Positions 1-64,000 of a stretch of DNA of 64,000 bases are shown piece after piece; within the stretch, counting starts at the first letter, position 1, and each line of letters starts with the position of its first letter. The stretch lies in assembly GCA_021735425.1 (NCBI GenBank), contig JAIPGZ010000001.1, positions 1 to 64,000 of the forward strand, given 5' to 3'. The translations under genes were made by a program, and so were the position numbers. Below the pieces are notes generated by a model, which saw nothing but the letters and a program-made list of their open reading frames with translations, was not told the origin of the DNA and ran no database searches. The DNA comes from Candidatus Altimarinota bacterium. GTDB lineage: Bacteria > Patescibacteriota > Gracilibacteria > JAHISY01.

Positions 1-91
1 TGTCTTATACACAACTACATTCTTTCATCTGGAAGGATCATAAAGATCTTTAAAGAGCGGTAAAGATGTTTTTATTAGTTTTTAAATCACA

Positions 92-283
92 GTGCGCGAA
101 TTTTTCAAACATGCGCTGATTTATATTTGTTTAGCTATATGTACGAATTGTCTAGATGAATACACTGCTGCTTTTGCGGAAGCATGTCGCGTTTTAAACA
201 GAGGACGTGCATGGGAAGGCAGAAATATGTCCGGAAAAATAAGAAGAGAGATAGTCAAAGCTCTACAAAATACACAAAAATAA
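92..283 (+). CDS. Possible small hypothetical protein, 63 aa
   Basis: This is an open frame from a GTG start in the otherwise empty 396 nt beyond the end of atpG. The product has a hydrophobic, cysteine-containing N-terminal third and a basic C-terminal half. I recognise no family. Codon use is more AT-rich than in the neighbouring atp genes and I see no clear promoter or ribosome binding site. It could be a small gene, the tail of a decayed gene, or chance. It is the only candidate gene between atpG and the window edge. Confidence 0.25.
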   Translation: MREFFKHALIYICLAICTNCLDEYTAAFAEACRVLNRGRAWEGRNMSGKIRREIVKALQNTQK

Positions 284-373
284 GAGATAATAAATGCTTT
301 GTTTTTTGATTTAACTGCTAAGTCTTTGGTTGGTGGTGTTTTTTCAGTGCAGCCAAAAAATTTAAAAACTACC

Positions 374-387
374 AGCTACTAGTAGCT
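374..387. repeat. 14-nt palindrome, TAGT/ACTAG-word spacer
   Basis: A perfect 14-nt palindrome centred on ACTAGT lies just beyond the atpG stop. It belongs to a spacer word family (ACTAGT, GTAGCT, AGTTAG) that recurs at about 3721-3797, 15217-15245, 18473-18512 and at the pdxS 3' end near 62718. Its function is unknown. Confidence 0.5.
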
Positions 388-396
388 ACAAACTCC

Positions 397-1269
397 CTAG
401 CCATCCGCCAACGCCTCTGCTCCACCGACGATTTCTAGTATCTCAGTCGTGATACTGGCTTGTCGCTCCTTATTCATTTCGAGTGTCAGGGTATCGATGA
501 GTTCGCCGGCGTTTTCGCTGGCTGACTTCATCGCGACCATGCGTGCTGACTGCTCGCTGGCGTTGGATTCGAGTAGGCTTTGGTAGACGATGGTTTCCAA
601 ATAACGAGGAAGAATTTGGTTTAAAACTTTTTCTGGCGATGGTTCAAAAATATACTCGATCTTGGCTAATCTTTTTTCTTCTGTGCTTTTCGCCACCGGA
701 GGAGTGAGTGGGAGGAGGATTTTTTCCGTAATTTCCTGTTGCATCGTGTTTAGAAAGTGGTTGTAAAGAATCCGTACTTCATCGAAATCTCCGTTCAAAA
801 ATCCATCGACGGCGAGTCTTGTGATTGGGGTGGTTGCTAGCAAATCAGGCTTGTCGCTCAAGCCTTCGAATTCCGCGACGACATTTTCGCCAATATGTTT
901 ACAAAAATTCATCCCTTTGCGACCGACCGCCACGATGCTTTTTTCCTGACCATCAGTCAGTTCGCGCTTCAAAAGATAGCGGGAAATATTCGAATTGAAC
1001 GCCCCGCACAAACCGCGGTCTGCTGTAAAAAACAGAAAAAGAATTTTTCGCGGTTTTTCGCGTTTCAAGAAATAAGGATGTTGGATTGCGCCGCTGTTTT
1101 TCGCGATATTCTCAATCAATTTTTCCAGCTCGACGGCGTAGGGTCGACCCGCCAAAGCTGTGTCCTGCGCTTTTTTCATTTTGCTTGCAGCAACCATCTC
1201 CATCGCGCGAGTTATTTTTTGCGTGGAGTTAATCGATTTCAGCCGACGTCGGAGATCTAAAAGATTCAA
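397..1269 (-). CDS. atpG: F1 ATP synthase gamma subunit
   Basis: This is the central rotor shaft of F1, which couples c-ring rotation to catalysis in the alpha3beta3 head. The 290 residues match the family length. The N-terminal coiled-coil helix (LRRRLKSINSTQKITRAMEM) and the C-terminal helix (EIVGGAEAL) are both typical. It lies 11 nt behind atpA and is the last recognisable gene of the minus-strand atp cluster. No atpD or atpC follows before the window edge. The ATG start agrees with the family N-terminus. Confidence 0.96.
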   Translation of the reverse strand: MNLLDLRRRLKSINSTQKITRAMEMVAASKMKKAQDTALAGRPYAVELEKLIENIAKNSGAIQHPYFLKREKPRKILFLFFTADRGLCGAFNSNISRYLLKRELTDGQEKSIVAVGRKGMNFCKHIGENVVAEFEGLSDKPDLLATTPITRLAVDGFLNGDFDEVRILYNHFLNTMQQEITEKILLPLTPPVAKSTEEKRLAKIEYIFEPSPEKVLNQILPRYLETIVYQSLLESNASEQSARMVAMKSASENAGELIDTLTLEMNKERQASITTEILEIVGGAEALADG

Positions 1270-1280
1270 AATTTAAATAA

Positions 1281-2792
1281 TTATTCGGCGGTCCAACCTT
1301 TTTTAAAATCTTCAATCGCGGCTTTCAGCTCTTTTTTGCTTTGGTCTTCAATCTTGCCGCTTGTCTCGATTGTCTTTTCCAATTTTGTGTAATTGGTTTG
1401 CATAAATTCAAAGAAATCTTTCTCAAATTTCCCTAATTTTTCCACCTCGATGTCATCGAGGTAACCCTCATTTGCTGCAAAAATAATTTCAATTTGACTC
1501 ATTACCGGGAGTGGCTGGTATTGCGGTTGTTTCAAAATTTCGACGATTCTTTTGCCTCTTTCGATTTGCCGTTTTGTCGCCTCGTCGAGGTCGGAGCCAA
1601 TTTGGGAAAAAGCTTCGAGCTCGCGGAACTGGGCCAAGCTCAACCTTAAATTTCCAGAGACACCTTTCATCGCCTTCGTCTGCGCGGCACCGCCGACACG
1701 ACTGACGGAGAGACCGGCATTTACCGCTGGACGGATACCTTTGTAAAAAAGATCTGTTTCAAGATAAATCTGACCATCGGTGATTGAAATAACATTCGTC
1801 GGGATATAGGCTGAGACATCGTTCGCCTGAGTCTCGATAATCGGTAAAGCCGTGATGGAACCTCCGCCGAGTTTGTCATTCATTCTCACCGCTCGTTCCA
1901 GCAATCTGGAGTGGAGATAAAAAATATCTCCCGGATAAGCTTCGCGTCCAGGTGGTCTTCGTAAAAGCAAAGAAATTTGGCGGTAGGCCGCGGCGTGTTT
2001 CGAGAGATCATCGTAAACGATCAAGACATCTTTGCCGGCATGCATGAATTCTTCTGCCATTGCGACTCCCGCGAAGGGAGCGAGGAACTGCTGAGCGGCC
2101 GGATCACTCGCATTCGCAGCGACGACAGTAGTGTGGGCCATCGCACCAAATTCATCTAACTTCGCTACAATTTTCGCGACGGTTGAAGCTTTCTGGCCAA
2201 TGGCGACATAAAAGCAGAGACAATCTTTACCTTTCTGATTGATAATTGTGTCGATGGCAATCGCGGTTTTACCAGTCTGGCGGTCGCCGATGATGAGCTC
2301 GCGCTGTCCGCGACCGATTGGGATCATCGAGTCGATTGCTTTGACGCCAGTCTGGAGTGGTGTATCGACTGGTTGTCGTTCAATAATTCCCGGTGCCTTG
2401 ACCTCAATGAGCCGAGTTTTTTTTGTGGCGAGTTTTCCTTTGCCATCGATTGGGATTCCCAAGGTGTTGACGACGCGACCGATCAAAGCTTCGCCGACGG
2501 GGATCTCCATGATTTTTCCAGTTGTCTTCACTTCGTCACCCTCTTTTAATTCGTTATTTTCATGCAAAAGCATCACGCCGACTGAGTCTTCTTCGAGATT
2601 CAAAACGACGCCCATTTTGCCTCCAGGGAATTCGACCATCTCTGCCATCGCTGCTCCGGACAAGCCGTGGATTTTACAAATGCCGTCGCCGACTTCAATT
2701 ACGCTGCCGGTGTTGGATTTTTCTGCGCTGGATTTGAAATCTTTGATTTGGGAGGCCAAAACGGAAGAGATTTCGGATGCTGAAAGTTTCAT
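1281..2792 (-). CDS. atpA: F1 ATP synthase alpha subunit
   Basis: This is the regulatory nucleotide-binding subunit of the F1 head. The 503 residues are full length. The Walker A motif GDRQTGKT sits at residues 169-176, preceded by the N-terminal beta-barrel and followed by the family signature around [14 protein letters not shown]. The alpha-type P-loop (with Q) and the N-terminal [16 protein letters not shown] separate it from beta. It is co-directional with atpG (11 nt gap) but separated from atpH by about 410 nt, which is unusual within an atp operon. Confidence 0.97.
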
Positions 2793-3204
2793 TGTGAAAA
2801 GTTAAAAATTCCGCAGGATTTTAGGTTCAGAAGGGGAATAAATCAATTCCAGAGAGTAAAAAGATTGCTCAAAAGAATTTGATTTGCTAGATTGTTGAAC
2901 TTAATTAAATTTCAACACTTTTATATTTTTTATGACATAAAAAATATAAAAACTTTTCGCGAAAATTATTCCACTTAAGGATTATTCTTTTCAAGTTGGA
3001 AGGAGCTTTTTTCGTGCGAAAATTACTAGTTTTACGTCGGAGAGTGTAATTTTTGAGATTAGCGTTGAGGATAAAAGAGGTAGATAAGTTTAAATAGGAA
3101 AGCTATTTGTGGAATTTACAGAGGAGTGAATTTCAAATTTGAAATAGCTGCAGCATCAAAATATCGGCAAATTGTTGATGTCGAGCTTGAGACTGGAATG
3201 TAAT
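2793..3204. other. 412-nt non-coding gap inside the atp cluster
   Basis: No convincing frame exists on either strand. The stretch is AT-rich and contains an inverted repeat with arms at 2921-2934 and 2936-2949. It may hold a second promoter, a processing site or an attenuator controlling atpA and atpG separately from the Fo genes. Confidence 0.5.
2921..2949. repeat. AT-rich inverted repeat between atpH and atpA
   Basis: Two perfectly complementary 14-nt arms are separated by one base (arms 2921-2934 and 2936-2949). As RNA it would fold with about 11 bp and a small loop. No U-tract distinct from the arm follows, so it could be a protein-binding palindrome or a weak terminator or processing hairpin for the atp transcript. 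Confidence 0.6.
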
Positions 3205-3720
3205 TCAGCTCAAAACTTTCTCCAGCTTTCTGAGTTTTCCAGCCAGCGATAGATCGATTAGTTCATCTCCGAGGTAGATTTTCACACCACCAAGCAGTTT
3301 TGGATTTTCGGTGACATTGGTGGTGACATCTTTACCTGTAAATTTTCGTAATGCGGCGGTCAGTTCGCTGAGTTGCTTTTCTGCTAGCGGAGTGGCGCTT
3401 TCAATTTCCGCCGTCGCGACACCGGCAGCTTCACTTAGCACGGTGCGAAAACTCTCGGCGATATTTCCGATTTCACGAACTTTTCTATTATTCACCACAA
3501 TCTTTAAAAGATTTATCAGTAGGGGATTGTCGGCAAAAGCTTTTTCGATTAATTCCGCTTTGGTGTTTTCAGAAGTTTGTGGATCTCCGAGGAATTCCGC
3601 TACTCTCTCTTCACTCAAAACTTCCGCAGCAATATCCAAATTTTCTGCCAATTCTTCCAAATTTTTCTCACCAGCAGCCAGCAGAAGTCCACGCGCGTAT
3701 CTCAAAGATATTTTAGTCAA
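3205..3720 (-). CDS. atpH: F1 ATP synthase delta subunit (OSCP)
   Basis: This peripheral stalk protein joins the b dimer to the top of the F1 head. The 171 residues match the family. The all-helical N-terminal domain (LRYARGLLLAAGEKNLEELAENL) and the conserved C-terminal KLLGGVKIYLGDELIDLSLAGKLRKL (split here as two motifs, near residues 142-165) are visible. It lies downstream of atpF with a 78-nt spacer made of AGTTAG-type words and upstream of the long gap before atpA. Confidence 0.93.
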   Translation of the reverse strand: MTKISLRYARGLLLAAGEKNLEELAENLDIAAEVLSEERVAEFLGDPQTSENTKAELIEKAFADNPLLINLLKIVVNNRKVREIGNIAESFRTVLSEAAGVATAEIESATPLAEKQLSELTAALRKFTGKDVTTNVTENPKLLGGVKIYLGDELIDLSLAGKLRKLEKVLS

Positions 3721-3798
3721 ATTTGGTTATTTAGTTAGCTAGTTAATTAGTTAGTTGGCGAGGAATTCTAAATAACTAATTAACCAAATAATTAACGA

Positions 3799-4302
3799 CT
3801 ATTTTAAAGTAGCGATTTCGGTGATGACCTCGTCGATTAGTTTAGATTGATCTTTGGCATCGACTTCACGCCTCAAAAGTTTTTCGGTGGCGAGAATTAC
3901 AATTCGGCTGACTTCCGCCTGAATTTGTTTGGCGGCGGAATTCTTTTCTTTGGCGATTACCGCTCGACCCTCCTCGACTATTTTGCCGACCTTTTCTTTC
4001 GCCATCGTGACAATCTCTTCACCTTGTTTTGTCGCAGAGTCTTTTGCTGCGGCGATAATTTCGTGCGATTTTTCTTGAGCCTTGTGGAATTCTTTTTGGG
4101 TCATTTCCTCGACTCGTGTGAGCTTGTCTTCGACGAGCTGAGCATGTTCTTCGGCTTTAGCAATTCGATCCTTTCGTTCATCGAGTAATTTGAAAACTGG
4201 CTTGTAAATGAAAAAACTCAAAATCGCCAACAGTGCAAAAAAATTCACTGCTTGCGCAAGCATAACGGCGGGATCGATTCCCAAACTCGTGAGAATTTCC
4301 AT
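3799..4302 (-). CDS. atpF: Fo ATP synthase b subunit
   Basis: This is the membrane-anchored peripheral stalk. One N-terminal transmembrane helix (about residues 14-35) is followed by a long charged amphipathic helix for dimerisation, rich in E, K and A. The 167 residues are typical. It sits between atpE and atpH as usual. The start is preceded by a T/A-rich stretch ending in TTTAAA directly before ATG, with no GGAGG-like site. Confidence 0.94.
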   Translation of the reverse strand: MEILTSLGIDPAVMLAQAVNFFALLAILSFFIYKPVFKLLDERKDRIAKAEEHAQLVEDKLTRVEEMTQKEFHKAQEKSHEIIAAAKDSATKQGEEIVTMAKEKVGKIVEEGRAVIAKEKNSAAKQIQAEVSRIVILATEKLLRREVDAKDQSKLIDEVITEIATLK

Positions 4303-4331
4303 TTTAAAAAGTTAAAATCTTTTACCGTCGA

Positions 4332-4634
<303 letters not shown>

Positions 4635-5570
4635 TTAGTGTGCTTCGGTGGTCGCCATGCGGAAGAAAACGAGTGTTAACATCGCAAAAACGAGGGCTTG
4701 TACTGCCCCGACAAAGATTTCTAAAGCGTAAAAAGGTATTGGAGCTACGAAGGGTGCGAGCGCGATAATGACCGTTAGTAAAACTTCTCCGGCGAAAACA
4801 TTGCCGAAAAGCCGGAAAGAAAAGGAAATCATTTTCGAAAACTCACTCAAAATTTCTAGGATACCGACGAAAAAGTGAATTGGATTAGAAAAATTCAAAA
4901 AGCGTTTGAAATATCCCCATCCGCCGAGTTGCCGTACGCCCATGAATTGCACCATCAAAACGGCGACTATCGCGAGGGCGAGTGTGAAACTGAGGTCGGC
5001 TGAGCCAGGTCGGAAGATTGGCGTGAATTTCGCACCGTGATGTTCGCCTGCTTCGGCTGTTTCAGTGTGATTTTCCGTCGTGGTGAAATTTTCGACGGAC
5101 TTGAAAATTGAAATTCCATCTTCCTCGCCGAGATTGACGATGTGAGCTGAGTTGACTTCTTCACTGATTGCTTCGTCGAGCTCTTCAGTCAAAGGATTTT
5201 CTGGAATTTTCAATTCTTCGGCGGCTATCACTTTGTTTTCCTCAGAGTGCTCAAATCCAATTGAGCCGACACCTGGGATTAGTCCTGCCCAATTATTTAA
5301 AAGTACGAAAAGAAAAATTGTAAAAATAGGAGCGAAGAATTTTCTAGTTAGTATTTTATTCTCAGCAACGCTCTCGACGACTCCCTGGAATCCTTCGACT
5401 GCTGCTTCGATGAGGTTTTGGATTCCGGTGGGATTTTTTTTCAACCGCAATTTAAAAATAACTGCGAAAATTGAAATCACTGCCAAAACAATCCAGGTTG
5501 TAAAAAGGGAATTCGTGACAGTGAGAGGACCGAGGTGGGTCAGCGGTTCGGCAGTGAGGGAAACATGCAT
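4635..5570 (-). CDS. atpB: Fo ATP synthase a subunit with a long insertion
   Basis: This is the stator channel of Fo that moves protons past the c ring. The catalytic Arg is R253 in FRLFGNVFAGE. At 311 residues it is longer than the usual 230-270. The extra is an acidic, His-containing segment at about residues 107-182, between the first conserved membrane region (NNWAGLIPG) and the later helices. I chose ATG at 5570, 17 nt after the preceding stop. A start at 5654 would overlap the upstream gene by 68 nt. Confidence 0.93.
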   Translation of the reverse strand: MHVSLTAEPLTHLGPLTVTNSLFTTWIVLAVISIFAVIFKLRLKKNPTGIQNLIEAAVEGFQGVVESVAENKILTRKFFAPIFTIFLFVLLNNWAGLIPGVGSIGFEHSEENKVIAAEELKIPENPLTEELDEAISEEVNSAHIVNLGEEDGISIFKSVENFTTTENHTETAEAGEHHGAKFTPIFRPGSADLSFTLALAIVAVLMVQFMGVRQLGGWGYFKRFLNFSNPIHFFVGILEILSEFSKMISFSFRLFGNVFAGEVLLTVIIALAPFVAPIPFYALEIFVGAVQALVFAMLTLVFFRMATTEAH

Positions 5571-5586
5571 TTTGGAAAGTGGAAAC

Positions 5587-5826
5587 TTACTTTTCGCCTT
5601 TGGCGATGGCTTGCAAAGGTTTGACAATTGTCCAGACGAGATAGAAGGAGGCAATCAGTCCGAGAGCGAGTCCGATCCAAAAGAAGTAATCGGTCTCGTA
5701 TTTTTTATCCAACCAGTGTCCACCATAGACAGTCAGGATTGTCGCTGTCGTGACCGAGAAACCGAGTTGCAGACTCATTCCGACGATGACTTTCAGCGGC
5801 AACATTTCAGTTGGCTTTTTGCTCAT
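5587..5826 (-). CDS. AtpZ/AtpI-like ATP synthase accessory protein
   Basis: This 79-residue membrane protein has two predicted helices (about 14-36 and 47-68) separated by GGHWLDKKYETDYFF. That layout is typical of the small AtpZ/AtpI proteins that precede atpB and help c-ring assembly or divalent cation supply. It is the first gene of the minus-strand atp cluster and shares the 298-nt upstream region with the divergent HU gene. The family assignment rests on pattern and position. Confidence 0.8.
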   Translation of the reverse strand: MSKKPTEMLPLKVIVGMSLQLGFSVTTATILTVYGGHWLDKKYETDYFFWIGLALGLIASFYLVWTIVKPLQAIAKGEK

Positions 5827-5954
5827 TTTTTAAAAATTCGCGAGGAGTTTAAGTGAAGCACCGTTCGCTAGCAAATCTTTTGAGTAGCGAAATTACCCAA
5901 TTGAAATGCTGTAAAATAAGCGCTTTTAAAATCACAAGTTTTTAAAGTCAAGTA

Positions 5955-5978
5955 AAAATGCTATTTTTATAGCATTTT
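5955..5978. repeat. Hairpin in the atp/HU divergent intergenic region
   Basis: Arms AAAATGCTAT (5955-5964) and ATAGCATTTT (5969-5978) flank a TTTT loop. It lies midway between two divergent genes, so an operator or a transcript hairpin is more likely than a terminator. The rest of the 298-nt region is AT-rich with no coding frame. Confidence 0.6.
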
Positions 5979-6124
5979 ATAAAACACCTTTAAAAAGCCT
6001 TATTTTAAAGTGTTGAACAAATTTTGCATTCAAGAAAAGCCTTTAGAAAGCCACTTTTTCTTGCTGAAGCGTTGCTTCTATGCCAAAAGGGTTTTAGCAT
6101 TTCTACACATTAACCCCCATTTTT

Positions 6125-6412
6125 ATGGCTAAAGCTCTTACTCAGGCCCAAATCGTGGCCGACATCGCCGAGGCGGCAGGTATCTCCAAAAAAGAAGCCA
6201 AGACTGCGCTCGAAGCTCTCGCGACAGCTCTCGTAAAAAACGACAAAGTTGCTACTCCGTTCGGGATTTTCTCGAAAAAGGTCAAACCAGCTCGTCCGGC
6301 TCGCAAAGGGACCAACCCTTTCACTGGTGAGGAAATGATGTTCAAAGCTAAACCAAAACAGATCGTTCTCAAATATCGTCCTAATAAAGCGACAAAAGAT
6401 GCTTTGAACTAA
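6125..6412 (+). CDS. hup: HU/IHF-family DNA-binding protein
   Basis: This is a nucleoid-associated DNA-bending protein that works as a dimer. The 95 residues show the helical N-terminus (ALTQAQIVADIAEAAGISKKEA), the beta-arm region with RKGTNPFTGEEM, and the C-terminal helix (NKATKDALN). The arm sequence carries the family GxNPxTGE pattern. It is monocistronic: a strong terminator follows at 6428-6459. The gene symbol is generic because HU and IHF cannot be separated by eye. Confidence 0.93.
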   Translation: MAKALTQAQIVADIAEAAGISKKEAKTALEALATALVKNDKVATPFGIFSKKVKPARPARKGTNPFTGEEMMFKAKPKQIVLKYRPNKATKDALN

Positions 6413-6427
6413 ACCGTTTTGCAAAAG

Positions 6428-6459
6428 AAAAAGCCTCTCAGTAATGGGGGGCTTTTTTG
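6428..6459 (+). terminator. Rho-independent terminator after HU gene
   Basis: A 12-bp stem (6428-6439 with 6446-6457, G-T pairs included) with loop AGTAAT ends in a T-run. It lies 16 nt behind the HU stop codon. Confidence 0.9.
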
Positions 6460-6462
6460 TCG

Positions 6463-6535
6463 GAGAATAGTGGGATCAAGAGTAGTGGAATAAGGGTAAG
6501 CAATTATTTTCCTATTCTATATTTCATTATTCCAT
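6463..6535. repeat. GGAATA-type low-complexity spacer
   Basis: The spacer is built from words such as GAATAGTGG, GTGGAATAAGGG and CTATTCTATATTTCATTATTCC. Similar word strings occur at 33115-33150, 53899-53931 and 57584-57659. Confidence 0.45.
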
Positions 6536-6539
6536 CAGC

Positions 6540-8198
6540 TCAATGTGCTGGCATGATTTTATAAGCCGCGTCATATCTTTCCTCGATTTTCTCGCCGTTC
6601 ACTTCTAGGACCTCTCGGAGCCAAAACATTTTCATTCCGGCGTGATTGAGATTGGTGACAGGATTGCCATTTGGATAAAAAGGACCGGACATTTTTACGC
6701 TGCGTCCATCACTAGTGCCGAAAAAATTAACTCGGAGTTGAGTGCCTTCCACTGCCGTTTGAATTAATAAATCATGACCGGTGTCATTCAAAAATTCCAA
6801 ATCGGCACTGCCGGGATAAACCGTCGCGTCGAGGCCAGGGGGATTGTAATAACTCACTTTCATCGAGTGCGGTTTTTGTCGCGTAATCGGCAAACCGGCG
6901 TCGAGCGCAGTTCGAAAGAAGGTCGTGCTGACTTGACAAACTCCGCCGCCAATTTCGGGGACGATGTCACCTTCTTTGATCACCAACTCGCGGCGATAGC
7001 CGTTACTTTCGGTTACAAGCCCCAGATTTTCGACGAAGGAAAAACTTTTCCCAATCGGAATTAATTTGCCATTGAGTTGCTCGGCCGCAACGCGAATATT
7101 GTGCTGGCGGTTAGCCGGACTGCCGGTGTAATTTGTGATTGCCTCGCCGACGAGCTCCTCGATTCCGTTTGCTCGTAATTCGTCGGTGACTCTCACCGGT
7201 GCAGGTAAAATTTGGAAAGGAATCTCGACTTCGCGTTCGCCACTTTCCAACGCTGCCGAAATTCGCTCAAAAAGTTTTTCGGCGATTACGGTTCGACCGT
7301 TTTTCGCGACGCCTTCGAATTCAATTTTTCCGCCCAAATTTTGCGTGATTGCCGTATCGTGAGGTAATTCTCCGACCAATAAGTTCAGTTCTTTTTCGAC
7401 GAATTTATTGATCTCGTCTGGTTTTAAAAACAAATGGAGTTTTCCATTTTCTTTGAAATCAAACCACGCGATTCTTTGGGTCAAATCAATTTCAAAGCGT
7501 TCGTACTCGGTTTTTTTCAGAATCAATTTCTCGGCGATAATTTTGCGCAGCTCCTCCCGAAAAGGTTCGAGCTGGCTGGCCAAAACTTTCGGCGGGATTT
7601 CGGTGTCTTCGATTTTTAAAATTTCATCTGAAAACCTGCCGGCGATTTTTCTCACTTCTGTTGCGATTTTTTCGAAGTCGGTTTTGTGCCCTGATTTTTC
7701 AGGTAAAATTGCCAGCTTTCCATTTTCGCCCAAAAAAACTTTGGCATCGGTGGGGGAATACTCTAGCTCTGGAAATTTCGCGAGAAGCAGTTTGCGCAAT
7801 CTTTTTTCATTCAAGCTAGTTGGAATTTCCACAGTTCCAAAATTCACCAGTTGATTTTTTAGCACTCCGATTTTGCGTTCAATCGCGAAATTTAAATCAA
7901 CTTCCGCCGGTAAAATTTCTAAAATTTCATCCTCAAGTTTGAAGCGAAGCGGCTGCTGTGAAAATTTTTGAACCAAAATTTTCAATTCTGCTGTCGCTGC
8001 TTCTGCTTCTACCAAACCAAAATCCGTGTTGGCGATTTTCACGCCGAAGGGCAGACGTTGCGAAAGTTCGTTACGTGCCAAAAAGTAGCCAGACTCCAAA
8101 ATTAATAAAACTCCGAAAACAACCAAAAAGGGAAGGAAATTATTAAACTGCTTCCATTTTTTTCTCTTACGATATTTTGATAAAAGTTTTTTAAACAC
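6540..8198 (-). CDS. VanW-family membrane-anchored envelope protein
   Basis: A basic N-terminus and one transmembrane helix (about residues 22-42) anchor a large exported part. The middle resembles peptidoglycan-binding-4-type repeats. The C-terminal 200 residues are a VanW domain with the diagnostic GGGVCQVSTTFFRTAL near residue 410, plus YTGSPANRQHNI and HSMKVSYYNPPGLDATVYPG. Proteins of this build sit at the cell wall; VanW itself has no proven reaction. It is the last gene of a minus-strand run after mnmA. Confidence 0.88.
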   Translation of the reverse strand: MFKKLLSKYRKRKKWKQFNNFLPFLVVFGVLLILESGYFLARNELSQRLPFGVKIANTDFGLVEAEAATAELKILVQKFSQQPLRFKLEDEILEILPAEVDLNFAIERKIGVLKNQLVNFGTVEIPTSLNEKRLRKLLLAKFPELEYSPTDAKVFLGENGKLAILPEKSGHKTDFEKIATEVRKIAGRFSDEILKIEDTEIPPKVLASQLEPFREELRKIIAEKLILKKTEYERFEIDLTQRIAWFDFKENGKLHLFLKPDEINKFVEKELNLLVGELPHDTAITQNLGGKIEFEGVAKNGRTVIAEKLFERISAALESGEREVEIPFQILPAPVRVTDELRANGIEELVGEAITNYTGSPANRQHNIRVAAEQLNGKLIPIGKSFSFVENLGLVTESNGYRRELVIKEGDIVPEIGGGVCQVSTTFFRTALDAGLPITRQKPHSMKVSYYNPPGLDATVYPGSADLEFLNDTGHDLLIQTAVEGTQLRVNFFGTSDGRSVKMSGPFYPNGNPVTNLNHAGMKMFWLREVLEVNGEKIEERYDAAYKIMPAH

Positions 8199-8221
8199 GA
8201 ATAAAAATTGTACTCAGGATT

Positions 8222-9286
8222 TTAGCAAATTTCTCCACTGCCTAGGCAGGTCTGACCTCGATAAAAGGCAACGGTTTGACCAGGAGTGATCGCTCGAATT
8301 GGTTCGTCGAATTCAAATGATATCCGATTTTTTTTCAAAAATATTTTTCCACTTGCTGCAGGTGAGCGGTAGCGGATTTGTGCCAACATTTTCATCCCAT
8401 TTTTCGGTGGATTACCAAACCAGCTCAACTTTTTTGCTCTCAAATTTTTCGCAAAAAGTTCTCGGTCCGGAGCGACGATGAGTTCATTTTTTTTAAAATC
8501 AAATCTGGCGACGAAGTAGGGTTCGCTCATTCCGCCGAGCTCGACACCGCGGCGCTGACCGATGGTGTAAAGCGGGAGACCTTTGTGTTTGCCGACGACT
8601 TTTCCGTCGACTGTTCGAATCTTCCCCAGTCGAAACAATTTCTTTGGCAGGTTTCTCAAAAGAAAATCGCGCGGTTCTTTTTCCGCAAAAAAACAAGTGC
8701 CCTGGCTCTCCTTTTTACCACCGATTTTTTCGAAGCCGAATTTTTGTGCCAGTTTTTTGACTTCCACTTTTCGCATTCCGCCGAGAGGGAAGAGGATGTG
8801 TTTTAATTTCTTGGATGTTAATCGCGAAAGAAAATAACTTTGGTCTTTTTCTTCATCGATGCCGCGGAGGAATTTCTCGCCGCGGATTCTGGCGTAATGA
8901 CCAGTCGCGATTTTCGTGCAGCCGAGCTCTCGCATTTTTTGCAGCAGCTTGCCAAATTTAATTTCACGGTTGCACATCATGCAGGGATTGGGAGTTTTAT
9001 TTTTTGCGTAAGTCGCCAGAAAATAATCGACGACCTTCTTTTTGAAATCTTTCTGAAAGTTCAAAACATAAAAAGGGATTTCCAGTTTCGCCGCGACACT
9101 TCTCGCCGCCTCGGAGGCTTCAAGACTGCAACATTTATTTGCCGGTAGCTTGTCAGAGTTCTTCGGCTGAAAATTCTCATTCCAAAATTTCAGATGCACG
9201 CCGATGATTTCGTGCCCCTGTTTTTTCAAAAGCGCTGCGACGACGGCGCTATCTACTCCTCCCGAGATGGCAACCAGAATTTTCAT
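8222..9286 (-). CDS. mnmA: tRNA-specific 2-thiouridylase MnmA
   Basis: It thiolates U34 of Lys, Glu and Gln tRNAs using ATP and a relayed persulfide. The PP-loop SGGVDSA is at residues 8-14. The two catalytic cysteines are expected in NPCMMCNREIKFG and SQGTCFF, and both are present. The 354 residues match the family. The ATG lies 6 nt after a TAAAAT box (9293-9298 on the minus strand), so the mRNA is probably leaderless. Confidence 0.96.
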   Translation of the reverse strand: MKILVAISGGVDSAVVAALLKKQGHEIIGVHLKFWNENFQPKNSDKLPANKCCSLEASEAARSVAAKLEIPFYVLNFQKDFKKKVVDYFLATYAKNKTPNPCMMCNREIKFGKLLQKMRELGCTKIATGHYARIRGEKFLRGIDEEKDQSYFLSRLTSKKLKHILFPLGGMRKVEVKKLAQKFGFEKIGGKKESQGTCFFAEKEPRDFLLRNLPKKLFRLGKIRTVDGKVVGKHKGLPLYTIGQRRGVELGGMSEPYFVARFDFKKNELIVAPDRELFAKNLRAKKLSWFGNPPKNGMKMLAQIRYRSPAASGKIFLKKNRISFEFDEPIRAITPGQTVAFYRGQTCLGSGEIC

Positions 9287-9292
9287 GAGCTG

Positions 9293-9298
9293 ATTTTA
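9293..9298 (-). promoter_or_regulatory. TAAAAT -10 box of mnmA
   Basis: AGCTAAAAT ends 6 nt before the mnmA ATG, placing the predicted transcript start at the start codon. Confidence 0.6.
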
Positions 9299-9307
9299 GC
9301 TTTTTGT

Positions 9308-9604
9308 TCAGCTCCAAGTTTCCACGCTGCCATTTGAATTGAGAACTACTTTTTGACAGCCCGTTTTGCTTAATAAATCGAGTTCGCCGTTTTTTGGGAA
9401 TTTTGCTTTGATTGTTTTCCAAACTTGGCAATCTTGCTCTGAGCTCATTCGATGAAAATGAAAAACGGTTTTTGATTCCCCAGATTTAATTTCAATCGAG
9501 CCACTTGCAAAAAGTTTTTTAAATAAATCTTGAGGCAGCTCCAATTTATTTTCAGGATGAAGAGTATTTTCTTTGATCTTGTCGTTTTCTATTTCGTCGG
9601 TCAT
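9308..9604 (-). CDS. Hypothetical protein, 98 aa
   Basis: This is a soluble, charged product with an acidic N-terminal 25 residues and a mixed alpha/beta-looking remainder with two cysteines. I recognise no family. It stands alone between murA and mnmA on the same strand with its own spacers, and an AT-rich stretch lies upstream. Codon use is slightly more AT-rich than in mnmA, as in the other small hypothetical genes of the window. Confidence 0.5.
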   Translation of the reverse strand: MTDEIENDKIKENTLHPENKLELPQDLFKKLFASGSIEIKSGESKTVFHFHRMSSEQDCQVWKTIKAKFPKNGELDLLSKTGCQKVVLNSNGSVETWS

Positions 9605-9677
9605 TTTAATTTATTAAAAAATAAGATTCGATTATACTCGAATTATTTTGTTTTGTAAATCGAAATGAGTCAAAAAA

Positions 9678-10931
9678 TCAAGCCACTCTCTCGATATCCG
9701 CGCCCAAACCTCTCAGCTTCTCTTCAAAATTTTCATAACCGCGATCGATGTATTCGATGTTCGAAACTTCGGAAACACCCCTCGCGTTTAAAGCTGCCAA
9801 GACCATGGCAGCTCCAGCGCGGAGATCGCAACTCGCGACGCTTGCTGGTTTTAATCGTCCGTCACCAAAAACAACTGCTTGATGAGGGTTGAAAACTTCG
9901 ATTCGTGCTCCCATTTTTTCGAGCTCAAAAAGATAATTCATCCGTCCCTCAAAAAGTGTCTCGAAAATTCGTGACTTGCCTTTCGCTTGAGTGAGCAATA
10001 CTCCGAAAGGAGCTTGGAGGTCGGTGGGGAAGCCGGGGAAGACGGCAGTTTTGATTTCGGTCGGTTGGAATTTTTCGCTCGGTAAAATTTCTAAAAAATT
10101 CGGACCAACAAAAAAATTCGCTTCGACCTCTTCGAGTTTCTGAAAAAAAGAGTCAAGCTGTTTTGGAACGACATTTTCGATGCGTACTTTCCCCCGTGTC
10201 AGCAGGGTGGCGATGGCGAAGGTGCCGACCTCGAGATAATCGGAAGTCACGGTGTGGGTCGCGCCGCTGAGATTTTTCTTTCCAGCAATTTTGACAGTGT
10301 GGGTACCAACTCCAGTTATTTTTACACCTAATTTTTTCAAAAATTCACAAAGGTCTTGGACATGTGGCTCATAGGCGGCCATGCGCACTTTCGTTTCTCC
10401 GGGAGTCAATGCGGCGCACATCAGGGCGTTCTCTGTGGCAGTCACGCTTAGCTCGGGTAGATTGAAGGCCTTGGCTTTGATTCCTTTCGTGACAAATTTC
10501 AGAATATTGGCAGTAGATTTATCTTTGGCTCCGAGCTTCTCGAGCGCGTAAGCGTGAGCATGGACACTGCGCTTGCCGATGACACAGCCTCCAGGGAAGG
10601 CGATTTCAGCTTTATTCGCTCTCGCGAGCAGAGGACCGAGTAATAAAATTGACGCCCGCATTTTTTCAGCGAGTTCGGGTTCGATGCGAGTGGATTTGAT
10701 TTTCACTGTCTGGATTTTCACAACGTTTTTTTCGAAAGAATATTTAGCTCCGATTTTCTCTAGAATTTCGAGCATAAGTCGAACATCCGCGACATCGGGG
10801 ATATTGCGCAAAATACACTCCTTCGAAGTTAAAAGGGTCGCTGCCAGTAAAGGAAGCGCAGCATTTTTCGAACCAGAAACTTTCACGACGCCAGAAAGCG
10901 GTTTTCCACCGCGAATTATGAATTTACTCAC
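9678..10931 (-). CDS. murA: UDP-GlcNAc 1-carboxyvinyltransferase MurA
   Basis: It carries out the first committed step of peptidoglycan synthesis, adding enolpyruvate from PEP to UDP-GlcNAc. The 417 residues form two inside-out alpha/beta domains. K22 and N23 (GSKNAAL) bind substrate, and the catalytic Cys is C116 in PGGCVIGKR, the fosfomycin-sensitive form. The start is GTG, 6 nt after a TAAAAT box. murB lies at 24.7 kb, so the pathway genes are scattered. Confidence 0.97.
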   Translation of the reverse strand: MSKFIIRGGKPLSGVVKVSGSKNAALPLLAATLLTSKECILRNIPDVADVRLMLEILEKIGAKYSFEKNVVKIQTVKIKSTRIEPELAEKMRASILLLGPLLARANKAEIAFPGGCVIGKRSVHAHAYALEKLGAKDKSTANILKFVTKGIKAKAFNLPELSVTATENALMCAALTPGETKVRMAAYEPHVQDLCEFLKKLGVKITGVGTHTVKIAGKKNLSGATHTVTSDYLEVGTFAIATLLTRGKVRIENVVPKQLDSFFQKLEEVEANFFVGPNFLEILPSEKFQPTEIKTAVFPGFPTDLQAPFGVLLTQAKGKSRIFETLFEGRMNYLFELEKMGARIEVFNPHQAVVFGDGRLKPASVASCDLRAGAAMVLAALNARGVSEVSNIEYIDRGYENFEEKLRGLGADIERVA

Positions 10932-10937
10932 TGTCGG

Positions 10938-10943
10938 ATTTTA
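10938..10943 (-). promoter_or_regulatory. TAAAAT -10 box of murA
   Basis: TTTTTGCTAAAAT ends 6 nt before the GTG start of murA, the clearest leaderless arrangement in the window. Confidence 0.65.
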
Positions 10944-11019
10944 GCAAAAAGTTGATTGATTTCCTCGCCGTTTTTTGCTAGAATTACAAAAATCAATCCT
11001 AAAAATTAATCCAAACAAA

Positions 11020-11715
11020 ATGAGCAATCTTTCCAAAATTGCCCTTATCAAAGAGATGCTTGACTCTGCCGAGTCGAGTCTTCGGAGTGCAAAGCAGCTG
11101 CTTGCCGAATTTACTGGTAGCGGCGACTCTGGCAACATTCGCTCGAATTTGGGTCGGAGCGCGAGTAAATTGAATTCGACTGTCGACGAAGCGGGCAAAA
11201 TTATTGAAGGTGTTTTTGACGGCAAATCAATGATTGGACCAGATCAGCGCGAATATCCAATCCCAGCGAATTATGCTTCCAAATCAAAACTGATTCCTGG
11301 TGATGTCATGAAATTGACCGTCGCAGGAGACGGAGGCTTTACCTACAAGCAAATTGGGCCGGTTGAACGCAAGCGAGTCGTCGGACCTTTGACCTCCGAA
11401 GACGGCCAATACAAAGTCATTGCTGCTGGTAAGGCCTATAAAGTTCTGCTGGCTTCGGTTACTTTTTACCGTGCCGAGCCGGGTGACGAGGTTGTTTTAC
11501 TCGTCCCAGCAGTTGGTGATTCTGAATGGGGCGCGATTGACAATGTAATTCCTCGAATTCAAGCCGAGGTCGAAGCGGAAGAAAAAATCATTTCTGAATC
11601 GAAAAAAGCGGCGAATTCTTTCGACCCGGACGAGGATGAGGGCGAATCTTTCACGATTTCGGATGAACCTGAAAAGCCGAAAAAGAGGGCTGCCAAAAAT
11701 AAAAAGGAGGATTAA
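11020..11715 (+). CDS. Conserved-looking hypothetical protein with acidic/basic tail
   Basis: The 231-residue product has no signal peptide. An N-terminal helical part (about 1-75) leads to a beta-rich core with repeated GD turns (PGDVMKLTV, EPGDEVVLLVP). A highly charged tail follows: acidic FDPDEDEGE, then lysine-rich KPKKRAAKNKKED. I recall similar proteins in Patescibacteria but cannot name a function; nucleic-acid or ribosome association would fit the tail. I chose ATG 11020 over a start at 10975. The gene ends convergently, its stop overlapping that of the HAD gene. Confidence 0.7.
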   Translation: MSNLSKIALIKEMLDSAESSLRSAKQLLAEFTGSGDSGNIRSNLGRSASKLNSTVDEAGKIIEGVFDGKSMIGPDQREYPIPANYASKSKLIPGDVMKLTVAGDGGFTYKQIGPVERKRVVGPLTSEDGQYKVIAAGKAYKVLLASVTFYRAEPGDEVVLLVPAVGDSEWGAIDNVIPRIQAEVEAEEKIISESKKAANSFDPDEDEGESFTISDEPEKPKKRAAKNKKED

Positions 11716-12365
11716 TTTTGCAGCTCGCGGATAAGATTAACAAGCTCTCCGATGTGGCTAAAAATATAATCGGCACGGTTTTTTTTGAATTCTGCTCGGT
11801 CGCAGACTCCAGTCAAGACGCCAAAGAATGTGGCTCCTGCTGCTTTGGCTGATTTCAAATCAAGCAAAGAATCGCCGACAAAAAGAATTTCTTGTGGTTT
11901 GATTCCCAGCTTCCGGCAGCCAAACAGAATTGGTTCGGGGTCGGGTTTTGGTTTCGTGATTAAATCGCGTCCGACGACGATTTCAAAAAAATCCCAAATT
12001 CCAAGTTCCCGCGCTAGCTTTTCGACGACCGCGACTCGTTTGGTAGAGACGATTCCGATTCGTAAATTGTGTGATTTTAGAAATTCAAGAGTTGAGACGG
12101 TTTCCGTGACAAGCTCAATTTCGTCCGCATTATTGCGTTCGAACTCGATTTCGCGAAACCTTTTTTCCAAAAAATCGGCGTCGCTGATTGGAGCAATTTT
12201 CCTGAAAATTTCGGGTAATGGTTCGCCGATTAATTTCCGAATTTTCGCTGGGTCGACTTTCGGTAAATTTCGCTCTGCCAAAAGTTCGCCAAAAATTTCG
12301 ACGAGCATGTCAATCGAATAAACCAAGGTTCCGTCGAAATCGAATAGGATTGCTTTCAGTTTCAT
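11712..12365 (-). CDS. HAD-superfamily phosphatase (Gph/PpaX-like)
   Basis: This is a 217-residue haloacid dehalogenase hydrolase. Motif I DFDGT gives D9 and D11, motif II is IVSTKR, and motif III/IV is KPKPDPEPI followed by FVGDSLLDLKSAKAAG. The helical cap between motifs I and II is the phosphoglycolate phosphatase type. The substrate cannot be told from sequence. The start at 12365 has an AGGGGG just upstream, one of the few Shine-Dalgarno-like sites here; a start at 12401 is possible. Confidence 0.85.
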   Translation of the reverse strand: MKLKAILFDFDGTLVYSIDMLVEIFGELLAERNLPKVDPAKIRKLIGEPLPEIFRKIAPISDADFLEKRFREIEFERNNADEIELVTETVSTLEFLKSHNLRIGIVSTKRVAVVEKLARELGIWDFFEIVVGRDLITKPKPDPEPILFGCRKLGIKPQEILFVGDSLLDLKSAKAAGATFFGVLTGVCDRAEFKKNRADYIFSHIGELVNLIRELQN

Positions 12366-12518
12366 AAGCCCCCTTTTAAGTTTTTGCGGCAGAATTTGCA
12401 AACTTGTTTTTTCTGAAAAATCTTCTAGAATCTTTTTTCTAATTAGGAAATAATTATATAAAAAAGCAAGGGAAAAGGTTGGAAAAATCGGAATAAGGGC
12501 GTCTAAAATTCTAAACGG

Positions 12519-12557
12519 AGAGATGCGTATCCAAAATGTTGTGTTTCACACGTCTCT
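12519..12557. repeat. Degenerate AGAGRYG...CGTCTCT inverted repeat
   Basis: Arms AGAGATGCGT (12519-12528) and ACACGTCTCT (12548-12557) pair with one mismatch. The ends match those of the paired palindromes at 57668-57751, so this may be an old copy of the same element upstream of the M23 peptidase gene. Confidence 0.45.
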
Positions 12558-12569
12558 AATCTACAAGTT

Positions 12570-13679
12570 ATGCTTCGAACAAGATTAAACCTCGCGGCTC
12601 GGAGAGAAAGGATTAGCAAACTGAAGCGACAACAGCCGGGTTATCCCCGGCGGAAGCTCGCCATGCAGTCGCTTTTACTCGCGGTGGCGGTTTTATTGGT
12701 CCCCATTTTTCTTCCGAGTGGAGCTTCAGCAGAATTAGCCGATGAGGAGTTTAGCGGCGAACTTTTGGCGATTGACTCTCCGACCTTTACTTTGGATTCT
12801 CTCGCAGTGACGGAAGACGGCTTTCTCATTAAAAATGCTGGGCAAGGGGGTGTGACCGATAATTCCAATCTTTGTGACATCATTACTTACACCGTTGAAG
12901 AAGGGGATGTTTTATCTTCGATTGCTCGCCGATTCGGGGTTTCGATGGACACGATTGTTTGGGAGAACAACATCACGAATCCCCACCAATTAAAACCTGG
13001 GACGAAACTGGCGGTTTTGCCAGTGTCGGGGATTACACACGAGGTGAAAGAAGGAGATTCTATCGCGGCGGTTGCCAAAAAATATGGGGTTGAATCAGAA
13101 AAATTATGCAAACAAAATCAGATTACCGAAGATGCAAAACTGCTTGCTGGGACGAAAATTATTATTCCAGGAGCCAAAAAGACAGTTTACGCTGGTAGTG
13201 GGACCTATCTCGCTTCGCAATCTCCCGGGACTTACGCGAGTTACAGACCGCCAGTTACGATTGATGGGTCGATTATTCTCGCCAATGGTGCCAAAGGTAA
13301 AGACGGCAAATGGATGATTAAACCAACAATTGGGAGTTACACCACTTATTTCGGGGGGCGACCGGGTCATTGGGCGGTCGATATTGCAGATCGCAGCAAG
13401 CCGCCAGTTAATGCTGCAGCTGACGGGACAGTGGTGAAGTCACAGTGTGGCTGGAATGGTGGTTATGGTTGTGTGGTTGTGCTTGATCATGGCGATGGTT
13501 TCCAGACACTTTACGCGCACCTTTCCGAATTGGCTGTGGCGGTAGGAGATTCAGTCAAACAGGGTGGTCAGATTGGCACGATGGGGAATACGGGTCGCGT
13601 GTACGGGGCGACTGGGATTCATCTCCATTTTGAGGTGATCGACAATGGCGTGAAGAAGAATCCGTTGGCGTACTACTAA
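12570..13679 (+). CDS. LysM-LysM-M23 peptidoglycan endopeptidase
   Basis: This exported cell-wall hydrolase has a signal or anchor helix (about 33-54), LysM domains at about 106-150 and 156-200, and a C-terminal M23 domain. The metal ligands H267 and D271 (HWAVD) and the HLH at 351-353 are intact, so it should be active, unlike the degenerate EnvC/NlpD type. The long basic N-terminus before the hydrophobic helix could mean that M32 is the real start. It probably acts in growth or division of the wall. Confidence 0.93.
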   Translation: MLRTRLNLAARRERISKLKRQQPGYPRRKLAMQSLLLAVAVLLVPIFLPSGASAELADEEFSGELLAIDSPTFTLDSLAVTEDGFLIKNAGQGGVTDNSNLCDIITYTVEEGDVLSSIARRFGVSMDTIVWENNITNPHQLKPGTKLAVLPVSGITHEVKEGDSIAAVAKKYGVESEKLCKQNQITEDAKLLAGTKIIIPGAKKTVYAGSGTYLASQSPGTYASYRPPVTIDGSIILANGAKGKDGKWMIKPTIGSYTTYFGGRPGHWAVDIADRSKPPVNAAADGTVVKSQCGWNGGYGCVVVLDHGDGFQTLYAHLSELAVAVGDSVKQGGQIGTMGNTGRVYGATGIHLHFEVIDNGVKKNPLAYY

Positions 13680-13734
13680 ATTATCATTAAATATTTAGAG
13701 CGCGACAACGAGGTTAAGATTTTTGCTGTCTAAA

Positions 13735-15216
13735 TTAATTCTTCCTCAACAATTCTCGCATCTCTGGCGTGATGGCTTTTGTCAAAATTAAAACAACTCC
13801 GTAAATCAAACCACCGACTGGCATTAAAAGTAGTAAAGATTTGTTGCCTCCAAAGAGATTGAAAAAATATGGTTGCAGCCACCAAACAGAAATTCCCATT
13901 AAGCCTGCCGCAAAGAGAGCTTTGCTGGCAGTTTTTAACCGGAAATTTATTGCAACCATTTTCCTCAAAAAATAAAAACTGAGGCTGCAAACGAAAACTT
14001 GACTGAGGACGGAAGTTATTGCGGCGCCGCGAAAACCCCAAAATGGGATTACGGCGATGTTGCTAAAAAAATTAAACACAACAGCTATAGCGTTCACCAA
14101 CATCAGTTTGGTTTGTCGATTACCAGCGAGGAGGGTGAAGCCCATGAAATTTCCAAAGTAAGCGAGCAGCATCGCGACCAAAAGAATTTGTAGGGCGACG
14201 TCGGAGCCGTAAAAATTTCCCGATGAAAGAAACTCTGGCGAACTAACCAGAGCAATGATTGGGTAGGCGAGGGTGATTCCGCCGACTGCGATAGGCAACC
14301 CAATTAAAGCTAAAAAATCGAAAGCGTATTGAAGTAGTTTTTTTAATTTTTCTTGATTGTCGCGGAAAAGTCGAGTGATGGCGGGGAGGGCAGAATTTAA
14401 AAAGAAAATTGAGATGACAGCGAGGTTCTCCATGATTCGTGCTGCGACACCGTAAATACCAACTTCTTCCTGCGTTCTCATCAAAGAAAGCAAAATGACA
14501 TCAATCCTGACGTAAATCGTCGCCAACAAAACGGCGGCACCGTAAGGTAGGGTTTTCACTAAAATTTCTCGCCAAAATTTGAAGTCAAATTTCAAAGAAA
14601 TTAAACCTGATTGCCGTGTCGCGAGGAAGACAATTAAAACTTGAAAAATTCCGCCGACGACTCCGGCGAGTAAGAGATGAAAAAAGCCAACTTCAGGACT
14701 CTCGGGAAAGTATTTAAAAATCGTCGCTAGCATCCAGCCAAGAGCGACGAATTTCGAAGTAATCAGACCAACGACACTCCACTGCATTCGCAAATCTATT
14801 TGCAGAATTGACGATAAAGTTCCGAAAATTATAGTCAAAAAGGTCGTCGCGCTAGCAATCGCGATGCCAAGCGGAATCGGCGTGCCGGAATATTTCGGAA
14901 TCAAAAAGGCGGCTCCGATGGCGGCGAGCATTGCTCCGGTAGCTAGACAAATTCGCAGGGCAAAAATGTTGCCAAAAATTTTCTGCCTTTGATCAGGATG
15001 GGCTGACATTTCTTTGACTGCGATTTGAAAAATTCCGAAGTCGGCGACAATCGCGAAAAAAGCGAGGAATTCGTAAACTGTGGTGTAAGCGCCATAGCCT
15101 CCTGCACCGAGGTAGACTGTGATGAATTTTAAAACGATAATCGAAACGGCGGCGGTCGTTAGTCGGCCGAGGGCTTGAATTGCGGTGTTGCCGAGGACTT
15201 TTTGAGCGGTGTTCAT
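13735..15216 (-). CDS. Polysaccharide/lipid-linked oligosaccharide flippase (MOP superfamily)
   Basis: This 493-residue integral membrane protein has about 12-14 hydrophobic helices and the Wzx/RfbX-type N-terminus (TAIQALGRLTTAAVSIIVL, GAGGYGAYTTVYEF). The family flips undecaprenyl-linked sugars across the membrane; a MurJ role is less likely from the motifs. No glycosyltransferase cluster surrounds it. It is followed by ruvX on the same strand after a 22-nt TAG-word spacer. Confidence 0.88.
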   Translation of the reverse strand: MNTAQKVLGNTAIQALGRLTTAAVSIIVLKFITVYLGAGGYGAYTTVYEFLAFFAIVADFGIFQIAVKEMSAHPDQRQKIFGNIFALRICLATGAMLAAIGAAFLIPKYSGTPIPLGIAIASATTFLTIIFGTLSSILQIDLRMQWSVVGLITSKFVALGWMLATIFKYFPESPEVGFFHLLLAGVVGGIFQVLIVFLATRQSGLISLKFDFKFWREILVKTLPYGAAVLLATIYVRIDVILLSLMRTQEEVGIYGVAARIMENLAVISIFFLNSALPAITRLFRDNQEKLKKLLQYAFDFLALIGLPIAVGGITLAYPIIALVSSPEFLSSGNFYGSDVALQILLVAMLLAYFGNFMGFTLLAGNRQTKLMLVNAIAVVFNFFSNIAVIPFWGFRGAAITSVLSQVFVCSLSFYFLRKMVAINFRLKTASKALFAAGLMGISVWWLQPYFFNLFGGNKSLLLLMPVGGLIYGVVLILTKAITPEMRELLRKN

Positions 15217-15238
15217 GAGGGTTACTAGTTTTTAGTCT

Positions 15239-15670
15239 CTAGTTGTTAGAATCTCCGAGATATCTCGGGGTTAACTTCGAATCTAAATATTCTTGTAAAA
15301 TGATTCGCGCAGATTCCGAGTCGACCAAAGTTTTTTGTTGGCGGGAATTTTCGCCGGCAGCATGCAAATTGGTTTCCGCGATTTTTGAGGTAAATCTTTC
15401 ATCGACTAATTCTATCGCGACGGCGACTTTTGCTTCGAGTTTTTTCACAAAATCACGAGTTGAATTCGTTTGTCTCGTTTCACCAGAAAAACCAAGTGGC
15501 AGCCCGACTAAGATTTTTTCGATTTTATCTTGTTCCACCAACTCCGCCAAATTATCTAAAAGGTCAGAGTTGTTTACCAAAAAATTACGTGCTGCTGCGA
15601 CTCCGATTTCTGAATCGCCGAAGGCAACGCCAACTCTTCGCCCGCCGAAATCGAGGGCGAGAATTTTCAT
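15239..15670 (-). CDS. ruvX: RuvX/YqgF RNase H-fold resolvase-like protein
   Basis: This 143-residue RNase H-fold protein is of the type involved in 16S rRNA 5' maturation, formerly called a Holliday junction resolvase. The acidic motifs are present: LALDFGGRRVGVA, LVGLPLG and ELVDERFTS. The ATG follows the stop of the solute-binding protein gene directly (TAAATG), so the two are translationally coupled. Confidence 0.93.
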   Translation of the reverse strand: MKILALDFGGRRVGVAFGDSEIGVAAARNFLVNNSDLLDNLAELVEQDKIEKILVGLPLGFSGETRQTNSTRDFVKKLEAKVAVAIELVDERFTSKIAETNLHAAGENSRQQKTLVDSESARIILQEYLDSKLTPRYLGDSNN

Positions 15671-17791
15671 TTAGAGCGCGTCGCTAAAAAACCATTTTAC
15701 AAAACTCCAGATGCCGAGGTCGGCGGTTGCTTTGCGGCCTTCTCGCAGATACCAACTTGGCAAATTCGTCAGCCGATCGCGCTTCAAGGCGATCTGTCCC
15801 AGATTAAAGCCTTTTACTTTTCGATCGACGGCGTAAGAATAGGTAGGAGTGTAGAGCATCACTGCGGGGACTTCCTCGCTCAAGACCTCGCGCAAATTCG
15901 CCAATCTTTTTCGTCGTTCCGCAGAATCAAAGCTCGAGCGAATTTGTTCGAGCCAAGCATTGACCGAAGATGATTTCAGATTCGACAAATTGCTGCCGCC
16001 TTCGCGTGCTTCGCTCGAATGCCAAAAGGAATAGGCATCGAGGTTGTAGCCGAGATTTTGCCCAAACAGGACGATGTCGTAGTCACGTTTTGTGAGTCGG
16101 GTGAGGAATTCCGTCTCAGGGAGTCGCTCGATTGTGAGCTTCACGCCGCGCTCTCGCCACTGCGCAGCGATTTCCTCGGCGACTGGCAAAAATTCCTCTC
16201 GTGCTTCGGGGATCAAAAGCTTCAAGGCGAGTGGCTCTTCGTCTTTGTAGCGCAATCGTAGAGAGCTTGTTTGGACTGTAGTTTTTGGCTCAACTTTCGC
16301 TATCGGATTGGTCGCGATTGGAGTTGTGACGTTTGGAGGCTTCTGCGCCGCTGACCATTCTATCCGTGCTGCCTCGTCTTTCGAATAAAAGATTTTTACT
16401 TGGTCAATTTCACCGTCTTGATTTTTCACCACAAAAATATTTTCACCCTCCTTCAAAGTCCCCAAACTTAAAGCGGCTTTATAGCTCCAATTTGAGTCGC
16501 CTGTCGCGAATTTCGAAAGCTGATAACCATTTACCACAATTTTTGTCGAACCCTCTGGAGCTGTTCCTTCGAGGAAAAAATCAGACTCTGCTGTTGTGAA
16601 AAAATCTTCTTTCGTCGGCAGGGTGATGAAGTTTGCTGTCGGGGTTTCGGTTTCTACAATTTCGGGAGCAACTTCCTCCAAAACCTCTACTAATTCAGTT
16701 TCGCGATACTGCCAGCCAGCGTCGAAAAGTGCACCGTCGGCTCGTGCTGCGTCAAACTCGTATTTCCAGTCAGCGGACGCAATTTCAAGCAGCGGTGTGT
16801 CAATGATTTTTACCAGTCCGCCACGCGCTTCCGCAATATTTTTTTTATTCGTCGCGAGCTGGAGGCCGAGGCGGAGTTTTTTGTCTTTCAGGATTGCACG
16901 ATCAGTGTTGAAGAAAAGTCCGACATATTGCGGTAGGGTGAAATCGTGGAGGACGAGTCGAGCATCTTTTCCAAACGATTTTATATTTTGTTCGCCCAAA
17001 TCCTTGGTGGCGATGATTCCTTCCAAATTTTTTACCAAATCGTCTTCATCTTTGAAAATTCTAAAAATAATTGAATCAATAAAAGGACGACCGCGGTAAA
17101 AGTCAGGGAAGGCAGAAAGACGGACTGCGTTGCCGCTGACTGAGTCGACCAGGTAGGGTCCGCAACCGACAGGGTTCAAATTAAACTCGCTTGTGAGTAA
17201 TTCGGCGGCGGGAATATCTCCCAATAAATGTTTCGGTAACACACCGATTGAGGTGTTGTAAATAAAAAAAGCGTATTTTTTTTGTAAAGTCATCGTCACT
17301 GTCCGTTCGTCTATTTTTGTAATCAAAACATCGAAGAAATCAGAGGAGATGGTGGGATTTGGAAAATTCTCATTCTGTAAGACATCGCGAAAGGTGAAGA
17401 CGACATCATCTGCAGTGACCGGCACTCCGTCGTGCCATTTGACACCCTCTTTGATTCTGAAAGTGTAAGTTCTTTGGTCGGCCGAAAGCTCGTGATCGGC
17501 GATGCCGTCAACGATAGAGTTGCTTACCGGATCGAATCTGGTCAGACCACAAAAAATTAAACTCGTAAGGTCGCGGTCGAGATTCGTCTGCGCTAAAACA
17601 GGATTCAAGAAATTAAATTCCCCAACTACTCCTTCGACAAAAGTCCCGCCATTCGTCGGTGTTGGCTCAGAATTTTCTAGCCAAAATTTATTGCTGATTT
17701 GAAATCCGGAAATCAGAATCACCAAACTTAAAATCCCAAGGAGGATTTTTTCAGTCAAATTACACGAATTAAAAAGTTTCAAGAGTCCCAA
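15671..17791 (-). CDS. Family 5 (DppA/OppA-like) solute-binding protein with inserted domain
   Basis: The protein has 706 residues with an N-terminal membrane anchor (about 16-33) and no lipobox Cys. The SBP_bac_5 fold is clear from LTRFDPVSNSIVDGIADHE, KEGVKWHDGVPVTADDVVFTF and NPVGCGPYLV, with the second lobe from about residue 520. Between the lobes, at about 390-475, sits an extra beta-sandwich-like segment (SDFFLEGTAPEGSTKIVVNG, then SLGTLKEGENIFVV). No permease or ATPase gene is near, so the transporter partner is unknown. It may act as an anchored peptide receptor. Confidence 0.85.
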   Translation of the reverse strand: MGLLKLFNSCNLTEKILLGILSLVILISGFQISNKFWLENSEPTPTNGGTFVEGVVGEFNFLNPVLAQTNLDRDLTSLIFCGLTRFDPVSNSIVDGIADHELSADQRTYTFRIKEGVKWHDGVPVTADDVVFTFRDVLQNENFPNPTISSDFFDVLITKIDERTVTMTLQKKYAFFIYNTSIGVLPKHLLGDIPAAELLTSEFNLNPVGCGPYLVDSVSGNAVRLSAFPDFYRGRPFIDSIIFRIFKDEDDLVKNLEGIIATKDLGEQNIKSFGKDARLVLHDFTLPQYVGLFFNTDRAILKDKKLRLGLQLATNKKNIAEARGGLVKIIDTPLLEIASADWKYEFDAARADGALFDAGWQYRETELVEVLEEVAPEIVETETPTANFITLPTKEDFFTTAESDFFLEGTAPEGSTKIVVNGYQLSKFATGDSNWSYKAALSLGTLKEGENIFVVKNQDGEIDQVKIFYSKDEAARIEWSAAQKPPNVTTPIATNPIAKVEPKTTVQTSSLRLRYKDEEPLALKLLIPEAREEFLPVAEEIAAQWRERGVKLTIERLPETEFLTRLTKRDYDIVLFGQNLGYNLDAYSFWHSSEAREGGSNLSNLKSSSVNAWLEQIRSSFDSAERRKRLANLREVLSEEVPAVMLYTPTYSYAVDRKVKGFNLGQIALKRDRLTNLPSWYLREGRKATADLGIWSFVKWFFSDAL

Positions 17792-17802
17792 TTTTTTGAT
17801 TT

Positions 17803-18018
17803 TTAAACGAAAATGTAGGCGATTGCGCTTCCAAAAAACAGAATTGCGAATAGAATGGTTGCATTCGCGAGTAATTTATCGACTCCCCGTTTGCTCGAAT
17901 AAGAGTTGCCGCCGCCACCAAAAGTGGCAGACAGTCCAGCGGATTTGGCTTGCAATAAAATCGAAAGCGCTAAGAGGAGAGAGGAACCGATTTGAGTGTA
18001 AAAAACGATGTTTTGCAT
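17803..18018 (-). CDS. secG: Protein translocase subunit SecG
   Basis: This is an accessory subunit of the SecYEG channel. The 71 residues give two membrane helices (about 6-24 and 50-69) around a glycine-rich loop (AKSAGLSATFGGGGNSYSSKRG) that is diagnostic for SecG. It ends 11 nt before the solute-binding protein gene. The ATG is preceded by ACTCCTTTTAAA and has no GGAGG. Confidence 0.92.
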   Translation of the reverse strand: MQNIVFYTQIGSSLLLALSILLQAKSAGLSATFGGGGNSYSSKRGVDKLLANATILFAILFFGSAIAYIFV

Positions 18019-18057
18019 TTTAAAAGGAGTAAGAATTAAAAAATAAGGATTGATATT

Positions 18058-18471
18058 CTACCTGCGAACCAGCCAGTGAGTGAGGATATTGAAAATTCCA
18101 AGGATAACTGCGGCGTAAATGTAGGTCAGCCAGACATTTGAGCCAAAAACGAAAATTTTGACTGTTTCCAAATCTAGTGTGTTTACCAGCCAAACCAGCA
18201 AACCAAAGACAATTCCATTCACCACAAACATAAAAAGTCCAGCGGTCAGGAAGGTGATTGGCATCGAGATAAGCTTCAAAATGGGTTTCACGAAAGTGTT
18301 CAAAAGCCCAAGCACGATTCCGGCTAGGACGAAGATCAAAATATTGGTCTCTGGTTTCGCGGGGCAGCTGGTGACTGTCGTGCTTACGAGACAGAGATTC
18401 CCGAGGAAATAGTCGACGAGGTAAAGCGCGACCGAATTTGCGATGACGGCAAGGATTATTCTTCGAATCAT
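18058..18471 (-). CDS. Phage holin family-4-like (DUF360-type) membrane protein
   Basis: The product has 137 residues with four predicted transmembrane helices and the family pattern GLLNTFVKPILKLISMPITFLTAGLF in the middle (described here as NTFVKPIL and SMPITFLTAG). Such proteins are common in bacteria without prophages and their role is unknown. No lysin or phage gene is near. Confidence 0.78.
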   Translation of the reverse strand: MIRRIILAVIANSVALYLVDYFLGNLCLVSTTVTSCPAKPETNILIFVLAGIVLGLLNTFVKPILKLISMPITFLTAGLFMFVVNGIVFGLLVWLVNTLDLETVKIFVFGSNVWLTYIYAAVILGIFNILTHWLVRR

Positions 18472-18472
18472 T

Positions 18473-18512
18473 TTTTAGTCATTGGTTACTAGTTGGTAGT
18501 CAGTAGTTTATT
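18473..18512. repeat. TAGTCATTGGTTACTAGTTGG-type spacer
   Basis: A low-complexity spacer made of AGTCATTGG, ACTAGTTGG and AGTCAGTAG words lies upstream of the holin-like gene. The same AGTCATTGGTT word is found in frame inside uppP at 47319-47353. Confidence 0.5.
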
Positions 18513-18575
18513 GAAAATTGTAGTTTTACGCCAATATGCACTCACAAAACATTGAAGATGAAACTTGGAACAATT

Positions 18576-21500
18576 TTAAATCTTTTTGACTCCGATTTTG
18601 ATCTTCTCCAAATTTCCCTCCGCGGCGGGGGAGTCAATTTTTTTCGCAATTTTTTCCGCCAAAACTTCCGTCGAAATATATTCCGCGAATTGCGCCAAAA
18701 TGTCGTCGGCGTTTTCGAGTTGCAATTCAATCTGGTCGGAGACATCGAAGTCCGCCGTTTTTCGCAAATCTTGAATCGCGCGGACGAGATCGCGCGCTTG
18801 GCCCTCGAGTTCGAGTTCGGGGGTGATTTTTGTGTCGAGCGCGACGACGATGCCATCCTCTGATTCGACAGTTGCGCCAGATTTACCGCGCCAGCCGATG
18901 GAAATCTCATCGCCAGACAGAATTTCATCCAAAATCTTCACACCGCCATCAACAACTTTGAATTCTCCCGCTTTCGCCGCCGCGATGATTTTTTGAATTT
19001 TCGCGCCCAATCTTTTGCCAGCAGTGCGTGCGTTCACAACGACTGATTTTTCTGCAATTTCATCTGGGTTCTCGGTGAGTTCGATTTTTTTCAAATTTAA
19101 TTCTTCTCGAATCGTTTCGATTTCCAAATTAACTTTGCTTGGCAACGCGACCGTCGCTTTTTCGAGGGGTTGGCGAACTTTGATTTTTTCGTTGGCTCGG
19201 ATTTTTAGACCGAGTGAAATAATTTTCTGAGTCATCTCCACTTCTGCCGATAAACTTTCGTCAATTCGCGAATCATCGACTTCCGGCCAGTCTTCGAGAT
19301 GGACTGATTCACCGTCGCCCAAATCGCGCCAAATTTTTTCTGCCAAGAACGGCGTAATTGGGGCAAGCAATTTCGCGACTGTTTTGAGGACTTCGAAAAG
19401 AGTGACGTAGGCTTCGTTTTTGTCTTCATCATTTTCTGACTTCCAGAATCTTCTTCTGCTGCGGCGAATGTACCAATTCGTCAGACCGTCGAGAAATTTC
19501 GCGAGTGGGGAGACCGCTTTTTGGATTTCGTATTTCTCCAAATTTTCGGTCATCTCCCGAACCAAAATATTCAACTCTGAAAGAATCCATTTGTCTAAAG
19601 GATTTTGCGTTTTGAGCTCTGCGTTCTGAGTTGGTTCCCAGCCGTCGGCGTTGGCGTAGGTCGTGAAAAAATAAAAGGTGTTCCAAAGTGGGAGGAGGAC
19701 GCTTCGCAAAGTTTCCTCGACGCCTTTTTCGCTGAATCTCAAATCTTCGGCATGGGTGACGGATGAATTCATCAGATAGAGTCGCATTGCGTCGGCGCCG
19801 AATTCATCAAAAATTTTCGCTGGTGGTGGGAAATTTTGTTTCGACTTTGACATTTTTTCGCCGTCCTCTGCCAAAATTAATCCCGAACAAACGCAGTTCG
19901 AAAACGCGGGTGAATTTTTCAGCGCGGTTGCCAAAACGTGCAAAGTGTAAAACCAACCGCGGGTTTGATCTTGTGCCTCGGCGATGAAGTCGGCTGGGAT
20001 TTTTGCGTCGGCTTTTTCTCCAAATTGAGCGAAGGGCATCGAGCCGGACTCGAACCAACAGTCGAGGACTTCGGGGATCCTTTTCATCGTCGCGCCGCAA
20101 TCGCATTTCCAAGAAATTTCATCGGCGAAATGTTTGTGGAGGTCGTTCACTTTTTCGCCACTCAATTTCTCCAGCTCGTCTTTCGAAGAAACACATTTCA
20201 GTTCGCCGCATTTTTCGCATTTCCAAATCGGTAGTGGTGCGCCCCAAAATCTATTCCGACTGATTGCCCAGTCGCGCGCGCCTTGCAGCCATTTTCCGAA
20301 TCTGCCATTTTTGATGTGCTCGGGGATCCAATTTATTTTTTCGTTTCCGGCGAGCAAATCCGATTTCAATTTCTCGACCGCGACGAACCAGCTCGAGGTC
20401 GCATAATTCAAAAGTGGAGATTCGCAGCGCCAGCAAAAAGGATAAGAATGTTTGTAATTTTGGGTCGCGAAAATCTGGTTGCCGAGAAATTCCACAATCT
20501 TGCGGTCAGTTTTAGTCGGGTCGTCTTTCGGTTTCACCTCCATTCCGGCGAAATCTTTCACCTCGTCCGAAAATTTTCCGTCGAGCGAAACATTTTTGAT
20601 TACCGGCAAATTCTCTTTTTTCGCTAAATCATAATCGTCCTCGCCGAATGCCGGCGCGATGTGGACGATGCCGGTGCCATCTTCTGTCGTGACGAAATCC
20701 GCCGCGACGACGCGAAACGCGCCTTCATTTTTTTTGTCGGCAAAATAATTAAAAAGAGGTTTGTATCCATTTTTATATTTTTCAATCAATTCGGTTCCCG
20801 AAAAAGTTTCGTATTTTTGATCGTAATAATCGAACTCGAATTTTCCGTGTGATGCGAAATCTTTTTCAAAGAACTTGTGAGAGGCGATGAATGTCTGTTC
20901 TCTTGTTTCAGTTGTGAGGTTTGGCAGGTTTCCTCCAGACTGTTCTTGAGTTTTGCTTATCCATACTCCGTCAGATCGCTTGAACTCGGTATGCCTTAGA
21001 GCTAAATACTCGATTTTCGGATTCACCGCGAGCGCGACATTTCCGGGGAGTGTCCACGGAGTCGTCGTCCAAGCTAGCAAAAAATTTCCTGGCTCATCTT
21101 CGAGCTCAAATTTCGCTGTCGCGGAGAGGTCAGTGACGTCGCGATAATTCATCCCGACTTCAGAAAGCGAGAGTGGCGTCGCGCAGTGGGGGCAGACATG
21201 CATCGGCTTCAGCCCTTCGTAAATCAAATCCTTTTTCCAAAGTTCGCCGAAGACCCACCAGACGGAATCCATATATTGGAGATCCATGGTTTTGTAGGCA
21301 TTTTCTACATCAATCCACCGCCCCATTCTTTTGACGGTTTTCCCCCATTCTTCTGCATATTTCAAAACGCTCTCACGGCACTGCTCGTTAAATTTATCGA
21401 CTCCGTATTTCTCGATGTCTTGCTTACTCTTCAGTCCCAAATCTTTCTCAATCAAATTCTCGACAGGTAGACCGTGGCAGTCCCAACCCCAGACGCGTGG

Positions 21501-21740
21501 AACGCGGTAGCCTTGCATTGTTTTATATCGCGGAATGAGGTCTTTGATCACACCTTGCAAAATGTGACCGTAATGAGGGAGTCCGGTGGCGAAAGGTGGA
21601 CCATCGAAAAACTTAAACTCCTTAGTCGCTGGATTTTTCGCCAAACTCTTTTCAAAAACCTTTTCTTTCTCCCAAAACTTTAAAATTTCCTCCTCCATCT
21701 TGGGGAAACTTTGCTTCGGATCTATTTTTGGGAAAGCCAT
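18576..21740 (-). CDS. ileS: Isoleucyl-tRNA synthetase, eukaryotic-like type
   Basis: It charges tRNA-Ile. The 1054 residues carry the HIGH-class motif HYGH at 56-59 and KMSKS in EDGEKMSKSKQN. The N-terminus (FPKMEEEILKFWEKEKVFE) and GYRVPRVWGWDCHGLPVE match the type 2, eukaryotic-like IleS that is often mupirocin-insensitive. A short in-frame low-complexity word (TQNAELKTQN, 19603-19634) lies just before LDKWILSEL. The start is 11 nt after a TAAAAT box. Confidence 0.96.
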   Translation of the reverse strand: MAFPKIDPKQSFPKMEEEILKFWEKEKVFEKSLAKNPATKEFKFFDGPPFATGLPHYGHILQGVIKDLIPRYKTMQGYRVPRVWGWDCHGLPVENLIEKDLGLKSKQDIEKYGVDKFNEQCRESVLKYAEEWGKTVKRMGRWIDVENAYKTMDLQYMDSVWWVFGELWKKDLIYEGLKPMHVCPHCATPLSLSEVGMNYRDVTDLSATAKFELEDEPGNFLLAWTTTPWTLPGNVALAVNPKIEYLALRHTEFKRSDGVWISKTQEQSGGNLPNLTTETREQTFIASHKFFEKDFASHGKFEFDYYDQKYETFSGTELIEKYKNGYKPLFNYFADKKNEGAFRVVAADFVTTEDGTGIVHIAPAFGEDDYDLAKKENLPVIKNVSLDGKFSDEVKDFAGMEVKPKDDPTKTDRKIVEFLGNQIFATQNYKHSYPFCWRCESPLLNYATSSWFVAVEKLKSDLLAGNEKINWIPEHIKNGRFGKWLQGARDWAISRNRFWGAPLPIWKCEKCGELKCVSSKDELEKLSGEKVNDLHKHFADEISWKCDCGATMKRIPEVLDCWFESGSMPFAQFGEKADAKIPADFIAEAQDQTRGWFYTLHVLATALKNSPAFSNCVCSGLILAEDGEKMSKSKQNFPPPAKIFDEFGADAMRLYLMNSSVTHAEDLRFSEKGVEETLRSVLLPLWNTFYFFTTYANADGWEPTQNAELKTQNPLDKWILSELNILVREMTENLEKYEIQKAVSPLAKFLDGLTNWYIRRSRRRFWKSENDEDKNEAYVTLFEVLKTVAKLLAPITPFLAEKIWRDLGDGESVHLEDWPEVDDSRIDESLSAEVEMTQKIISLGLKIRANEKIKVRQPLEKATVALPSKVNLEIETIREELNLKKIELTENPDEIAEKSVVVNARTAGKRLGAKIQKIIAAAKAGEFKVVDGGVKILDEILSGDEISIGWRGKSGATVESEDGIVVALDTKITPELELEGQARDLVRAIQDLRKTADFDVSDQIELQLENADDILAQFAEYISTEVLAEKIAKKIDSPAAEGNLEKIKIGVKKI

Positions 21741-21751
21741 AAACGCAAGAG

Positions 21752-21757
21752 ATTTTA
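21752..21757 (-). promoter_or_regulatory. TAAAAT -10 box of ileS
   Basis: GCGCTAAAAT ends 11 nt before the ileS ATG, giving a leader of only a few nucleotides at most. Confidence 0.5.
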
Positions 21758-21828
21758 GCGCAAAAAAAGAGTTTGAGAATTTTTAAAGTTTAAGTAAAAT
21801 CTCGTCTAAATTTTTAATTAAATAAATT

Positions 21829-22140
21829 ATGAATAAAGCTTCGCAGCCAAGCGACTCAGGACAAAAAACCGAAATTATAGAGGTTAGAGATCCAGATTTT
21901 GTTTCCAAAGTTAAAAAAATAATTAAAGCCGACAGGGGTATAGTTGAAGTCACTCTTTCCAGTACGGAAAAGCAACCAGGAAAATTATCATGTTCTAGTA
22001 GTTTATTGTTTCTGGACCAAGAGATAGGAGACTCGTCAGGGATACCGCTTGTTTATGAAGGCAGTCCTAATTTTGAATCAATCAGACCATTAGGCGGAAA
22101 AGAGAAATCGAAGATAGAAAAATGGCTTAAATCGGTTTAA
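21829..22140 (+). CDS. Hypothetical protein, 103 aa
   Basis: This small soluble product has a charged N-terminal 40 residues, a serine-rich middle and a basic C-terminal helix. It resembles no family I know. Codon use is AT-rich compared with ileS and priA, like the other small hypothetical genes. It ends 6 nt before the priA stop on the opposite strand. Confidence 0.5.
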   Translation: MNKASQPSDSGQKTEIIEVRDPDFVSKVKKIIKADRGIVEVTLSSTEKQPGKLSCSSSLLFLDQEIGDSSGIPLVYEGSPNFESIRPLGGKEKSKIEKWLKSV

Positions 22141-22146
22141 ATTTAA

Positions 22147-24072
22147 CTAGCCAAGATTTACAGGATCCACATCCACCCTCACTCCCTCCAATGAAGGGAT
22201 TTTAGCTAAAAGTTTGCGCGGGTCGCCACCTTTCCAAATTACGTGAAAATGAAATTTGTTGTGCAGTCGTGCGATTAAAGCTGGTGCAATCCAGATTTTC
22301 TTTTCACCGATTTTCCGCAACTCTGCCGCGAAATTTTCCGCTGCTCGTCGTGCAACATTTTCTGATTCGTCTACGAAAATAAATTTCACGACTTTCGAAA
22401 AAGGCGGCCAGTATGAATTTTTTCGCTCCAAAATTTCCTCCGCAAAAAATTTCTGGTAATCGTGTTTTTGTGCTGCGACGAGGGCGGGGTGGTCGGGAGA
22501 ATAAGTTTGGATTACGACCTCGCCGATTTTGCCGCCACGACCGGCACGACCAGCGACTTGGGTCAGCAACGAAAAAGTTTTTTCCGCCGCGCGAAAGTCG
22601 GGGAGGTGGAGGCCGATGTCGGCGAGCAGGACGCCGACGAGCGAAACATTCGGCAGGTCGAGACCCTTCGCGACGATTTGTGTGCCGATTAAGATGTCGG
22701 CTGCGCCGCTGCGAAACTCCCCGTAAATTTTCTGATGGGCACCGCGCAAACTCGTCGTGTCACGGTCAGCTCGCAAAATTCTCGCCTCCGGAAAAAGTCG
22801 CGGCAGTTCAGTCTCGATTTTTTGTGTGCCAGTTCCGAGGAAACGAATCGCGACTGATTTACAACTTGGACATTTCGCCGGCGGCAATTTCCACGCACCG
22901 CAGCCGTGGCAGAGGCAGCGATTTATTTTCGAGTGAAAAGTGAGTGGGAGGCTGCAGTTTTCACAATTCAACACAAAACCGCATTCACGGCAGACGACAG
23001 ATGAGGCGAAGCCGCGCTTATTCAGCAGCAAAATAATTTGTTCTTTCTTCTCCAATTTTTCGCGAATCTTTTTTTTGAGAATTTGCGAAAAGGGCGAAAA
23101 GTTTTCGCGCTTCAATTCGTTCCGTAAGTCGACGATGCGCACCACTGGTAATTTTGCTTCGCCAATTCGGTCGGGAAGCTCGAGTAGTGCGATTCTTTTT
23201 TCTTTCGCAAAGAAATAACTTTCCAAACTTGGTGTCGCTGAACCGAGAATCAATTTCGCCCCTGAAATTTCCGCCAATTTCATCGCGACGCCGCGGGCGT
23301 GGTAGCGGGGAGTTTGGTCGTTTTTGTAATTCCACTCGTGCTCCTCGTCGAGGATTATTACTCCCAAATTTCTTACCGGCGCGAAAAGTGCCGAGCGACT
23401 GCCGATTACGAGCCGTACCTCACCGGCATAAATTCGTTCCCAAGAATTCAATTTTTCGCCCTCTGATAAATTCGAATGCAGGACGGCGATTTCATTTTTT
23501 GGGATTGTCGCGGCGAAATAACCGACGAGCTGGGGAGTGAGCGCGATTTCTGGGACGAGGAGGATCGCCGACTTACCTTTTTTCAGAATCTCCAAGATTA
23601 CCCGCAAATAAATTTCGGTTTTCCCGCTGCCCGTGATTCCGTGAAGCAAAATCGGTTTTTTCGTTTTTAGAATTTTCCCGAGAACTTTCTCTTGCGTGGC
23701 GGTCAATTTTTTCACCGGTTGCTCGCTTGCCAAAATTTCGGTCGTTTTCGATTTTCGTTTCGAAGGTTCATCTGACCAAATCCGATTCGGCAAAAAAAGT
23801 TTCAAAACTTTGCCAAAGTGGGCGGCATAATATTCGCGAATAAATTTTGCTAGCTCGACTTGTTCCGCTGTCAAAATTTCTGATCGAACGTTTTTATCAA
23901 TTTTCCTTGTTGCGAAGTCCGGTTTGGTTTTTGAAATCGCGACGACGACTCCGTTCAAAACTTTCGCGCGGAGCGGAGCGGTGACGAGATCGCCGACTGC
24001 TAAATTCTCCATCTCGCTTGCGAAGGTGAAAGAGGTCGGGGATTGCGGAAAAACAATTTCAGCGAAAATCAC
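22147..24072 (-). CDS. priA: Primosomal protein N' (PriA helicase)
   Basis: This replication restart helicase reloads DnaB at stalled forks. It has 641 residues: an N-terminal DNA-binding part, Walker A GITGSGKT at 145-152, DEEH, and two CxxC zinc pairs (CRECGFVLNCENC, CLCHGCGAWKLPPAKCPSC) between the helicase lobes. All motifs are intact. It is transcribed divergently from the PRC-barrel gene. Confidence 0.95.
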   Translation of the reverse strand: MIFAEIVFPQSPTSFTFASEMENLAVGDLVTAPLRAKVLNGVVVAISKTKPDFATRKIDKNVRSEILTAEQVELAKFIREYYAAHFGKVLKLFLPNRIWSDEPSKRKSKTTEILASEQPVKKLTATQEKVLGKILKTKKPILLHGITGSGKTEIYLRVILEILKKGKSAILLVPEIALTPQLVGYFAATIPKNEIAVLHSNLSEGEKLNSWERIYAGEVRLVIGSRSALFAPVRNLGVIILDEEHEWNYKNDQTPRYHARGVAMKLAEISGAKLILGSATPSLESYFFAKEKRIALLELPDRIGEAKLPVVRIVDLRNELKRENFSPFSQILKKKIREKLEKKEQIILLLNKRGFASSVVCRECGFVLNCENCSLPLTFHSKINRCLCHGCGAWKLPPAKCPSCKSVAIRFLGTGTQKIETELPRLFPEARILRADRDTTSLRGAHQKIYGEFRSGAADILIGTQIVAKGLDLPNVSLVGVLLADIGLHLPDFRAAEKTFSLLTQVAGRAGRGGKIGEVVIQTYSPDHPALVAAQKHDYQKFFAEEILERKNSYWPPFSKVVKFIFVDESENVARRAAENFAAELRKIGEKKIWIAPALIARLHNKFHFHVIWKGGDPRKLLAKIPSLEGVRVDVDPVNLG

Positions 24073-24113
24073 TGATTGATTCTAAAACATTTTCGTGACC
24101 TTTGAATTCGCGC

Positions 24114-24119
24114 TAAAAT
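24114..24119 (+). promoter_or_regulatory. TAAAAT -10 box of PRC-barrel gene
   Basis: CGCTAAAAT ends 9 nt before the ATG at 24129. Confidence 0.5.
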
Positions 24120-24128
24120 CGAGGTCTG

Positions 24129-24680
24129 ATGCAAAAGAATTTTCGTGAACTTCTCGGGATTCCTATTCGTGAAAAATTAAGCAAAGGCTTGATTGGGAAA
24201 GTTTGTGATTTTGTCGTCAATCCAGCTAACGGAGAAGTGCTGGCTTTTTTTACTCGCAAAGATAAAAAACTTTTATTGCCGACAGTTGATATTGCTCAAG
24301 TTTCTGCCGACACGGTTTGGGTCGAAGATCCCGAGGCGCTCGCGACACCTGATGAGATTGTACGCATTGCGGAGATTATCAAACTCAACGTTCCGATTTT
24401 CACCAACAAAGTTTTTACTGTTTCCCGCAATTATCTCGGCGAGGTCATCGATTTTCGTCTTGAGATGAATGGCTGGATTCTCACTAAGATTGAAGTTGCT
24501 AAAAAAATTCTCGGGATTCCCACTCAAGTTAAACTCATTAATGCCTCTCAAATCGTTCGAATCAAGTCAAATGAAATTACTGTCCGCGATGCGGTAATCA
24601 GGGTCGCCTCCAAAAAAATTCAGGAGACAAAAGAAATTGCTCCGAACCTAACTCCAGCAGCTTTGAAAGTTGATGAATAA
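24129..24680 (+). CDS. PRC-barrel domain protein
   Basis: The 183-residue protein contains two PRC-barrel-like units (about 1-75 and 90-165). Each starts with a GxPI/GEVxDF-type strand pair (LIGKVCDFVVNPANGEVLAF, YLGEVIDFRLEMNGWIL). PRC barrels mediate RNA or protein contacts in RimM-like and photosynthetic proteins; the role here is unknown. It is followed 21 nt later by murB and is probably co-transcribed with it. Confidence 0.8.
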   Translation: MQKNFRELLGIPIREKLSKGLIGKVCDFVVNPANGEVLAFFTRKDKKLLLPTVDIAQVSADTVWVEDPEALATPDEIVRIAEIIKLNVPIFTNKVFTVSRNYLGEVIDFRLEMNGWILTKIEVAKKILGIPTQVKLINASQIVRIKSNEITVRDAVIRVASKKIQETKEIAPNLTPAALKVDE

Positions 24681-24701
24681 TTTAATATTTAAAATTTAAT
24701 A

Positions 24702-25538
24702 TTGAAAATTGAAAAGGATGTTTCGCTTGCTCAATTCAGCACACTACGGGTTGGTGGTGCGGCAGATTTTTTTGCGCGAGTCAGAAACATCGATGAGCTC
24801 AAAGATGTTTTGAAATTTGTTGAAGAAAAAAAGTTACATTTTTTCATCTTCGGCGGTGGGAGTAATCTACTTTTTTCGGATGCAGGTTTCCGAGGTGTCG
24901 TAATTAAAAATGAAATTCAAAACGTTGATTTTACAAAAAATATTGTACGAGTCGGTAGTGGCGCGTTGCTCGCAGCGTTAGTGATGGAGAGTGCGCGGAG
25001 AAGTTTGGCAGGCCTGGAGTCTTTCGCGGGAATCCCAGGGACGGTGGGGGGGGCGGTAGTGGGGAATGCGAATGCAATCGGTGAAAAAGTTTCGCGGGTA
25101 AAACTTTTGAGTATGGACGGTGAGGAGATTACGGTTGTTTGTGGAGATTTAGAATTTAGCTATCGTGATTCAAACCTGCGAGGAAAGATTTTGGTAGAGG
25201 CTGAGTTTGAGCTAGAAAAAACACATCAAGATTTGACGGAGCAAGTGGCGCATTTGGCTAGAGAAAAAGCTACGAAGCATCCCTTCGATGGTACCGCAGG
25301 TAGTTGGTTTAAAAACACAGCAGACAATAAGGCTTGGGAACTAATCGAAAAAGCGGGTTGTCGCGGTTTAAAAGTCGGTGGTGCACAGGTGTCCGAAAAA
25401 CATGCCAATTTTTTTCAAAATTCTGGTGAGGCGACGGCTGCCGACTTCCTAACACTCGAAAAAATAGTTGTCGAAAAAGTCCAAGAAAATTTCGGAGTGA
25501 GACTAGAGCAGGAAGTGGTGGTGGTTTGCGAACGTTGA
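24702..25538 (+). CDS. murB: UDP-N-acetylenolpyruvoylglucosamine reductase MurB
   Basis: This FAD/NADPH enzyme completes UDP-MurNAc synthesis after MurA. The 278 residues include the FAD-binding GGGSNLLF and GIPGTVGGAV, the proton-donor Ser in AGSWFKN, and the C-terminal catalytic Glu in LEQEV. The residue after FKN is Thr instead of the usual Pro. The start is TTG, within an AT-rich AATTTAATATT spacer. Length and the lack of the type I insertion suggest the short (type II) form. Confidence 0.94.
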   Translation: MKIEKDVSLAQFSTLRVGGAADFFARVRNIDELKDVLKFVEEKKLHFFIFGGGSNLLFSDAGFRGVVIKNEIQNVDFTKNIVRVGSGALLAALVMESARRSLAGLESFAGIPGTVGGAVVGNANAIGEKVSRVKLLSMDGEEITVVCGDLEFSYRDSNLRGKILVEAEFELEKTHQDLTEQVAHLAREKATKHPFDGTAGSWFKNTADNKAWELIEKAGCRGLKVGGAQVSEKHANFFQNSGEATAADFLTLEKIVVEKVQENFGVRLEQEVVVVCER

Positions 25539-25570
25539 TTTTCCCATTTTGTTAGATTCATATTGGGTTC

Positions 25571-25713
25571 GCTACTTTTTTGGTGCCAAAAAAGTAGCAC
25601 AAAAAACCGCTCGCCTGTCGCCGTCACTCGCGCACTGTTTTCGCTCACTTACTAAAAAATCCAATGTTTGTTTCACTCACTGGATTTTTTCACGTTCGTT
25701 CGCGAACAGTGCG
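25571..25713 (+). repeat. Intergenic repeat element, copy 1
   Basis: It starts with a 13-bp hairpin (25571-25583 with 25586-25598) around TTTTTTGG/CCAAAAAA. It contains an inner hairpin AAAAAATCCA/TGGATTTTTT and ends in CACGTTCGTTCGCGAAC, with CGCACTGTT/AACAGTGCG arms enclosing the core. The same order of landmarks occurs at 44079-44213. It appears non-coding and lies between convergent murB and aroK. Confidence 0.6.
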
Positions 25714-25746
25714 ATCGATCTCCGGCGAAGGGCGAGGGAACTTTAT

Positions 25747-26289
25747 TTATCGGAATTTTTTGACTGCCTGCAATATTAATTTTGATTTTCGCAGTAAGTC
25801 AGTTTTTTTATTCTTCGTCTCGAAATCGAAAAAGACCTCGACATCAGCTGCCGCTCGGTAAAATTTTTCGCGATCTGCCCAGATTTTCGCGAGCTCGTCG
25901 GTCGGACTGGCACCAGTCAAGCTTGGTCGATTTGTATTCTTCGCGACCCGGCGGGCGAGGTGTGGGAGAGGAGCGTGGATGAATATTACGATGCCATTTT
26001 TTTTCAAATTTTCAATATTCCTTGGTCGTAAGACTACGCCGCCACCGGTCGAAATCACACAATTTTTAGTCGCCGCAAATTTTTTCGTTTCCGTCGCCTC
26101 CAAGCTTCGGAAATATTCCCAATCTTTTTTCGCGACAATTTCCGCAATTTTTGCATTTTCATTTTTTTCAATTTCCGTGTCGATGTCGACAAATTGGAAT
26201 TTCAAAAATTCCGCCAAGGTTTTGCCAATGGCGGTTTTGCCAGTGCCACGCATGCCGATGAGGACGAGATTTCGCTCAATATTTTTCAC
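25747..26289 (-). CDS. aroK: Shikimate kinase
   Basis: It phosphorylates shikimate in the chorismate pathway. The 180 residues have the P-loop GMRGTGKT (12-19), shikimate-binding VDIDTEIE with the Asp, EYFRSLE, STGGGVVL, and the lid NRPSL. It is the last gene of aroA, membrane protein, aroK; its GTG start overlaps the preceding gene by 4 nt, so translation is coupled. aroC is at 45.4 kb. Confidence 0.95.
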   Translation of the reverse strand: MKNIERNLVLIGMRGTGKTAIGKTLAEFLKFQFVDIDTEIEKNENAKIAEIVAKKDWEYFRSLEATETKKFAATKNCVISTGGGVVLRPRNIENLKKNGIVIFIHAPLPHLARRVAKNTNRPSLTGASPTDELAKIWADREKFYRAAADVEVFFDFETKNKKTDLLRKSKLILQAVKKFR

Positions 26290-26522
26290 GCAAATAATTT
26301 AAAAATTCCGAAAACGGCGACACCGAACCATGCGACTTCCAAAAAAAGTGGAGGATAGGCCTTTTTTACGAAAGCGTTCCAGCCGACGAGTCCCGCGCCG
26401 ACAGCGTTTGCGGCGAGGTAAAACAAATTTTTACTCGACCAAACTTCGGTGACATTCGTGGCGAAGGCTCCCAAAATTAAAATCACGCCAATCCAGCCCG
26501 CAATTTCAACCGCTTTTTTCAT
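26286..26522 (-). CDS. Small membrane protein (CBU_0592-like) between aroA and aroK
   Basis: The 78-residue protein has three hydrophobic helices (EIAGWIGVILILGAFA, LFYLAANAVGAGLVGW, FLEVAWFGVAVFGIF). It resembles the short CBU_0592-like permease-type proteins, whose role is unknown. I chose ATG 26522, which overlaps the aroA stop as ATGA; a longer frame to 26588 would sit inside aroA. Its position between two shikimate genes with overlaps on both sides implies co-translation. Confidence 0.75.
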   Translation of the reverse strand: MKKAVEIAGWIGVILILGAFATNVTEVWSSKNLFYLAANAVGAGLVGWNAFVKKAYPPLFLEVAWFGVAVFGIFKLFA

Positions 26523-27757
26523 TTCAAAATTTTTACTCCGAGACTCTCCCAGATTTCCCAAAAATTCGGGAAGCTTTTGGCGACGCACTCTGGGTTACGG
26601 ATTTTGATTCCCTTGATTCGTAGTCCTGCCAGGAAAAAGCTCATGGCGATACGGTGGTCGTTGTAGGTTTCTATTTCTGTCGGTCGACCATTCTGTGCCA
26701 AGTCTCGGTCACCGTGAATTATCAAATTGTCGCCTTCTTCCTCGGAGAGTCCCGGTTTGATTTTGTTTAATTCTGTTGCGATGGCGACGATGCGATCACA
26801 CTCTTTGACTCGCAAATTTCGAATTCCGACGAAGCGCGTCTCTCCTCTAGCGAAGGCGGCGAGGACGGCGAGGGTTGGGACGGCGTCAGGGAAGCGTTCG
26901 CCATTGATTCGACCGAAGGGTTCTGGAAATTTTGCCATAATTTCATGTGCTGCGGCATCCGGCTGGATCCAATTTCGCGGAGCATTCGCCAGTTCGATCT
27001 CTTGCCCCAATAATTTTTCCGCTGCCCAAAAATAGGTCGCACTACTGGCGTCTGGTTCGACCTCAAAGATTGTCGGCGAATATTTTTTCACTGGAATTCG
27101 GTAGCCCTCGTCGATTGAAAACGGAAAGACACCGAAAGCATTCATCACCGCTGTTGTGATTCGGACATAACCGCGCGATGTTAGCTTCCCTTCGATTTTC
27201 AGCTCGACCTCTTTTTCCGCGAGTGGCAAAATCATCAAAAGCGCTGAAACAAATTGACTCGAAATTTCGCCGCAAATTTTGATTTTTGGTCCGGTCAATT
27301 TCCCGGTCGAAACTATTCGCAGCGGAGGACAACCGTCGTTCGATTCAATACCGACGCCGAGCTGTTTGAGCGCGTTTAGCAAGTCATTAATCGGACGATT
27401 TTGCATTCGCTGGTCGCCGGTGATTACTGTCTCGCCGATTACTAGGCTGGCCGCGGACGTCAAAAAGCGGACGGCTGTGCCGGCATTTCCTAAAAAAATC
27501 GCTTCCTTAGATTCCTCGAATTTTCCCTCGGTACCCCAAACTGTAAAAATATTTTTCTCAGGCTGGTCGATTTTTACTCCGAATTTTCGTAGTCCGTCTG
27601 CCATGAATTTCGAGTCGTCTGATTCTAGCGCTCCGCGAATTTCCGATTTGCCTTTCGCAAGACTAGCGACCAGAAGAGCGCGATTTGTAATAGATTTCGA
27701 GCCAGGCAAAATTACTTTTTCAGCGAGCACGGTGGTCGGGGGAATGATTTCAATCAC
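26519..27757 (-). CDS. aroA: 3-phosphoshikimate 1-carboxyvinyltransferase (EPSP synthase)
   Basis: It condenses shikimate-3-phosphate with PEP. The 412 residues include the N-terminal LPGSKSITNRAL with the catalytic Lys, LGNAGTAVRFLTS, DQRMQNRPI, and KECDRI and YNDHRIAMSF near the end. It is related in fold to MurA but has the EPSP motifs. The start is GTG, 6 nt after a TAAAAT box. It begins the aroA, membrane protein, aroK operon. Confidence 0.96.
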   Translation of the reverse strand: MIEIIPPTTVLAEKVILPGSKSITNRALLVASLAKGKSEIRGALESDDSKFMADGLRKFGVKIDQPEKNIFTVWGTEGKFEESKEAIFLGNAGTAVRFLTSAASLVIGETVITGDQRMQNRPINDLLNALKQLGVGIESNDGCPPLRIVSTGKLTGPKIKICGEISSQFVSALLMILPLAEKEVELKIEGKLTSRGYVRITTAVMNAFGVFPFSIDEGYRIPVKKYSPTIFEVEPDASSATYFWAAEKLLGQEIELANAPRNWIQPDAAAHEIMAKFPEPFGRINGERFPDAVPTLAVLAAFARGETRFVGIRNLRVKECDRIVAIATELNKIKPGLSEEEGDNLIIHGDRDLAQNGRPTEIETYNDHRIAMSFFLAGLRIKGIKIRNPECVAKSFPNFWEIWESLGVKILK

Positions 27758-27763
27758 GTCGAA

Positions 27764-27769
27764 ATTTTA
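27764..27769 (-). promoter_or_regulatory. TAAAAT -10 box of aroA operon
   Basis: TTTTTGCTAAAAT ends 6 nt before the GTG of aroA, nearly identical to the murA box. Confidence 0.65.
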
Positions 27770-27800
27770 GCAAAAACTTGAAAAGAAAGCGTTTTTCTGC

Positions 27801-27806
27801 TAAAAT
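27801..27806 (+). promoter_or_regulatory. TAAAAT -10 box of T4SS pilin-like gene
   Basis: TTTCTGCTAAAAT ends 14 nt before the ATG at 27821, so a short leader is likely. It is divergent from the aroA box 32 nt away. Confidence 0.5.
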
Positions 27807-27820
27807 GAGAAGAAAACAAG

Positions 27821-28276
27821 ATGCTAAAACTGAAACAAAAAATCTTCGCGGGCATTCTGGCGAGTTTTGCGATGCTTATTTTTGCGTCGAATTCTCTTGC
27901 GGCGGGGACGACTTTGATTCCCTCGACTGTTCCCAAAGAAGAGATCGATGCGGCGAAAGAGATTGGTGATCAGGCGGAGGTTGACAGACTTGAGTCCCAA
28001 AATTCCTTGGCACAAAAATTTCAAAAAGGAGAGTTCGAGCTTTATGATTTGGGTACTTACACTCAGTACCTTATTGAATTTTTGATTTACCTAGCTGGCG
28101 GGATTGCGGTTTTATTCATCGTAATTGGTGGCTACAAGTATATGGTCGGTTCGATTTCAGACGATAAGGAGGCTGGGAAGAAAACGATTGCTTATGCGCT
28201 CGCTGGTTTCGCGATTGCGGTGTTGGCGTGGACAGTCGTGAATTTCTTGCAGGTTTGGCTGACTTCAGGAAGTTAG
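27821..28276 (+). CDS. Type IV secretion pilin-like (TrbC/VirB2-type) membrane protein
   Basis: The 151-residue protein has a signal peptide (about 1-27, ending SNSLAA), a polar segment, then two transmembrane helices (about 83-107 and 123-146) split by a short basic loop (MVGSISDDKEAGKK). This is the layout of the pilin-like proteins abundant in Patescibacteria. No VirB4, VirB6 or VirD4 gene is near, so a secretion role is not shown. recG follows by 32 nt on the same strand but has its own -10 box. Confidence 0.75.
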   Translation: MLKLKQKIFAGILASFAMLIFASNSLAAGTTLIPSTVPKEEIDAAKEIGDQAEVDRLESQNSLAQKFQKGEFELYDLGTYTQYLIEFLIYLAGGIAVLFIVIGGYKYMVGSISDDKEAGKKTIAYALAGFAIAVLAWTVVNFLQVWLTSGS

Positions 28277-28296
28277 CGAGGGATTTCCGCAAAAGC

Positions 28297-28302
28297 TAAA
28301 AT
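28297..28302 (+). promoter_or_regulatory. TAAAAT -10 box of recG
   Basis: AAGCTAAAAT ends 6 nt before ATG 28309, which also decides that start over the upstream TTG at 28303. Confidence 0.6.
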
Positions 28303-28308
28303 TTGGGC

Positions 28309-30354
28309 ATGGATATCCGTGCTCCTCTTTCCGAAACTCTTGCGACGACTTCGCGCCATCTCAAAGCTCTCGCGGAGATTGGTGTCACGCGAGTTGAGGA
28401 TTTTTTGAATTATTTTCCCCGGACTTATGCAGACTTTTCTGCACCGAAGAAATTCTCTGAATTGATCCCCGGCGAGACTGCGACGGTCGTCGGCAAGGTT
28501 CAAAATCTCAAAACATTTCGTACCCCTCGTGGGCGGACGATTATTTCCGCTAAATTAATTTCTGAAGACGGTTCGCTCAACCTGACTTGGTTCAACCAGA
28601 CTTTCATCGCACGGATTCTTCGTAACGGCGACGAGATTGCTATTTCGGGCAGGATCCAAATCGGACCGCGCGGCGCGATTGCTTTGATTGGTGGGAGCTT
28701 CGAAAAGATTTCCGATGAGATGATTCACGCCGGTCGGATTGTGCCGATTTATCGTAGTCACGGGAAACTTATTTCCTCGAAATGGCTGCGCGAAAAGCTT
28801 TACCCACTACTCGATTACACTTCGAAATTGCCGCCATTGCTGCCGGTCGCGCTTTCCGCAAAAGAAAATTTGCTGTCGCGGGGTGAGGCGATTCGCCAAA
28901 TTCATTTTCCCGACTCGTTTGAAAAATTAGAACGCGCGCGGGAAAGTTTAGCTTTTGAAGAATTATTTTTTCTCCAGCTTGGTGGGCTACGTCGCAAATT
29001 GGACTGGCAAATCGGTGCGGCCGGTTCGGGCAAAATTATTTCACATTCCAAAGCTTTACTCTTTGAGTTCGCTGCTGCACTGCCCTTCAAATTTACCGCT
29101 GCCCAAAAAATTTCCTCAGCCGAGATTCTGCGAGACTTACAAAAAGACTTGCCGATGAATCGTTTACTCGAGGGGGATGTCGGGTCGGGCAAAACTGTCG
29201 TCGCGGCGCTTGCGATTTTCCTCGCTGCGAAAAATGGCTTTCAAGCTGCGCTCCTCGCGCCGACCGAGATTCTCGCTTCCCAACATTTCCGTAATTTCCT
29301 CTGGCTACTTCATCCGCTCGGGATTCGGGGGGAGTTGCTTACCGGTTCGACTCCCGCCAAAAAGAAAAAAGAAATTGCCTCAAAATTAAAATCAGGCGAG
29401 CTCGATCTCGTCGTCGGGACGCACGCTCTCTTGGAAGCCAAAATTGATTTCCAAAATTTAGGGCTCGCGGTGATTGACGAGCAGCACCGCTTCGGCGTTG
29501 AGCAGCGGACATTGATTCGCAAAAACGGAACGCCGCATGTTTTATCTTTGACCGCGACGCCGATTCCGCGGACTTTGGCTTTGACGATTTTCGGTGATCA
29601 GGATGTCTCGATTATCGACGAAATGCCGCCGGGTCGGATTCCGCCGATCACTCGGATCATTCCGCCGCAAAAAAGAATTGAATCTGAAAGGTGGATCGAA
29701 TCAGAAGTGGAAAAAGGTCGGCAAGTTTTCATCGTTTGCCCGCTGGTCGAGGAGTCGGAAACGCTTGAAGTGAAGTCTGCCAAAAAAGAATTCGCCCGTC
29801 TCTCCGAAAAGGTTTTCCCCCAGTTCAAATTGGGTCTACTGCATGGCAAGCTGCGCCCGAAAGAAAAGGATGCGACGATGGCGGCTTTCGCGGCAGGAGA
29901 GATTCAAATCCTCGTCGCCACGACGGTCATTGAGGTCGGCATCGATATTCCCAACGCGACGATTATGTTGATCGAAGCTGCCGAAAGATTTGGCTTGGCA
30001 CAACTTCATCAACTTCGCGGAAGAGTCGGTCGCGGCTCGGATCAAAGTTACTGTTTTCTGTTCTCAGAATCAGATTCCGAAGAAGCTAAGACTCGATTGC
30101 ATGCGCTGGAAAATATTTCCTCCGGTTTCGAGTTGGCCAAAATGGATTTGAAATTACGCGGTCCGGGCGAAGTTTTTGGGATGCGGCAGTCGGGGATTCC
30201 TGACCTGAAAGTCGCCAAATTGACCGATCACGAAATTATTAAACGCTCACGCGACGCGGCGGAAAGTTTGCTCGAGAAAGATCCGACGCTCAAAAATTAT
30301 CCGGAGATTTTATTTAGACTGAAGGAGGTGGAGGAGAGGAGGGATGGGAATTAG
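28309..30354 (+). CDS. recG: ATP-dependent DNA helicase RecG
   Basis: It remodels stalled forks and Holliday junctions. The 681 residues comprise an N-terminal wedge/OB domain (GETATVVGKVQNLKTF), helicase motifs LLEGDVGSGKTVVA, DEQHRFGV and TATPIPRTLA, and the C-terminal ATTVIEVGIDIPNA, QLRGRVGRG and FELAKMDLKLRGPGEVFG. All motifs are intact. I chose ATG 28309 because a -10 box lies exactly 6 nt upstream. Confidence 0.96.
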   Translation: MDIRAPLSETLATTSRHLKALAEIGVTRVEDFLNYFPRTYADFSAPKKFSELIPGETATVVGKVQNLKTFRTPRGRTIISAKLISEDGSLNLTWFNQTFIARILRNGDEIAISGRIQIGPRGAIALIGGSFEKISDEMIHAGRIVPIYRSHGKLISSKWLREKLYPLLDYTSKLPPLLPVALSAKENLLSRGEAIRQIHFPDSFEKLERARESLAFEELFFLQLGGLRRKLDWQIGAAGSGKIISHSKALLFEFAAALPFKFTAAQKISSAEILRDLQKDLPMNRLLEGDVGSGKTVVAALAIFLAAKNGFQAALLAPTEILASQHFRNFLWLLHPLGIRGELLTGSTPAKKKKEIASKLKSGELDLVVGTHALLEAKIDFQNLGLAVIDEQHRFGVEQRTLIRKNGTPHVLSLTATPIPRTLALTIFGDQDVSIIDEMPPGRIPPITRIIPPQKRIESERWIESEVEKGRQVFIVCPLVEESETLEVKSAKKEFARLSEKVFPQFKLGLLHGKLRPKEKDATMAAFAAGEIQILVATTVIEVGIDIPNATIMLIEAAERFGLAQLHQLRGRVGRGSDQSYCFLFSESDSEEAKTRLHALENISSGFELAKMDLKLRGPGEVFGMRQSGIPDLKVAKLTDHEIIKRSRDAAESLLEKDPTLKNYPEILFRLKEVEERRDGN

Positions 30355-30589
30355 ATGGAGATTTTCCGAGAAGAAGAGTCAAAATTTTTCTAAAATAAAT
30401 TTTTGGAAAAGGAATTCGGAGACACCAATAATCTTCTCCTTCAGGTATGGTTATCAATCCATTTGCCCTAATGTCATCTAAAAGCTCTGATGTGGACTCT
30501 CTAAGTTTGTCGAATAATTTCTTTAGTGAGTAATATGATTCTTTCTGGGAAAGGTGGTACGTCGGTTCGCATACATAGAAGTTTAAATT
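30314..30589 (-). pseudogene. 91-codon open remnant in frame behind the purN stop
   Basis: After the purN TGA the same frame stays open for 91 codons and reads like protein for about 70 of them (for example SLKKLFDKLRESTSELLDDI and GEDYWCLRIPFPKIYF). It then runs antisense into the recG 3' end. It has no ATG, GTG or TTG at its beginning. The composition is AT-rich like the window's small hypothetical genes. I read it as the decayed tail of a gene; I do not recognise the family. Confidence 0.35.
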
Positions 30590-31180
30590 TCAAAAATAAA
30601 TCTTACCATCTCGAAACCACCGAATCACTTCGGGGTACCATTTTTTCTCCAAATTCTGAATCTTTTCTCGCAATGATTCGACTGTTTCGTCATCCCAAAT
30701 CTTGACCTCTTTTTGGCAAATAATCGCTCCAGCGTCGACCTCTGCCGTCGCGAGATGGATGGTCATGCCAGATTCTTTTTCGCCTGCCGCCAGGACATCG
30801 GCGTGGACGCTGCCGTCCATTTTGCCAGCGAATTTCGGCAGTAAGGAGGGGTGGATGTTTAAAATTTTATTCTCGAATTCAGCGCAAAAATCTTTCCGCA
30901 AAAACTTCATGTAGCCGACCATGCAAATCAGATCTGGCTCCAGTTTTCGGACGACCTCTAAAAGTTCGGCGTGAAAATTCTCTGCCTTTCCATTTAACAC
31001 AAAAGTCGGAACGCCAGCGGATTTGGCGCGTTCTACCGCGCCGCAATCCTTATTTGCGATTAATCCGACGAATTCGACATTTTTTAACTTGCCATCGCGT
31101 TTTTCCGCCAACATCGCACCAAAATCGGTGCCATTCGTCGAGGCAAGGATGACGACGCGAAAAGGTTTTCGAGAGTTCAA
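30590..31180 (-). CDS. purN: Phosphoribosylglycinamide formyltransferase PurN
   Basis: It transfers a formyl group from 10-formyl-THF to GAR in purine synthesis. The 196 residues match the family and show FRVVILASTNGTDF, LICMVGYMKFL, the catalytic region NIHPSLLPKF, and HLATAEVDAGAIICQ with the catalytic Asp. The TTG at 31180 is 10 nt after a TAAAAT box and gives the usual length; an upstream TTG at 31291 would add 37 unrelated residues. No other pur genes except guaA are in the window. Confidence 0.92.
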   Translation of the reverse strand: MNSRKPFRVVILASTNGTDFGAMLAEKRDGKLKNVEFVGLIANKDCGAVERAKSAGVPTFVLNGKAENFHAELLEVVRKLEPDLICMVGYMKFLRKDFCAEFENKILNIHPSLLPKFAGKMDGSVHADVLAAGEKESGMTIHLATAEVDAGAIICQKEVKIWDDETVESLREKIQNLEKKWYPEVIRWFRDGKIYF

Positions 31181-31190
31181 AACAGGAGAG

Positions 31191-31196
31191 ATTTTA
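31191..31196 (-). promoter_or_regulatory. TAAAAT -10 box of purN
   Basis: TTTGCTAAAAT ends 10 nt before the TTG start chosen for purN. Confidence 0.5.
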
Positions 31197-31284
31197 GCAA
31201 ACAAGTAAAATTGGTCGATTCCGCGGACTTTTTTTAAAATAAAAAATGCCCTTTTTAAGCCAAAAAATTGGTGAATAAATATTT

Positions 31285-31290
31285 TATACA
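31285..31290 (+). promoter_or_regulatory. Possible -10 (TATACA) of the structured RNA
   Basis: TTTTATACA lies 7 nt before the inferred RNA 5' end and is divergent from purN. No clear -35 is seen. Confidence 0.35.
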
Positions 31291-31296
31291 ACTACT

Positions 31297-31762
31297 TCTA
31301 CCCTCTAGCAAGCCCTAAAAGTTTGACTTCCCGAGAGAGGGCGATTACAATGTCCCGAAACGCTGAAAAAGAGAGATGAGGTGTTTCCTTCAAATCTGGG
31401 ACAGCAACGAGCAGCAGGATTCAAAATAAATCCTCGGCTGATTAACCACAGCTTCGGCTGTTTTGCTTCGCGATGGAGTTGGCTCAAATCACCACCCCAC
31501 CACGAAACCACGCTTTCAAATAGCGTTTTCAAACAAACAGCAAACCTAAAATTTGCTACACCGAAAACAAACACAGAAAGTAGCCTGCGTGAGGCTCTAA
31601 CCACGCAAGCGAGGCAAAATATTTTTGGAAGGGAGAACACCTTTCCGTGTGGAAAGAATGCGTTATATCCTCAGTCACAACTCGGTAATTTTTTACCACC
31701 CGTGATTGATAGGATGCATTTTGACCACAAGTTAAAAAGCTCCCTTCGGGGGGCTTTTTAGT
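31297..31762 (+). ncRNA. Unidentified structured RNA, about 460 nt, with terminator
   Basis: There is no convincing protein, but local complementarity is dense. Stems are 31301-31306/31336-31341; 31351-31356/31398-31403 enclosing 31357-31363/31381-31387; 31412-31415/31437-31440 enclosing 31416-31421/31429-31434; a UUCG hairpin 31448-31461; and 31510-31514/31522-31526. Further stems are 31539-31544/31552-31557; a region at 31583-31607 that can form a hairpin or an H-type pseudoknot; and 31641-31646/31651-31656. It ends in a strong terminator. Size and style recall tmRNA or RNase P RNA, but neither the tRNA-like ends nor the RNase P core boxes are visible. Its identity is open. Confidence 0.6.
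31734..31760 (+). terminator. Strong terminator of the structured RNA
   Basis: An 11-bp stem (31734-31744 with 31749-31759) capped by TTCG is followed by a T-rich arm. It separates the RNA from the downstream FtsA-like gene. Confidence 0.9.
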
Positions 31763-31844
31763 TGGTAGAAAAAATTTCCAATTTTCAAATAATTCTTAAA
31801 TTTTAAAAGTATTTTCTCAATTTCGGATTTCGGTGAATCCTCGC

Positions 31845-31850
31845 TAAAAT
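31845..31850 (+). promoter_or_regulatory. TAAAAT -10 box of FtsA-like gene
   Basis: TCGCTAAAAT ends 9 nt before the TTG start at 31860. Confidence 0.5.
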
Positions 31851-31859
31851 TCACCCACT

Positions 31860-33113
31860 TTGTTTTCTAAATTCTTTTCCAAGTTTCGCCCCAAAGCTCC
31901 GGATGGCAGTGCCGTTCTCGCGCTCGATATTGGGACGGAATTTGTCAAAGCTCTGATTTATCGTATCGAAGAGAATCATGGTTTTGTGATTGGTTATGCC
32001 AAAGTTCGTCAAAAAATGGGGGATATGGCTGCGGGTTCGGTTTCCAACATCGCCGGTGTGACGGAGACGGCGGCGGCGGCGATCGAGCAGGCGGCGCGAA
32101 TTGCTGGTACGCAACCGGAGCAGGCGGTGATGGGAATTGCCGGCGAATTGGTTTGTGGGGCGACGACGACGATTAGCTACACTCGCGAAGATCCGCAATT
32201 ACGAATTGAGCTGCCGGAACTGCGGGCGATTGTCCAGCGCGTTCAAACTCGTGCTTTTGACAAAGTTCGGCGTGAATTATCTCGTGACACTGGGCACAAC
32301 GAGATTGATGTGAAGTTGGTCAACGCCGCAATTATTGATTCTAAAATCGACGGTCAGCGCGCCTCGAATCCAATTGGCTTCCAAGGCAGTCAGGTCACGC
32401 TTTCGGTTTTTAATTCCTTTGCGCCGTTGGTTCACTTCGGAGCTCTACAGACCATCGCTGCCGAATTAGAGCTCGATTTACTCACGATTGCTGCTGAACC
32501 TTTTGCGGTTGCACGCTGTCTGACTGGCGAAGATTTGTCCGCCATCTTCATCGATGTCGGCGGAGGGACGACCGACTTGGCACTGCTTCGCAACGGGGGA
32601 GAGCTGACCACCAAAATGTTTGCCGTCGGAGGACGGACTTTCACCAAAAGAATTTCTCATTCGCTCAATGTTTCGCACGATGAGGCGGAGCGAATTAAGA
32701 TTGACTACTCGCAAAACAAGTTGTCAGATCGTCGCCAAAAAATTATTCAAAACGCGCTCGCTGGCGATATCGAAGTTTGGGTGGCGGGAGTCGAGGTTGC
32801 GCTTGCTGAGATGATGGGGGGGCAGGAATTGCCGTCCCAGATTTTGCTTTGCGGCGGGGGTTCGAAATTGCCTGAAATCAAAAAAATTCTCTCAGCGCCG
32901 GAATTTACCGAGAGCCTGCCTTTCGGCGTTCGTCCCAAAATTAAATTCCTCTGTCCTGACGATGTCACCAATTTCACTGATCAGACTCGGTTGATTCGGA
33001 CGGTTCAGGATGTCACGCCACTGGCGCTCGCGAATCTCGGGCTTGGGCTGGCGGGTGAGGAGGGTTTACTTTCGATGATTCTGCGCAAGACGGTGAAGTT
33101 GATTCAGAATTAA
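31860..33113 (+). CDS. FtsA/PilM-like actin-fold ATPase with SHS2 domain
   Basis: The 417 residues form an actin-like ATPase. Phosphate 1 loop ALDIGTEFVKAL is followed by an SHS2-type insert (about residues 85-190, with ELPELRAIVQRVQTRA), phosphate 2 loop FIDVGGGTTDLAL, and LCGGGSKLPEI. The DMAAGSVSNIAGVTETAAAAI stretch matches FtsA. No ftsZ, pilN or pilO follows, so division and pilus roles are both possible; FtsA-like is my preference. A C-terminal hydrophobic/basic helix (LSMILRKTVKLIQN) could be the membrane anchor. The start is TTG. Confidence 0.85.
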   Translation: MFSKFFSKFRPKAPDGSAVLALDIGTEFVKALIYRIEENHGFVIGYAKVRQKMGDMAAGSVSNIAGVTETAAAAIEQAARIAGTQPEQAVMGIAGELVCGATTTISYTREDPQLRIELPELRAIVQRVQTRAFDKVRRELSRDTGHNEIDVKLVNAAIIDSKIDGQRASNPIGFQGSQVTLSVFNSFAPLVHFGALQTIAAELELDLLTIAAEPFAVARCLTGEDLSAIFIDVGGGTTDLALLRNGGELTTKMFAVGGRTFTKRISHSLNVSHDEAERIKIDYSQNKLSDRRQKIIQNALAGDIEVWVAGVEVALAEMMGGQELPSQILLCGGGSKLPEIKKILSAPEFTESLPFGVRPKIKFLCPDDVTNFTDQTRLIRTVQDVTPLALANLGLGLAGEEGLLSMILRKTVKLIQN

Positions 33114-33114
33114 T

Positions 33115-33150
33115 ATTAGAATAAGGGATAGTGGAATAATGGAATAGGGG
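33115..33150. repeat. GGAATA-type spacer
   Basis: A short string of GAATAAGGG, GTGGAATAATGG and GGTCATTGG words lies between the FtsA-like gene and the next gene. Confidence 0.45.
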
Positions 33151-33236
33151 TCATTGGCTCAAAATTTAAAATTTCAAGCTCGCTCCACCAAAGTACTTTT
33201 CAGCTTTCTGCAACTTCTTTTCTTTGTCGTTTCCGC

Positions 33237-33242
33237 TAAAAT
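33237..33242 (+). promoter_or_regulatory. TAAAAT -10 box of the 586-aa anchored protein gene
   Basis: TCCGCTAAAAT ends 9 nt before the GTG start at 33252. Confidence 0.5.
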
Positions 33243-33251
33243 TGGCAAACC

Positions 33252-35012
33252 GTGGGAATCTTCGATTCGAATCGCGAAATTATTTACACCGACCTTGATG
33301 ATGAGGTGACGACTATTTTTGAGCAAATTCGTCGCTCGTCGCATCGCAAAATTTTTCTCGTGGTCCCGGCGCGGGCGCAGATTTTACACTCTCTGGTTAG
33401 CCTCAAAATTCTTCGTTTCAAATCCGAGACGGCTGGCAAGATTCTTACTGTCGTGACCAAAGATGCTGTCGGCAGGGAATTAGCTTCGGAGGCGGGAGTC
33501 GCGACGCTCGAATCCTTGAAGCCGAAAAAAACTACTCCCAAACCTTCTCCCCAAAACCTTTCCCCCAAAATTACAAGAAGTAAATTTAAAATCATCGAAC
33601 TCGCAAATCGCGCGAAAGAAAAATTGCAAAAAATTGCTCGTGATGAAATTCCTTTTTCAAATTTTCGCCCGCTTTCTGCCGGCAAAAAAGTTTGGAGTAA
33701 ATTTGCTGGAGCGGCGGAGATTACGGAAATTTCCGAAAATGGCGAAGATCATCTCGTAGTCCGCGCGCCGTCTCGCAGGATTCTTTTCAGCTTGCTCGCT
33801 GGGGCGGCCGGTCTGCTTTTTTTTATTATTTACATCGCTGTTCCGACTGCCACTATTTACGTCACGCCGCGCTCGGATCCAATTTCCAAAGTAGTAAATG
33901 TTAATTTCACCGATCGAGTGACTTCAGGTTCGCAAATTAATGAGACTCACACGATTGCTGCGGAGCTGCTCGATTTCAATCTGGCGCGCGATGTCCGGAT
34001 CGGTGCGACGGGAATGATCTTTGAGGGTCAACATTCTGTCGGTGAAATCACGATTTTTAACCGCTCCAACAAAGATAAATTCATAGTGCCATCGCGTTTC
34101 CAGTCTCCCGAGGGGATTATTTTTCACACCAAAAAAGCTATCACTATTCCGAAAGCAATTGCTGACGTTCCTGGCTCAGTGGTCGCCGAAGTCGAAGCTT
34201 GTGAGACCGATGATCCGAAATGCGACTGCATCAATGAGCCAGAAGAATGCGAAGGCGCTTTCGTCGGCAGTCGGGGAAACCTTGTTCCGACTTTTTTCAT
34301 CCTGCCGGCCATCCCGAGCCTCTCACCTTCACTTTTTTGGGGAGAATCCAAAAAGGCTTTCACGGGTGGAGTGACCAAGATTACTAAATTTATTTCGGCA
34401 GAAGATCTCGAAAATGTTGAAGAAACGATTCTGCGCGAAATCGAAAGCTTGGCGCGGGAAGAATTACAATTTATTCTCGCTCAGAAAAATCAAATTGAAA
34501 ATCGAAATTTAGTTTTGCTCGACGACAAAAAAGCGATTCAGATCGAAATTCTTGCGATTGATGTTCCATCGGGTCTCGAAAATAAACAGCAGGATGATTT
34601 CGCTGTTGCGGTGTCGGCGCGGATTCAAGCAGTCGCCTACGAGGCGGATGATTTGCGCGCTCTGCTTTTTGATCAGCTCGAGACCAAAGTCCACCCCGAC
34701 AAAACTTTGACAAAAATTAATTTCAATAACGCTACTTTTCAAATTGAGGAGGTTGATTTCCTAAATTCCAAAATCAAAGTCGCAACAACGATTGACGGTG
34801 TAGAGGAATACAATTTGTCCGATGAGACTGAGGAGGGGAATCGCTTGGTCGAAAAAATTAAATCACGGATTCTCGGAAGGTCGACAGCGGAGTCGGAGGC
34901 CTACATTCGCAATCTGCCGGAGGTTTCGAATGCGGTGATTTCGAGCTGGCCGTTTTGGGCGCACAAAATTCCCGAGCTTTCGGAAAATACTAAATTCAAA
35001 ATCAAGCGTTAA
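33252..35012 (+). CDS. Patescibacteria-type membrane-anchored protein (baseplate-J-like outer part)
   Basis: The protein has 586 residues. The cytosolic N-terminal domain (about 1-95) has alternating helices and strands with LDDEVTTIFEQIRRS. A basic linker follows, one transmembrane helix (about 178-200), and a large outer beta-rich part. The outer part has GEITIFNRSNKDKF...PSRFQSPEGIIFHTK...PGSVVAEVEA and later TGGVTKI, the order I associate with baseplate-J-like proteins of Patescibacteria. Four cysteines at about 315-335 (CETDD, KCDC, EEC) form an unusual insertion. It is probably co-directional with the FtsA-like gene for a reason, but its function is unknown. Confidence 0.7.
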   Translation: MGIFDSNREIIYTDLDDEVTTIFEQIRRSSHRKIFLVVPARAQILHSLVSLKILRFKSETAGKILTVVTKDAVGRELASEAGVATLESLKPKKTTPKPSPQNLSPKITRSKFKIIELANRAKEKLQKIARDEIPFSNFRPLSAGKKVWSKFAGAAEITEISENGEDHLVVRAPSRRILFSLLAGAAGLLFFIIYIAVPTATIYVTPRSDPISKVVNVNFTDRVTSGSQINETHTIAAELLDFNLARDVRIGATGMIFEGQHSVGEITIFNRSNKDKFIVPSRFQSPEGIIFHTKKAITIPKAIADVPGSVVAEVEACETDDPKCDCINEPEECEGAFVGSRGNLVPTFFILPAIPSLSPSLFWGESKKAFTGGVTKITKFISAEDLENVEETILREIESLAREELQFILAQKNQIENRNLVLLDDKKAIQIEILAIDVPSGLENKQQDDFAVAVSARIQAVAYEADDLRALLFDQLETKVHPDKTLTKINFNNATFQIEEVDFLNSKIKVATTIDGVEEYNLSDETEEGNRLVEKIKSRILGRSTAESEAYIRNLPEVSNAVISSWPFWAHKIPELSENTKFKIKR

Positions 35013-35037
35013 ATTTATTTCAATCAGTTTTCCCCGT

Positions 35038-35337
35038 CTATCTGTTTTTCGATTTTTGGTTTTTCCTTTTTTTTATGATGGTTGGTTCTTCTATTTTTTT
35101 TCTTATTTTATGTTGAAAAACTTTCCTGCTTGTTTCCGCTTGAGGTAAAAAAGTTTTCCTTCCTGGTTTGTTTAGAAATTTTATAATTTCTATTTGAACA
35201 TTTTCTTCAAAAGTTTGAGCCGCAGCTTTCTCGATTGCTCGCCGAGCTACTGCTTGCGCAATCACCTTTTTGATTTCTGGGTCGGGATGCGATTCGAGAG
35301 AGTTGTCTGAAAATTTTTTTTTCAAGTTCATTTCCAA
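35038..35337 (-). CDS. Hypothetical basic protein, 99 aa
   Basis: The product is helical and ends in a strongly basic tail (KKRKNQKSKNR). No signal peptide or membrane helix is seen. I do not recognise a family. It stands alone between two larger genes with AT-rich flanks. Nucleic-acid binding would fit the charge but is only a guess. Confidence 0.45.
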   Translation of the reverse strand: MEMNLKKKFSDNSLESHPDPEIKKVIAQAVARRAIEKAAAQTFEENVQIEIIKFLNKPGRKTFLPQAETSRKVFQHKIRKKIEEPTIIKKRKNQKSKNR

Positions 35338-35411
35338 AATTAATGAGCCGATAGTCTAATCGTTAATTATTGCAAGTCAAGTTTTTTCGCTTATTTAAGT
35401 GATTTACTCTC

Positions 35412-36398
35412 TTAAGTATTTTTAAAGTCTTTATCCTCTGCCACTACCCGCCACCGCGTTTCTTTTTCTAGTTTCCCTGGGACGGCGAAGCCTGCCGCTT
35501 TGACATGTCCACCACCACCGAAGCGTGCTGCGATTTTTGCGACATCGGTGTCGGCTTGTTGTGTTCTCAGACTCGCTTTCACAAGACCGTTTCGTTCCGA
35601 CAATAAAATTGAAAATTTCGCGTTGGGGACAGCGTTGACGAAATCAACGACGCCAGCGAGATCTTGCTCGCGCGCGGCTGTCTCCTCAAAATCTTTCTTC
35701 TGCGCGACGGCGAGAGTCACTCCTTCTTTTGTTTGCTGAAGGCTTTGTAAAATATTTCCCCAAAGTTTCAACGTCGGGACGGGGATGCTTCGGTAGACAT
35801 TTTTCGCAAGGGCGGAATTATTGGCACCCTTTCGCAAAAGTCGGGCGGCGAGGCGGAGCGTTTGCGGTTTCACATTCGAATGTTTGAAGCTGCCAGTGTC
35901 GGTCGAGATTCCGGTCAGCAGGCAGGTCGCGATGTCCGGCGAAATAGGCATTCCCAAAACTTCGTCGAAAAGGTAAGTCAGGATTGAGCTGGTCGCGCAA
36001 AATTCAGAATTCACTAATTGCACATCCCCGAATTCTCCCGCTGTCGCGTGGTGGTCGATTTTCACAACGCGCCGTGAGCCGTCGAAAAGTTCAGGTTTCG
36101 ATTCGTGAAAACCGGTTTGGTGAATGTCGCCGCAGTCGAGGACGATTACTAAATCAAAATCTATCGCCTCGAATTCATTCACAATTTTTTCGTGCTCTGG
36201 TAAAAATTTCAAAATCGTGGGGGCGGGATCGAAGCAGGCAGGGGTGACGTTTCTTCCCGCTTTTTTTAAAATTAGGAAAAGCGCTAGTAGACTACCGAGG
36301 GCGTCACCATCTGGGTTTTTGTGGGTCAGTAATAAAATATTTTTGCTCGCTAGGAGGAGCTCCTCAAATTTCGCGATTTCTTTTTCATCAAGTTTCAT
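35412..36398 (-). CDS. nrnA: DHH/DHHA1 phosphoesterase, NrnA-like (nanoRNase/pAp phosphatase)
   Basis: The 328 residues carry the DHH-family motifs THKNPDGDALGS, VLDCGD and KIDHHATAGEFGD, and the DHHA1 GGGGHVKAAGF. These enzymes degrade short oligoribonucleotides and pAp or cyclic dinucleotides; the substrate here is not proven. I chose ATG 36398; a TTG at 36431 would add 11 residues. It follows ftsE on the same strand after 99 nt. Confidence 0.9.
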   Translation of the reverse strand: MKLDEKEIAKFEELLLASKNILLLTHKNPDGDALGSLLALFLILKKAGRNVTPACFDPAPTILKFLPEHEKIVNEFEAIDFDLVIVLDCGDIHQTGFHESKPELFDGSRRVVKIDHHATAGEFGDVQLVNSEFCATSSILTYLFDEVLGMPISPDIATCLLTGISTDTGSFKHSNVKPQTLRLAARLLRKGANNSALAKNVYRSIPVPTLKLWGNILQSLQQTKEGVTLAVAQKKDFEETAAREQDLAGVVDFVNAVPNAKFSILLSERNGLVKASLRTQQADTDVAKIAARFGGGGHVKAAGFAVPGKLEKETRWRVVAEDKDFKNT

Positions 36399-36497
36399 TT
36401 GAAAAGAAGATTCAATTTTTGCACTTCCCAAAAAGCGAATCCACTAAAATCGCTTGCACTCGCGGAAGAATATGGGAGAGTTTTATTTAGTAGGTAA

Positions 36498-37196
36498 TCA
36501 ATCAGCCATCGATTCCGGCTCGTGATGGTAGCCACCGCTTTTTAAATCGCTAATCAGTTTTCCGTTTTCGATTCGGATTACTCTTTTTTGAATACGGTTG
36601 ACGGTGTCACGGTCATGCGTTGCGAGGATGACTGTCGCGCCAGCCTTATTCACGTCGAGCAATAGATTAATAATTTCCTCACCTGACTGCGGATCGAGAT
36701 TGCCCGTCGGCTCGTCGCCAATTATCAGAGCTGGTTCGTGGACGAGTGCTCGAGCGAGCGCGGTGCGCTGACATTCGCCGCCACTCAAGTTTGCCGGGAA
36801 GGCATTCCGTCGGTGGGTGAGCCCCACGATTTCAATGACTTCGTCAGTTCGTTTTCGAATCAGGCTGCTCGCGTCGCCGCAAACCTCGAGGGCGAAAGCG
36901 ATGTTTTCAAAAACCGTTTTTTTGGGCAACAATTTGTAGTCCTGAAAAATCACTCCAACTTTCCGCAAATAAAGGGCACGCGAAATTTCGTCGAGTTGGT
37001 TGATTTGATAATTATCGACTGAGACTTTACCTTCGGTCGGGTGAATCGCACCAGTCAATAAATTCACGAAAGTAGTTTTGCCAGCACCGCTTGGTCCGAC
37101 GACACTCACGAATTCCCCTCCGCCAATTTCACAATTGACTCGATCAAGGACGGTGTGGTCGCCGTATTTTTTCGTTGCGTTTTCGAAGATGATCAC
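36498..37196 (-). CDS. ftsE: FtsE-like ABC ATP-binding protein
   Basis: The 232-residue ATPase has Walker A GPSGAGKTT, Q-loop FQDYKLLPKKTV, signature LSGGECQR, Walker B ALIIGDEPTGNLD and H-loop ATHD. The YKLLPKKTVFENIAFALEV stretch fits FtsE, partner of FtsX in activating wall hydrolases at the septum (an M23 enzyme is at 12.6 kb). No ftsX follows; nrnA does. The start is GTG, 6 nt after TATACT. Confidence 0.88.
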   Translation of the reverse strand: MIIFENATKKYGDHTVLDRVNCEIGGGEFVSVVGPSGAGKTTFVNLLTGAIHPTEGKVSVDNYQINQLDEISRALYLRKVGVIFQDYKLLPKKTVFENIAFALEVCGDASSLIRKRTDEVIEIVGLTHRRNAFPANLSGGECQRTALARALVHEPALIIGDEPTGNLDPQSGEEIINLLLDVNKAGATVILATHDRDTVNRIQKRVIRIENGKLISDLKSGGYHHEPESMAD

Positions 37197-37385
37197 GGGG
37201 GAAGTATAAAGTGAAAAGGATAAAGTGAGAAATTTTCAATTTATGAAATTTCTAATTTTCAAATAAATCCTAATCCTTAAATTTGAAAATTATTTGTAAA
37301 CTGGAAAGTATAAAACAAAAATTTGGATGGCTGATTTTACGAAAGTTTTTAAGCTGAAGCCAGAGATTTAGTTTTCTATTTTTGT

Positions 37386-37391
37386 TAAAAT
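37386..37391 (+). promoter_or_regulatory. TAAAAT -10 box of guaA
   Basis: TTTGTTAAAAT ends 7 nt before the GTG of guaA. The 200 nt upstream are AT-rich AAATTT-type spacer without genes. Confidence 0.6.
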
Positions 37392-37398
37392 CTCCTCC

Positions 37399-39195
37399 GT
37401 GGATAAAATCGCCGTTCTCGATTTCGGAGGGCAATACGCACATTTGATTGCGAATCGGATTCGACGGCTCGGAGTTTTTGCTGAAATTTTGATTCCCCAA
37501 AACTTAGTAGATGTTGAAAATGAATTGAAAGACTACTGTGGGGTGATTCTCTCGGGGGGACCGCAATCCGTTTTTGAAAAAAATTCTCCCAAAATTGATT
37601 CCGCGATTTTCGAAATTGGTAAACCGATTCTGGGGATTTGTTATGGTCTCCAATTCCTCGTTCACGCGCTCGGCGGTAAAGTTCGCAAGGGCAAAGGCGG
37701 GGAGTACGGCAAAGCTGAATTGAAAATTTCCGGCAAATCGAAACTGCTCACCGCCGTTCCTAAAAAATCGACAGCCTGGATGAGCCACGGCGATGAGGTT
37801 GTCGATTTACCTGAAGGATTTATCAAAACCGCTTCGACGGAAAGTTGCGAATTTGCGGCGGTCGAAAATTCCGCCAAAGAAATTTTTGGTCTCCAATTTC
37901 ATCCGGAAGTTCTCCACACCGATGCGGGCGAGATGATTCTCAAAAATTTTCTCAAAATTACAAAAGCGAAAAAAAGTTGGGATCTCAATAAATTTCTCAA
38001 ATCCGAAATTTCCAAAATCAAAAAGCAGGTTGGCAAACGCAAAGTTTTTCTTCTCGTTTCAGGCGGAGTCGATTCCACCGTCGCATTTGCCTTACTCGAA
38101 AAAGCGCTCGGCAAGAAAAATGTTTTTGGTCTGATGGTGGACACCGGTTTGATGCGCCAGGGTGAAGCGGACGAAGTTTCCAAAAGTTTGCGCAAGGCGG
38201 GTTTCGACAATCTCAAAATTATCAACGAACGGAAACACTTCCTCGCCGCTCTCGCCAATATCACCGATCCAGAGGAGAAGCGGAGGGTGATTGGTCGCGT
38301 TTTTCTCAAAGTTCAACGGAAGGCCTTGAAACGTCTCCGTTTCAATCCCCGCGAATGGTTGCTCGGACAGGGTACGATTTATCCCGACACAATTGAATCG
38401 GCGGGGACTTCCAATTCTGCCAAAATCAAAACCCACCACAATCGGGTTGAAGAGATTGAAGCGATGATTGAAAAAGGTTTAATCGTCGAGCCGCTCGCGG
38501 GACTTTATAAAGACGAGGTTCGTGAAGTTGGCAAGAAATTAAAACTCTCCAAAAAATTAATTGAGCGGCACCCTTTCCCTGGACCGGGTCTCGGAGTCAG
38601 GATTATTTGCGGGGCGTCCAACAAACCGAAGACGACGAACAAGATTGAGACCGAGATTAAAAGAAAGTGGAAGCTTACCGGCAAAGTTTTGCCGATTCAG
38701 TCGGTTGGAGTGCAGGGTGATTCCCGCAGCTTCGCCCATCCGGTCGCGATTTACACCGCCTCGCGCGATTTCGAAAAATTGGAAGAAATTTCCACATGGC
38801 TGGTCAATAAATTTCCTGAAATTAATCGGGTTGTTTTGTGTCTCAATTCCGCCAAGGCGCCGCGGATTTTCCAATCCAGTTTCGCGAAAATGACAAATTC
38901 GCGGGTCGAACTTTTGCAAACCGCCGACGCGATTGTCAATAAAATTCTGGTTGCCCAAAAACTTTACCTCAAGGTTTGGCAGTTCCCAGTCGTGCTCGCT
39001 CCAGTCTTCGAAAAAGAAGGCGAGTCGATTATTCTCCGACCAGTCAATTCCGCCGAGGCGATGACCGCCAACTTCGCGCGTTTGCCCAAGACTTTCTTTT
39101 CCGCCGTTGTTGCCAAATTAAAAAAGCTACCGGAGATTGAAAATATTTTCCTCGACATTACGAATAAACCGCCGGCGACGATTGAATGGGAGTAG
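37399..39195 (+). CDS. guaA: GMP synthase (glutamine-hydrolysing), long form
   Basis: It amidates XMP to GMP. Class I amidotransferase: C81 (GICYG), H168 and E170 (FHPE). PP-loop ATPase: SGGVDST at 221-227. It ends with the hallmark KPPATIEWE. At 598 residues it is about 75 longer than common bacterial GuaA. The extra lies in the dimerisation domain after LPIQSVGVQGDSRSF, which resembles the eukaryotic long form. The start is GTG, 7 nt after a TAAAAT box, so it is probably leaderless. Confidence 0.95.
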   Translation: MDKIAVLDFGGQYAHLIANRIRRLGVFAEILIPQNLVDVENELKDYCGVILSGGPQSVFEKNSPKIDSAIFEIGKPILGICYGLQFLVHALGGKVRKGKGGEYGKAELKISGKSKLLTAVPKKSTAWMSHGDEVVDLPEGFIKTASTESCEFAAVENSAKEIFGLQFHPEVLHTDAGEMILKNFLKITKAKKSWDLNKFLKSEISKIKKQVGKRKVFLLVSGGVDSTVAFALLEKALGKKNVFGLMVDTGLMRQGEADEVSKSLRKAGFDNLKIINERKHFLAALANITDPEEKRRVIGRVFLKVQRKALKRLRFNPREWLLGQGTIYPDTIESAGTSNSAKIKTHHNRVEEIEAMIEKGLIVEPLAGLYKDEVREVGKKLKLSKKLIERHPFPGPGLGVRIICGASNKPKTTNKIETEIKRKWKLTGKVLPIQSVGVQGDSRSFAHPVAIYTASRDFEKLEEISTWLVNKFPEINRVVLCLNSAKAPRIFQSSFAKMTNSRVELLQTADAIVNKILVAQKLYLKVWQFPVVLAPVFEKEGESIILRPVNSAEAMTANFARLPKTFFSAVVAKLKKLPEIENIFLDITNKPPATIEWE

Positions 39196-39297
39196 GGAAT
39201 TTAATATTTTATATTTAAAATTTCTTGTTACTTTTCAGAAATAATTTCGTAACAATAAAAGAGCAATCTTAATTCTTATTCCTTAATCCTTACCAAC

Positions 39298-40320
39298 ATG
39301 TCCAACCCTTTTCATGACTTCGATTGGTCCCTCAAATCGCTCGGTAAAGTTTTCGGTGTTTTTATCCTTGGAGTAGTCGGTCTTGCGATTGTTGCGGGGA
39401 TTGTCTCGTTTGCGTTGCGGACAGTGATCTCACCTTTTACTGGCAATGGAAATTACGCCGGAGGGTATGCTGAAATGGCGATGGGCTCCAGTTACTCCGC
39501 CAAAAGTTTATCTTCGCGTAACATTCTCCCCCCAATTCCAGATGAAGGAGGTGGGATTGTCGATGCTGATGCAGAAGATTACGAAGTCCACAATTATTCT
39601 GCGAGCTACAAAACTTCTGACAAAACTGAGATTTGTGGAGAGGTCGCTGATCTCAAAAATCGAAAAGAAATTATTTTTACGAGCGCGAATGAAAGCGACA
39701 GCAGCTGCAATTATCGTTTTGAAGTGGAGAATAAATTTGTTGACGAGATTCTCGAGATTCTCAAAAAACTAGATCCTGAAGATTTGAATGCGAGTGTTTA
39801 CACGATTCAAAAATCGGTCGAGGGGACGAGCGATCAACTCGACATTCTGACTCAAAAATTGGCGCAAACCGAATCGACGCTTGCCGAGGCGCAAAAAGCC
39901 TACGAAGATTTAATGAAACTTGCGACGAATTCGCGGGATGTCGAAAACTTGACCCAACTAATTACCCTCAAGATTGACGCGATTGAGCAGCTGGCTCAAA
40001 CTCAAATTTCGACCAATCAACAAATTCAACAAGTTCAAAATAATCGTGCTGAGCAGCTTCGTCTGATTGCCAACACGACTTTTAATGTTTCGGTTTACGA
40101 GCAGAAATTCATCGATTGGAAAAATATCGCCAACGATTGGAAGCAGGAGATTCGTAATTTTGTCTCGAACTTAAATGATCTCACTCAATTCGTGAGTGTG
40201 AAGTTAGTTAGCTTCGTACTTTACTCTGCTGCCGCGATTCTCTACATCGGGGCTGCTTTCGGATTCCTCAAGCTGGTTTGGTTCGTTGGGAAGAAGGTAT
40301 GGAGATTTGGTCAAAAATAA
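39298..40320 (+). CDS. DUF4349-type membrane protein with coiled coil
   Basis: The protein has 340 residues with an N-terminal transmembrane helix (about 18-45), a beta-rich external part with two Cys (EICGEV, SSCNYRF), a coiled coil from about 165 to 255 (QLDILTQKLAQTESTLAEAQ) and a C-terminal transmembrane helix (about 305-330). This two-anchor layout is that of DUF4349 proteins, of unknown function. metG follows with its own -10 box. Confidence 0.75.
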   Translation: MSNPFHDFDWSLKSLGKVFGVFILGVVGLAIVAGIVSFALRTVISPFTGNGNYAGGYAEMAMGSSYSAKSLSSRNILPPIPDEGGGIVDADAEDYEVHNYSASYKTSDKTEICGEVADLKNRKEIIFTSANESDSSCNYRFEVENKFVDEILEILKKLDPEDLNASVYTIQKSVEGTSDQLDILTQKLAQTESTLAEAQKAYEDLMKLATNSRDVENLTQLITLKIDAIEQLAQTQISTNQQIQQVQNNRAEQLRLIANTTFNVSVYEQKFIDWKNIANDWKQEIRNFVSNLNDLTQFVSVKLVSFVLYSAAAILYIGAAFGFLKLVWFVGKKVWRFGQK

Positions 40321-40383
40321 TTTCAAAAATCTAAGGAAAAGGCGGGGGGCGAGGTTGCGAAACCTCGTCTTCAGTTTCTTTGC

Positions 40384-40389
40384 TAAAAT
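40384..40389 (+). promoter_or_regulatory. TAAAAT -10 box of metG
   Basis: TTTGCTAAAAT ends 7 nt before ATG 40397 and supports that start over an upstream frame at 40286 that would overlap the previous gene. Confidence 0.65.
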
Positions 40390-40396
40390 CTTCGAA

Positions 40397-41926
40397 ATGA
40401 AGAATTTCTACATCACAACTGCGATTCCTTATGTCAACGCCGCTCCCCACATCGGTTTCGCAATGGAGGCGATTCAGGCGGACGCGATTGCGCGTTTCAA
40501 AAAACAGCGTGGGTTCGAAGTGCGATTTCAGACTGGGACTGATGAGCATGGAGTGAAGATTCAGAAACTGGCGGATGAGCTTGGCAAAAATCCGAAAGAG
40601 ATTGTCGACGCCAATGCGAAGAAATTCGAAAACCTACGTGAAGCTCTAGATCTGACTTTTGACGATTTCATCCAAACGAGCGACCAAAAGAAACATTGGG
40701 GTGGAGCTCAAAAAATGTGGCAGAAGTTGGTCGCAGCGGGCAAACTAGAAAAACGCAAATATAAGGGTATGTACTGTGCGGGTTGTGAGGAATTCAAAAG
40801 CGAAAAAGATTTAACCGAAGGAAGGTGTCCTAATCATCCAAATTTGAAACTTGAAGAGGTCGAGGAAGAAAACTGGTTTTTTCGTTTGAGCGATTATTCG
40901 GCTCAAATTCAAAAATTACTCGAAAGCCGAGAGGTAGAAATTTTGCCGCATTTTCGTGCGAAGGAATTCCTCAACGTCGTGAAGGAAGGATTACACGATG
41001 TTTCCTTTTCACGCTCTTCTGAGACTCTGAAATGGGGCATCCCTGTTCCCGATGATTCCACGCAAACGATGTATGTCTGGTGTGACGCGCTGACGAATTA
41101 TATTTCTGCGCTTGATTATGGTTCGACTGCGCTCACCACAAGTGAAAATGAAAGTGCGGAATTTAAAAAATGGTGGCTCGATTCCGAGAAAGTGCACGTC
41201 ATCGGGAAAGACATTGTGCGTTTTCACGCTGGGATTTGGCTGGGAATGTTGCTCGCTGCAGAGCTACCGTTGCCTGACAAAATTTACATTCATGGCTTCA
41301 TTACATCCGAAGGGCAAAAAATGTCGAAAAGTTCTGGCAATGTCGTCGACCCAATCGAATTCTCGCAAGAGTGGGGTAGCGACGCGCTGCGTTATTATCT
41401 TCTTAGCGAGATTCCAAATGGCAAGGACGGGGACTTCAGCAAAGCTAGATTTGAGGAAATTTATAATTCCGCGCTCGCGAACGGTTTGGGGAATTTGGTC
41501 TCAAGGGTTGTAGCGATGACACTAAAAATTAAAAATGCAAAATTTAAAATGCAAAATTCTGAAAAAATTGGGGAGCGTGAAGTTGCCAAAATGTGGGAGA
41601 AAATTGAGAGCGCGATGTCGAGTGGATTTGATTTTCGTTCGGTGTTGGCTGCGATTTCCGTACTCGTCGAATTTGCCAATAAATTCGTTACCGAAAAAAA
41701 GCCCTGGGAATTAAAAGATTCTGAAAAAGTTGAGACGCTCTCTGCTCTGCTCGAAATTCTTCGTCAAATTTCAATTGCGCTAACGCCTTTCCTTCCGACG
41801 ACTGCTGAGAGAATTGCTTCAAGTTTGGGAGTGAGCCTGGAAGGCGATTTTGAGAAGCTGAAAAAATGGGGGAGTGCTAAGGAATTTAAACTGAGTAAAA
41901 CGGGAATTTTATTTCCAAAGAGATAG
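40397..41926 (+). CDS. metG: Methionyl-tRNA synthetase
   Basis: It charges tRNA-Met for initiation and elongation. The 509 residues have HIGF at 18-21, one zinc knuckle (CAGCEEF then CPNHP), WCDALTNYIS, and KMSKS in EGQKMSKSSGN. There is no C-terminal EMAP-like domain, the short MetG form. Between the catalytic and anticodon domains is a low-complexity in-frame word (KIKNAKFKMQNSEK, 41521-41567) that matches intergenic AAATTTAAAATG spacers. Confidence 0.96.
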   Translation: MKNFYITTAIPYVNAAPHIGFAMEAIQADAIARFKKQRGFEVRFQTGTDEHGVKIQKLADELGKNPKEIVDANAKKFENLREALDLTFDDFIQTSDQKKHWGGAQKMWQKLVAAGKLEKRKYKGMYCAGCEEFKSEKDLTEGRCPNHPNLKLEEVEEENWFFRLSDYSAQIQKLLESREVEILPHFRAKEFLNVVKEGLHDVSFSRSSETLKWGIPVPDDSTQTMYVWCDALTNYISALDYGSTALTTSENESAEFKKWWLDSEKVHVIGKDIVRFHAGIWLGMLLAAELPLPDKIYIHGFITSEGQKMSKSSGNVVDPIEFSQEWGSDALRYYLLSEIPNGKDGDFSKARFEEIYNSALANGLGNLVSRVVAMTLKIKNAKFKMQNSEKIGEREVAKMWEKIESAMSSGFDFRSVLAAISVLVEFANKFVTEKKPWELKDSEKVETLSALLEILRQISIALTPFLPTTAERIASSLGVSLEGDFEKLKKWGSAKEFKLSKTGILFPKR

Positions 41927-41935
41927 AGTCAATTT

Positions 41936-42054
41936 TAAGTTTTAAATTTCAAATTTCAAATTTTAAAACAAGATTGAATGCAAAAATTTTGAAATTCTAA
42001 AATTCAGAAATTAAAAATTGTTTTGAAATTTAAAATTATAAATTTAAAATTCTG
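41936..42054. repeat. AAATTTCAAATTTTAAA-type spacer
   Basis: About 120 nt composed of AAATTTCAAATTT, AAATTCAGAAATT and AAATTTAAAATT words lie between metG and the nucleotidyltransferase gene. Similar strings occur at 24681-24712, 37235-37290 and 39199-39230, and inside metG. Confidence 0.5.
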
Positions 42055-42771
42055 ATGAAAGGTGTCATCTTAGCCGGAGGCAAGGGAACGCGGTTACTTC
42101 CGCTGACGAAAATCACGAACAAACATTTGCTGCCGATTCATGATCGACCGATGATTTTTTATCCGCTCGAAACGCTGCGGCAGTCGGGTATTTCAGAAAT
42201 TCTAATCGTCACTGATGGGAAGTTTATCGCTCAATTTAAAAAAATTCTTAATTCTTCACTACAAAAAAAGTTAAAAATCAAAGTCTTGTTTGCGATTCAA
42301 AAAAAAGCGGACGGAATTGCTGGGGCGCTTAAATTGGCTGAAAAGTTTGCGGCTGGTGAAAAAATTGCAGTCATTCTGGGCGACAATATTTTCGAGGCCA
42401 ACTTTCGTGAGGATGCCAAAATTTTCCGAATTGGTGCGAAAGTTTTTCTCAAAAAAGTTCCTGATCCGGAAAGGTTCGGCGTGGCGGAAATCCGCGGCTC
42501 GCAAATTGTCCGAATTCAAGAAAAACCGCGCCGCGCCAAAAGTGATTTGGCGGTCGTCGGATTGTATTTTTTCGACAAAAGGGTGTTTGACATTATTCGA
42601 AAAATTCAGCCGAGTAAAAGAGGCGAGTTGGAAATCACAGCTGTGAACAATTTTTATCTTCAAACAAAATCGTTGAATTTCACTAAAATTAAAGGCTTTT
42701 GGAAAGATGCCGGCACTTTCGCGAGTCTCGCCGAGGCGACAAAATTTATTCGCGAAAATTCCAAAAAATAA
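42055..42771 (+). CDS. Sugar-phosphate nucleotidyltransferase (RmlA-like)
   Basis: The 238-residue enzyme has MKGVILAGGKGTRLLPLT at the N-terminus, KHLLPIHDRPMIFYPLETL, VILGDNIF and FWKDAGTFASL. This is the pattern of glucose-1-phosphate thymidylyl/uridylyltransferases, which make NDP-sugars for surface glycans. It is shorter than RmlA (about 290), lacking part of the C-terminus. No other dTDP-rhamnose genes are near; a sugar-type cupin is at 52.7 kb. Confidence 0.88.
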   Translation: MKGVILAGGKGTRLLPLTKITNKHLLPIHDRPMIFYPLETLRQSGISEILIVTDGKFIAQFKKILNSSLQKKLKIKVLFAIQKKADGIAGALKLAEKFAAGEKIAVILGDNIFEANFREDAKIFRIGAKVFLKKVPDPERFGVAEIRGSQIVRIQEKPRRAKSDLAVVGLYFFDKRVFDIIRKIQPSKRGELEITAVNNFYLQTKSLNFTKIKGFWKDAGTFASLAEATKFIRENSKK

Positions 42772-42836
42772 GTTTGTTTTGATTTTTGAAAAATTTTAAA
42801 ATTTTCAGCAAGAAATTTAATTTAACCCCACCTAAA

Positions 42837-43412
42837 ATGAACCCCTTTCGCAAACTCCGAAACCCCAAGGGTTTCACCCTCGTCGAGCTGATAATCGTGA
42901 TCATGATCATCGGCATCCTCGCGGCGACATTACTGCCGAAAGTGATGGGTGCACCCGCCTCAGCACGCGATGCCGGGAGAATTTCGCAACTCCGGCAAAT
43001 TGCGATTGCGCTGGAAGCTTATTACGCTGACAACAATCAATATCCATCGGTTGCGGGTTGTTTAGATCCTGCCATGACTTCTACTACCGCTGTCACCGTG
43101 GCTGGCGCTGTTTTAGTAAACGAATATATGGATTTGATGCCGGGTGATCCTCAACCGAATGCGGTATTGGGGGCGACATGTACAGCGGCGAATGCGGGAC
43201 GATTCTATTACAAACCTCTTACAAGAAGGGGGATTACGAACAACGCCTTTATGCTGGGTGCTAGGATGGAAAATACAAAGAAGGCAAATGCGGATTGGAG
43301 TACTGCTCTTGCTACTACTACGATTGAGGCACTAGCGCCTCTGACACGCGTTGTTCCAGCTACTATTGTAGGTGGTGATGCCGAAGCGGCTTATGTTGTT
43401 TACGGAGGCTAG
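42837..43412 (+). CDS. Type IV pilin-like protein, copy A
   Basis: The 191-residue prepilin has the class III leader FRKLRNPKG cut before FTLVELIIVIMIIGIL. The pilin Glu5 is present and a long N-terminal helix continues as LRQIAIALEAYYADNNQYP, followed by a globular part with two Cys. I chose ATG 42837 over 42786 because it places the leader correctly. It is the first of a tandem pair; no pilB, pilC or prepilin peptidase is in the window. Confidence 0.9.
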   Translation: MNPFRKLRNPKGFTLVELIIVIMIIGILAATLLPKVMGAPASARDAGRISQLRQIAIALEAYYADNNQYPSVAGCLDPAMTSTTAVTVAGAVLVNEYMDLMPGDPQPNAVLGATCTAANAGRFYYKPLTRRGITNNAFMLGARMENTKKANADWSTALATTTIEALAPLTRVVPATIVGGDAEAAYVVYGG

Positions 43413-43436
43413 TTTATTTTTTTTAATCCTATTTAA

Positions 43437-43985
43437 ATGCATTTCCCTAAACTCAGAAACCCCAAGGGTTTCACCTTGGTCGAGCTGATTATCGTGATCA
43501 TGATTATCGGCATCCTGTCGGCGACGATTCTACCGAAAATCATGGGTGCGCCGGCGCGGGCGCGCGACACCGGTCGGATCAAAGATCTAGACAGTCTTGC
43601 GATTGCGCTTAATCAGTACTATGACGACAACAAACAGTTCCCGACCGCTGCGGATGAATGTCTAGCGCCTGCTAGTGTCACGGGTGCGAAGTTAGTGAGT
43701 GGGGGTTATCTCTTGGCGAGCAACTTCCCGATGGATCCGACTGCGACTGCCGGTGTCGGTGCTTGCTCTGGTAGTTATATGTATTCCTCTTTACTTAAGA
43801 ATGGAATTCCAGATAACGCTTTCTTGCTCGGGACTGACGTAGAAAGTGATGGAGAAGCGAATGCAAATGCAGCCTGTGCAGTGAAAGCGACCTACGGTAC
43901 GGTTGAGCTTGTCGATGCTTGTATTGTAGCGACAGCGATTGGTACGGCCGAGAATGCTGTTTTTCTCAAGTTGGGTGGGTTGTAG
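43437..43985 (+). CDS. Type IV pilin-like protein, copy B
   Basis: This 182-residue prepilin lies 24 nt behind copy A. The first 75 residues are nearly the same as copy A (RNPKGFTLVELIIVIMIIG, then TGRIKDLDSLAIALNQYYDD), while the globular domain has diverged. It is clearly a local duplication, giving major and minor pilins or two adhesin heads. A terminator follows at 44015-44039. Confidence 0.9.
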   Translation: MHFPKLRNPKGFTLVELIIVIMIIGILSATILPKIMGAPARARDTGRIKDLDSLAIALNQYYDDNKQFPTAADECLAPASVTGAKLVSGGYLLASNFPMDPTATAGVGACSGSYMYSSLLKNGIPDNAFLLGTDVESDGEANANAACAVKATYGTVELVDACIVATAIGTAENAVFLKLGGL

Positions 43986-44014
43986 AGATTAGAGAACAGA
44001 TTTAAATTTAAAGG

Positions 44015-44039
44015 GCGGGGCGAGAGCTCCGCTTTTTTA
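44015..44039 (+). terminator. Terminator of the pilin pair
   Basis: A 7-bp GC-rich stem (44015-44021 with 44026-44032) with loop GAGA is followed by six T. Confidence 0.88.
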
Positions 44040-44078
44040 TTGCGTTAATTTGGGAGTTATATTGAAGTCTTTTAAAAA

Positions 44079-44213
44079 TTACTTTTTGGCAGCAAAAAGT
44101 AAAATAAAAACTGCCGTCTATCTATAAAGTTCGGTAGTTTGGTTGTGTTCTCGCCAAAATATCCAATCGTTCCATTGTAGTGGAGCTGGTTTTTTTTACG
44201 CTCGTTCGCAAGT
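44079..44213 (+). repeat. Intergenic repeat element, copy 2
   Basis: It starts with ATTACTTTTTGGC/GCAAAAAGTAA hairpin arms, continues through ATATCCAAT and GAGCTGGTTTTTTTTACG, and ends in CTCGTTCGCAAG, the same order and orientation as copy 1 at 25571-25713. It lies between the pilin terminator and the micro-gene operon. Confidence 0.55.
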
Positions 44214-44250
44214 CGCCCCTCCGAATTTTTTCGAATGACGGGGGTCTTTA

Positions 44251-44343
44251 TCACAACACATCGTCGTGGCTCTTCATCATCTCGTTCGCTACGAAGAAGG
44301 AGATTAGCAGAGCTCCGAAATTTAGAAGGACTTGAGTTATCAT
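44251..44343 (-). CDS. Micro-gene: 30-aa single-helix membrane peptide
   Basis: ATG 44343 follows the previous stop by 1 nt. The 30 residues are MITQVLLNFGALLISFFVAN, a hydrophobic helix, then a charged end (EMMKSHDDVL). It is the last gene of four tightly packed minus-strand micro-genes. Its size and layout recall type I toxins or small regulatory membrane peptides, but I cannot name a family. Confidence 0.5.
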   Translation of the reverse strand: MITQVLLNFGALLISFFVANEMMKSHDDVL

Positions 44344-44344
44344 T

Positions 44345-44518
44345 TTAAGCAAAAAGAAAACCGTTACCGCGACCGTCGACAAAAATCTTTTCTCCAGGTC
44401 GGGGAGCGCAGAGCACTCGACCGTCGCTTGCTTCAATTCTGGTGTGCCCTTTCCGTTGATAAACGACTTTGTGCTCGTCAATCCACTTGCGCGGCGCGAT
44501 TTTAAAAATACGCAGCAT
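44345..44518 (-). CDS. Micro-gene: 57-aa basic protein of unknown family
   Basis: The ATG shares one base with the preceding stop (TAATG). The product is basic and beta-rich in appearance (RKWIDEHKVVYQRKGHTRIE, ending GRGNGFLFA), with one Cys. It fits between the zinc-ribbon gene and the 30-residue peptide gene with no spare bases, which is strong evidence that it is coding. No family is recognised. Confidence 0.6.
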   Translation of the reverse strand: MLRIFKIAPRKWIDEHKVVYQRKGHTRIEASDGRVLCAPRPGEKIFVDGRGNGFLFA

Positions 44519-44670
44519 TACTCAAAAAGCGGAGTTAATAATTCGATCAATCCTTTTTTGCGATGTTTGGCTTTCCACATTTCGCTTTCCTCATTCATAA
44601 TTTGACAATACGGGCAGCGCTCCTGTTTGGTTGAGATGGCTTTTCCGCATTCGAGGCAATTGACAATCAT
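44518..44670 (-). CDS. Micro-gene: 50-aa zinc-ribbon protein
   Basis: The 50 residues start MIVNCLECGKAISTKQERCP: two CxxC pairs (C5, C8 and C19, C22) in a classic zinc ribbon, then a basic helix (WKAKHRKKGLIELL). The ATG overlaps the stop of the HTH gene as ATGA, indicating translational coupling. It could bind nucleic acid or another protein; the target is unknown. Confidence 0.72.
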   Translation of the reverse strand: MIVNCLECGKAISTKQERCPYCQIMNEESEMWKAKHRKKGLIELLTPLFE

Positions 44671-44849
44671 AGGGTTTGGAGCATTTGACGATCGAGAAAT
44701 TTCTCGATGTCGCTCTCCCGAATCCGGTAAACCCGTCCGATTTTCGCACCCCGCAGCTTCCCGTCTTTGATGTAATTCAGAATGGTGAAAGGATGCAATT
44801 GTAGTTTTTCACCAGCCTGTTCGGGAGTGAGGATGCGATCTGCTTGCAT
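44667..44849 (-). CDS. Excisionase/MerR-like HTH protein, 60 aa
   Basis: This is a single winged-helix DNA-binding domain of the excisionase (HTH_17) type: LTPEQAGEKLQLHPFTILNY, then DGKLRGAKIGRVYRIRESDI and EKFL. Such proteins are Xis-like or act as small repressors. It heads an operon of four overlapping micro-genes. Its TAAAAT box (44871-44876) ends 21 nt upstream, and AT-rich direct repeats lie further upstream, candidates for its binding sites. No integrase or att site is seen. Confidence 0.85.
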   Translation of the reverse strand: MQADRILTPEQAGEKLQLHPFTILNYIKDGKLRGAKIGRVYRIRESDIEKFLDRQMLQTL

Positions 44850-44870
44850 ATTTGCGTTTGAGGGAGCCGA

Positions 44871-44876
44871 ATTTTA
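44871..44876 (-). promoter_or_regulatory. TAAAAT -10 box of micro-gene operon
   Basis: CGGATAAAAT ends 21 nt before the HTH ATG, so unlike the leaderless genes a short leader is expected. Confidence 0.45.
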
Positions 44877-44939
44877 TCCGATTCCACGCAAGTGAGCAAG
44901 GTTTAGACGAAGGTAACTAAATTGGGAAGAACTAGATGT

Positions 44940-45300
44940 AGTATAGGTAGTTGGGACAGAATTATCAACATTTTAGTCAAGTTAATTAAAAAAGACCCAA
45001 TTTAATCAAATCTAGTTAAATTTAATCAAAGTTTGGGCAGTCCTCGGTGAGTTGAAGCGATGAAATCAAATTTTGTTCAACCACAAGATATTGTAGCACA
45101 AAATGGCTTGAAGAAAACAGTTTTATGATTTTTAAACAAAATTAGAGCAAAGCAAAAAAGCTTGAGGTTGTTTGAAAAAAGTTAAAAAAGCTTAAAGCGA
45201 ATTGGAAAGACTTAAAAACAAGAAGTTTAGGTCAAAGCAACTTTAGGTGAGTTTTTTTATGTTAAAACAATATTTCACAAAAACATGGAACATTGAGCAT
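44940..45300. repeat. AT-rich gene-free region with direct repeats
   Basis: About 500 nt (44877-45357) without a convincing gene, of low GC. AATTTAATCAAA occurs at 44999-45010 and 45019-45030, exactly 20 bp apart. AAAAAAGCTT occurs at 45154-45163 and 45184-45193, exactly 30 bp apart. Related words (AGTTAATTAAA, AGTTAAATTTAA) fill the region. It separates the micro-gene operon from divergent aroC. Confidence 0.55.
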
Positions 45301-45357
45301 GAAACAAGATTAAAATCTTCTTTTTGTAGTAAAATTAAGCCAACTTAAAAATTAAAA

Positions 45358-46416
45358 ATGGCGGGTAACATTTTCGGTAGCGTTCTCAAAATTACGACTT
45401 TTGGCGAAAGTCATGGTGCGGCGCTCGGCTGTGTCCTCGACGGTGTGCCAGCTGGGATTGAGATTTCTGCGAAAGAAATCCAGGTTGACCTTGACCGCCG
45501 GCGACCAGGACAATCCAAAGTTACCACCTCGCGTAAAGAAGGTGACAGGGTTGAGATTTTGTCTGGCGTTTTCGAGGGCAAGACTCTCGGTACGCCGATT
45601 GCCCTCTTGATTCGCAATGAGAATCAGAAATCGGGAGATTACTCCAAAATCAAAAACATTTTTCGTCCGGGTCACGCGGATTTCACTTGGGAAAAGAAAT
45701 TTGGTATCCGTGATTTCCGCGGAGGCGGTCGTTCCTCTGGTCGCGAGACTGTCGCACGAGTCGCGGCGGCGGCGCTTGCGAAGAAGATTTTAGTGAAGAA
45801 GAGGATTCAGGTGCTCGCGCATGCAGAATCGATTGGCTGTGTAGAGGCAGAGGCTTTCGATCCCAAAAATATTCAAAAGAACTCAGTTCGCTGCGCTGAT
45901 TCCTCCGCGGCCAAAGAAATGGAAAAAGTAATTCTCGAGGCGCAGAAGCGGGGAGATTCAGTCGGGGGGATTATCGGCATCATCGTCCGCAACGTGCCAG
46001 CGGGACTCGGTGAGCCAGTTTTTGACAAGACTGAGGCGCTGCTTGCCCGCGCTTTAATGAGCATCGGTGGAGTGAAGGGAATTGAATTCGGAGTTGGTTT
46101 TGCTGCGACGAAATTATTTGGCAGTGAGATGAATGATGAATTAATTTCTTTATGTAAGAAAAAAACTAATCGTGCTGGCGGGATTGCTGGTGGGATTACC
46201 GATGGGGATGAAATTCTCATTCGCCTGGCAGTGAAACCGACGGCCTCGATTTCCATTTCGCAAAACACCGTTGATTCCAAAGGTAAAGCTAAGAAGATTC
46301 AAATTTCTGGTCGCCACGATCCTTGTCTCGTTCCGCGCATTATCCCGGTCGCGGAGGCGATGGTTCAGCTCGTTTTAGCAGACTTATTGCTCGCCGGTAA
46401 GAATGATAAGATTTAG
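45358..46416 (+). CDS. aroC: Chorismate synthase
   Basis: It makes chorismate from EPSP using reduced FMN, the step after AroA. The 352 residues have GESHGAALGCVLDGVPAG, RRPGQSKVTTSRKE, RPGHADFTWEKKFGIRDFRGGGRSS, GGIAGGITDG and RHDPCLVPR. It is full length. Two genes follow closely (3 nt, then a 4-nt overlap), so aroC, the YjdF-like gene and uppP probably form an operon. Confidence 0.96.
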   Translation: MAGNIFGSVLKITTFGESHGAALGCVLDGVPAGIEISAKEIQVDLDRRRPGQSKVTTSRKEGDRVEILSGVFEGKTLGTPIALLIRNENQKSGDYSKIKNIFRPGHADFTWEKKFGIRDFRGGGRSSGRETVARVAAAALAKKILVKKRIQVLAHAESIGCVEAEAFDPKNIQKNSVRCADSSAAKEMEKVILEAQKRGDSVGGIIGIIVRNVPAGLGEPVFDKTEALLARALMSIGGVKGIEFGVGFAATKLFGSEMNDELISLCKKKTNRAGGIAGGITDGDEILIRLAVKPTASISISQNTVDSKGKAKKIQISGRHDPCLVPRIIPVAEAMVQLVLADLLLAGKNDKI

Positions 46417-46419
46417 AGA

Positions 46420-47124
46420 GTGGTTAAGCGCTTTACACTATCGTTGAATTCCGTCATCTCATGGATTCTCAAATTTTTTATGTTGGTGGTATCGGTTTAT
46501 TTTTTTCTGACAGGTGGTTTTTTATCTGGTGGACTTGTTATTTTGGCACTTTTGATTTCGCTGATTCCCGCAATCGTTAATCGCAGTTACGATACTAATT
46601 TGCCTTGGAGTTTAGATTTTTTGTTGACTCTGTGGGTGGCTTTTGCCGTTTTAGGCGAGATTCGTTTTTACAATTCAATTTGGTGGTGGGACGATTTTCT
46701 CCATTTTGGCGGGACAGCAGTTTTAGTTTATCTGGCTTTTGTTTTGGTTTATGCTTTGAATTTCACTAAAAAAATTCGCCTCTCGATCCCTCTCATCGGT
46801 TTTTTTACTTTTTTGTTTGGGGTTGCCTTCGGAGCAATTTGGGAGCTTGCAGAATTTTATTTTTGGCAAACTACTGGGACCGATGCTTTGGGGATGGGGG
46901 TCCCGCCTGATTTTCAGCTTGGTCTTTTCGATACTTTTTCCGATTTGAAGCTCGATTTATTCGGCTCGACCTTAGTCGCACTTTTTGGGATGCATTATGT
47001 CGCTACCCAGCGGCACCTCAAGCTGCGCGAATGGATGCGTCCCTTCGTTAAAATTTTTGGTAAAAAGATTCAGGAGGAAGGAATTAAAATTCGAGAGAAA
47101 TTTTCTAAAAGTAAAAAACGATGA
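46420..47124 (+). CDS. YjdF-like (DUF2238) membrane protein
   Basis: The 234 residues form about six transmembrane helices with the family core WWWDDFLHFGGTAVLVYLAF and GVAFGAIWELAEFYFW, then LGLFDTFSDLKLDLFGS. The conserved Asp, His and Glu suggest a polar membrane site, but no function is established. The start is GTG. The stop overlaps the uppP ATG by 4 nt. Confidence 0.85.
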   Translation: MVKRFTLSLNSVISWILKFFMLVVSVYFFLTGGFLSGGLVILALLISLIPAIVNRSYDTNLPWSLDFLLTLWVAFAVLGEIRFYNSIWWWDDFLHFGGTAVLVYLAFVLVYALNFTKKIRLSIPLIGFFTFLFGVAFGAIWELAEFYFWQTTGTDALGMGVPPDFQLGLFDTFSDLKLDLFGSTLVALFGMHYVATQRHLKLREWMRPFVKIFGKKIQEEGIKIREKFSKSKKR

Positions 47125-47933
47125 ATTTTGCTGAGACGATTTTTCTCGGAATTTTACAAGGTGTCACCGAATTTTTTCCGATTTCATCCAGCGGTCATCT
47201 CGTGCTCGCCGAACATTTTTTCAATTTAGACGTCGCCAATTTGAAATCTTTTGATGTCGTTCTTCACGCTGGGACTTTGCTAGCTTTGCTGATTTTATTT
47301 TGGCGAGAATGGTGGGGAATAGTCATTGGTTTTTGGTCATTGGTCATTGGTGCGTACGATGAGGAGAAACGAAATTCACAGAAACTCTTTTGCCAGCTTG
47401 TTGTTGCGACGCTGCCGGCGGCGGCGGTTGGATTGTTGTTCGATGATTGGATCGATGAAGTGACGCGTGGTGAAAATTTCGCCTCGATTATCGCAGTTTT
47501 TTTTCTCATCGTCGCGGTTGCCCTTTTCCTTGCTGAAAAATTCGGCAAAAAAAATTCCGCAAAAGTTAGCTGGAAAAATGTTTTCCAAATGGGGATTCTC
47601 CAGGCCGCTGCACTTTTGCCAGGAATTTCTCGCTCTGGGGTGACAATCGCGGCGGGCATGTTTGGTGGCTTGAAACGTGAAGTTGCCGCGAAATTTTCTT
47701 TTCTTATGTTGGCGCCAGCGACTGCGGGTGCGGTTGTTTTAATTTCCAAAAAAGTTTTTGATGGCGAATTGAGTTTGCCGCCAATAGAATTTGTCGTCGT
47801 CGGATTCCTAGTTTCTGCGGTCTCGTCATTTTTGTTTGCGAGGCTATTGCTTCGCTTGGTCAAAAAATATTCTCTGATTTGGTTCGCCGCTTATTTGGTT
47901 TTGGCGGCTGCAGTTTTGCTCATGATTCGGTAA
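47121..47933 (+). CDS. uppP: Undecaprenyl-diphosphatase UppP (BacA)
   Basis: It recycles undecaprenyl pyrophosphate, the carrier lipid for wall and glycan synthesis. The 270 residues are all membrane helices, with catalytic LQGVTEFFPISSSGHL and GISRSGVTIAAG. In the loop after the third helix is an in-frame low-complexity word (IVIGFWSLVIGAY, 47319-47353) built on the spacer word TCATTGGT. ATGA overlap with the YjdF-like gene. Confidence 0.95.
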   Translation: MNFAETIFLGILQGVTEFFPISSSGHLVLAEHFFNLDVANLKSFDVVLHAGTLLALLILFWREWWGIVIGFWSLVIGAYDEEKRNSQKLFCQLVVATLPAAAVGLLFDDWIDEVTRGENFASIIAVFFLIVAVALFLAEKFGKKNSAKVSWKNVFQMGILQAAALLPGISRSGVTIAAGMFGGLKREVAAKFSFLMLAPATAGAVVLISKKVFDGELSLPPIEFVVVGFLVSAVSSFLFARLLLRLVKKYSLIWFAAYLVLAAAVLLMIR

Positions 47934-48056
47934 TTTAATCTTCGATTTTTTTGAACCTTATTCGTAAGTTGAAAATTAGATTTTGAAAACTTGGAGACAT
48001 CAAATTGCCGCGCATTTTTTTTATTTTCTCATTTGTTTAAGTTTCGCCGAATCCAG

Positions 48057-48062
48057 TAAAAT
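48057..48062 (+). promoter_or_regulatory. TAAAAT -10 box of comM-like gene
   Basis: CCAGTAAAAT ends 6 nt before the GTG at 48069. Confidence 0.55.
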
Positions 48063-48068
48063 CTTCTC

Positions 48069-49592
48069 GTGCCCGCCAAGATTTTTTCCGCCGCGACTAT
48101 TGGATTGGAGTGTGAGATTATTGAAGTGGAGGCAGACTTGCTGACAGGAAAGTCACTTTTCTTTGTCGTTGGTTTGGGAGATACCGCAGTACAAGAATCT
48201 CGTCATAGAGTGAGGAGCTCGGTGAGAAACTCAGGGTTCTCATTTCATACGGGGAGAGTTACTGTGAATCTTGCTCCGGCCGATTTACTCAAGTCTGGTC
48301 CGAGTTTTGATTTTCCGATTGCGGTGGGGATTCTCGTCGCGAGTAGGCAAATTATTTTTCCTGAAAGCGAAAAATCGATTTTGCTTGGCGAGTTGGCTTT
48401 GGACGGCAAAATGCGTGGGGTGGCAGGGGTGCTTCCAATCGTTTCCGAGGCGAAGAAAAAAGGCTTCAGAAACTTTTTTTTGCCGCACGCGAATGCGAAA
48501 GAAGCTTCCGTGATTGAAGGCGTAAAAATTTTTCCGGTTAGAACTTTGCTCGAATTTATCAAACACTGCTCGGGTTCTACTCTAATCCAGCCACTCGCTA
48601 CGCTTGATGTCACAGATTTAGTCGCAGAAGAGAGTTACGGGATTGATTTGGCACATGTTCGGGGACAGGAGCATGCCAAGAGGGCACTGACTGTCGCGGC
48701 AGCGGGGAGTCATAATTTACTTTTCTCTGGTCCGCCAGGCAGCGGCAAGACAATGTTGGCGAGGGCTTTTCGCACTATTCTGCCGCGGATGTCGGTTGCC
48801 GAGACTCTTGAGGTTTCCAAAATTTATTCTGTCGCGGGTTTGCTGCCGGCTAAAAAACCTTTGATTAATACCAGGCCTTTTCGTGCGGTGCATCACACTG
48901 CGAGCGGAGTCTCCATCGTCGGTGGCGGGCGCAAGGTCGGACCGGGCGAAATTTCACTCGCCCACAAGGGTGTGCTTTTCCTCGACGAGATTGCGGAATT
49001 CCCGACCCAAGTGCTCGAAGTTCTGCGTCAACCGCTCGAAGACGGTCGCATCGCGATTTCGCGTGCCGCTGGTACGGTCGATTTCCCAGCGCGTTTCACT
49101 CTGATCGCAGCGATGAATCCCTGTCCCTGTGGTTTCGCGACTGATGCTGAGCAGACCTGTAAGTGTTCGCCGCGCGAAATTGAACGCTACCAAAAAAAAT
49201 TATCCGGTCCACTACTTGATCGGATTGATCTACATATCGATGTGCCACGGGTCAAATTCGAAAAGTTGGATGCGTCGAGTGAGGGGAATGAATCGTCCGA
49301 ATCGATTCGCGCCAAAGTCCAAGCTGCGCGGGATATGCAAACCGAGCGCTTCAAAAATTTGCATATCCACGCGAATTCCGAAATGAGTAGCGAGCAAACG
49401 AAAAAGTTTTGCGAAGTCGACTCCCAGACAAAAGATTTATTACAGCAGGCGGTTTCTCATTTTCAACTTTCGGCACGGGCTTATTACCGGATTCTCAAAC
49501 TGGCTCGTACGATTGCGGATTTGGAAGGCGTGGAAAAAATTCAGACCAAACATATTGCTGAAGCTTTGCAATATCGTCCCAAGGTTAGTTAA
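48069..49592 (+). CDS. comM: ComM/YifB-family Mg-chelatase-like AAA+ ATPase
   Basis: The 507 residues comprise an N-terminal ChlI-fold domain (VVGLGDTAVQESRHRVRSS), a central AAA+ module with Walker A FSGPPGSGKTML and Walker B GVLFLDEIAEF, NPCPCG with a Cys-rich loop (CPCGF...CKCSP), and the C-terminal helical domain. ComM drives branch migration during natural transformation; with the type IV pilins this fits DNA uptake, an inference. The start is GTG, 6 nt from a -10 box. The stop overlaps that of the convergent TPR gene. Confidence 0.92.
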   Translation: MPAKIFSAATIGLECEIIEVEADLLTGKSLFFVVGLGDTAVQESRHRVRSSVRNSGFSFHTGRVTVNLAPADLLKSGPSFDFPIAVGILVASRQIIFPESEKSILLGELALDGKMRGVAGVLPIVSEAKKKGFRNFFLPHANAKEASVIEGVKIFPVRTLLEFIKHCSGSTLIQPLATLDVTDLVAEESYGIDLAHVRGQEHAKRALTVAAAGSHNLLFSGPPGSGKTMLARAFRTILPRMSVAETLEVSKIYSVAGLLPAKKPLINTRPFRAVHHTASGVSIVGGGRKVGPGEISLAHKGVLFLDEIAEFPTQVLEVLRQPLEDGRIAISRAAGTVDFPARFTLIAAMNPCPCGFATDAEQTCKCSPREIERYQKKLSGPLLDRIDLHIDVPRVKFEKLDASSEGNESSESIRAKVQAARDMQTERFKNLHIHANSEMSSEQTKKFCEVDSQTKDLLQQAVSHFQLSARAYYRILKLARTIADLEGVEKIQTKHIAEALQYRPKVS

Positions 49593-50356
49593 ATTTTTGG
49601 TTCGAGCTCTTTCAATTTTTGTTTTACTTCTTCGTTGTAAGGCGAAAGCTCTAAAATTCTTTCGTAAGTTTTTACGGCAGTTTTTAGATTTTTTCCTAAT
49701 TCATAAGCCTCGGCTAGTGCGAAAAGAAAATCCAAATTGCGGTGGTCTCTTTTGACGGCATTTTTGAAGTTTTCTGCTGCCGCTCTGAAGTCTTTCAATT
49801 TCAAAAACACCTGACCAAGGCTCAACCAGCGGGAAGCTTTGTGGGCGTCAATCCGGATGGCATTTTCATAAGCTTCGCGTGCGAGAGGATATTTATTTTG
49901 CTTATAAAACGCCAGACCAAGATTCCCAAAATGGGAGGCAGTCTTGGGTTCGAGCTCAATAAGTTTTTGGAAAATTAATTCGGCCTTTCGCCATTCTTCT
50001 CGGTGTAAATAAGTTAACCCCAAAAAATTATTAGCTTTGACGCTGTGTTCGTCTAAGGCGAGTATTTGAATCAAAATTTTTTCAGCATCTTTCCACTCCT
50101 CCCGAGAAAAATGGGTATCGGCTTTGCGCATCAAGATTGCGATTTGGCTCAAACTTTCTTGGATTTTGTGGGATTTTTCTTCGAGCGAAATTTGGCTACG
50201 TAAAAGATTTTCTGAACGAGACTCCCGGTTGAGTTTTTGCTGTTCTCTTTCAAATTGTCGTTGCACTTGCTTTGCCAAAATATTTAGTTTGCCACGATGC
50301 GACAAAATACCGAAAATGCCTCCGCTCGCGACGAGAATTAAATAGGGTTGAATCAC
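49589..50356 (-). CDS. Membrane-anchored TPR protein
   Basis: The 255 residues have a short N-terminal hydrophobic segment (about 2-18), a charged coiled coil (about 25-75), then five TPR units (KANNFLGLTYLHREEWRKAE, ASHFGNLGLAFYKQNKYPLA and so on). It is likely a scaffold for a membrane complex; the partner is unknown. It is the last gene of grpE-holB-ricT-TPR, in which each start overlaps the preceding stop by 4 nt. Confidence 0.85.
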   Translation of the reverse strand: MIQPYLILVASGGIFGILSHRGKLNILAKQVQRQFEREQQKLNRESRSENLLRSQISLEEKSHKIQESLSQIAILMRKADTHFSREEWKDAEKILIQILALDEHSVKANNFLGLTYLHREEWRKAELIFQKLIELEPKTASHFGNLGLAFYKQNKYPLAREAYENAIRIDAHKASRWLSLGQVFLKLKDFRAAAENFKNAVKRDHRNLDFLFALAEAYELGKNLKTAVKTYERILELSPYNEEVKQKLKELEPKI

Positions 50357-51168
50357 TTTTTAGATTTTACATCTTTAGCTTCAAAAATTTGGGCACCACC
50401 TTTTTCGAGCCAGACTTTCACGGTTTGATTCAAGATGTCGAGCGAGATTACTTTGCCTTCTCCTTTTTCGGTTTGCACGATTGAGCCCCAGCTCGGTAAA
50501 TTTTTCCGCAATTTTTCATATTCGTCGCGTTCAAAAGCGAGGCAGCAAAATAATTTACCGCAAGGTCCCGAAAGTTTATCGCTACCCTTCATGGCGAGCT
50601 CTTGTGTTTTTACCATTTCCATTGTGATGCTTTTGAATTTTGGAACGACTCCACTTTTGCAACAAAACTCTCGTCCGCAAATTCCAAACCCACCGCAGGC
50701 TTTCGCACGATCGCGCATCCCGAGCTGGGTGAGGTGAATCCGTTTTTGGACCAACCCTGCTAGTTTTGGCACAACCTCCTTGAAGTCGATTCTTTCCTCG
50801 GCCGTAAAAAAGAAATTTAATTCTTCTCCCTCAAAACTCAGTCGCGCTTCCAGAATTTTCATTTTCAGATCTAACTCGAGGATTTTCTCTCGCACTTTTT
50901 CTAAAGCAGCCTCTGCTGTTTCGGCGTTAGTTTCTATTTTTTCCAAATCGGACTTGTTTACTTTGTGTAAAATTTTTCCATCTAAAAAAATTTCATTTGC
51001 CTCTAGTCTCTTCCGATCCAAAAAAATAATTTCTCCGACATGTTTGCCTTCGTCTTTTTTTTCAAAAATTATTTGATCTCCCATCTGCAATTCCAAATCA
51101 TTTTCACTGGAATCTACGAGGATAGCGTCGTCGTAAAGATTTTGGATTCCGACATTCATAATTTTCAA
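50353..51168 (-). CDS. ricT: PSP1-domain protein RicT (YaaT)
   Basis: The 271 residues have the PSP1 core with the cysteine pattern GFGICGREFCCKSG and PCGKLFCCLAFE. In Bacillus, RicT with RicA and RicF carries Fe-S clusters and steers RNase Y processing. It follows holB with a 4-nt overlap, the same gene neighbourhood as in Firmicutes (holB-yaaT). No ricA or ricF is seen in the window. Confidence 0.92.
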   Translation of the reverse strand: MKIMNVGIQNLYDDAILVDSSENDLELQMGDQIIFEKKDEGKHVGEIIFLDRKRLEANEIFLDGKILHKVNKSDLEKIETNAETAEAALEKVREKILELDLKMKILEARLSFEGEELNFFFTAEERIDFKEVVPKLAGLVQKRIHLTQLGMRDRAKACGGFGICGREFCCKSGVVPKFKSITMEMVKTQELAMKGSDKLSGPCGKLFCCLAFERDEYEKLRKNLPSWGSIVQTEKGEGKVISLDILNQTVKVWLEKGGAQIFEAKDVKSKK

Positions 51169-52184
51169 ATTTGAAGTAAAAGATTTTCGACCGCCAGTCT
51201 GGGATTTATATTGCGCTCGATCAATATTTTTGTGGAATTGAGTTGGCGAATCAACCCGACCAGCTTGGCAGGAGTATACCTCGAATTAGCGATTGGTTGT
51301 CGCGCGCGGGTCAGCATGAAGCTGCGCAAAAAGTAAGTGAAGGCCTCCAAAAATTTTTGAACCTCGGTTTTATCGGTGCTTACTTTCTCCGCGAAAGCGA
51401 GTTTTTCCGCGACATTTGGTTTTTCGAGGAGACTTTTTAATTTCTCGAAATATTCTTTGAACTCTCGAAAGACAGTTGGATTTTCCGCCAACCTTTTCGC
51501 GCGAATCGGTTTGCCCATCGAAAAATTAACTACTCGAACTCTCTCAATTTCAGTCAAGCCCGGAAAGTCTCGGAGTAACATTTTGTCGATGGTTGCAGGA
51601 TTGACATTCCCAAAATTCGAAACGCGACAGCGAGAAACAATCGTTGGCAGTAGGAGAGCCGGATTATTACTTGTGAGTAGAAAGGTTGTTTTTGGCGGCG
51701 GCTCTTCGAGAGTTTTTAAGAAAAAATTCGCGCTTTCCCGGTTCATCCTTTCGATGTTGTGGATCACAAAAACATTCCAACCGTCGCTCGTATTATTCAC
51801 CCGGCTCAAAATTTCCCGCAAATCGTCAATGCGAATAATGTCGGTTTTGGCTTTCGGACTTTTGGCGCGACCAGATTGGTTGAAATTAGTTTTTTGCGCG
51901 AGGATATCCCAGTCTTCATTCACACCCTCAATCCAAAGATCGTCTACAGTGGTTAGGTTGGGATGTGAATTCGACCGAATCAGTTTGCAATCTGAGCACT
52001 CGCCGCAAGCTTCAAACTTACAAATCAAAAGTTGCGCGAAAAATTTCGCGGCAGTTAGTTTGCCTACCTCCATTGGTCCTGAGAAAAGGTAAGCGTGGTT
52101 TATTTTGTCGCTCGCCAAATCTTGTTCCAATTCGACGAGACGTTTTTCATTGCCGACATTTCGCCAAGCGAATTTCAAATTCAT
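51165..52184 (-). CDS. holB: DNA polymerase III delta' subunit
   Basis: This is a clamp-loader subunit. The 339 residues show an AAA+ fold with a degenerate P-loop (SGPMEVGKLTAAKFFA), as is usual for delta', the zinc module CKFEACGECSDCKLI, FVIHNIERMNRESANFFLKTLEEPP and the SRC motif VSRCRVSNF. Its ATG overlaps the grpE stop by 4 nt and its stop overlaps ricT. Confidence 0.92.
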   Translation of the reverse strand: MNLKFAWRNVGNEKRLVELEQDLASDKINHAYLFSGPMEVGKLTAAKFFAQLLICKFEACGECSDCKLIRSNSHPNLTTVDDLWIEGVNEDWDILAQKTNFNQSGRAKSPKAKTDIIRIDDLREILSRVNNTSDGWNVFVIHNIERMNRESANFFLKTLEEPPPKTTFLLTSNNPALLLPTIVSRCRVSNFGNVNPATIDKMLLRDFPGLTEIERVRVVNFSMGKPIRAKRLAENPTVFREFKEYFEKLKSLLEKPNVAEKLAFAEKVSTDKTEVQKFLEAFTYFLRSFMLTRARQPIANSRYTPAKLVGLIRQLNSTKILIERNINPRLAVENLLLQI

Positions 52185-52651
52185 TTGCCAACTTTAATTT
52201 TAGCGGCGCGTAAAACTTTGCCATTCAGCTCGTAGCCGTCTTCCAGGATTTCTAAAATTTTCCCATTTTCGCCTTCACCAGTTGCGATGATTTCGTGTCG
52301 ATTCGGATCGCAATCTGATCCAATTTTGGCTTCAATTTTTCGCAAACCCAAATTTGCGAGCGTCGATTCAAACTGTTTTTCAATCGCTGAAATTCCAGTC
52401 GCCCAATCGTCAGATTTCAAATTTTCAGGCAGGTGATTTGCGGCGCGTTTAAAGTTCTCTAAAATTGGTAACAAGGCGGTCAAAATATTCTCACCAGCGA
52501 ATTTTGCAAAATCGATTTTGTCGCGTTCGACCTGCTTTCGAAAATTCTCTAATTCGGCGGCGGTACGCAAATATTTTTCTTCGAAATCAATCTCGTTCTT
52601 CACTGGCGGTGGAGTCGCCTTGTCGTCGGCTGGCGGGTTGGCAGAATTCAT
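52181..52651 (-). CDS. grpE: Nucleotide exchange factor GrpE
   Basis: It is the ADP-release factor for DnaK. The 156 residues comprise a disordered acidic N-terminus, a long dimer helix (KYLRTAAELENFRKQVERDK) and the C-terminal beta domain (SDCDPNRHEIIATGEGENGKI, GYELNGKVLRAAKIKV). No dnaK or dnaJ is adjacent. It is first in grpE-holB-ricT-TPR; a TAAAAT box lies 22 nt upstream (52674-52679). Confidence 0.93.
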   Translation of the reverse strand: MNSANPPADDKATPPPVKNEIDFEEKYLRTAAELENFRKQVERDKIDFAKFAGENILTALLPILENFKRAANHLPENLKSDDWATGISAIEKQFESTLANLGLRKIEAKIGSDCDPNRHEIIATGEGENGKILEILEDGYELNGKVLRAAKIKVGK

Positions 52652-52697
52652 AAAATTAAAATTAAGCCCGAGGATTTTAGCTTAAAAATTAGTTTGC

Positions 52698-52703
52698 TAA
52701 AAT
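52698..52703 (+). promoter_or_regulatory. TAAAAT -10 box of cupin gene
   Basis: GTTTGCTAAAAT ends 6 nt before the GTG start at 52710. It is divergent from the grpE box. Confidence 0.6.
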
Positions 52704-52709
52704 TCAGTA

Positions 52710-53120
52710 GTGCAACCAAAGATTAAACTGAAACCGTGGGGTCGCGAAATCTGGTTTGCGGCGACCAAAAATTACGCTGGCAAAATCCTCGAAGTCAAAA
52801 AAGGGGAGCGGCTATCTCTCCAATTTCACAAAAAAAAGGAAGAGACGCAATTTTTATTTTCGGGCAAAGTTAGGCTGACTTTCGGTCTCAATCCAAAAAA
52901 GTTAAAAAATAAAATTCTGAAAGCCGGCGAGGTTTTTCACATTCCGCCGAAGATGATTCACAGGATTGAGGGTATCGGGCCACTTTCCAAAATCTTCGAA
53001 GTCTCGACTCCGGAGCTGACCGATGTCGTCAAAATTTCGGACGACTATGGGCGGTCGGGTTCTGGGAATAATGAAAAAATGGACCGGAGTTTGGCACGGA
53101 AAATTTCGTCTTCAAAGTAA
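52710..53120 (+). CDS. Cupin, mannose-6-phosphate isomerase type II C-terminal-like
   Basis: The 136-residue single cupin shows KPWGREIWFA, the metal motif GERLSLQFHKKKEETQFLFSG and the second motif GEVFHIPPKMIHRIEG. It matches the isomerase half of ManC-type proteins as a stand-alone domain. It would work with the nucleotidyltransferase at 42.1 kb in sugar activation, an inference. The 3' end overlaps convergent suhB by 9 nt. Confidence 0.82.
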   Translation: MQPKIKLKPWGREIWFAATKNYAGKILEVKKGERLSLQFHKKKEETQFLFSGKVRLTFGLNPKKLKNKILKAGEVFHIPPKMIHRIEGIGPLSKIFEVSTPELTDVVKISDDYGRSGSGNNEKMDRSLARKISSSK

Positions 53121-53894
53121 CTCTCTAAATTTAGAGTGCAGCTTTTTGTTACTCGCCAAGATCGAGATATTCGGAAATTTCAAATTCGGCAAAGTCACAT
53201 CCGCCACCTTCCCACCGGCTTCGCGGACGATTAATGTGCCTGCTGCGATATCCCAGATTTTGGTGTTGCGTGAAAAGTCGAGGTAGCCATCGACACTGCC
53301 ATTCGCGACGAGGCAAAGGTCGTAGGCAGCAGCGGCGAAGGCGCGGACTCGCCGCACTTTATTTAGTGAATCAGTGAAAGAACAAATATCTTTGGCGAAT
53401 CTTTTTCCTGAGGTGTGGCGGCGTGGGATTTCGACGACAATCATTGTTTCGTCTAATTTCGCAGTTTGCGAAACGTGAATTTTTTGACCGTTTAGTTTTG
53501 CTCCTCCCCCTTTTCTTGCCGAAAAAAGTTGCCCCGAAATCGGTGAAAAAACCACGCCGATGATTGACTCACCGTTTTCCTGGAGGGCGATTGAGATGCA
53601 CCAGTTTGGCAAGCCGAAGTGAAAATTTTTCGTGCCGTCGAGCGGATCGATAATCCAGTTTCGGCTTTGGGATTCAAAATTTTCCAAACTTTCTTCAGCA
53701 AGGATTCCGTCGCCAGGAAAAGCTTTTTTTATTTCTCGGATTATTAATTTCTCGCTCGCCAAATCAGCGTCGGTCGCGAAATCATTTTTACCTTTTTGGA
53801 CCGCGATTTTGCTTTTACCGAAATTTTTCAACAAAAATACACCAGCTTTCTTGGCTAGGTTTTCTGCGAAATTTTGGGTCTCGATTAAATTCAT
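53112..53894 (-). CDS. Inositol monophosphatase family protein (SuhB/CysQ-like)
   Basis: The 260-residue Mg2+-dependent phosphatase has AEES, WIIDPLDGTKNFHFG and WDIAAGTLIVREAGG, all with intact metal ligands. Family members act on inositol phosphate, histidinol phosphate or pAp; the substrate cannot be told here. It stands alone, with a GGAATA-type spacer upstream. Confidence 0.9.
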   Translation of the reverse strand: MNLIETQNFAENLAKKAGVFLLKNFGKSKIAVQKGKNDFATDADLASEKLIIREIKKAFPGDGILAEESLENFESQSRNWIIDPLDGTKNFHFGLPNWCISIALQENGESIIGVVFSPISGQLFSARKGGGAKLNGQKIHVSQTAKLDETMIVVEIPRRHTSGKRFAKDICSFTDSLNKVRRVRAFAAAAYDLCLVANGSVDGYLDFSRNTKIWDIAAGTLIVREAGGKVADVTLPNLKFPNISILASNKKLHSKFRELL

Positions 53895-53898
53895 TGGG

Positions 53899-53931
53899 AA
53901 GAATAATGGAATATAGAATAATGGAATAATA
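53899..53931. repeat. GAATAATGGAATA spacer
   Basis: Overlapping copies of GAATAATGGAATA and TAGAATAATGG lie between map and the suhB-like gene. Confidence 0.5.
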
Positions 53932-53961
53932 GCACTCCCTTACTCTCTTGTTTCTCCGTCC

Positions 53962-54720
53962 TTACTCGTCCCAAGTCGTCAAAATTTCCGGCTCGTCTTC
54001 AGTCATTAGAATTTGATGTTCGAAGTGTGCGGAAAGTTTGCCGTCAGTGGTGCGAGTCGTCCAGCCGTCTTTTTCCGTCAAAATTTCCGCTTTTCCTAGA
54101 TTGATAATCGGCTCGATGCAAATCGTCATTCCAGCCTTTAGTTCGACACCAGTGCCAGGTTTCCCAAAATTTGGTACTTCTGGATCTTCGTGTAGCTTTC
54201 GTCCGATGCCGTGACCGACGGTTTCGCGGACAGGGGAATAGCCAAATTGTCGCACGAAGCCTTCCACGGCGTGACCGATGTCACCGGTTGTATTGCCAGC
54301 TCGTGCTGCGGCGATGCCGTGGTAAAGGCTCTCTTTTGTTCTTTCTACAAGTTTTGTCGCAGTTTCAGTAATCGCTCCGACGGGGACTGTCCGGCAGGCA
54401 TCAGCGTAAAAGTTTTCTAAAATCACTCCAAAGTCGATCGAAACAATGTCACCGTTTCTCAAAATTTTATTTGGGCTAGGGATGCCGTGGACGACTTGGT
54501 CATTCACACTCGCGCAAATTGTAGCTGGGAAGCCTTGGTAATTTTTAAAAGCGGGGATGACGTTTCGTTTGTGACACAAATTTTCCGCCATCGCATCGAG
54601 TTCGGTAGTCGAAATTCCTGGTTCGACGGCAGCGCAGACTTGATTCAAAATTTCAGACTGGATGCGGCAGGCGTGGCGAATGATTTCGAGCTCGGCGGGA
54701 GTTTTGAGTACAATTGACAC
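53962..54720 (-). CDS. map: Methionine aminopeptidase, type I
   Basis: It removes the initiator Met. The 252 residues have the five metal ligands: D in VSIDFG, D in YADACRT, H in GHGIGRKLHE, E in ICIEPI and E in EHQIL. The substrate His is in QVVHGIPS. The start is GTG. In many bacteria map sits in the ribosomal protein operon; here it stands with a GNAT gene upstream instead. Confidence 0.95.
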   Translation of the reverse strand: MSIVLKTPAELEIIRHACRIQSEILNQVCAAVEPGISTTELDAMAENLCHKRNVIPAFKNYQGFPATICASVNDQVVHGIPSPNKILRNGDIVSIDFGVILENFYADACRTVPVGAITETATKLVERTKESLYHGIAAARAGNTTGDIGHAVEGFVRQFGYSPVRETVGHGIGRKLHEDPEVPNFGKPGTGVELKAGMTICIEPIINLGKAEILTEKDGWTTRTTDGKLSAHFEHQILMTEDEPEILTTWDE

Positions 54721-54733
54721 AAGGGCAGTTTAA

Positions 54734-55258
54734 TTAATTTCTCGAAGGGATGCGAAAAGCACTCATCTCGCTAGCGAGACTGCCAGCAATTTTCTTAACG
54801 CTCGACCACTCGATTCCGAGCTGTTGGCACGCTTTGCAAAGTGTTTCTCTGGAATATTCTGCGCTCCAAGTGATATTAAATTGTGCGGTCGTGACCTTGT
54901 TTGATTCCCAACAAAATTCAATCATTTTTCTCGCCAAAAAAGTCGCGAGTCCTTTTTGTCGAAATTCGGGTAAAACAACATAAGACGAGACGCCGTAAGA
55001 AAGTTTTCCAGCATAATCATTATGGTGAATTGCTGCCCAAGCCGCTAATTTTCCGCGAGTGTCGTGAATCAAGAAAGTTTGCCACGCGTTGATTAGTTCG
55101 CAGATAGACAGGTCTTCATTGCCAAAAGTGCTTTCGATTTCGTGTCGAATTAAATTCATTGCTTGCCGAACTTCATAAAATTTTTCTGACAAAAAAGTCT
55201 CACGATTGAAGGTTGTGAGTTGAAAATTTTCCTTGTCGATTTGGAATTTCTTATTCAT
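54734..55258 (-). CDS. GNAT-family N-acetyltransferase
   Basis: The 174 residues include the acetyl-CoA-binding motif VLPEFRQKGLATFLARKMIEF and the preceding strand GKLAAWAAIH. The substrate is unknown. It is 13 nt upstream of map on the same strand, so the two are probably co-transcribed, which hints at N-terminal protein modification, but this is only positional. Confidence 0.75.
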   Translation of the reverse strand: MNKKFQIDKENFQLTTFNRETFLSEKFYEVRQAMNLIRHEIESTFGNEDLSICELINAWQTFLIHDTRGKLAAWAAIHHNDYAGKLSYGVSSYVVLPEFRQKGLATFLARKMIEFCWESNKVTTAQFNITWSAEYSRETLCKACQQLGIEWSSVKKIAGSLASEMSAFRIPSRN

Positions 55259-55366
55259 AAAAAAGAGATGATTTTATCATGAATTTCCGTTAAAATTTCC
55301 CTCGCTTCCGAGATCGAAATTCGAGCCGCGAATTTTTCGCCACTCGCTTTCGGTTCCGGAGGAGTT

Positions 55367-55382
55367 CCTCGCTTGCGCGAGG
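55367..55382 (+). promoter_or_regulatory. Hairpin in the pnp leader
   Basis: CCTCGC/GCGAGG with loop TTGC lies 23 nt before the pnp ATG, following GGAGGAGTT. A possible start signal (GTTAAAAT) is about 110 nt upstream of pnp. Enterobacterial pnp is autoregulated through leader hairpins; a like role here is inference. Confidence 0.4.
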
Positions 55383-55405
55383 GCAAGCTTTTAACCCCCT
55401 CCAAA

Positions 55406-57577
55406 ATGGAACCCCAAAAAGTTTCGGGAACAATCGCTTCCCGACCGTTCGTCATCGAAACGGGCAAACTCGCTAATCAGGCGACTGGTTCTGCGGTTGT
55501 TTCGCTGGGCGAGACTGTCGTACTCGCGACTGCGGTCATTTCTACTCCACGACCTGGTTGCGATTTCTTTCCTTTGTCTTGTGACTACGAAGAAAAATAC
55601 TACGCGACAGGCAAGATTAAAGGCAGTCGCTTCATCAAACGTGAAGGTCGTCCGAGTGATGCGGCGGTGTTGCGTTCGCGCATGATCGATCGTCCGATTC
55701 GTCCACTTTTTCCGAAGGGAACCACGAATGACATTCAAATCATTGTCACCGTTCTTTCGGCTGATCTCGAAGTAGATCCTGCGACGACGGCGATCAATGC
55801 CGCTTCCGCGGCGCTCATGGTTTCAGGTGCTCCTTTCGCTGGCCCGATTGGTGCTGTCCGTGTCGGTCTCGTTGAAGACAGATTAATTATCAATCCAACC
55901 TACGTAGAGGAGGAGAAAGGTGATTTGGTGCTCACCGTCGCTGGGACTTTGGATGCGATCACGATGGTGGAAGCTGGTTCGAATGAAATCTCTGATGAAA
56001 AAATGTTGGAGGCTTTAGAATTGGCCCATAGTGAGATTAAGAAAATTTGTGAGTTGCAAGTTCAGCTCAAGGACAAAGTAAAGCCTGAGGCCGTGGGAGT
56101 ATTAGTTGCCGAAAAGAATGCGGAGGCAATCGCGGCGGTCGAAGAAGTCATTACCAAGGCTGATCTCGACACAGTTTCCGGCAAGCTAAAAAAAGAAATC
56201 AAAAACGCGATTCATGCACTTGAAGAAAAATTAATCACAGCTAAGAAGGCAGAGATTGAAGCAGAGAAGTTTAGTGAGGGTGATTTGAAAAGTTTGCTCA
56301 ACGATAAATTTGAAAAAAATCTGCGCGCAAATGTACTCGAAAAAGATTTGCGTATTGATGGTCGTAAGTTGAACGAAGTTCGTGCGTTGAGCAGTGAGGT
56401 CGGAGTATTACCACGGACACATGGTAGTGGACTCTTCAACCGCGGTGAGACTCAGATCTTGACGATCGCTACACTCGGTGGTCCAGGTAAGGCGATGATC
56501 GTCGACACGATGGATAAAGACTACGAGCGTTTTTATATGCATGAGTACAACTTCCCACCATTCTCAGTGGGTGAGAGCGGAAGACGCTTCGGTCCAGGTA
56601 GGCGTGAGGTTGGTCATGGTGATTTGGCGGAGCGCGCTTTGATTCCTGTACTGCCTTCACGTGAAGAGTTCCCTTACACGATACGTGTCGTTTCCGAGAC
56701 TCTAAGCTGCAATGGTTCGAGTTCGATGGGATCGGTTTGCGGTTCGACACTCGCTTTGATGGATGCTGGCGTGCCGATCAAAAATCCAGTTTCGGCAATC
56801 GCGATGGGGATGGTGACTGACAAGGACGCGGAAGGTAAATTCAAAAACTACAAAATTCTTTCCGACATCCAGGGTTTCGAGGATTTTGCCGGCGATATGG
56901 ATTTCAAAGTTGCTCGTACCGAGAAGGGGATTACCGCTCTTCAAATGGATATCAAAGTGAAGGGTGTCTCGACAGACATTCTCAAAGAAGCTCTGACTCA
57001 AGCGAAAGTTGGTTGTGATGAGATTCGAGCGGCGATACTGGCGGCGATTCCGGAAGCGCGTAAGGAATTAAACAAATATGCTCCTTTGATCGAGTCCGTT
57101 AAAATTGATCCTGCAAAAATTCGTGAGATTATTGGCAAAGGTGGCGAGATGATTCAAAAAATTACAAAAGAGTGTGGTGTCGAGATTGATGTCGACGACG
57201 ATGGGATTGTCACAATAACTGCGCCTGATCAGGCGGGTGGCGAGAAGGCGAAAAAATGGATTGAGCAAATTGTTTATATTCCGAAAGAGGGCGACGAGTT
57301 TGATGGTAAGGTTGTCCGAATTATGGACTTCGGTGCCTTCGTAGAAATCTCACCTGGCAAAGATGGGATGGTTCACATCTCCGCGCTGGCTCCGAATCGA
57401 ATTGAAAAAGTCGAGGATGCAGTCAAAATTGGCGACATCATTCAGGTCAAAGTCGTCGAGGTTGATGCGATGGGTCGGATTAATCTGACTCGTGTTATTG
57501 ACGGTGTTGAAATGAAGCGTGCGCCAAGACCACCGCGTCCGAGTGGAGATGGAGGGAGACCACCGAGGAGATTTTAG
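55406..57577 (+). CDS. pnp: Polyribonucleotide nucleotidyltransferase (PNPase)
   Basis: This is a phosphorolytic 3'-5' exoribonuclease. The 723 residues contain two RNase PH domains joined by the helical domain. The active half carries FNRGETQIL, GSSSMGSVCGSTLALMD and GDMDFKVARTEKGITALQMD. A KH domain (IREIIGKGGEMIQKI) and an S1 domain (GKVVRIMDFGAFVEI) follow. I chose ATG 55406 over a TTG at 55373. The usual neighbour rpsO is absent. A strong hairpin follows at 57668. Confidence 0.96.
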   Translation: MEPQKVSGTIASRPFVIETGKLANQATGSAVVSLGETVVLATAVISTPRPGCDFFPLSCDYEEKYYATGKIKGSRFIKREGRPSDAAVLRSRMIDRPIRPLFPKGTTNDIQIIVTVLSADLEVDPATTAINAASAALMVSGAPFAGPIGAVRVGLVEDRLIINPTYVEEEKGDLVLTVAGTLDAITMVEAGSNEISDEKMLEALELAHSEIKKICELQVQLKDKVKPEAVGVLVAEKNAEAIAAVEEVITKADLDTVSGKLKKEIKNAIHALEEKLITAKKAEIEAEKFSEGDLKSLLNDKFEKNLRANVLEKDLRIDGRKLNEVRALSSEVGVLPRTHGSGLFNRGETQILTIATLGGPGKAMIVDTMDKDYERFYMHEYNFPPFSVGESGRRFGPGRREVGHGDLAERALIPVLPSREEFPYTIRVVSETLSCNGSSSMGSVCGSTLALMDAGVPIKNPVSAIAMGMVTDKDAEGKFKNYKILSDIQGFEDFAGDMDFKVARTEKGITALQMDIKVKGVSTDILKEALTQAKVGCDEIRAAILAAIPEARKELNKYAPLIESVKIDPAKIREIIGKGGEMIQKITKECGVEIDVDDDGIVTITAPDQAGGEKAKKWIEQIVYIPKEGDEFDGKVVRIMDFGAFVEISPGKDGMVHISALAPNRIEKVEDAVKIGDIIQVKVVEVDAMGRINLTRVIDGVEMKRAPRPPRPSGDGGRPPRRF

Positions 57578-57583
57578 TTTTAG

Positions 57584-57659
57584 AATAAAGAATTAGGACG
57601 AAGAATACAGAATACAGAATACAGAATAATAGAATAATGGAATATGGAATAATGGAATA
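57584..57659. repeat. GAATACA/GAATAATGGAATA spacer
   Basis: A run of AGAATACAGAATAC, GAATAATAG and GGAATATGGAATAATGG words makes this the longest copy of this spacer family in the window. Confidence 0.55.
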
Positions 57660-57667
57660 CAGTTTGT

Positions 57668-57708
57668 AGAGGCGTTGCATCACAAAGGGTGCAGCGTCTC
57701 TATTTTTG
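57668..57708 (+). terminator. 14-bp hairpin with T-run behind pnp
   Basis: Arms 57668-57681 and 57688-57701 pair over all 14 positions (with G-T pairs) around loop ACAAAG, followed by ATTTTTG. It can act as the pnp terminator. Its ends AGAGGCG/CGTCTCT also match the palindrome at 57728-57751, so it may be a repeat element used as a terminator. Confidence 0.7.
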
Positions 57709-57727
57709 AAATAAGAGTGTGCAAAGG

Positions 57728-57751
57728 AGAGGCGCGATTAATCGCGCCTCT
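57728..57751. repeat. Perfect 24-nt palindrome (AGAGGCG...CGCCTCT)
   Basis: A perfect 24-nt palindrome has core CGATTAATCG and AGAGGCG/CGCCTCT ends. It lies 26 nt from the hairpin at 57668-57701 with the same ends, giving a paired, REP/REPIN-like layout. Palindromes with GTAGAGRCG ends are abundant in some other bacteria (for example cyanobacteria), from memory. Confidence 0.65.
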
Positions 57752-57838
57752 ACACAAAAACAATCTCTCGTTTGAGATATGCTGTTTGAATTTTCTGACG
57801 GCGAAAACAGGCAAAGTCCCGCTTGGCGGGACGAAGGT

Positions 57839-57913
57839 TGGTGGCCGGGGGAAGAATTGAACTTCCGACGCAAGGATTTTCAATCCTTCGCTCTACCACT
57901 GAGCTACCCGGCC
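57839..57913 (-). tRNA. tRNA-Phe (GAA)
   Basis: The acceptor stem GGCCGGG pairs with CCCGGCC, discriminator A, and CCA is encoded (57839-57841). The D arm has GCTCAGTGGTAGAGC. The anticodon stem AAGGA/TCCTT has loop TTGAAAA, so the anticodon is GAA. The T arm carries TTCAATT. The fold is complete. Confidence 0.96.
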
Positions 57914-57987
57914 AAGTGAGCAGGATTTTAACTTAGGCGCGGAGCTCAATCAAGAAACTAGGATTTTTTCCTGCGCGCTTTTTAGTC

Positions 57988-57993
57988 TAAAAT
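57988..57993 (+). promoter_or_regulatory. TAAAAT -10 box of beta-helix gene
   Basis: TAGTCTAAAAT ends 29 nt before ATG 58023, so a short leader is expected. Confidence 0.45.
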
Positions 57994-58022
57994 GTACGCA
58001 ATTCTTTTTTAAACCCAAAAAA

Positions 58023-59897
58023 ATGTTCTTCCGCAGATTTTTTCTACTCACTTGTTTCCTCGTGGGTTTTTCTTTTGCTCCGGTTTACGCCGAGACGATT
58101 GCTGATTTGGATATTTTCGCCGACACCGTCTGGACCGAGGCGATGAGCCCGATTGTGATTAAAGCAAATTCCCGCAACGATTACATTCGCCGCGTTGCCA
58201 ATGGCGCGCAGCTGACGATTGAGGCCGGAGTCGAGGTTCGCTTCGAGCCGGGAATGAGTTTACAGATTAGTAGCCAATGTCTCAGGGGTTATGGTAGTGA
58301 AGCTTGTTACCGGGATCGGGAGGGCAATCTCAAGGTTCCGAAACTCATCGCAAGGGGGACTTCGATCAAACCGATTATTTTTACCTCTAATCAAAAGATT
58401 CCGCAGCCGGGTGACTGGGGGAGCGTGATTCTCGATGCGCGCGACAACGAAGTCGAATGGGTGGAATTTCGCTACGGCGGGATGCGTTCCAAGCGGGCTT
58501 TCGTCGAAGTCAACAATTCCTTCTTCGAGAATAATTTAATCGAGTCCGGTGGTGAGGCGATTGCTTTATTCGCCAGTAGTCAAAAAATCGCTGGTAACGT
58601 CATCCAAAAAAACGGTGGAGTTGGTATATTCTGTGAACATCAATGTGAGATTGACAACAATTTCATCGTAGAAAATCCGGGCAGCGCGATCGAGCTTTCG
58701 ACACTTCTCGAGACGAAAATTACTAATAATTTTATTTACAAAAATGGCGGCAATGGAATTTCCAACGAAAATATTCTGACTGTGGCGGTGACCGCTGAGG
58801 GTAATTATTTTCTCGAAAACTCTGGCGGGATTTACTCCCATCGCTCACACGAGCTTGGTCGATTCAATCGTAACAACTTTCTCAAAAACAAAAACTTTGC
58901 GATCAAGTCTGACATCAATAACCGCGGTGAAAAAATTTATCCGGCAGAGGGAAATTGGTTCGGCATCGACACGGGTTCCAAAAAATCAGTTGGGGAATAT
59001 TTCGTCTCATCCGATTATGACACGAGCAAATTTTTGCCCGAGGGGAATGATTTCAAGATTACGGGGAATTCTAAAGCGGCGCGCAGCTACCGCGACTATC
59101 TTTCTGCTAACAATTTAGAAGAAGCTTTTTTTGAGGCGCAGGTTAAAAGGTTGGCGACCATCGGCAGTGCTAGCTTGGCGGGTTCACTTTTGCGTTATTC
59201 TGTCACTCTTTCCAATCGGACGACCAAGGCGGTGGACGGGACGGAGCTCTTGGTGAGTATGCCGGGAGATCAATTACTTTTGCTTTGCAGCGCTTTGCCG
59301 GTTACTGCGAGCTTTGATTATTCTCTCCAAAATGCTTGCACGATGACGCTTTCGAGTGATGTTACTTTCAGCAACAATCGACTTGTTTGGCGACCCGGGG
59401 TGATTCCGGCGATTAACGAAAAAACACTTTTCTTCACGATGATGCTGAAGCCGACCGCTCAAAGCACTGCCTCATTACCGCGTCTAGATTTCGGCGGCAA
59501 ACCATTTTCCTACACGCTCGACTCATTAGTGAAATTAAAAGAAGGTGGTGGTAGCGAGAGCGCTCAGACTGCTCAAGTCGCCAATCCGGTTGCGACTTCT
59601 CCAGCTCCTGTAGTCGTGGCGCCCAAGGTTGAGATTCCGGTAGTCGCCGTCCCAGTAGATGGTGCACTCGCGACTGGTACAGTCTCTCGTCAAATTCTCA
59701 ACGGTATTTTGAATTACGTGCTCACGACTGCCGATGGCAAGAATTATTCTTTGTTTAATAAATGGAAATGGCGTGAGATCGACGATTTCACCAAGTCGGT
59801 CGACAAAAACAAAACGATTGCGGTTTACGGTGATTTTTATTTCAATCGTTTCGGCATCGCGACAGGTGTCAAATTTACCCGCTTCGAAATTCGCTAA
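58023..59897 (+). CDS. Secreted right-handed beta-helix protein
   Basis: The 624 residues start with a signal peptide (about 1-23, PVYA cut). Residues 40-110 are capping strands with a two-Cys segment. From about 140 to 300 a parallel beta-helix repeats N-N-x-I-x-x-N-G-G turns (AGNVIQKNGGVGIF, ITNNFIYKNGGNGIS). A DUF11-like beta domain follows (about 370-490), then a Pro/Val-rich linker and a small C-terminal domain. It is likely a surface adhesin or glycan-binding protein; no catalytic motif is evident. Confidence 0.82.
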   Translation: MFFRRFFLLTCFLVGFSFAPVYAETIADLDIFADTVWTEAMSPIVIKANSRNDYIRRVANGAQLTIEAGVEVRFEPGMSLQISSQCLRGYGSEACYRDREGNLKVPKLIARGTSIKPIIFTSNQKIPQPGDWGSVILDARDNEVEWVEFRYGGMRSKRAFVEVNNSFFENNLIESGGEAIALFASSQKIAGNVIQKNGGVGIFCEHQCEIDNNFIVENPGSAIELSTLLETKITNNFIYKNGGNGISNENILTVAVTAEGNYFLENSGGIYSHRSHELGRFNRNNFLKNKNFAIKSDINNRGEKIYPAEGNWFGIDTGSKKSVGEYFVSSDYDTSKFLPEGNDFKITGNSKAARSYRDYLSANNLEEAFFEAQVKRLATIGSASLAGSLLRYSVTLSNRTTKAVDGTELLVSMPGDQLLLLCSALPVTASFDYSLQNACTMTLSSDVTFSNNRLVWRPGVIPAINEKTLFFTMMLKPTAQSTASLPRLDFGGKPFSYTLDSLVKLKEGGGSESAQTAQVANPVATSPAPVVVAPKVEIPVVAVPVDGALATGTVSRQILNGILNYVLTTADGKNYSLFNKWKWREIDDFTKSVDKNKTIAVYGDFYFNRFGIATGVKFTRFEIR

Positions 59898-59899
59898 AT

Positions 59900-60700
59900 T
59901 TAGGAGCTCAAATTTTTTCTAGCCTCCGCTAATTCATCTGTCGAGAGTGCCACTCCGTGGTAAGCGAAGTTGTTTTCGGCGCAGGGTGCACCTTTGCCTT
60001 TCACCGTTTGTGCAATGATGGCGGTAGGTTTATTTTTCGCACGTTTCGCTTTCTCTAGTTCGCGCAAAATTTCCGTGAAATTGTGACCGTCGATTGCTAC
60101 GACATGCCAGCCGAAGCTCCGAAATTTCTCGTCAATTGGATTTACCGTCATTACTTCAGAATTCGCCCCGTCGATTTGTAGAGAATTGTTGTCGACGATG
60201 GCCGTCAAATTACCCAATTTGAAATGACTCGCCGACATCGCTGCCTCCCAGACTTGTCCTTCCTGCAATTCGCCGTCGCCGAGCAAGGTGAAGACGTGTT
60301 GCCGCGGATTCGCCAAAGCCAAGCCGACGGAAAAACTCAAACCCTGTCCGAGACTGCCACCGGAAACCTCTACACCGGGGGTGTGGGGGGTGGGGTGTCC
60401 CTGCAAATTTGAATTCACTTGTCGGAAACTGGCGAACTCTTTCTTACTAAAGAACCCGCGTTCGCCAAGGACTGCGTAAAGTCCGGCGGAGGCGTGACCT
60501 TTACTCAACACGAAAAAATCGCGTCGTGGGTCGAGCGGCTTTTTTGGATTATGTTTCAAAATCCCGCCGAAATAAAGACAAACCAAAATATCCATTGCTG
60601 AGAGACTGCCACCAGGATGACCGCTATTCGCCGCGGAAATCATTTCGAGGGCAATGAGGCGAAGTTTATTGGCGAGAATTTGCAGTTCCGAGTTTTTCAT
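59900..60700 (-). CDS. Transketolase N-terminal half
   Basis: The 266 residues form the TPP-pyrophosphate-binding half of a split transketolase: GHPGGSLSAMDILV, KGHASAGLYAVLGE, GSLGQGLSFSVG and the GDG motif LLGDGELQEGQVWE with DNNSLQIDG. The C-terminal half (pyrimidine-binding plus C domain), normally next door, is not in the window. Its ATG overlaps the pdxT stop by 4 nt, linking sugar-phosphate supply to B6 synthesis. Confidence 0.92.
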   Translation of the reverse strand: MKNSELQILANKLRLIALEMISAANSGHPGGSLSAMDILVCLYFGGILKHNPKKPLDPRRDFFVLSKGHASAGLYAVLGERGFFSKKEFASFRQVNSNLQGHPTPHTPGVEVSGGSLGQGLSFSVGLALANPRQHVFTLLGDGELQEGQVWEAAMSASHFKLGNLTAIVDNNSLQIDGANSEVMTVNPIDEKFRSFGWHVVAIDGHNFTEILRELEKAKRAKNKPTAIIAQTVKGKGAPCAENNFAYHGVALSTDELAEARKNLSS

Positions 60701-61311
60701 CGCGAAGATTTTAACCCACTTTTGAAAATGAATTTATGCAGCGCGGTCTCGCTGGTAATCTCCGGATGGAAGCTCATCCCGAAAATTTCACCTTGCCGGA
60801 CCAAGACTGGTACGTCCTCAAATTTCGCCAAAATTTTTACTGACTTTCCGACGGACAAAATTTTCGGGGCGCGGATGAAAGCGACGGTGATTTCTTTTTT
60901 ACCGATCGCCGGGATTTTCACCTTTGCCTCAAAACTTTCAAGCTGTCGGCCGTAGGCGTTGCGCTCGACTTTGACATCGAGGAGCTTCAGCTTCGCCAAT
61001 AAAATTAAACCGGCGCAGGTAGCCAAAACAGTTGGCAGTTGTAGCCCCGAAGGGGTTACTTTGGGATTATTAGTTGCTAGATTTTTTATCGGAGTGGTGA
61101 TGAATTTACGAAGCGGAGAGACCAACCCATAAGTTTTCGCTAAATCAAAAATGGTTGTCGATTCGCCACCAGGTAGGATTAAGCCATCGAGATTTTTGAA
61201 ATCTTCTTTTGTACGGATTTCGATAGCTTCGAGCTTGAGCTGTCTCAAAATTGCCGCGTGCTCTGCGACGTCACCGTGAATCGCGAGAATTCCAATTTTG
61301 TGAACGGGCAT
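60697..61311 (-). CDS. pdxT: Pyridoxal 5'-phosphate synthase glutaminase subunit PdxT
   Basis: It supplies ammonia to PdxS. The 204 residues have ILAIHGDVAEHAAIL, LPGGESTT, the nucleophile Cys in TCAGLILLA, and the His-Glu pair in SFHPEI. Between GGESTT and TCAG there is an extra segment of about 20 residues (NLATNNPKVTPSGLQ) encoded by 61038-61083. It contains CCCCGAAGGGG and the spacer word TTAGTTGCTAG. ATGA-type overlaps on both sides place it in antiporter-pdxT-transketolase. Confidence 0.93.
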   Translation of the reverse strand: MPVHKIGILAIHGDVAEHAAILRQLKLEAIEIRTKEDFKNLDGLILPGGESTTIFDLAKTYGLVSPLRKFITTPIKNLATNNPKVTPSGLQLPTVLATCAGLILLAKLKLLDVKVERNAYGRQLESFEAKVKIPAIGKKEITVAFIRAPKILSVGKSVKILAKFEDVPVLVRQGEIFGMSFHPEITSETALHKFIFKSGLKSSR

Positions 61312-62309
61312 TAATTCATAATTTTAGGATTCTGTCGGATTGTCCGAATGAAAATGAGCGGAAATAGAAGTGTAGTAAATAGAGCCATCACGACTAGGGC
61401 AGAGTACAGTTTCGCCGAAATTAAATTTAAATTAAACGCAATCAAGGCGAAGGCGAGCTCGACTGCGCCGCGACTATTCATCGCCCAGCCGATCAAGTGC
61501 AGTTGTTTCCAGTTGAAATTAACAAATGGTTTTGTCAAAAAAGTTCCAATCAATTTACCTGCCACTGCTATCACCAAAATTGTGATTAACAGGAGAGGGT
61601 TCAATAATAATTTTTCAAAATCAAAATTCAATCCCACCGCGACGAAGAAAAAGGGAATTAGCGTGAAGTCTAAGATTTTTTCTAATTTCAAAAGGTGAGG
61701 ATGTGTACGACCAACAATTTTTTGGGTCAGGATTCCCAAAAAAAACGCCATGATGGCAGCGATGACTAACCGATTTTCTCCGAGTGGTAATCCTGCGACG
61801 AAATAGCTAATCAGGACAAATAAAAGTAAACCCAAAAGATCGTCGACGATTCCAGTCGCCATCATCGTCGCGCCGAGTTTCGTTTTTAATTTGCCAAACT
61901 CGAGTAACACTTTCGCTGTCGTCGCTTCGGCGGTGATGCTCATACAGATTCCGCCGATGAGTGCAGCGATGAGTGGGAAGCCTAAAAGCTTCAAAACTCC
62001 GAGCCCGAGCAAAAAAGGAGTCAGCATTGCTGAGGTGGCGATTAATAGAGAGTCAGTTTTTTCCTTATAAATTTGGTGCCAGGAACTTTCCAATCCGGCG
62101 ATAAACATTAAACAAACCAAGGCAATATTGCCTAAGTCTAAAATTATATTCGTCTGACCGTTAATCAAAAGATCGCGAATGGGGGAGTAGCTGACCAGTA
62201 ATCCGGAAATTATTAGTCCGATTACTTTTGGCAGATGCACTTTTTCCGCTAAAAAAACAAAGCTGCGAGCAACGAGCAAAACGGAAACTAAGGCGATTAA
62301 CAAACTCAT
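61311..62309 (-). CDS. Cation:proton antiporter (CPA2/Kef-type)
   Basis: The 332 residues form about ten or more membrane helices of the Na+/H+ exchanger fold, with the paired unwound-helix region MSITAEATTAKVLLE and GIVDDLLGLLLF containing the conserved Asp pair. No C-terminal TrkA-N domain is present. It is first in a run with pdxT and transketolase; why a transporter leads B6 genes is not clear. Confidence 0.88.
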   Translation of the reverse strand: MSLLIALVSVLLVARSFVFLAEKVHLPKVIGLIISGLLVSYSPIRDLLINGQTNIILDLGNIALVCLMFIAGLESSWHQIYKEKTDSLLIATSAMLTPFLLGLGVLKLLGFPLIAALIGGICMSITAEATTAKVLLEFGKLKTKLGATMMATGIVDDLLGLLLFVLISYFVAGLPLGENRLVIAAIMAFFLGILTQKIVGRTHPHLLKLEKILDFTLIPFFFVAVGLNFDFEKLLLNPLLLITILVIAVAGKLIGTFLTKPFVNFNWKQLHLIGWAMNSRGAVELAFALIAFNLNLISAKLYSALVVMALFTTLLFPLIFIRTIRQNPKIMN

Positions 62310-62422
62310 TTGCGTGGAATTTTACCACCCTCCCTTGGTGGCCGTAGTCCGCTTTATTTTTCGAGTATAAAAAAATTTGCAATAAAAATTATCTAGGGGA
62401 AAATGCAACACTAAATTTTTAA

Positions 62423-62716
62423 ATGCAGGAGCAATTTCAAACTTTCGATCTTGGTGAAGAAGATTATCGCGATGGCGTTAGATTAATAGCACGAAAAAAT
62501 TTCTCAGCTGATTACTTAGATTTTTTCGAAGAGGTGATTGAGGTTGTCAGAGAAAAAGCCAGAGATGTTTTTGCTAGATCGAATGGAATAAGTATTTTTG
62601 TTTCACACAAAGATGCGGAATTAAATTCCCAAAAACTTCAGGAAAACTATAATAAAGCTCTCCAAGAACACCAAGAAAATATCGCACTTGGTAAGCTTAT
62701 CTTTTTTGAAAAATAA
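62423..62716 (+). CDS. Hypothetical protein, 97 aa
   Basis: This is a soluble, acidic, mostly helical product (YLDFFEEVIEVVREKARDVF, then a glutamine-rich helix). I recognise no family. It is AT-rich in codon use. It sits between pdxS and the antiporter on the opposite strand, interrupting what could be a pdxS-pdxT operon, which suggests insertion. Its stop abuts the pdxS stop. Confidence 0.55.
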   Translation: MQEQFQTFDLGEEDYRDGVRLIARKNFSADYLDFFEEVIEVVREKARDVFARSNGISIFVSHKDAELNSQKLQENYNKALQEHQENIALGKLIFFEK

Positions 62717-62717
62717 A

Positions 62718-63599
62718 CTACCAGCCCCTAGTAGCCAGCTTCGTTTCCAGTGTTGCGATTTCCAATCCCTTCATCGCTTCGCCGAGTCCTTCTGAGACTC
62801 GCGCCAAGATTTTCGCGTCGCGGAAATTCATCGTGGCTTCGACAATGGCGCGCGCCATTTTGGCTGGGTTTTTTGATTTGAAAATGCCACTGCCGACGAA
62901 GACACCGTCGCAACCGAGCTGCATCAAAAGTGCTGCATCCGCCGGAGTCGCTACTCCACCGGCCGCGAAATTTACTACAGGGAGGCGACCGAGTTTTTTG
63001 ATTTCCTCGACAAGGGCAAGGGGTGTCCGAATCTCCGCTGCGTATTTTTTGACTGCCGCCGTCGACATTCTTTGTAACTTTGCGATTTCCGAATTAATCG
63101 TCCGAATATGGCGGACAGCTTCGACGACGTTGCCTGTCCCGGCTTCGCCCTTCGTGCGAATCATCGCTGCACCCTCCGAGATTCGTCGCGCTGCTTCGCC
63201 GAGATTCGTCGCTCCGCAAACGAAAGGAATTTTGAATTTCGATTTGTCGACATGAAACTGTTCATCGGCAGGAGTGAGGACTTCCGACTCGTCGATGTAA
63301 TCCACTTCCAGCGCTTCTAAAATTTGTGCCTCGACAAAGTGTCCGATTCGGACCTTGGCCATCACCGGAATGGAAACCGCTTTCTGAATTTCACGAATCA
63401 TCTTCGGATCGCTCATACGCGCGACACCACCGTCCTTCCGGATGTCACTTGGTACGCGTTCGAGTGCCATTACGCTGACAGCTCCAGCTTTCTCGGCAAT
63501 CCGCGCTTGTTCGGCATTCACCACGTCCATGATGACTCCACCTTTCAGCATTTGAGCCAACCCTTTTTTTAATCGAGGAGTGGCAGTTTTCTTTTTCAT
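62718..63599 (-). CDS. pdxS: Pyridoxal 5'-phosphate synthase subunit PdxS
   Basis: It builds PLP from ribose 5-phosphate, glyceraldehyde 3-phosphate and ammonia as a dodecamer of TIM barrels. The 293 residues include [20 protein letters not shown] with the catalytic Asp, [10 protein letters not shown] with the catalytic Lys partner region VMAKVRIGH, and [18 protein letters not shown]. It is full length. A TAAAAT box lies 22 nt upstream (63622-63627). Confidence 0.97.
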
Positions 63600-63651
63600 T
63601 ACAAAAAATTAAAGCGGCGAGATTTTAGCAGCTTTTCAGGTTTTAGAGAAT

Positions 63652-64000
63652 TTAAGTTTCCGATGGCAAGCGGATTTTGCAATCTTTTTCCAGGACATCT
63701 TCAGCTCCAATTTCACAGTAAGTTTTGTGATCTTCTTTTTTGTCGAGAAGATATGTCAGCCAAAAGAAGCATCCGACAAGGAAAGGTACTGCCGTCAGGA
63801 GAAAAATTCTCGCGATTTCTGGAGCATCTGCGTCGGTGAAATACTGGCTCATGCCCATCAAAAAATCGAAAATGGCGTGGATTGAAGCTGCCATCAATAA
63901 GCCTTCGAAAATCTTTTCCTCGCGGAAAACAGTTTCGCTTTTCATATGCAAAATGCGATGAATCCACTTAGTAAAAATGAAGCGTTTACCTTCTGAAAGT
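63652..64000 (-). CDS. PrsW-like membrane protein, C-terminal part (cut by window edge)
   Basis: The frame stays open to the right window edge, so the N-terminus is outside. The visible 115 or so residues show FEGLLMAASIHAIFDFLMG, resembling the last conserved membrane segment of PrsW-type intramembrane proteases (small residues then HxxxDF). Another helix (IFLLTAVPFLVGCFFWLTYLL) and a charged tail follow. The assignment is tentative because the Glu-Glu motif of the family would lie upstream. Confidence 0.55.
   Translation of the reverse strand, partial: LSEGKRFIFTKWIHRILHMKSETVFREEKIFEGLLMAASIHAIFDFLMGMSQYFTDADAPEIARIFLLTAVPFLVGCFFWLTYLLDKKEDHKTYCEIGAEDVLEKDCKIRLPSET

What the first reader, a model, noticed from the sequence alone, without database searches (positions are those of the whole stretch)
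44251..44849. Four overlapping micro-genes form an undescribed-looking operon
An excisionase-like HTH (60 aa), a zinc ribbon (50 aa), a 57-aa basic protein and a 30-aa membrane peptide follow one another on the minus strand with ATGA, TAATG and 1-nt junctions. Three are below usual gene-calling size. Such tight packing is unlikely by chance, and the set (DNA binder, Zn ribbon, membrane peptide) recalls a tiny regulatory or toxin-like module. Family recognition covers only the HTH and the zinc ribbon.
Basis: partly seen in the sequence, partly recalled or inferred. Interest (0 to 1): 0.7.

Follow-up and report, generated by a model that had tools for sequence, protein, structure and literature searches.

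The report
Self-regulating four-gene micro-operon with DNA array
Four tiny genes in a little-known group of bacteria are real and conserved, and the first one sits behind a ladder of 10-letter DNA repeats found essentially nowhere else in its genome, which suggests a small DNA-coating protein that controls its own operon, two of whose members are of unknown kind.

Summary
The four small ORFs are there as described. All four are kept in order in four other genomes of the family (2 genera), each under protein-level purifying selection, so they are genes. The tight junctions are not the evidence: chains of 4 such ORFs also occur in shuffled sequence, and only the HTH/zinc-ribbon ATGA overlap recurs. 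In 353 genomes of the class, 100 of 104 array hits in HTH-bearing genomes lie 9-516 bp upstream of this HTH gene; in a single-contig 1-Mb genome it is the only array. The HTH is a BldC/Xis/RdfS-like single-domain winged helix, a kind known to line up head to tail on DNA, one molecule per ~9-10 bp. Best reading: a filament-forming autoregulator with its cognate operator. A zinc-ribbon partner follows it in 10 families but not in the f9 and f155 loci scanned; the 57-aa and 30-aa genes are additions of the window's family without known relatives. Toxin or excisionase roles are not supported. Binding, direction of regulation and the roles of the two last proteins are untested.

The parts
44667..44849 (-). 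gene 1: 60-aa single-domain winged HTH (HTH_17 / excisionase-BldC type), probable autoregulator
   Evidence: Pfam HTH_17 49.5 bits against cut-off 27; TIGR01764; BldC best in PDB by sequence and fold; pN/pS 0.17
44518..44670 (-). gene 2: 50-aa zinc ribbon (CxxC...CxxC), class-wide partner of gene 1
   Evidence: weak zinc-ribbon matches below curated cut-offs; four invariant Cys in 16 sequences; next to the HTH gene in 10 families; pN/pS 0.37
44345..44518 (-). gene 3: 57-aa basic, predicted all-beta protein of unknown family
   Evidence: found only in family f1, 5 genomes; no family match; AF2 pLDDT 79, all beta, no fold match; pN/pS 0.23
44251..44343 (-). gene 4: 30-aa peptide with one hydrophobic segment and a polar C-terminal tail
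   Evidence: conserved in order in 5 genomes; pN/pS 0.32; hydropathy
44971..45030 (-). 10-bp-phased direct-repeat array (TTTGATTAAA TTTAACTAGA TTTGATTAAA TTGGGTCTTT TTTAATTAAC TTGACTAAAA), probable operator of gene 1
   Evidence: unique to this site in the genome at the stringency used; class-wide beside the HTH gene
44940..44968 (-). sigma-70-like promoter TTGATA-17-TATACT abutting the array
   Evidence: pattern scan (3 found against 2.6 expected by chance, so weak alone); the hexamers are largely kept while the spacer varies in five genomes
45072..45101 (-). single-copy conserved block of unknown role, imperfect inverted repeat around an extended -10-like core
   Evidence: 0-1 mismatch in five genomes, one copy in each

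Best explanation
This is a small autoregulated operon. The 60-aa winged-HTH protein (gene 1) probably binds the 10-bp-phased TTTAATNAAN repeats upstream of its own gene, one protomer per DNA turn, lined up head to tail as BldC, phage Xis and RdfS do, and so sets, most likely represses, transcription of the operon. SHOWN: four coding genes; class-wide co-occurrence of the HTH gene and the array; the array's near-uniqueness in each genome; its 10-bp phase and prevailing orientation; the BldC/Xis-like fold prediction; the zinc-ribbon partner in 10 families. INFERRED: that the HTH protein binds this array, that it forms a filament, and that it represses. GUESSED: the zinc ribbon (and, in this family, the 57-aa beta protein and the 30-aa peptide) are co-expressed partners that modulate the HTH protein or carry the operon's output, with the 30-aa peptide acting at the membrane. 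My confidence is for the autoregulator reading; for the guessed roles it is about 0.25.
For: Class-wide search: 100 of 104 array hits in HTH-bearing genomes lie 9-516 bp upstream of the HTH match in 49 genomes of 11 families, 93 of 100 on its strand; three of the four exceptions sit at a contig end (G584). The backwards-pattern control gave none in nine genomes at 3 mismatches. All 26 upstream regions tested hold a phased array, 23 with 0/100 and 3 with 1/100 shuffles reaching the score; the score peaks at 10-bp spacing and strong units recur at 10, 20, 30 and 40 bp. In G558 (one contig, 998 kb) all seven high-scoring windows are this one site. Fold and sequence matches: BldC, Xis, RdfS. Literature: BldC binds 9-bp AT-rich direct repeats head to tail (PMC5859096); RdfS, also an HTH_17 protein, covers ~10 bp per protomer and represses its own promoter (PMC11963761). 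Coding constraint.
Against: No binding or expression data exist. The DNA-contacting residues of BldC named in PMC5859096 (Lys26, Arg30, His46) appear not to be kept in the window protein by hand alignment, so specificity would differ. BldC repeats are 9 bp, here 10. 44 of the 93 HTH genomes lack a <=2-mismatch three-unit hit; 12 of these were among the 26 tested and do show a weaker phased array, the other 32 were not examined. The zinc ribbon was not found next to the HTH gene in the f9 and f155 loci scanned, so it cannot be essential to the core function.
Confidence: 0.72

Rival explanations
1. The array is a centromere-like or chromosome-anchoring site: the HTH protein builds a nucleoprotein filament there for partition or membrane tethering, and autoregulation is secondary, as in plasmid partition loci.
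For: One array per genome beside the gene of a small HTH protein; the DNA-binding domain of the pSK1 Par partition protein bound to centromere DNA is among the fold matches, weakly (8csh, E=0.17); in family f1 a small membrane peptide is part of the operon.
Against: No GC-skew turning point at the locus in the contigs of G000, G004, G029 and G060, and dnaA lies on other contigs; G558's skew is monotonic and so says nothing. No NTPase or coiled coil seen in the module; the membrane peptide is absent elsewhere in the class.
Confidence: 0.1
2. A toxin-antitoxin-like module in which the HTH protein is the autoregulating antitoxin and a downstream small protein (30-aa membrane peptide or zinc ribbon) is the toxin.
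For: A small DNA-binding autoregulator at the head of an operon of tiny genes is a usual antitoxin layout; gene 4 is a short hydrophobic peptide.
Against: No family match to any toxin or antitoxin or defence model (apart from generic HTH and a weak mad1 hit); stable synteny over two genera rather than patchy mobility; genes 3 and 4 are absent in most of the class while the HTH gene and array persist, and in f9 and f155 the zinc ribbon is absent next to it too.
Confidence: 0.06
3. The HTH protein is an excisionase (recombination directionality factor) of a mobile element, as its NCBIfam name says.
For: TIGR01764 'excise' match and PHROG excisionase matches; the repeats could be Xis-type arm sites.
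Against: No integrase among the neighbouring genes examined; the locus sits in conserved chromosomal contexts (aroC upstream and pilins downstream in the window's family, uvrA and a secreted-protein operon in several others); not found in viral contigs or phages for gene 3.
Confidence: 0.04
4. The module is a dedicated regulator of the adjacent type IV pilin genes.
For: Pilin genes lie convergent and adjacent in all five genomes of the family.
Against: No second array near the pilins or elsewhere in the window; in other families the neighbours are different genes; convergent neighbours share no promoter.
Confidence: 0.08

Closest known systems
BldC of Streptomyces (PDB 6AMA, 6AMK; PMC5859096)
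   Same: MerR-like winged HTH with no dimerisation or effector domain; AT-rich direct-repeat target; best sequence and fold match
   Different: BldC is a pleiotropic regulator with many targets and 9-bp repeats; here one array per genome, upstream of its own gene, with 10-bp units and different residues at the named contact positions
RdfS excisionase of ICEMlSym-R7A and mycobacteriophage Pukovnik Xis (PDB 8DGL, 4J2N; PMC11963761)
   Same: HTH_17-type fold; RdfS is a head-to-tail oligomer with ~10 bp per protomer that represses its own promoter
   Different: No integrase or attachment site seen here; chromosomal with conserved synteny; RdfS has an extra N-terminal helix and no consensus motif was found for it
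Zn_ribbon_3 / DZR zinc ribbons (Pfam)
   Same: CxxC-x(n)-CxxC zinc ribbon
   Different: Below all curated cut-offs; a 50-65-aa protein with its own C-terminal part, tied by gene order to the HTH gene
pSK1 Par partition protein (PDB 8CSH)
   Same: Small HTH DNA-binding domain bound to centromere DNA
   Different: Weak fold match (E=0.17); no skew turning point at the locus in the contigs checked; no partition function shown

Membership tests
BldC-like / HTH_17 single-domain winged-HTH regulators | HTH_17 winged-HTH fold | tested here: met
   Pfam 49.5 bits against cut-off 27; AF2 model pLDDT 92.5 and Foldseek
BldC-like / HTH_17 single-domain winged-HTH regulators | No dimerisation or effector domain | tested here: met
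   The window's 60-aa protein is almost entirely the domain; in some other families it carries a tail ending in -DHYII/-HYILE-like motifs
BldC-like / HTH_17 single-domain winged-HTH regulators | Cooperative head-to-tail binding to direct repeats | not testable with these tools
   Phased directional repeats beside the gene are consistent with it, but binding was not measured
BldC-like / HTH_17 single-domain winged-HTH regulators | BldC's own DNA-contact residues Lys26, Arg30, His46 | tested here: not met
   Hand alignment extended puts Phe, Asn and Val there; these set BldC's own specificity, not the fold family. So: works like BldC, not filed as BldC
Excisionase / recombination directionality factor | Linked integrase and attachment sites on a mobile element | tested here: not met
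   No integrase among the adjacent genes examined; conserved host synteny. Attachment sites were not sought
Toxin-antitoxin module | Toxin gene paired with the antitoxin gene across the family | tested here: not met
   57-aa gene found only in family f1 and the 30-aa gene read only there; zinc ribbon absent next to the gene in f9 and f155 loci scanned
Toxin-antitoxin module | Growth inhibition by the toxin alone | not testable with these tools
   Needs an experiment
Plasmid-type partition locus (pSK1 Par-like) | Repeat array beside the gene of its binding protein | tested here: met
   (that the protein binds it is inferred)
Plasmid-type partition locus (pSK1 Par-like) | Segregation role, on chromosomes usually near the origin | tested here: inconclusive
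   No skew turning point near the locus in G000, G004, G029, G060; dnaA elsewhere; G558 uninformative

The most novel reading that the evidence does not exclude
A lineage-specific nucleoprotein locus: the HTH protein polymerises only at its own 10-bp ladder, and the zinc ribbon plus, in this family, a new beta-fold protein and a membrane peptide assemble on it, forming a four-protein DNA-to-membrane switch or tether of a kind not described before.
Probability: 0.12. Interest if true: 0.8.

Novelty: new variant of a known kind. Interest (0 to 1): 0.55.

Why it matters
Little is experimentally known about gene regulation in these streamlined, mostly uncultured bacteria. Here a regulator and its likely operator can be paired from sequence alone across a class, which gives an immediately testable protein-DNA pair and a natural series (arrays of varied length) for studying filament-forming winged-HTH proteins. 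It also shows that genes below the usual calling size, two of them of unknown family, are under selection and easily missed by annotation.

Tried and rejected
Tight packing as evidence: not strong. PHROG 905 match of the 30-aa peptide: 1 of 5 orthologues only, rejected. Structured RNA upstream: no Rfam match above a gathering score and a covariation term that does not favour the structure. Replication origin: no skew turning point, dnaA elsewhere. Fold of the 57-aa protein: no significant match. A 25-aa ORF over the conserved block 45072-45101: open in all five genomes on reading by eye, but its conserved part is kept at third codon positions too and the region has no indels, so a DNA element is likelier. 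In-frame upstream extension of the 30-aa ORF (76 aa from a TTG): not conserved across the G004 insertion. Motif scan for an HTH near 13 array hits outside the strong-HTH genomes: none found. Repeat nature of the two G004 inserts: one copy each in a 159-kb contig, so 'repeat element' is unproven.

Full report
WHERE IT IS. The window is part of a 76-kb contig of a ~1-Mb genome in 38 contigs. Contig records of its relatives are titled Candidatus Gracilibacteria, Candidatus Peribacteraceae or just bacterium. Genomes are named below by handle and families by the tool's anonymous numbers.

OBSERVATION. The four minus-strand ORFs are exactly as described. All four recur in the same order in G002, G003, G004 (same genus) and G005 (other genus of the family); a further relative, G001, shows neither gene 1 nor gene 3. 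Each ORF is under protein-level constraint: pN/pS 0.17, 0.37, 0.23, 0.32, against 0.79-2.0 in the two shifted frames, with codon position 3 the most variable in each. The junctions themselves are not conserved, except the HTH/zinc-ribbon ATGA in four of five genomes. In G004, 93 and 88 nt lie between genes 2/3 and 3/4 without breaking an ORF. Chains of four such ORFs also occur in shuffled sequence (2 of 40 strands), so the original argument from packing is weak and conservation carries the case.

CORE AND ADDITIONS. The HTH gene has strong orthologues (E about 1e-24 or better) in 93 of 353 class genomes; weaker hits (E 1e-13 to 1e-17) were left out. A 50-65-aa zinc-ribbon ORF with four invariant cysteines follows it in families f1, f4, f11, f16, f18, f20, f21, f23, f151 and f152. 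It was not found next to the gene in f9 (0 of 9 scanned), f154 (0 of 1) or f155 (0 of 5); the motif scan requires ATG and so misses the GTG-started copies of G005 and G020, which searches show. The 57-aa gene was found only in the window's family, and no relative appeared in the libraries or collections searched. The 30-aa gene was read only in the same five loci; it was not searched for on its own.

THE ARRAY. Alignment of the 300 bp upstream of the HTH gene showed strong conservation, almost without indels, and upstream regions of other families show tandem TTTAATAAA-like units. A four-unit score with 10-bp spacing exceeded the shuffle mean in all 26 loci; 23 were never reached in 100 dinucleotide shuffles and 3 were reached once. 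The unit was chosen after seeing some of these loci and the loci are related (nine families), so these counts are not independent tests; the class-wide search below is the stronger one. The mean score peaks at 10-bp spacing (26.5 against 19.0-20.6 at spacings 6-9 and 11-14; 24.1 at 15), and strong units recur at 10, 20, 30 and 40 bp. A three-unit pattern with up to 3 mismatches placed 30 hits in nine whole genomes, all beside the HTH gene, with no control hit. Over the whole class at up to 2 mismatches there were 119 hits: 104 in HTH-bearing genomes, 100 of them 9-516 bp upstream of the HTH match (49 genomes, 11 families), 93 on its strand. Of the four exceptions, three are at the very start of a contig in G584, whose HTH match begins 229 bp into another contig; one, in G588, is a lone hit elsewhere. 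Of the 15 hits in genomes without a strong HTH hit, those of G538, G542 and G592 (8 hits) lie within about 20-400 bp of a contig end, and seven are scattered singles in families without the HTH gene, where the backwards control also gives scattered hits. Forty-four HTH genomes have no 2-mismatch hit; 12 of them were among the 26 and have weaker arrays, 32 were not examined. In the single-contig genome G558 all high scores are one site. Outside the class only a few matches appeared and no such HTH was seen beside those checked.

MECHANISM. The HTH protein's best sequence and fold matches are BldC, Pukovnik Xis and RdfS (Foldseek E-values are modest, 2e-3 to 5e-2, with TM-scores near 0.7, for so small a domain). 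BldC binds 9-bp AT-rich direct repeats head to tail, and RdfS covers about 10 bp per protomer and represses its own promoter. A directional 10-bp ladder next to the gene and essentially nowhere else therefore most simply reads as the operator of an autoregulator. In the window the array (44971-45030) abuts a largely conserved TTGATA-17-TATACT promoter; in some families it reaches to about 10 bp from the HTH match, which favours repression. This is inference; no binding was measured. What the partners do is a guess: the zinc ribbon may modulate the HTH protein, and the 30-aa peptide, with one hydrophobic segment, may act at the membrane.

ALTERNATIVES. Excisionase: no integrase among the adjacent genes examined, conserved host synteny. 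Toxin-antitoxin: the putative toxin genes do not travel with the HTH gene. Pilin regulator: no second array near the pilins. Partition site: not excluded; the contigs checked show no skew turning point near the locus and dnaA lies elsewhere, but G558's skew is one-directional throughout and cannot test it.

NOVELTY. Fold and likely binding mode are known; a sequence-visible, class-wide, near-unique cognate array and the partner genes were not found described in the paper searches made (open-licence full text only). I rate it a new variant of a known kind.

Noticed in passing
window 45072-45101 (-): A 30-bp block (TTGTGCTACAATATCTTGnnnTTGAACAAA) between aroC and the array is conserved with 0-1 mismatch in five genomes and has one copy per genome; an imperfect inverted repeat with an extended -10-like core. 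Purpose unknown.
   Followed up: partly
L247-L296 (G558:C1, 998 kb): Cumulative GC skew falls steadily over the whole single-contig sequence with no turning point; one-directional replication or an assembly matter.
   Followed up: no
L043, L044, L046, L047, L048, L050, L053, L055, L057: In several other families the convergent neighbour is an operon of several predicted secreted proteins; the one set tested (L055) has no Pfam family except a TSP3 repeat.
   Followed up: partly
HTH genes in L008, L010, L011, L012, L014, L190, L192, L197: HTH proteins of f18, f21, f155 and part of f4 carry a variable tail ending in a -DHYII/-HYILE-like motif, perhaps a partner-binding motif.
   Followed up: no
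L039 (G004), between genes 2/3 and 3/4: Two hairpin-forming stretches of about 90 nt separate the genes without breaking them; one copy each in the 159-kb contig.
   Followed up: partly
window 42786-43412 and 43437-43985 (+): Two tandem type IV pilin-like genes with nearly identical N-terminal parts and diverged C-terminal parts.
   Followed up: no
L233 about 3225-3255; upstream regions of G079, G085, G097: A conserved stretch TACTTAAAAACAAGGAGGATATTG upstream of the HTH gene in family f18 looks like a strong ribosome-binding site without an evident gene behind it.
   Followed up: no
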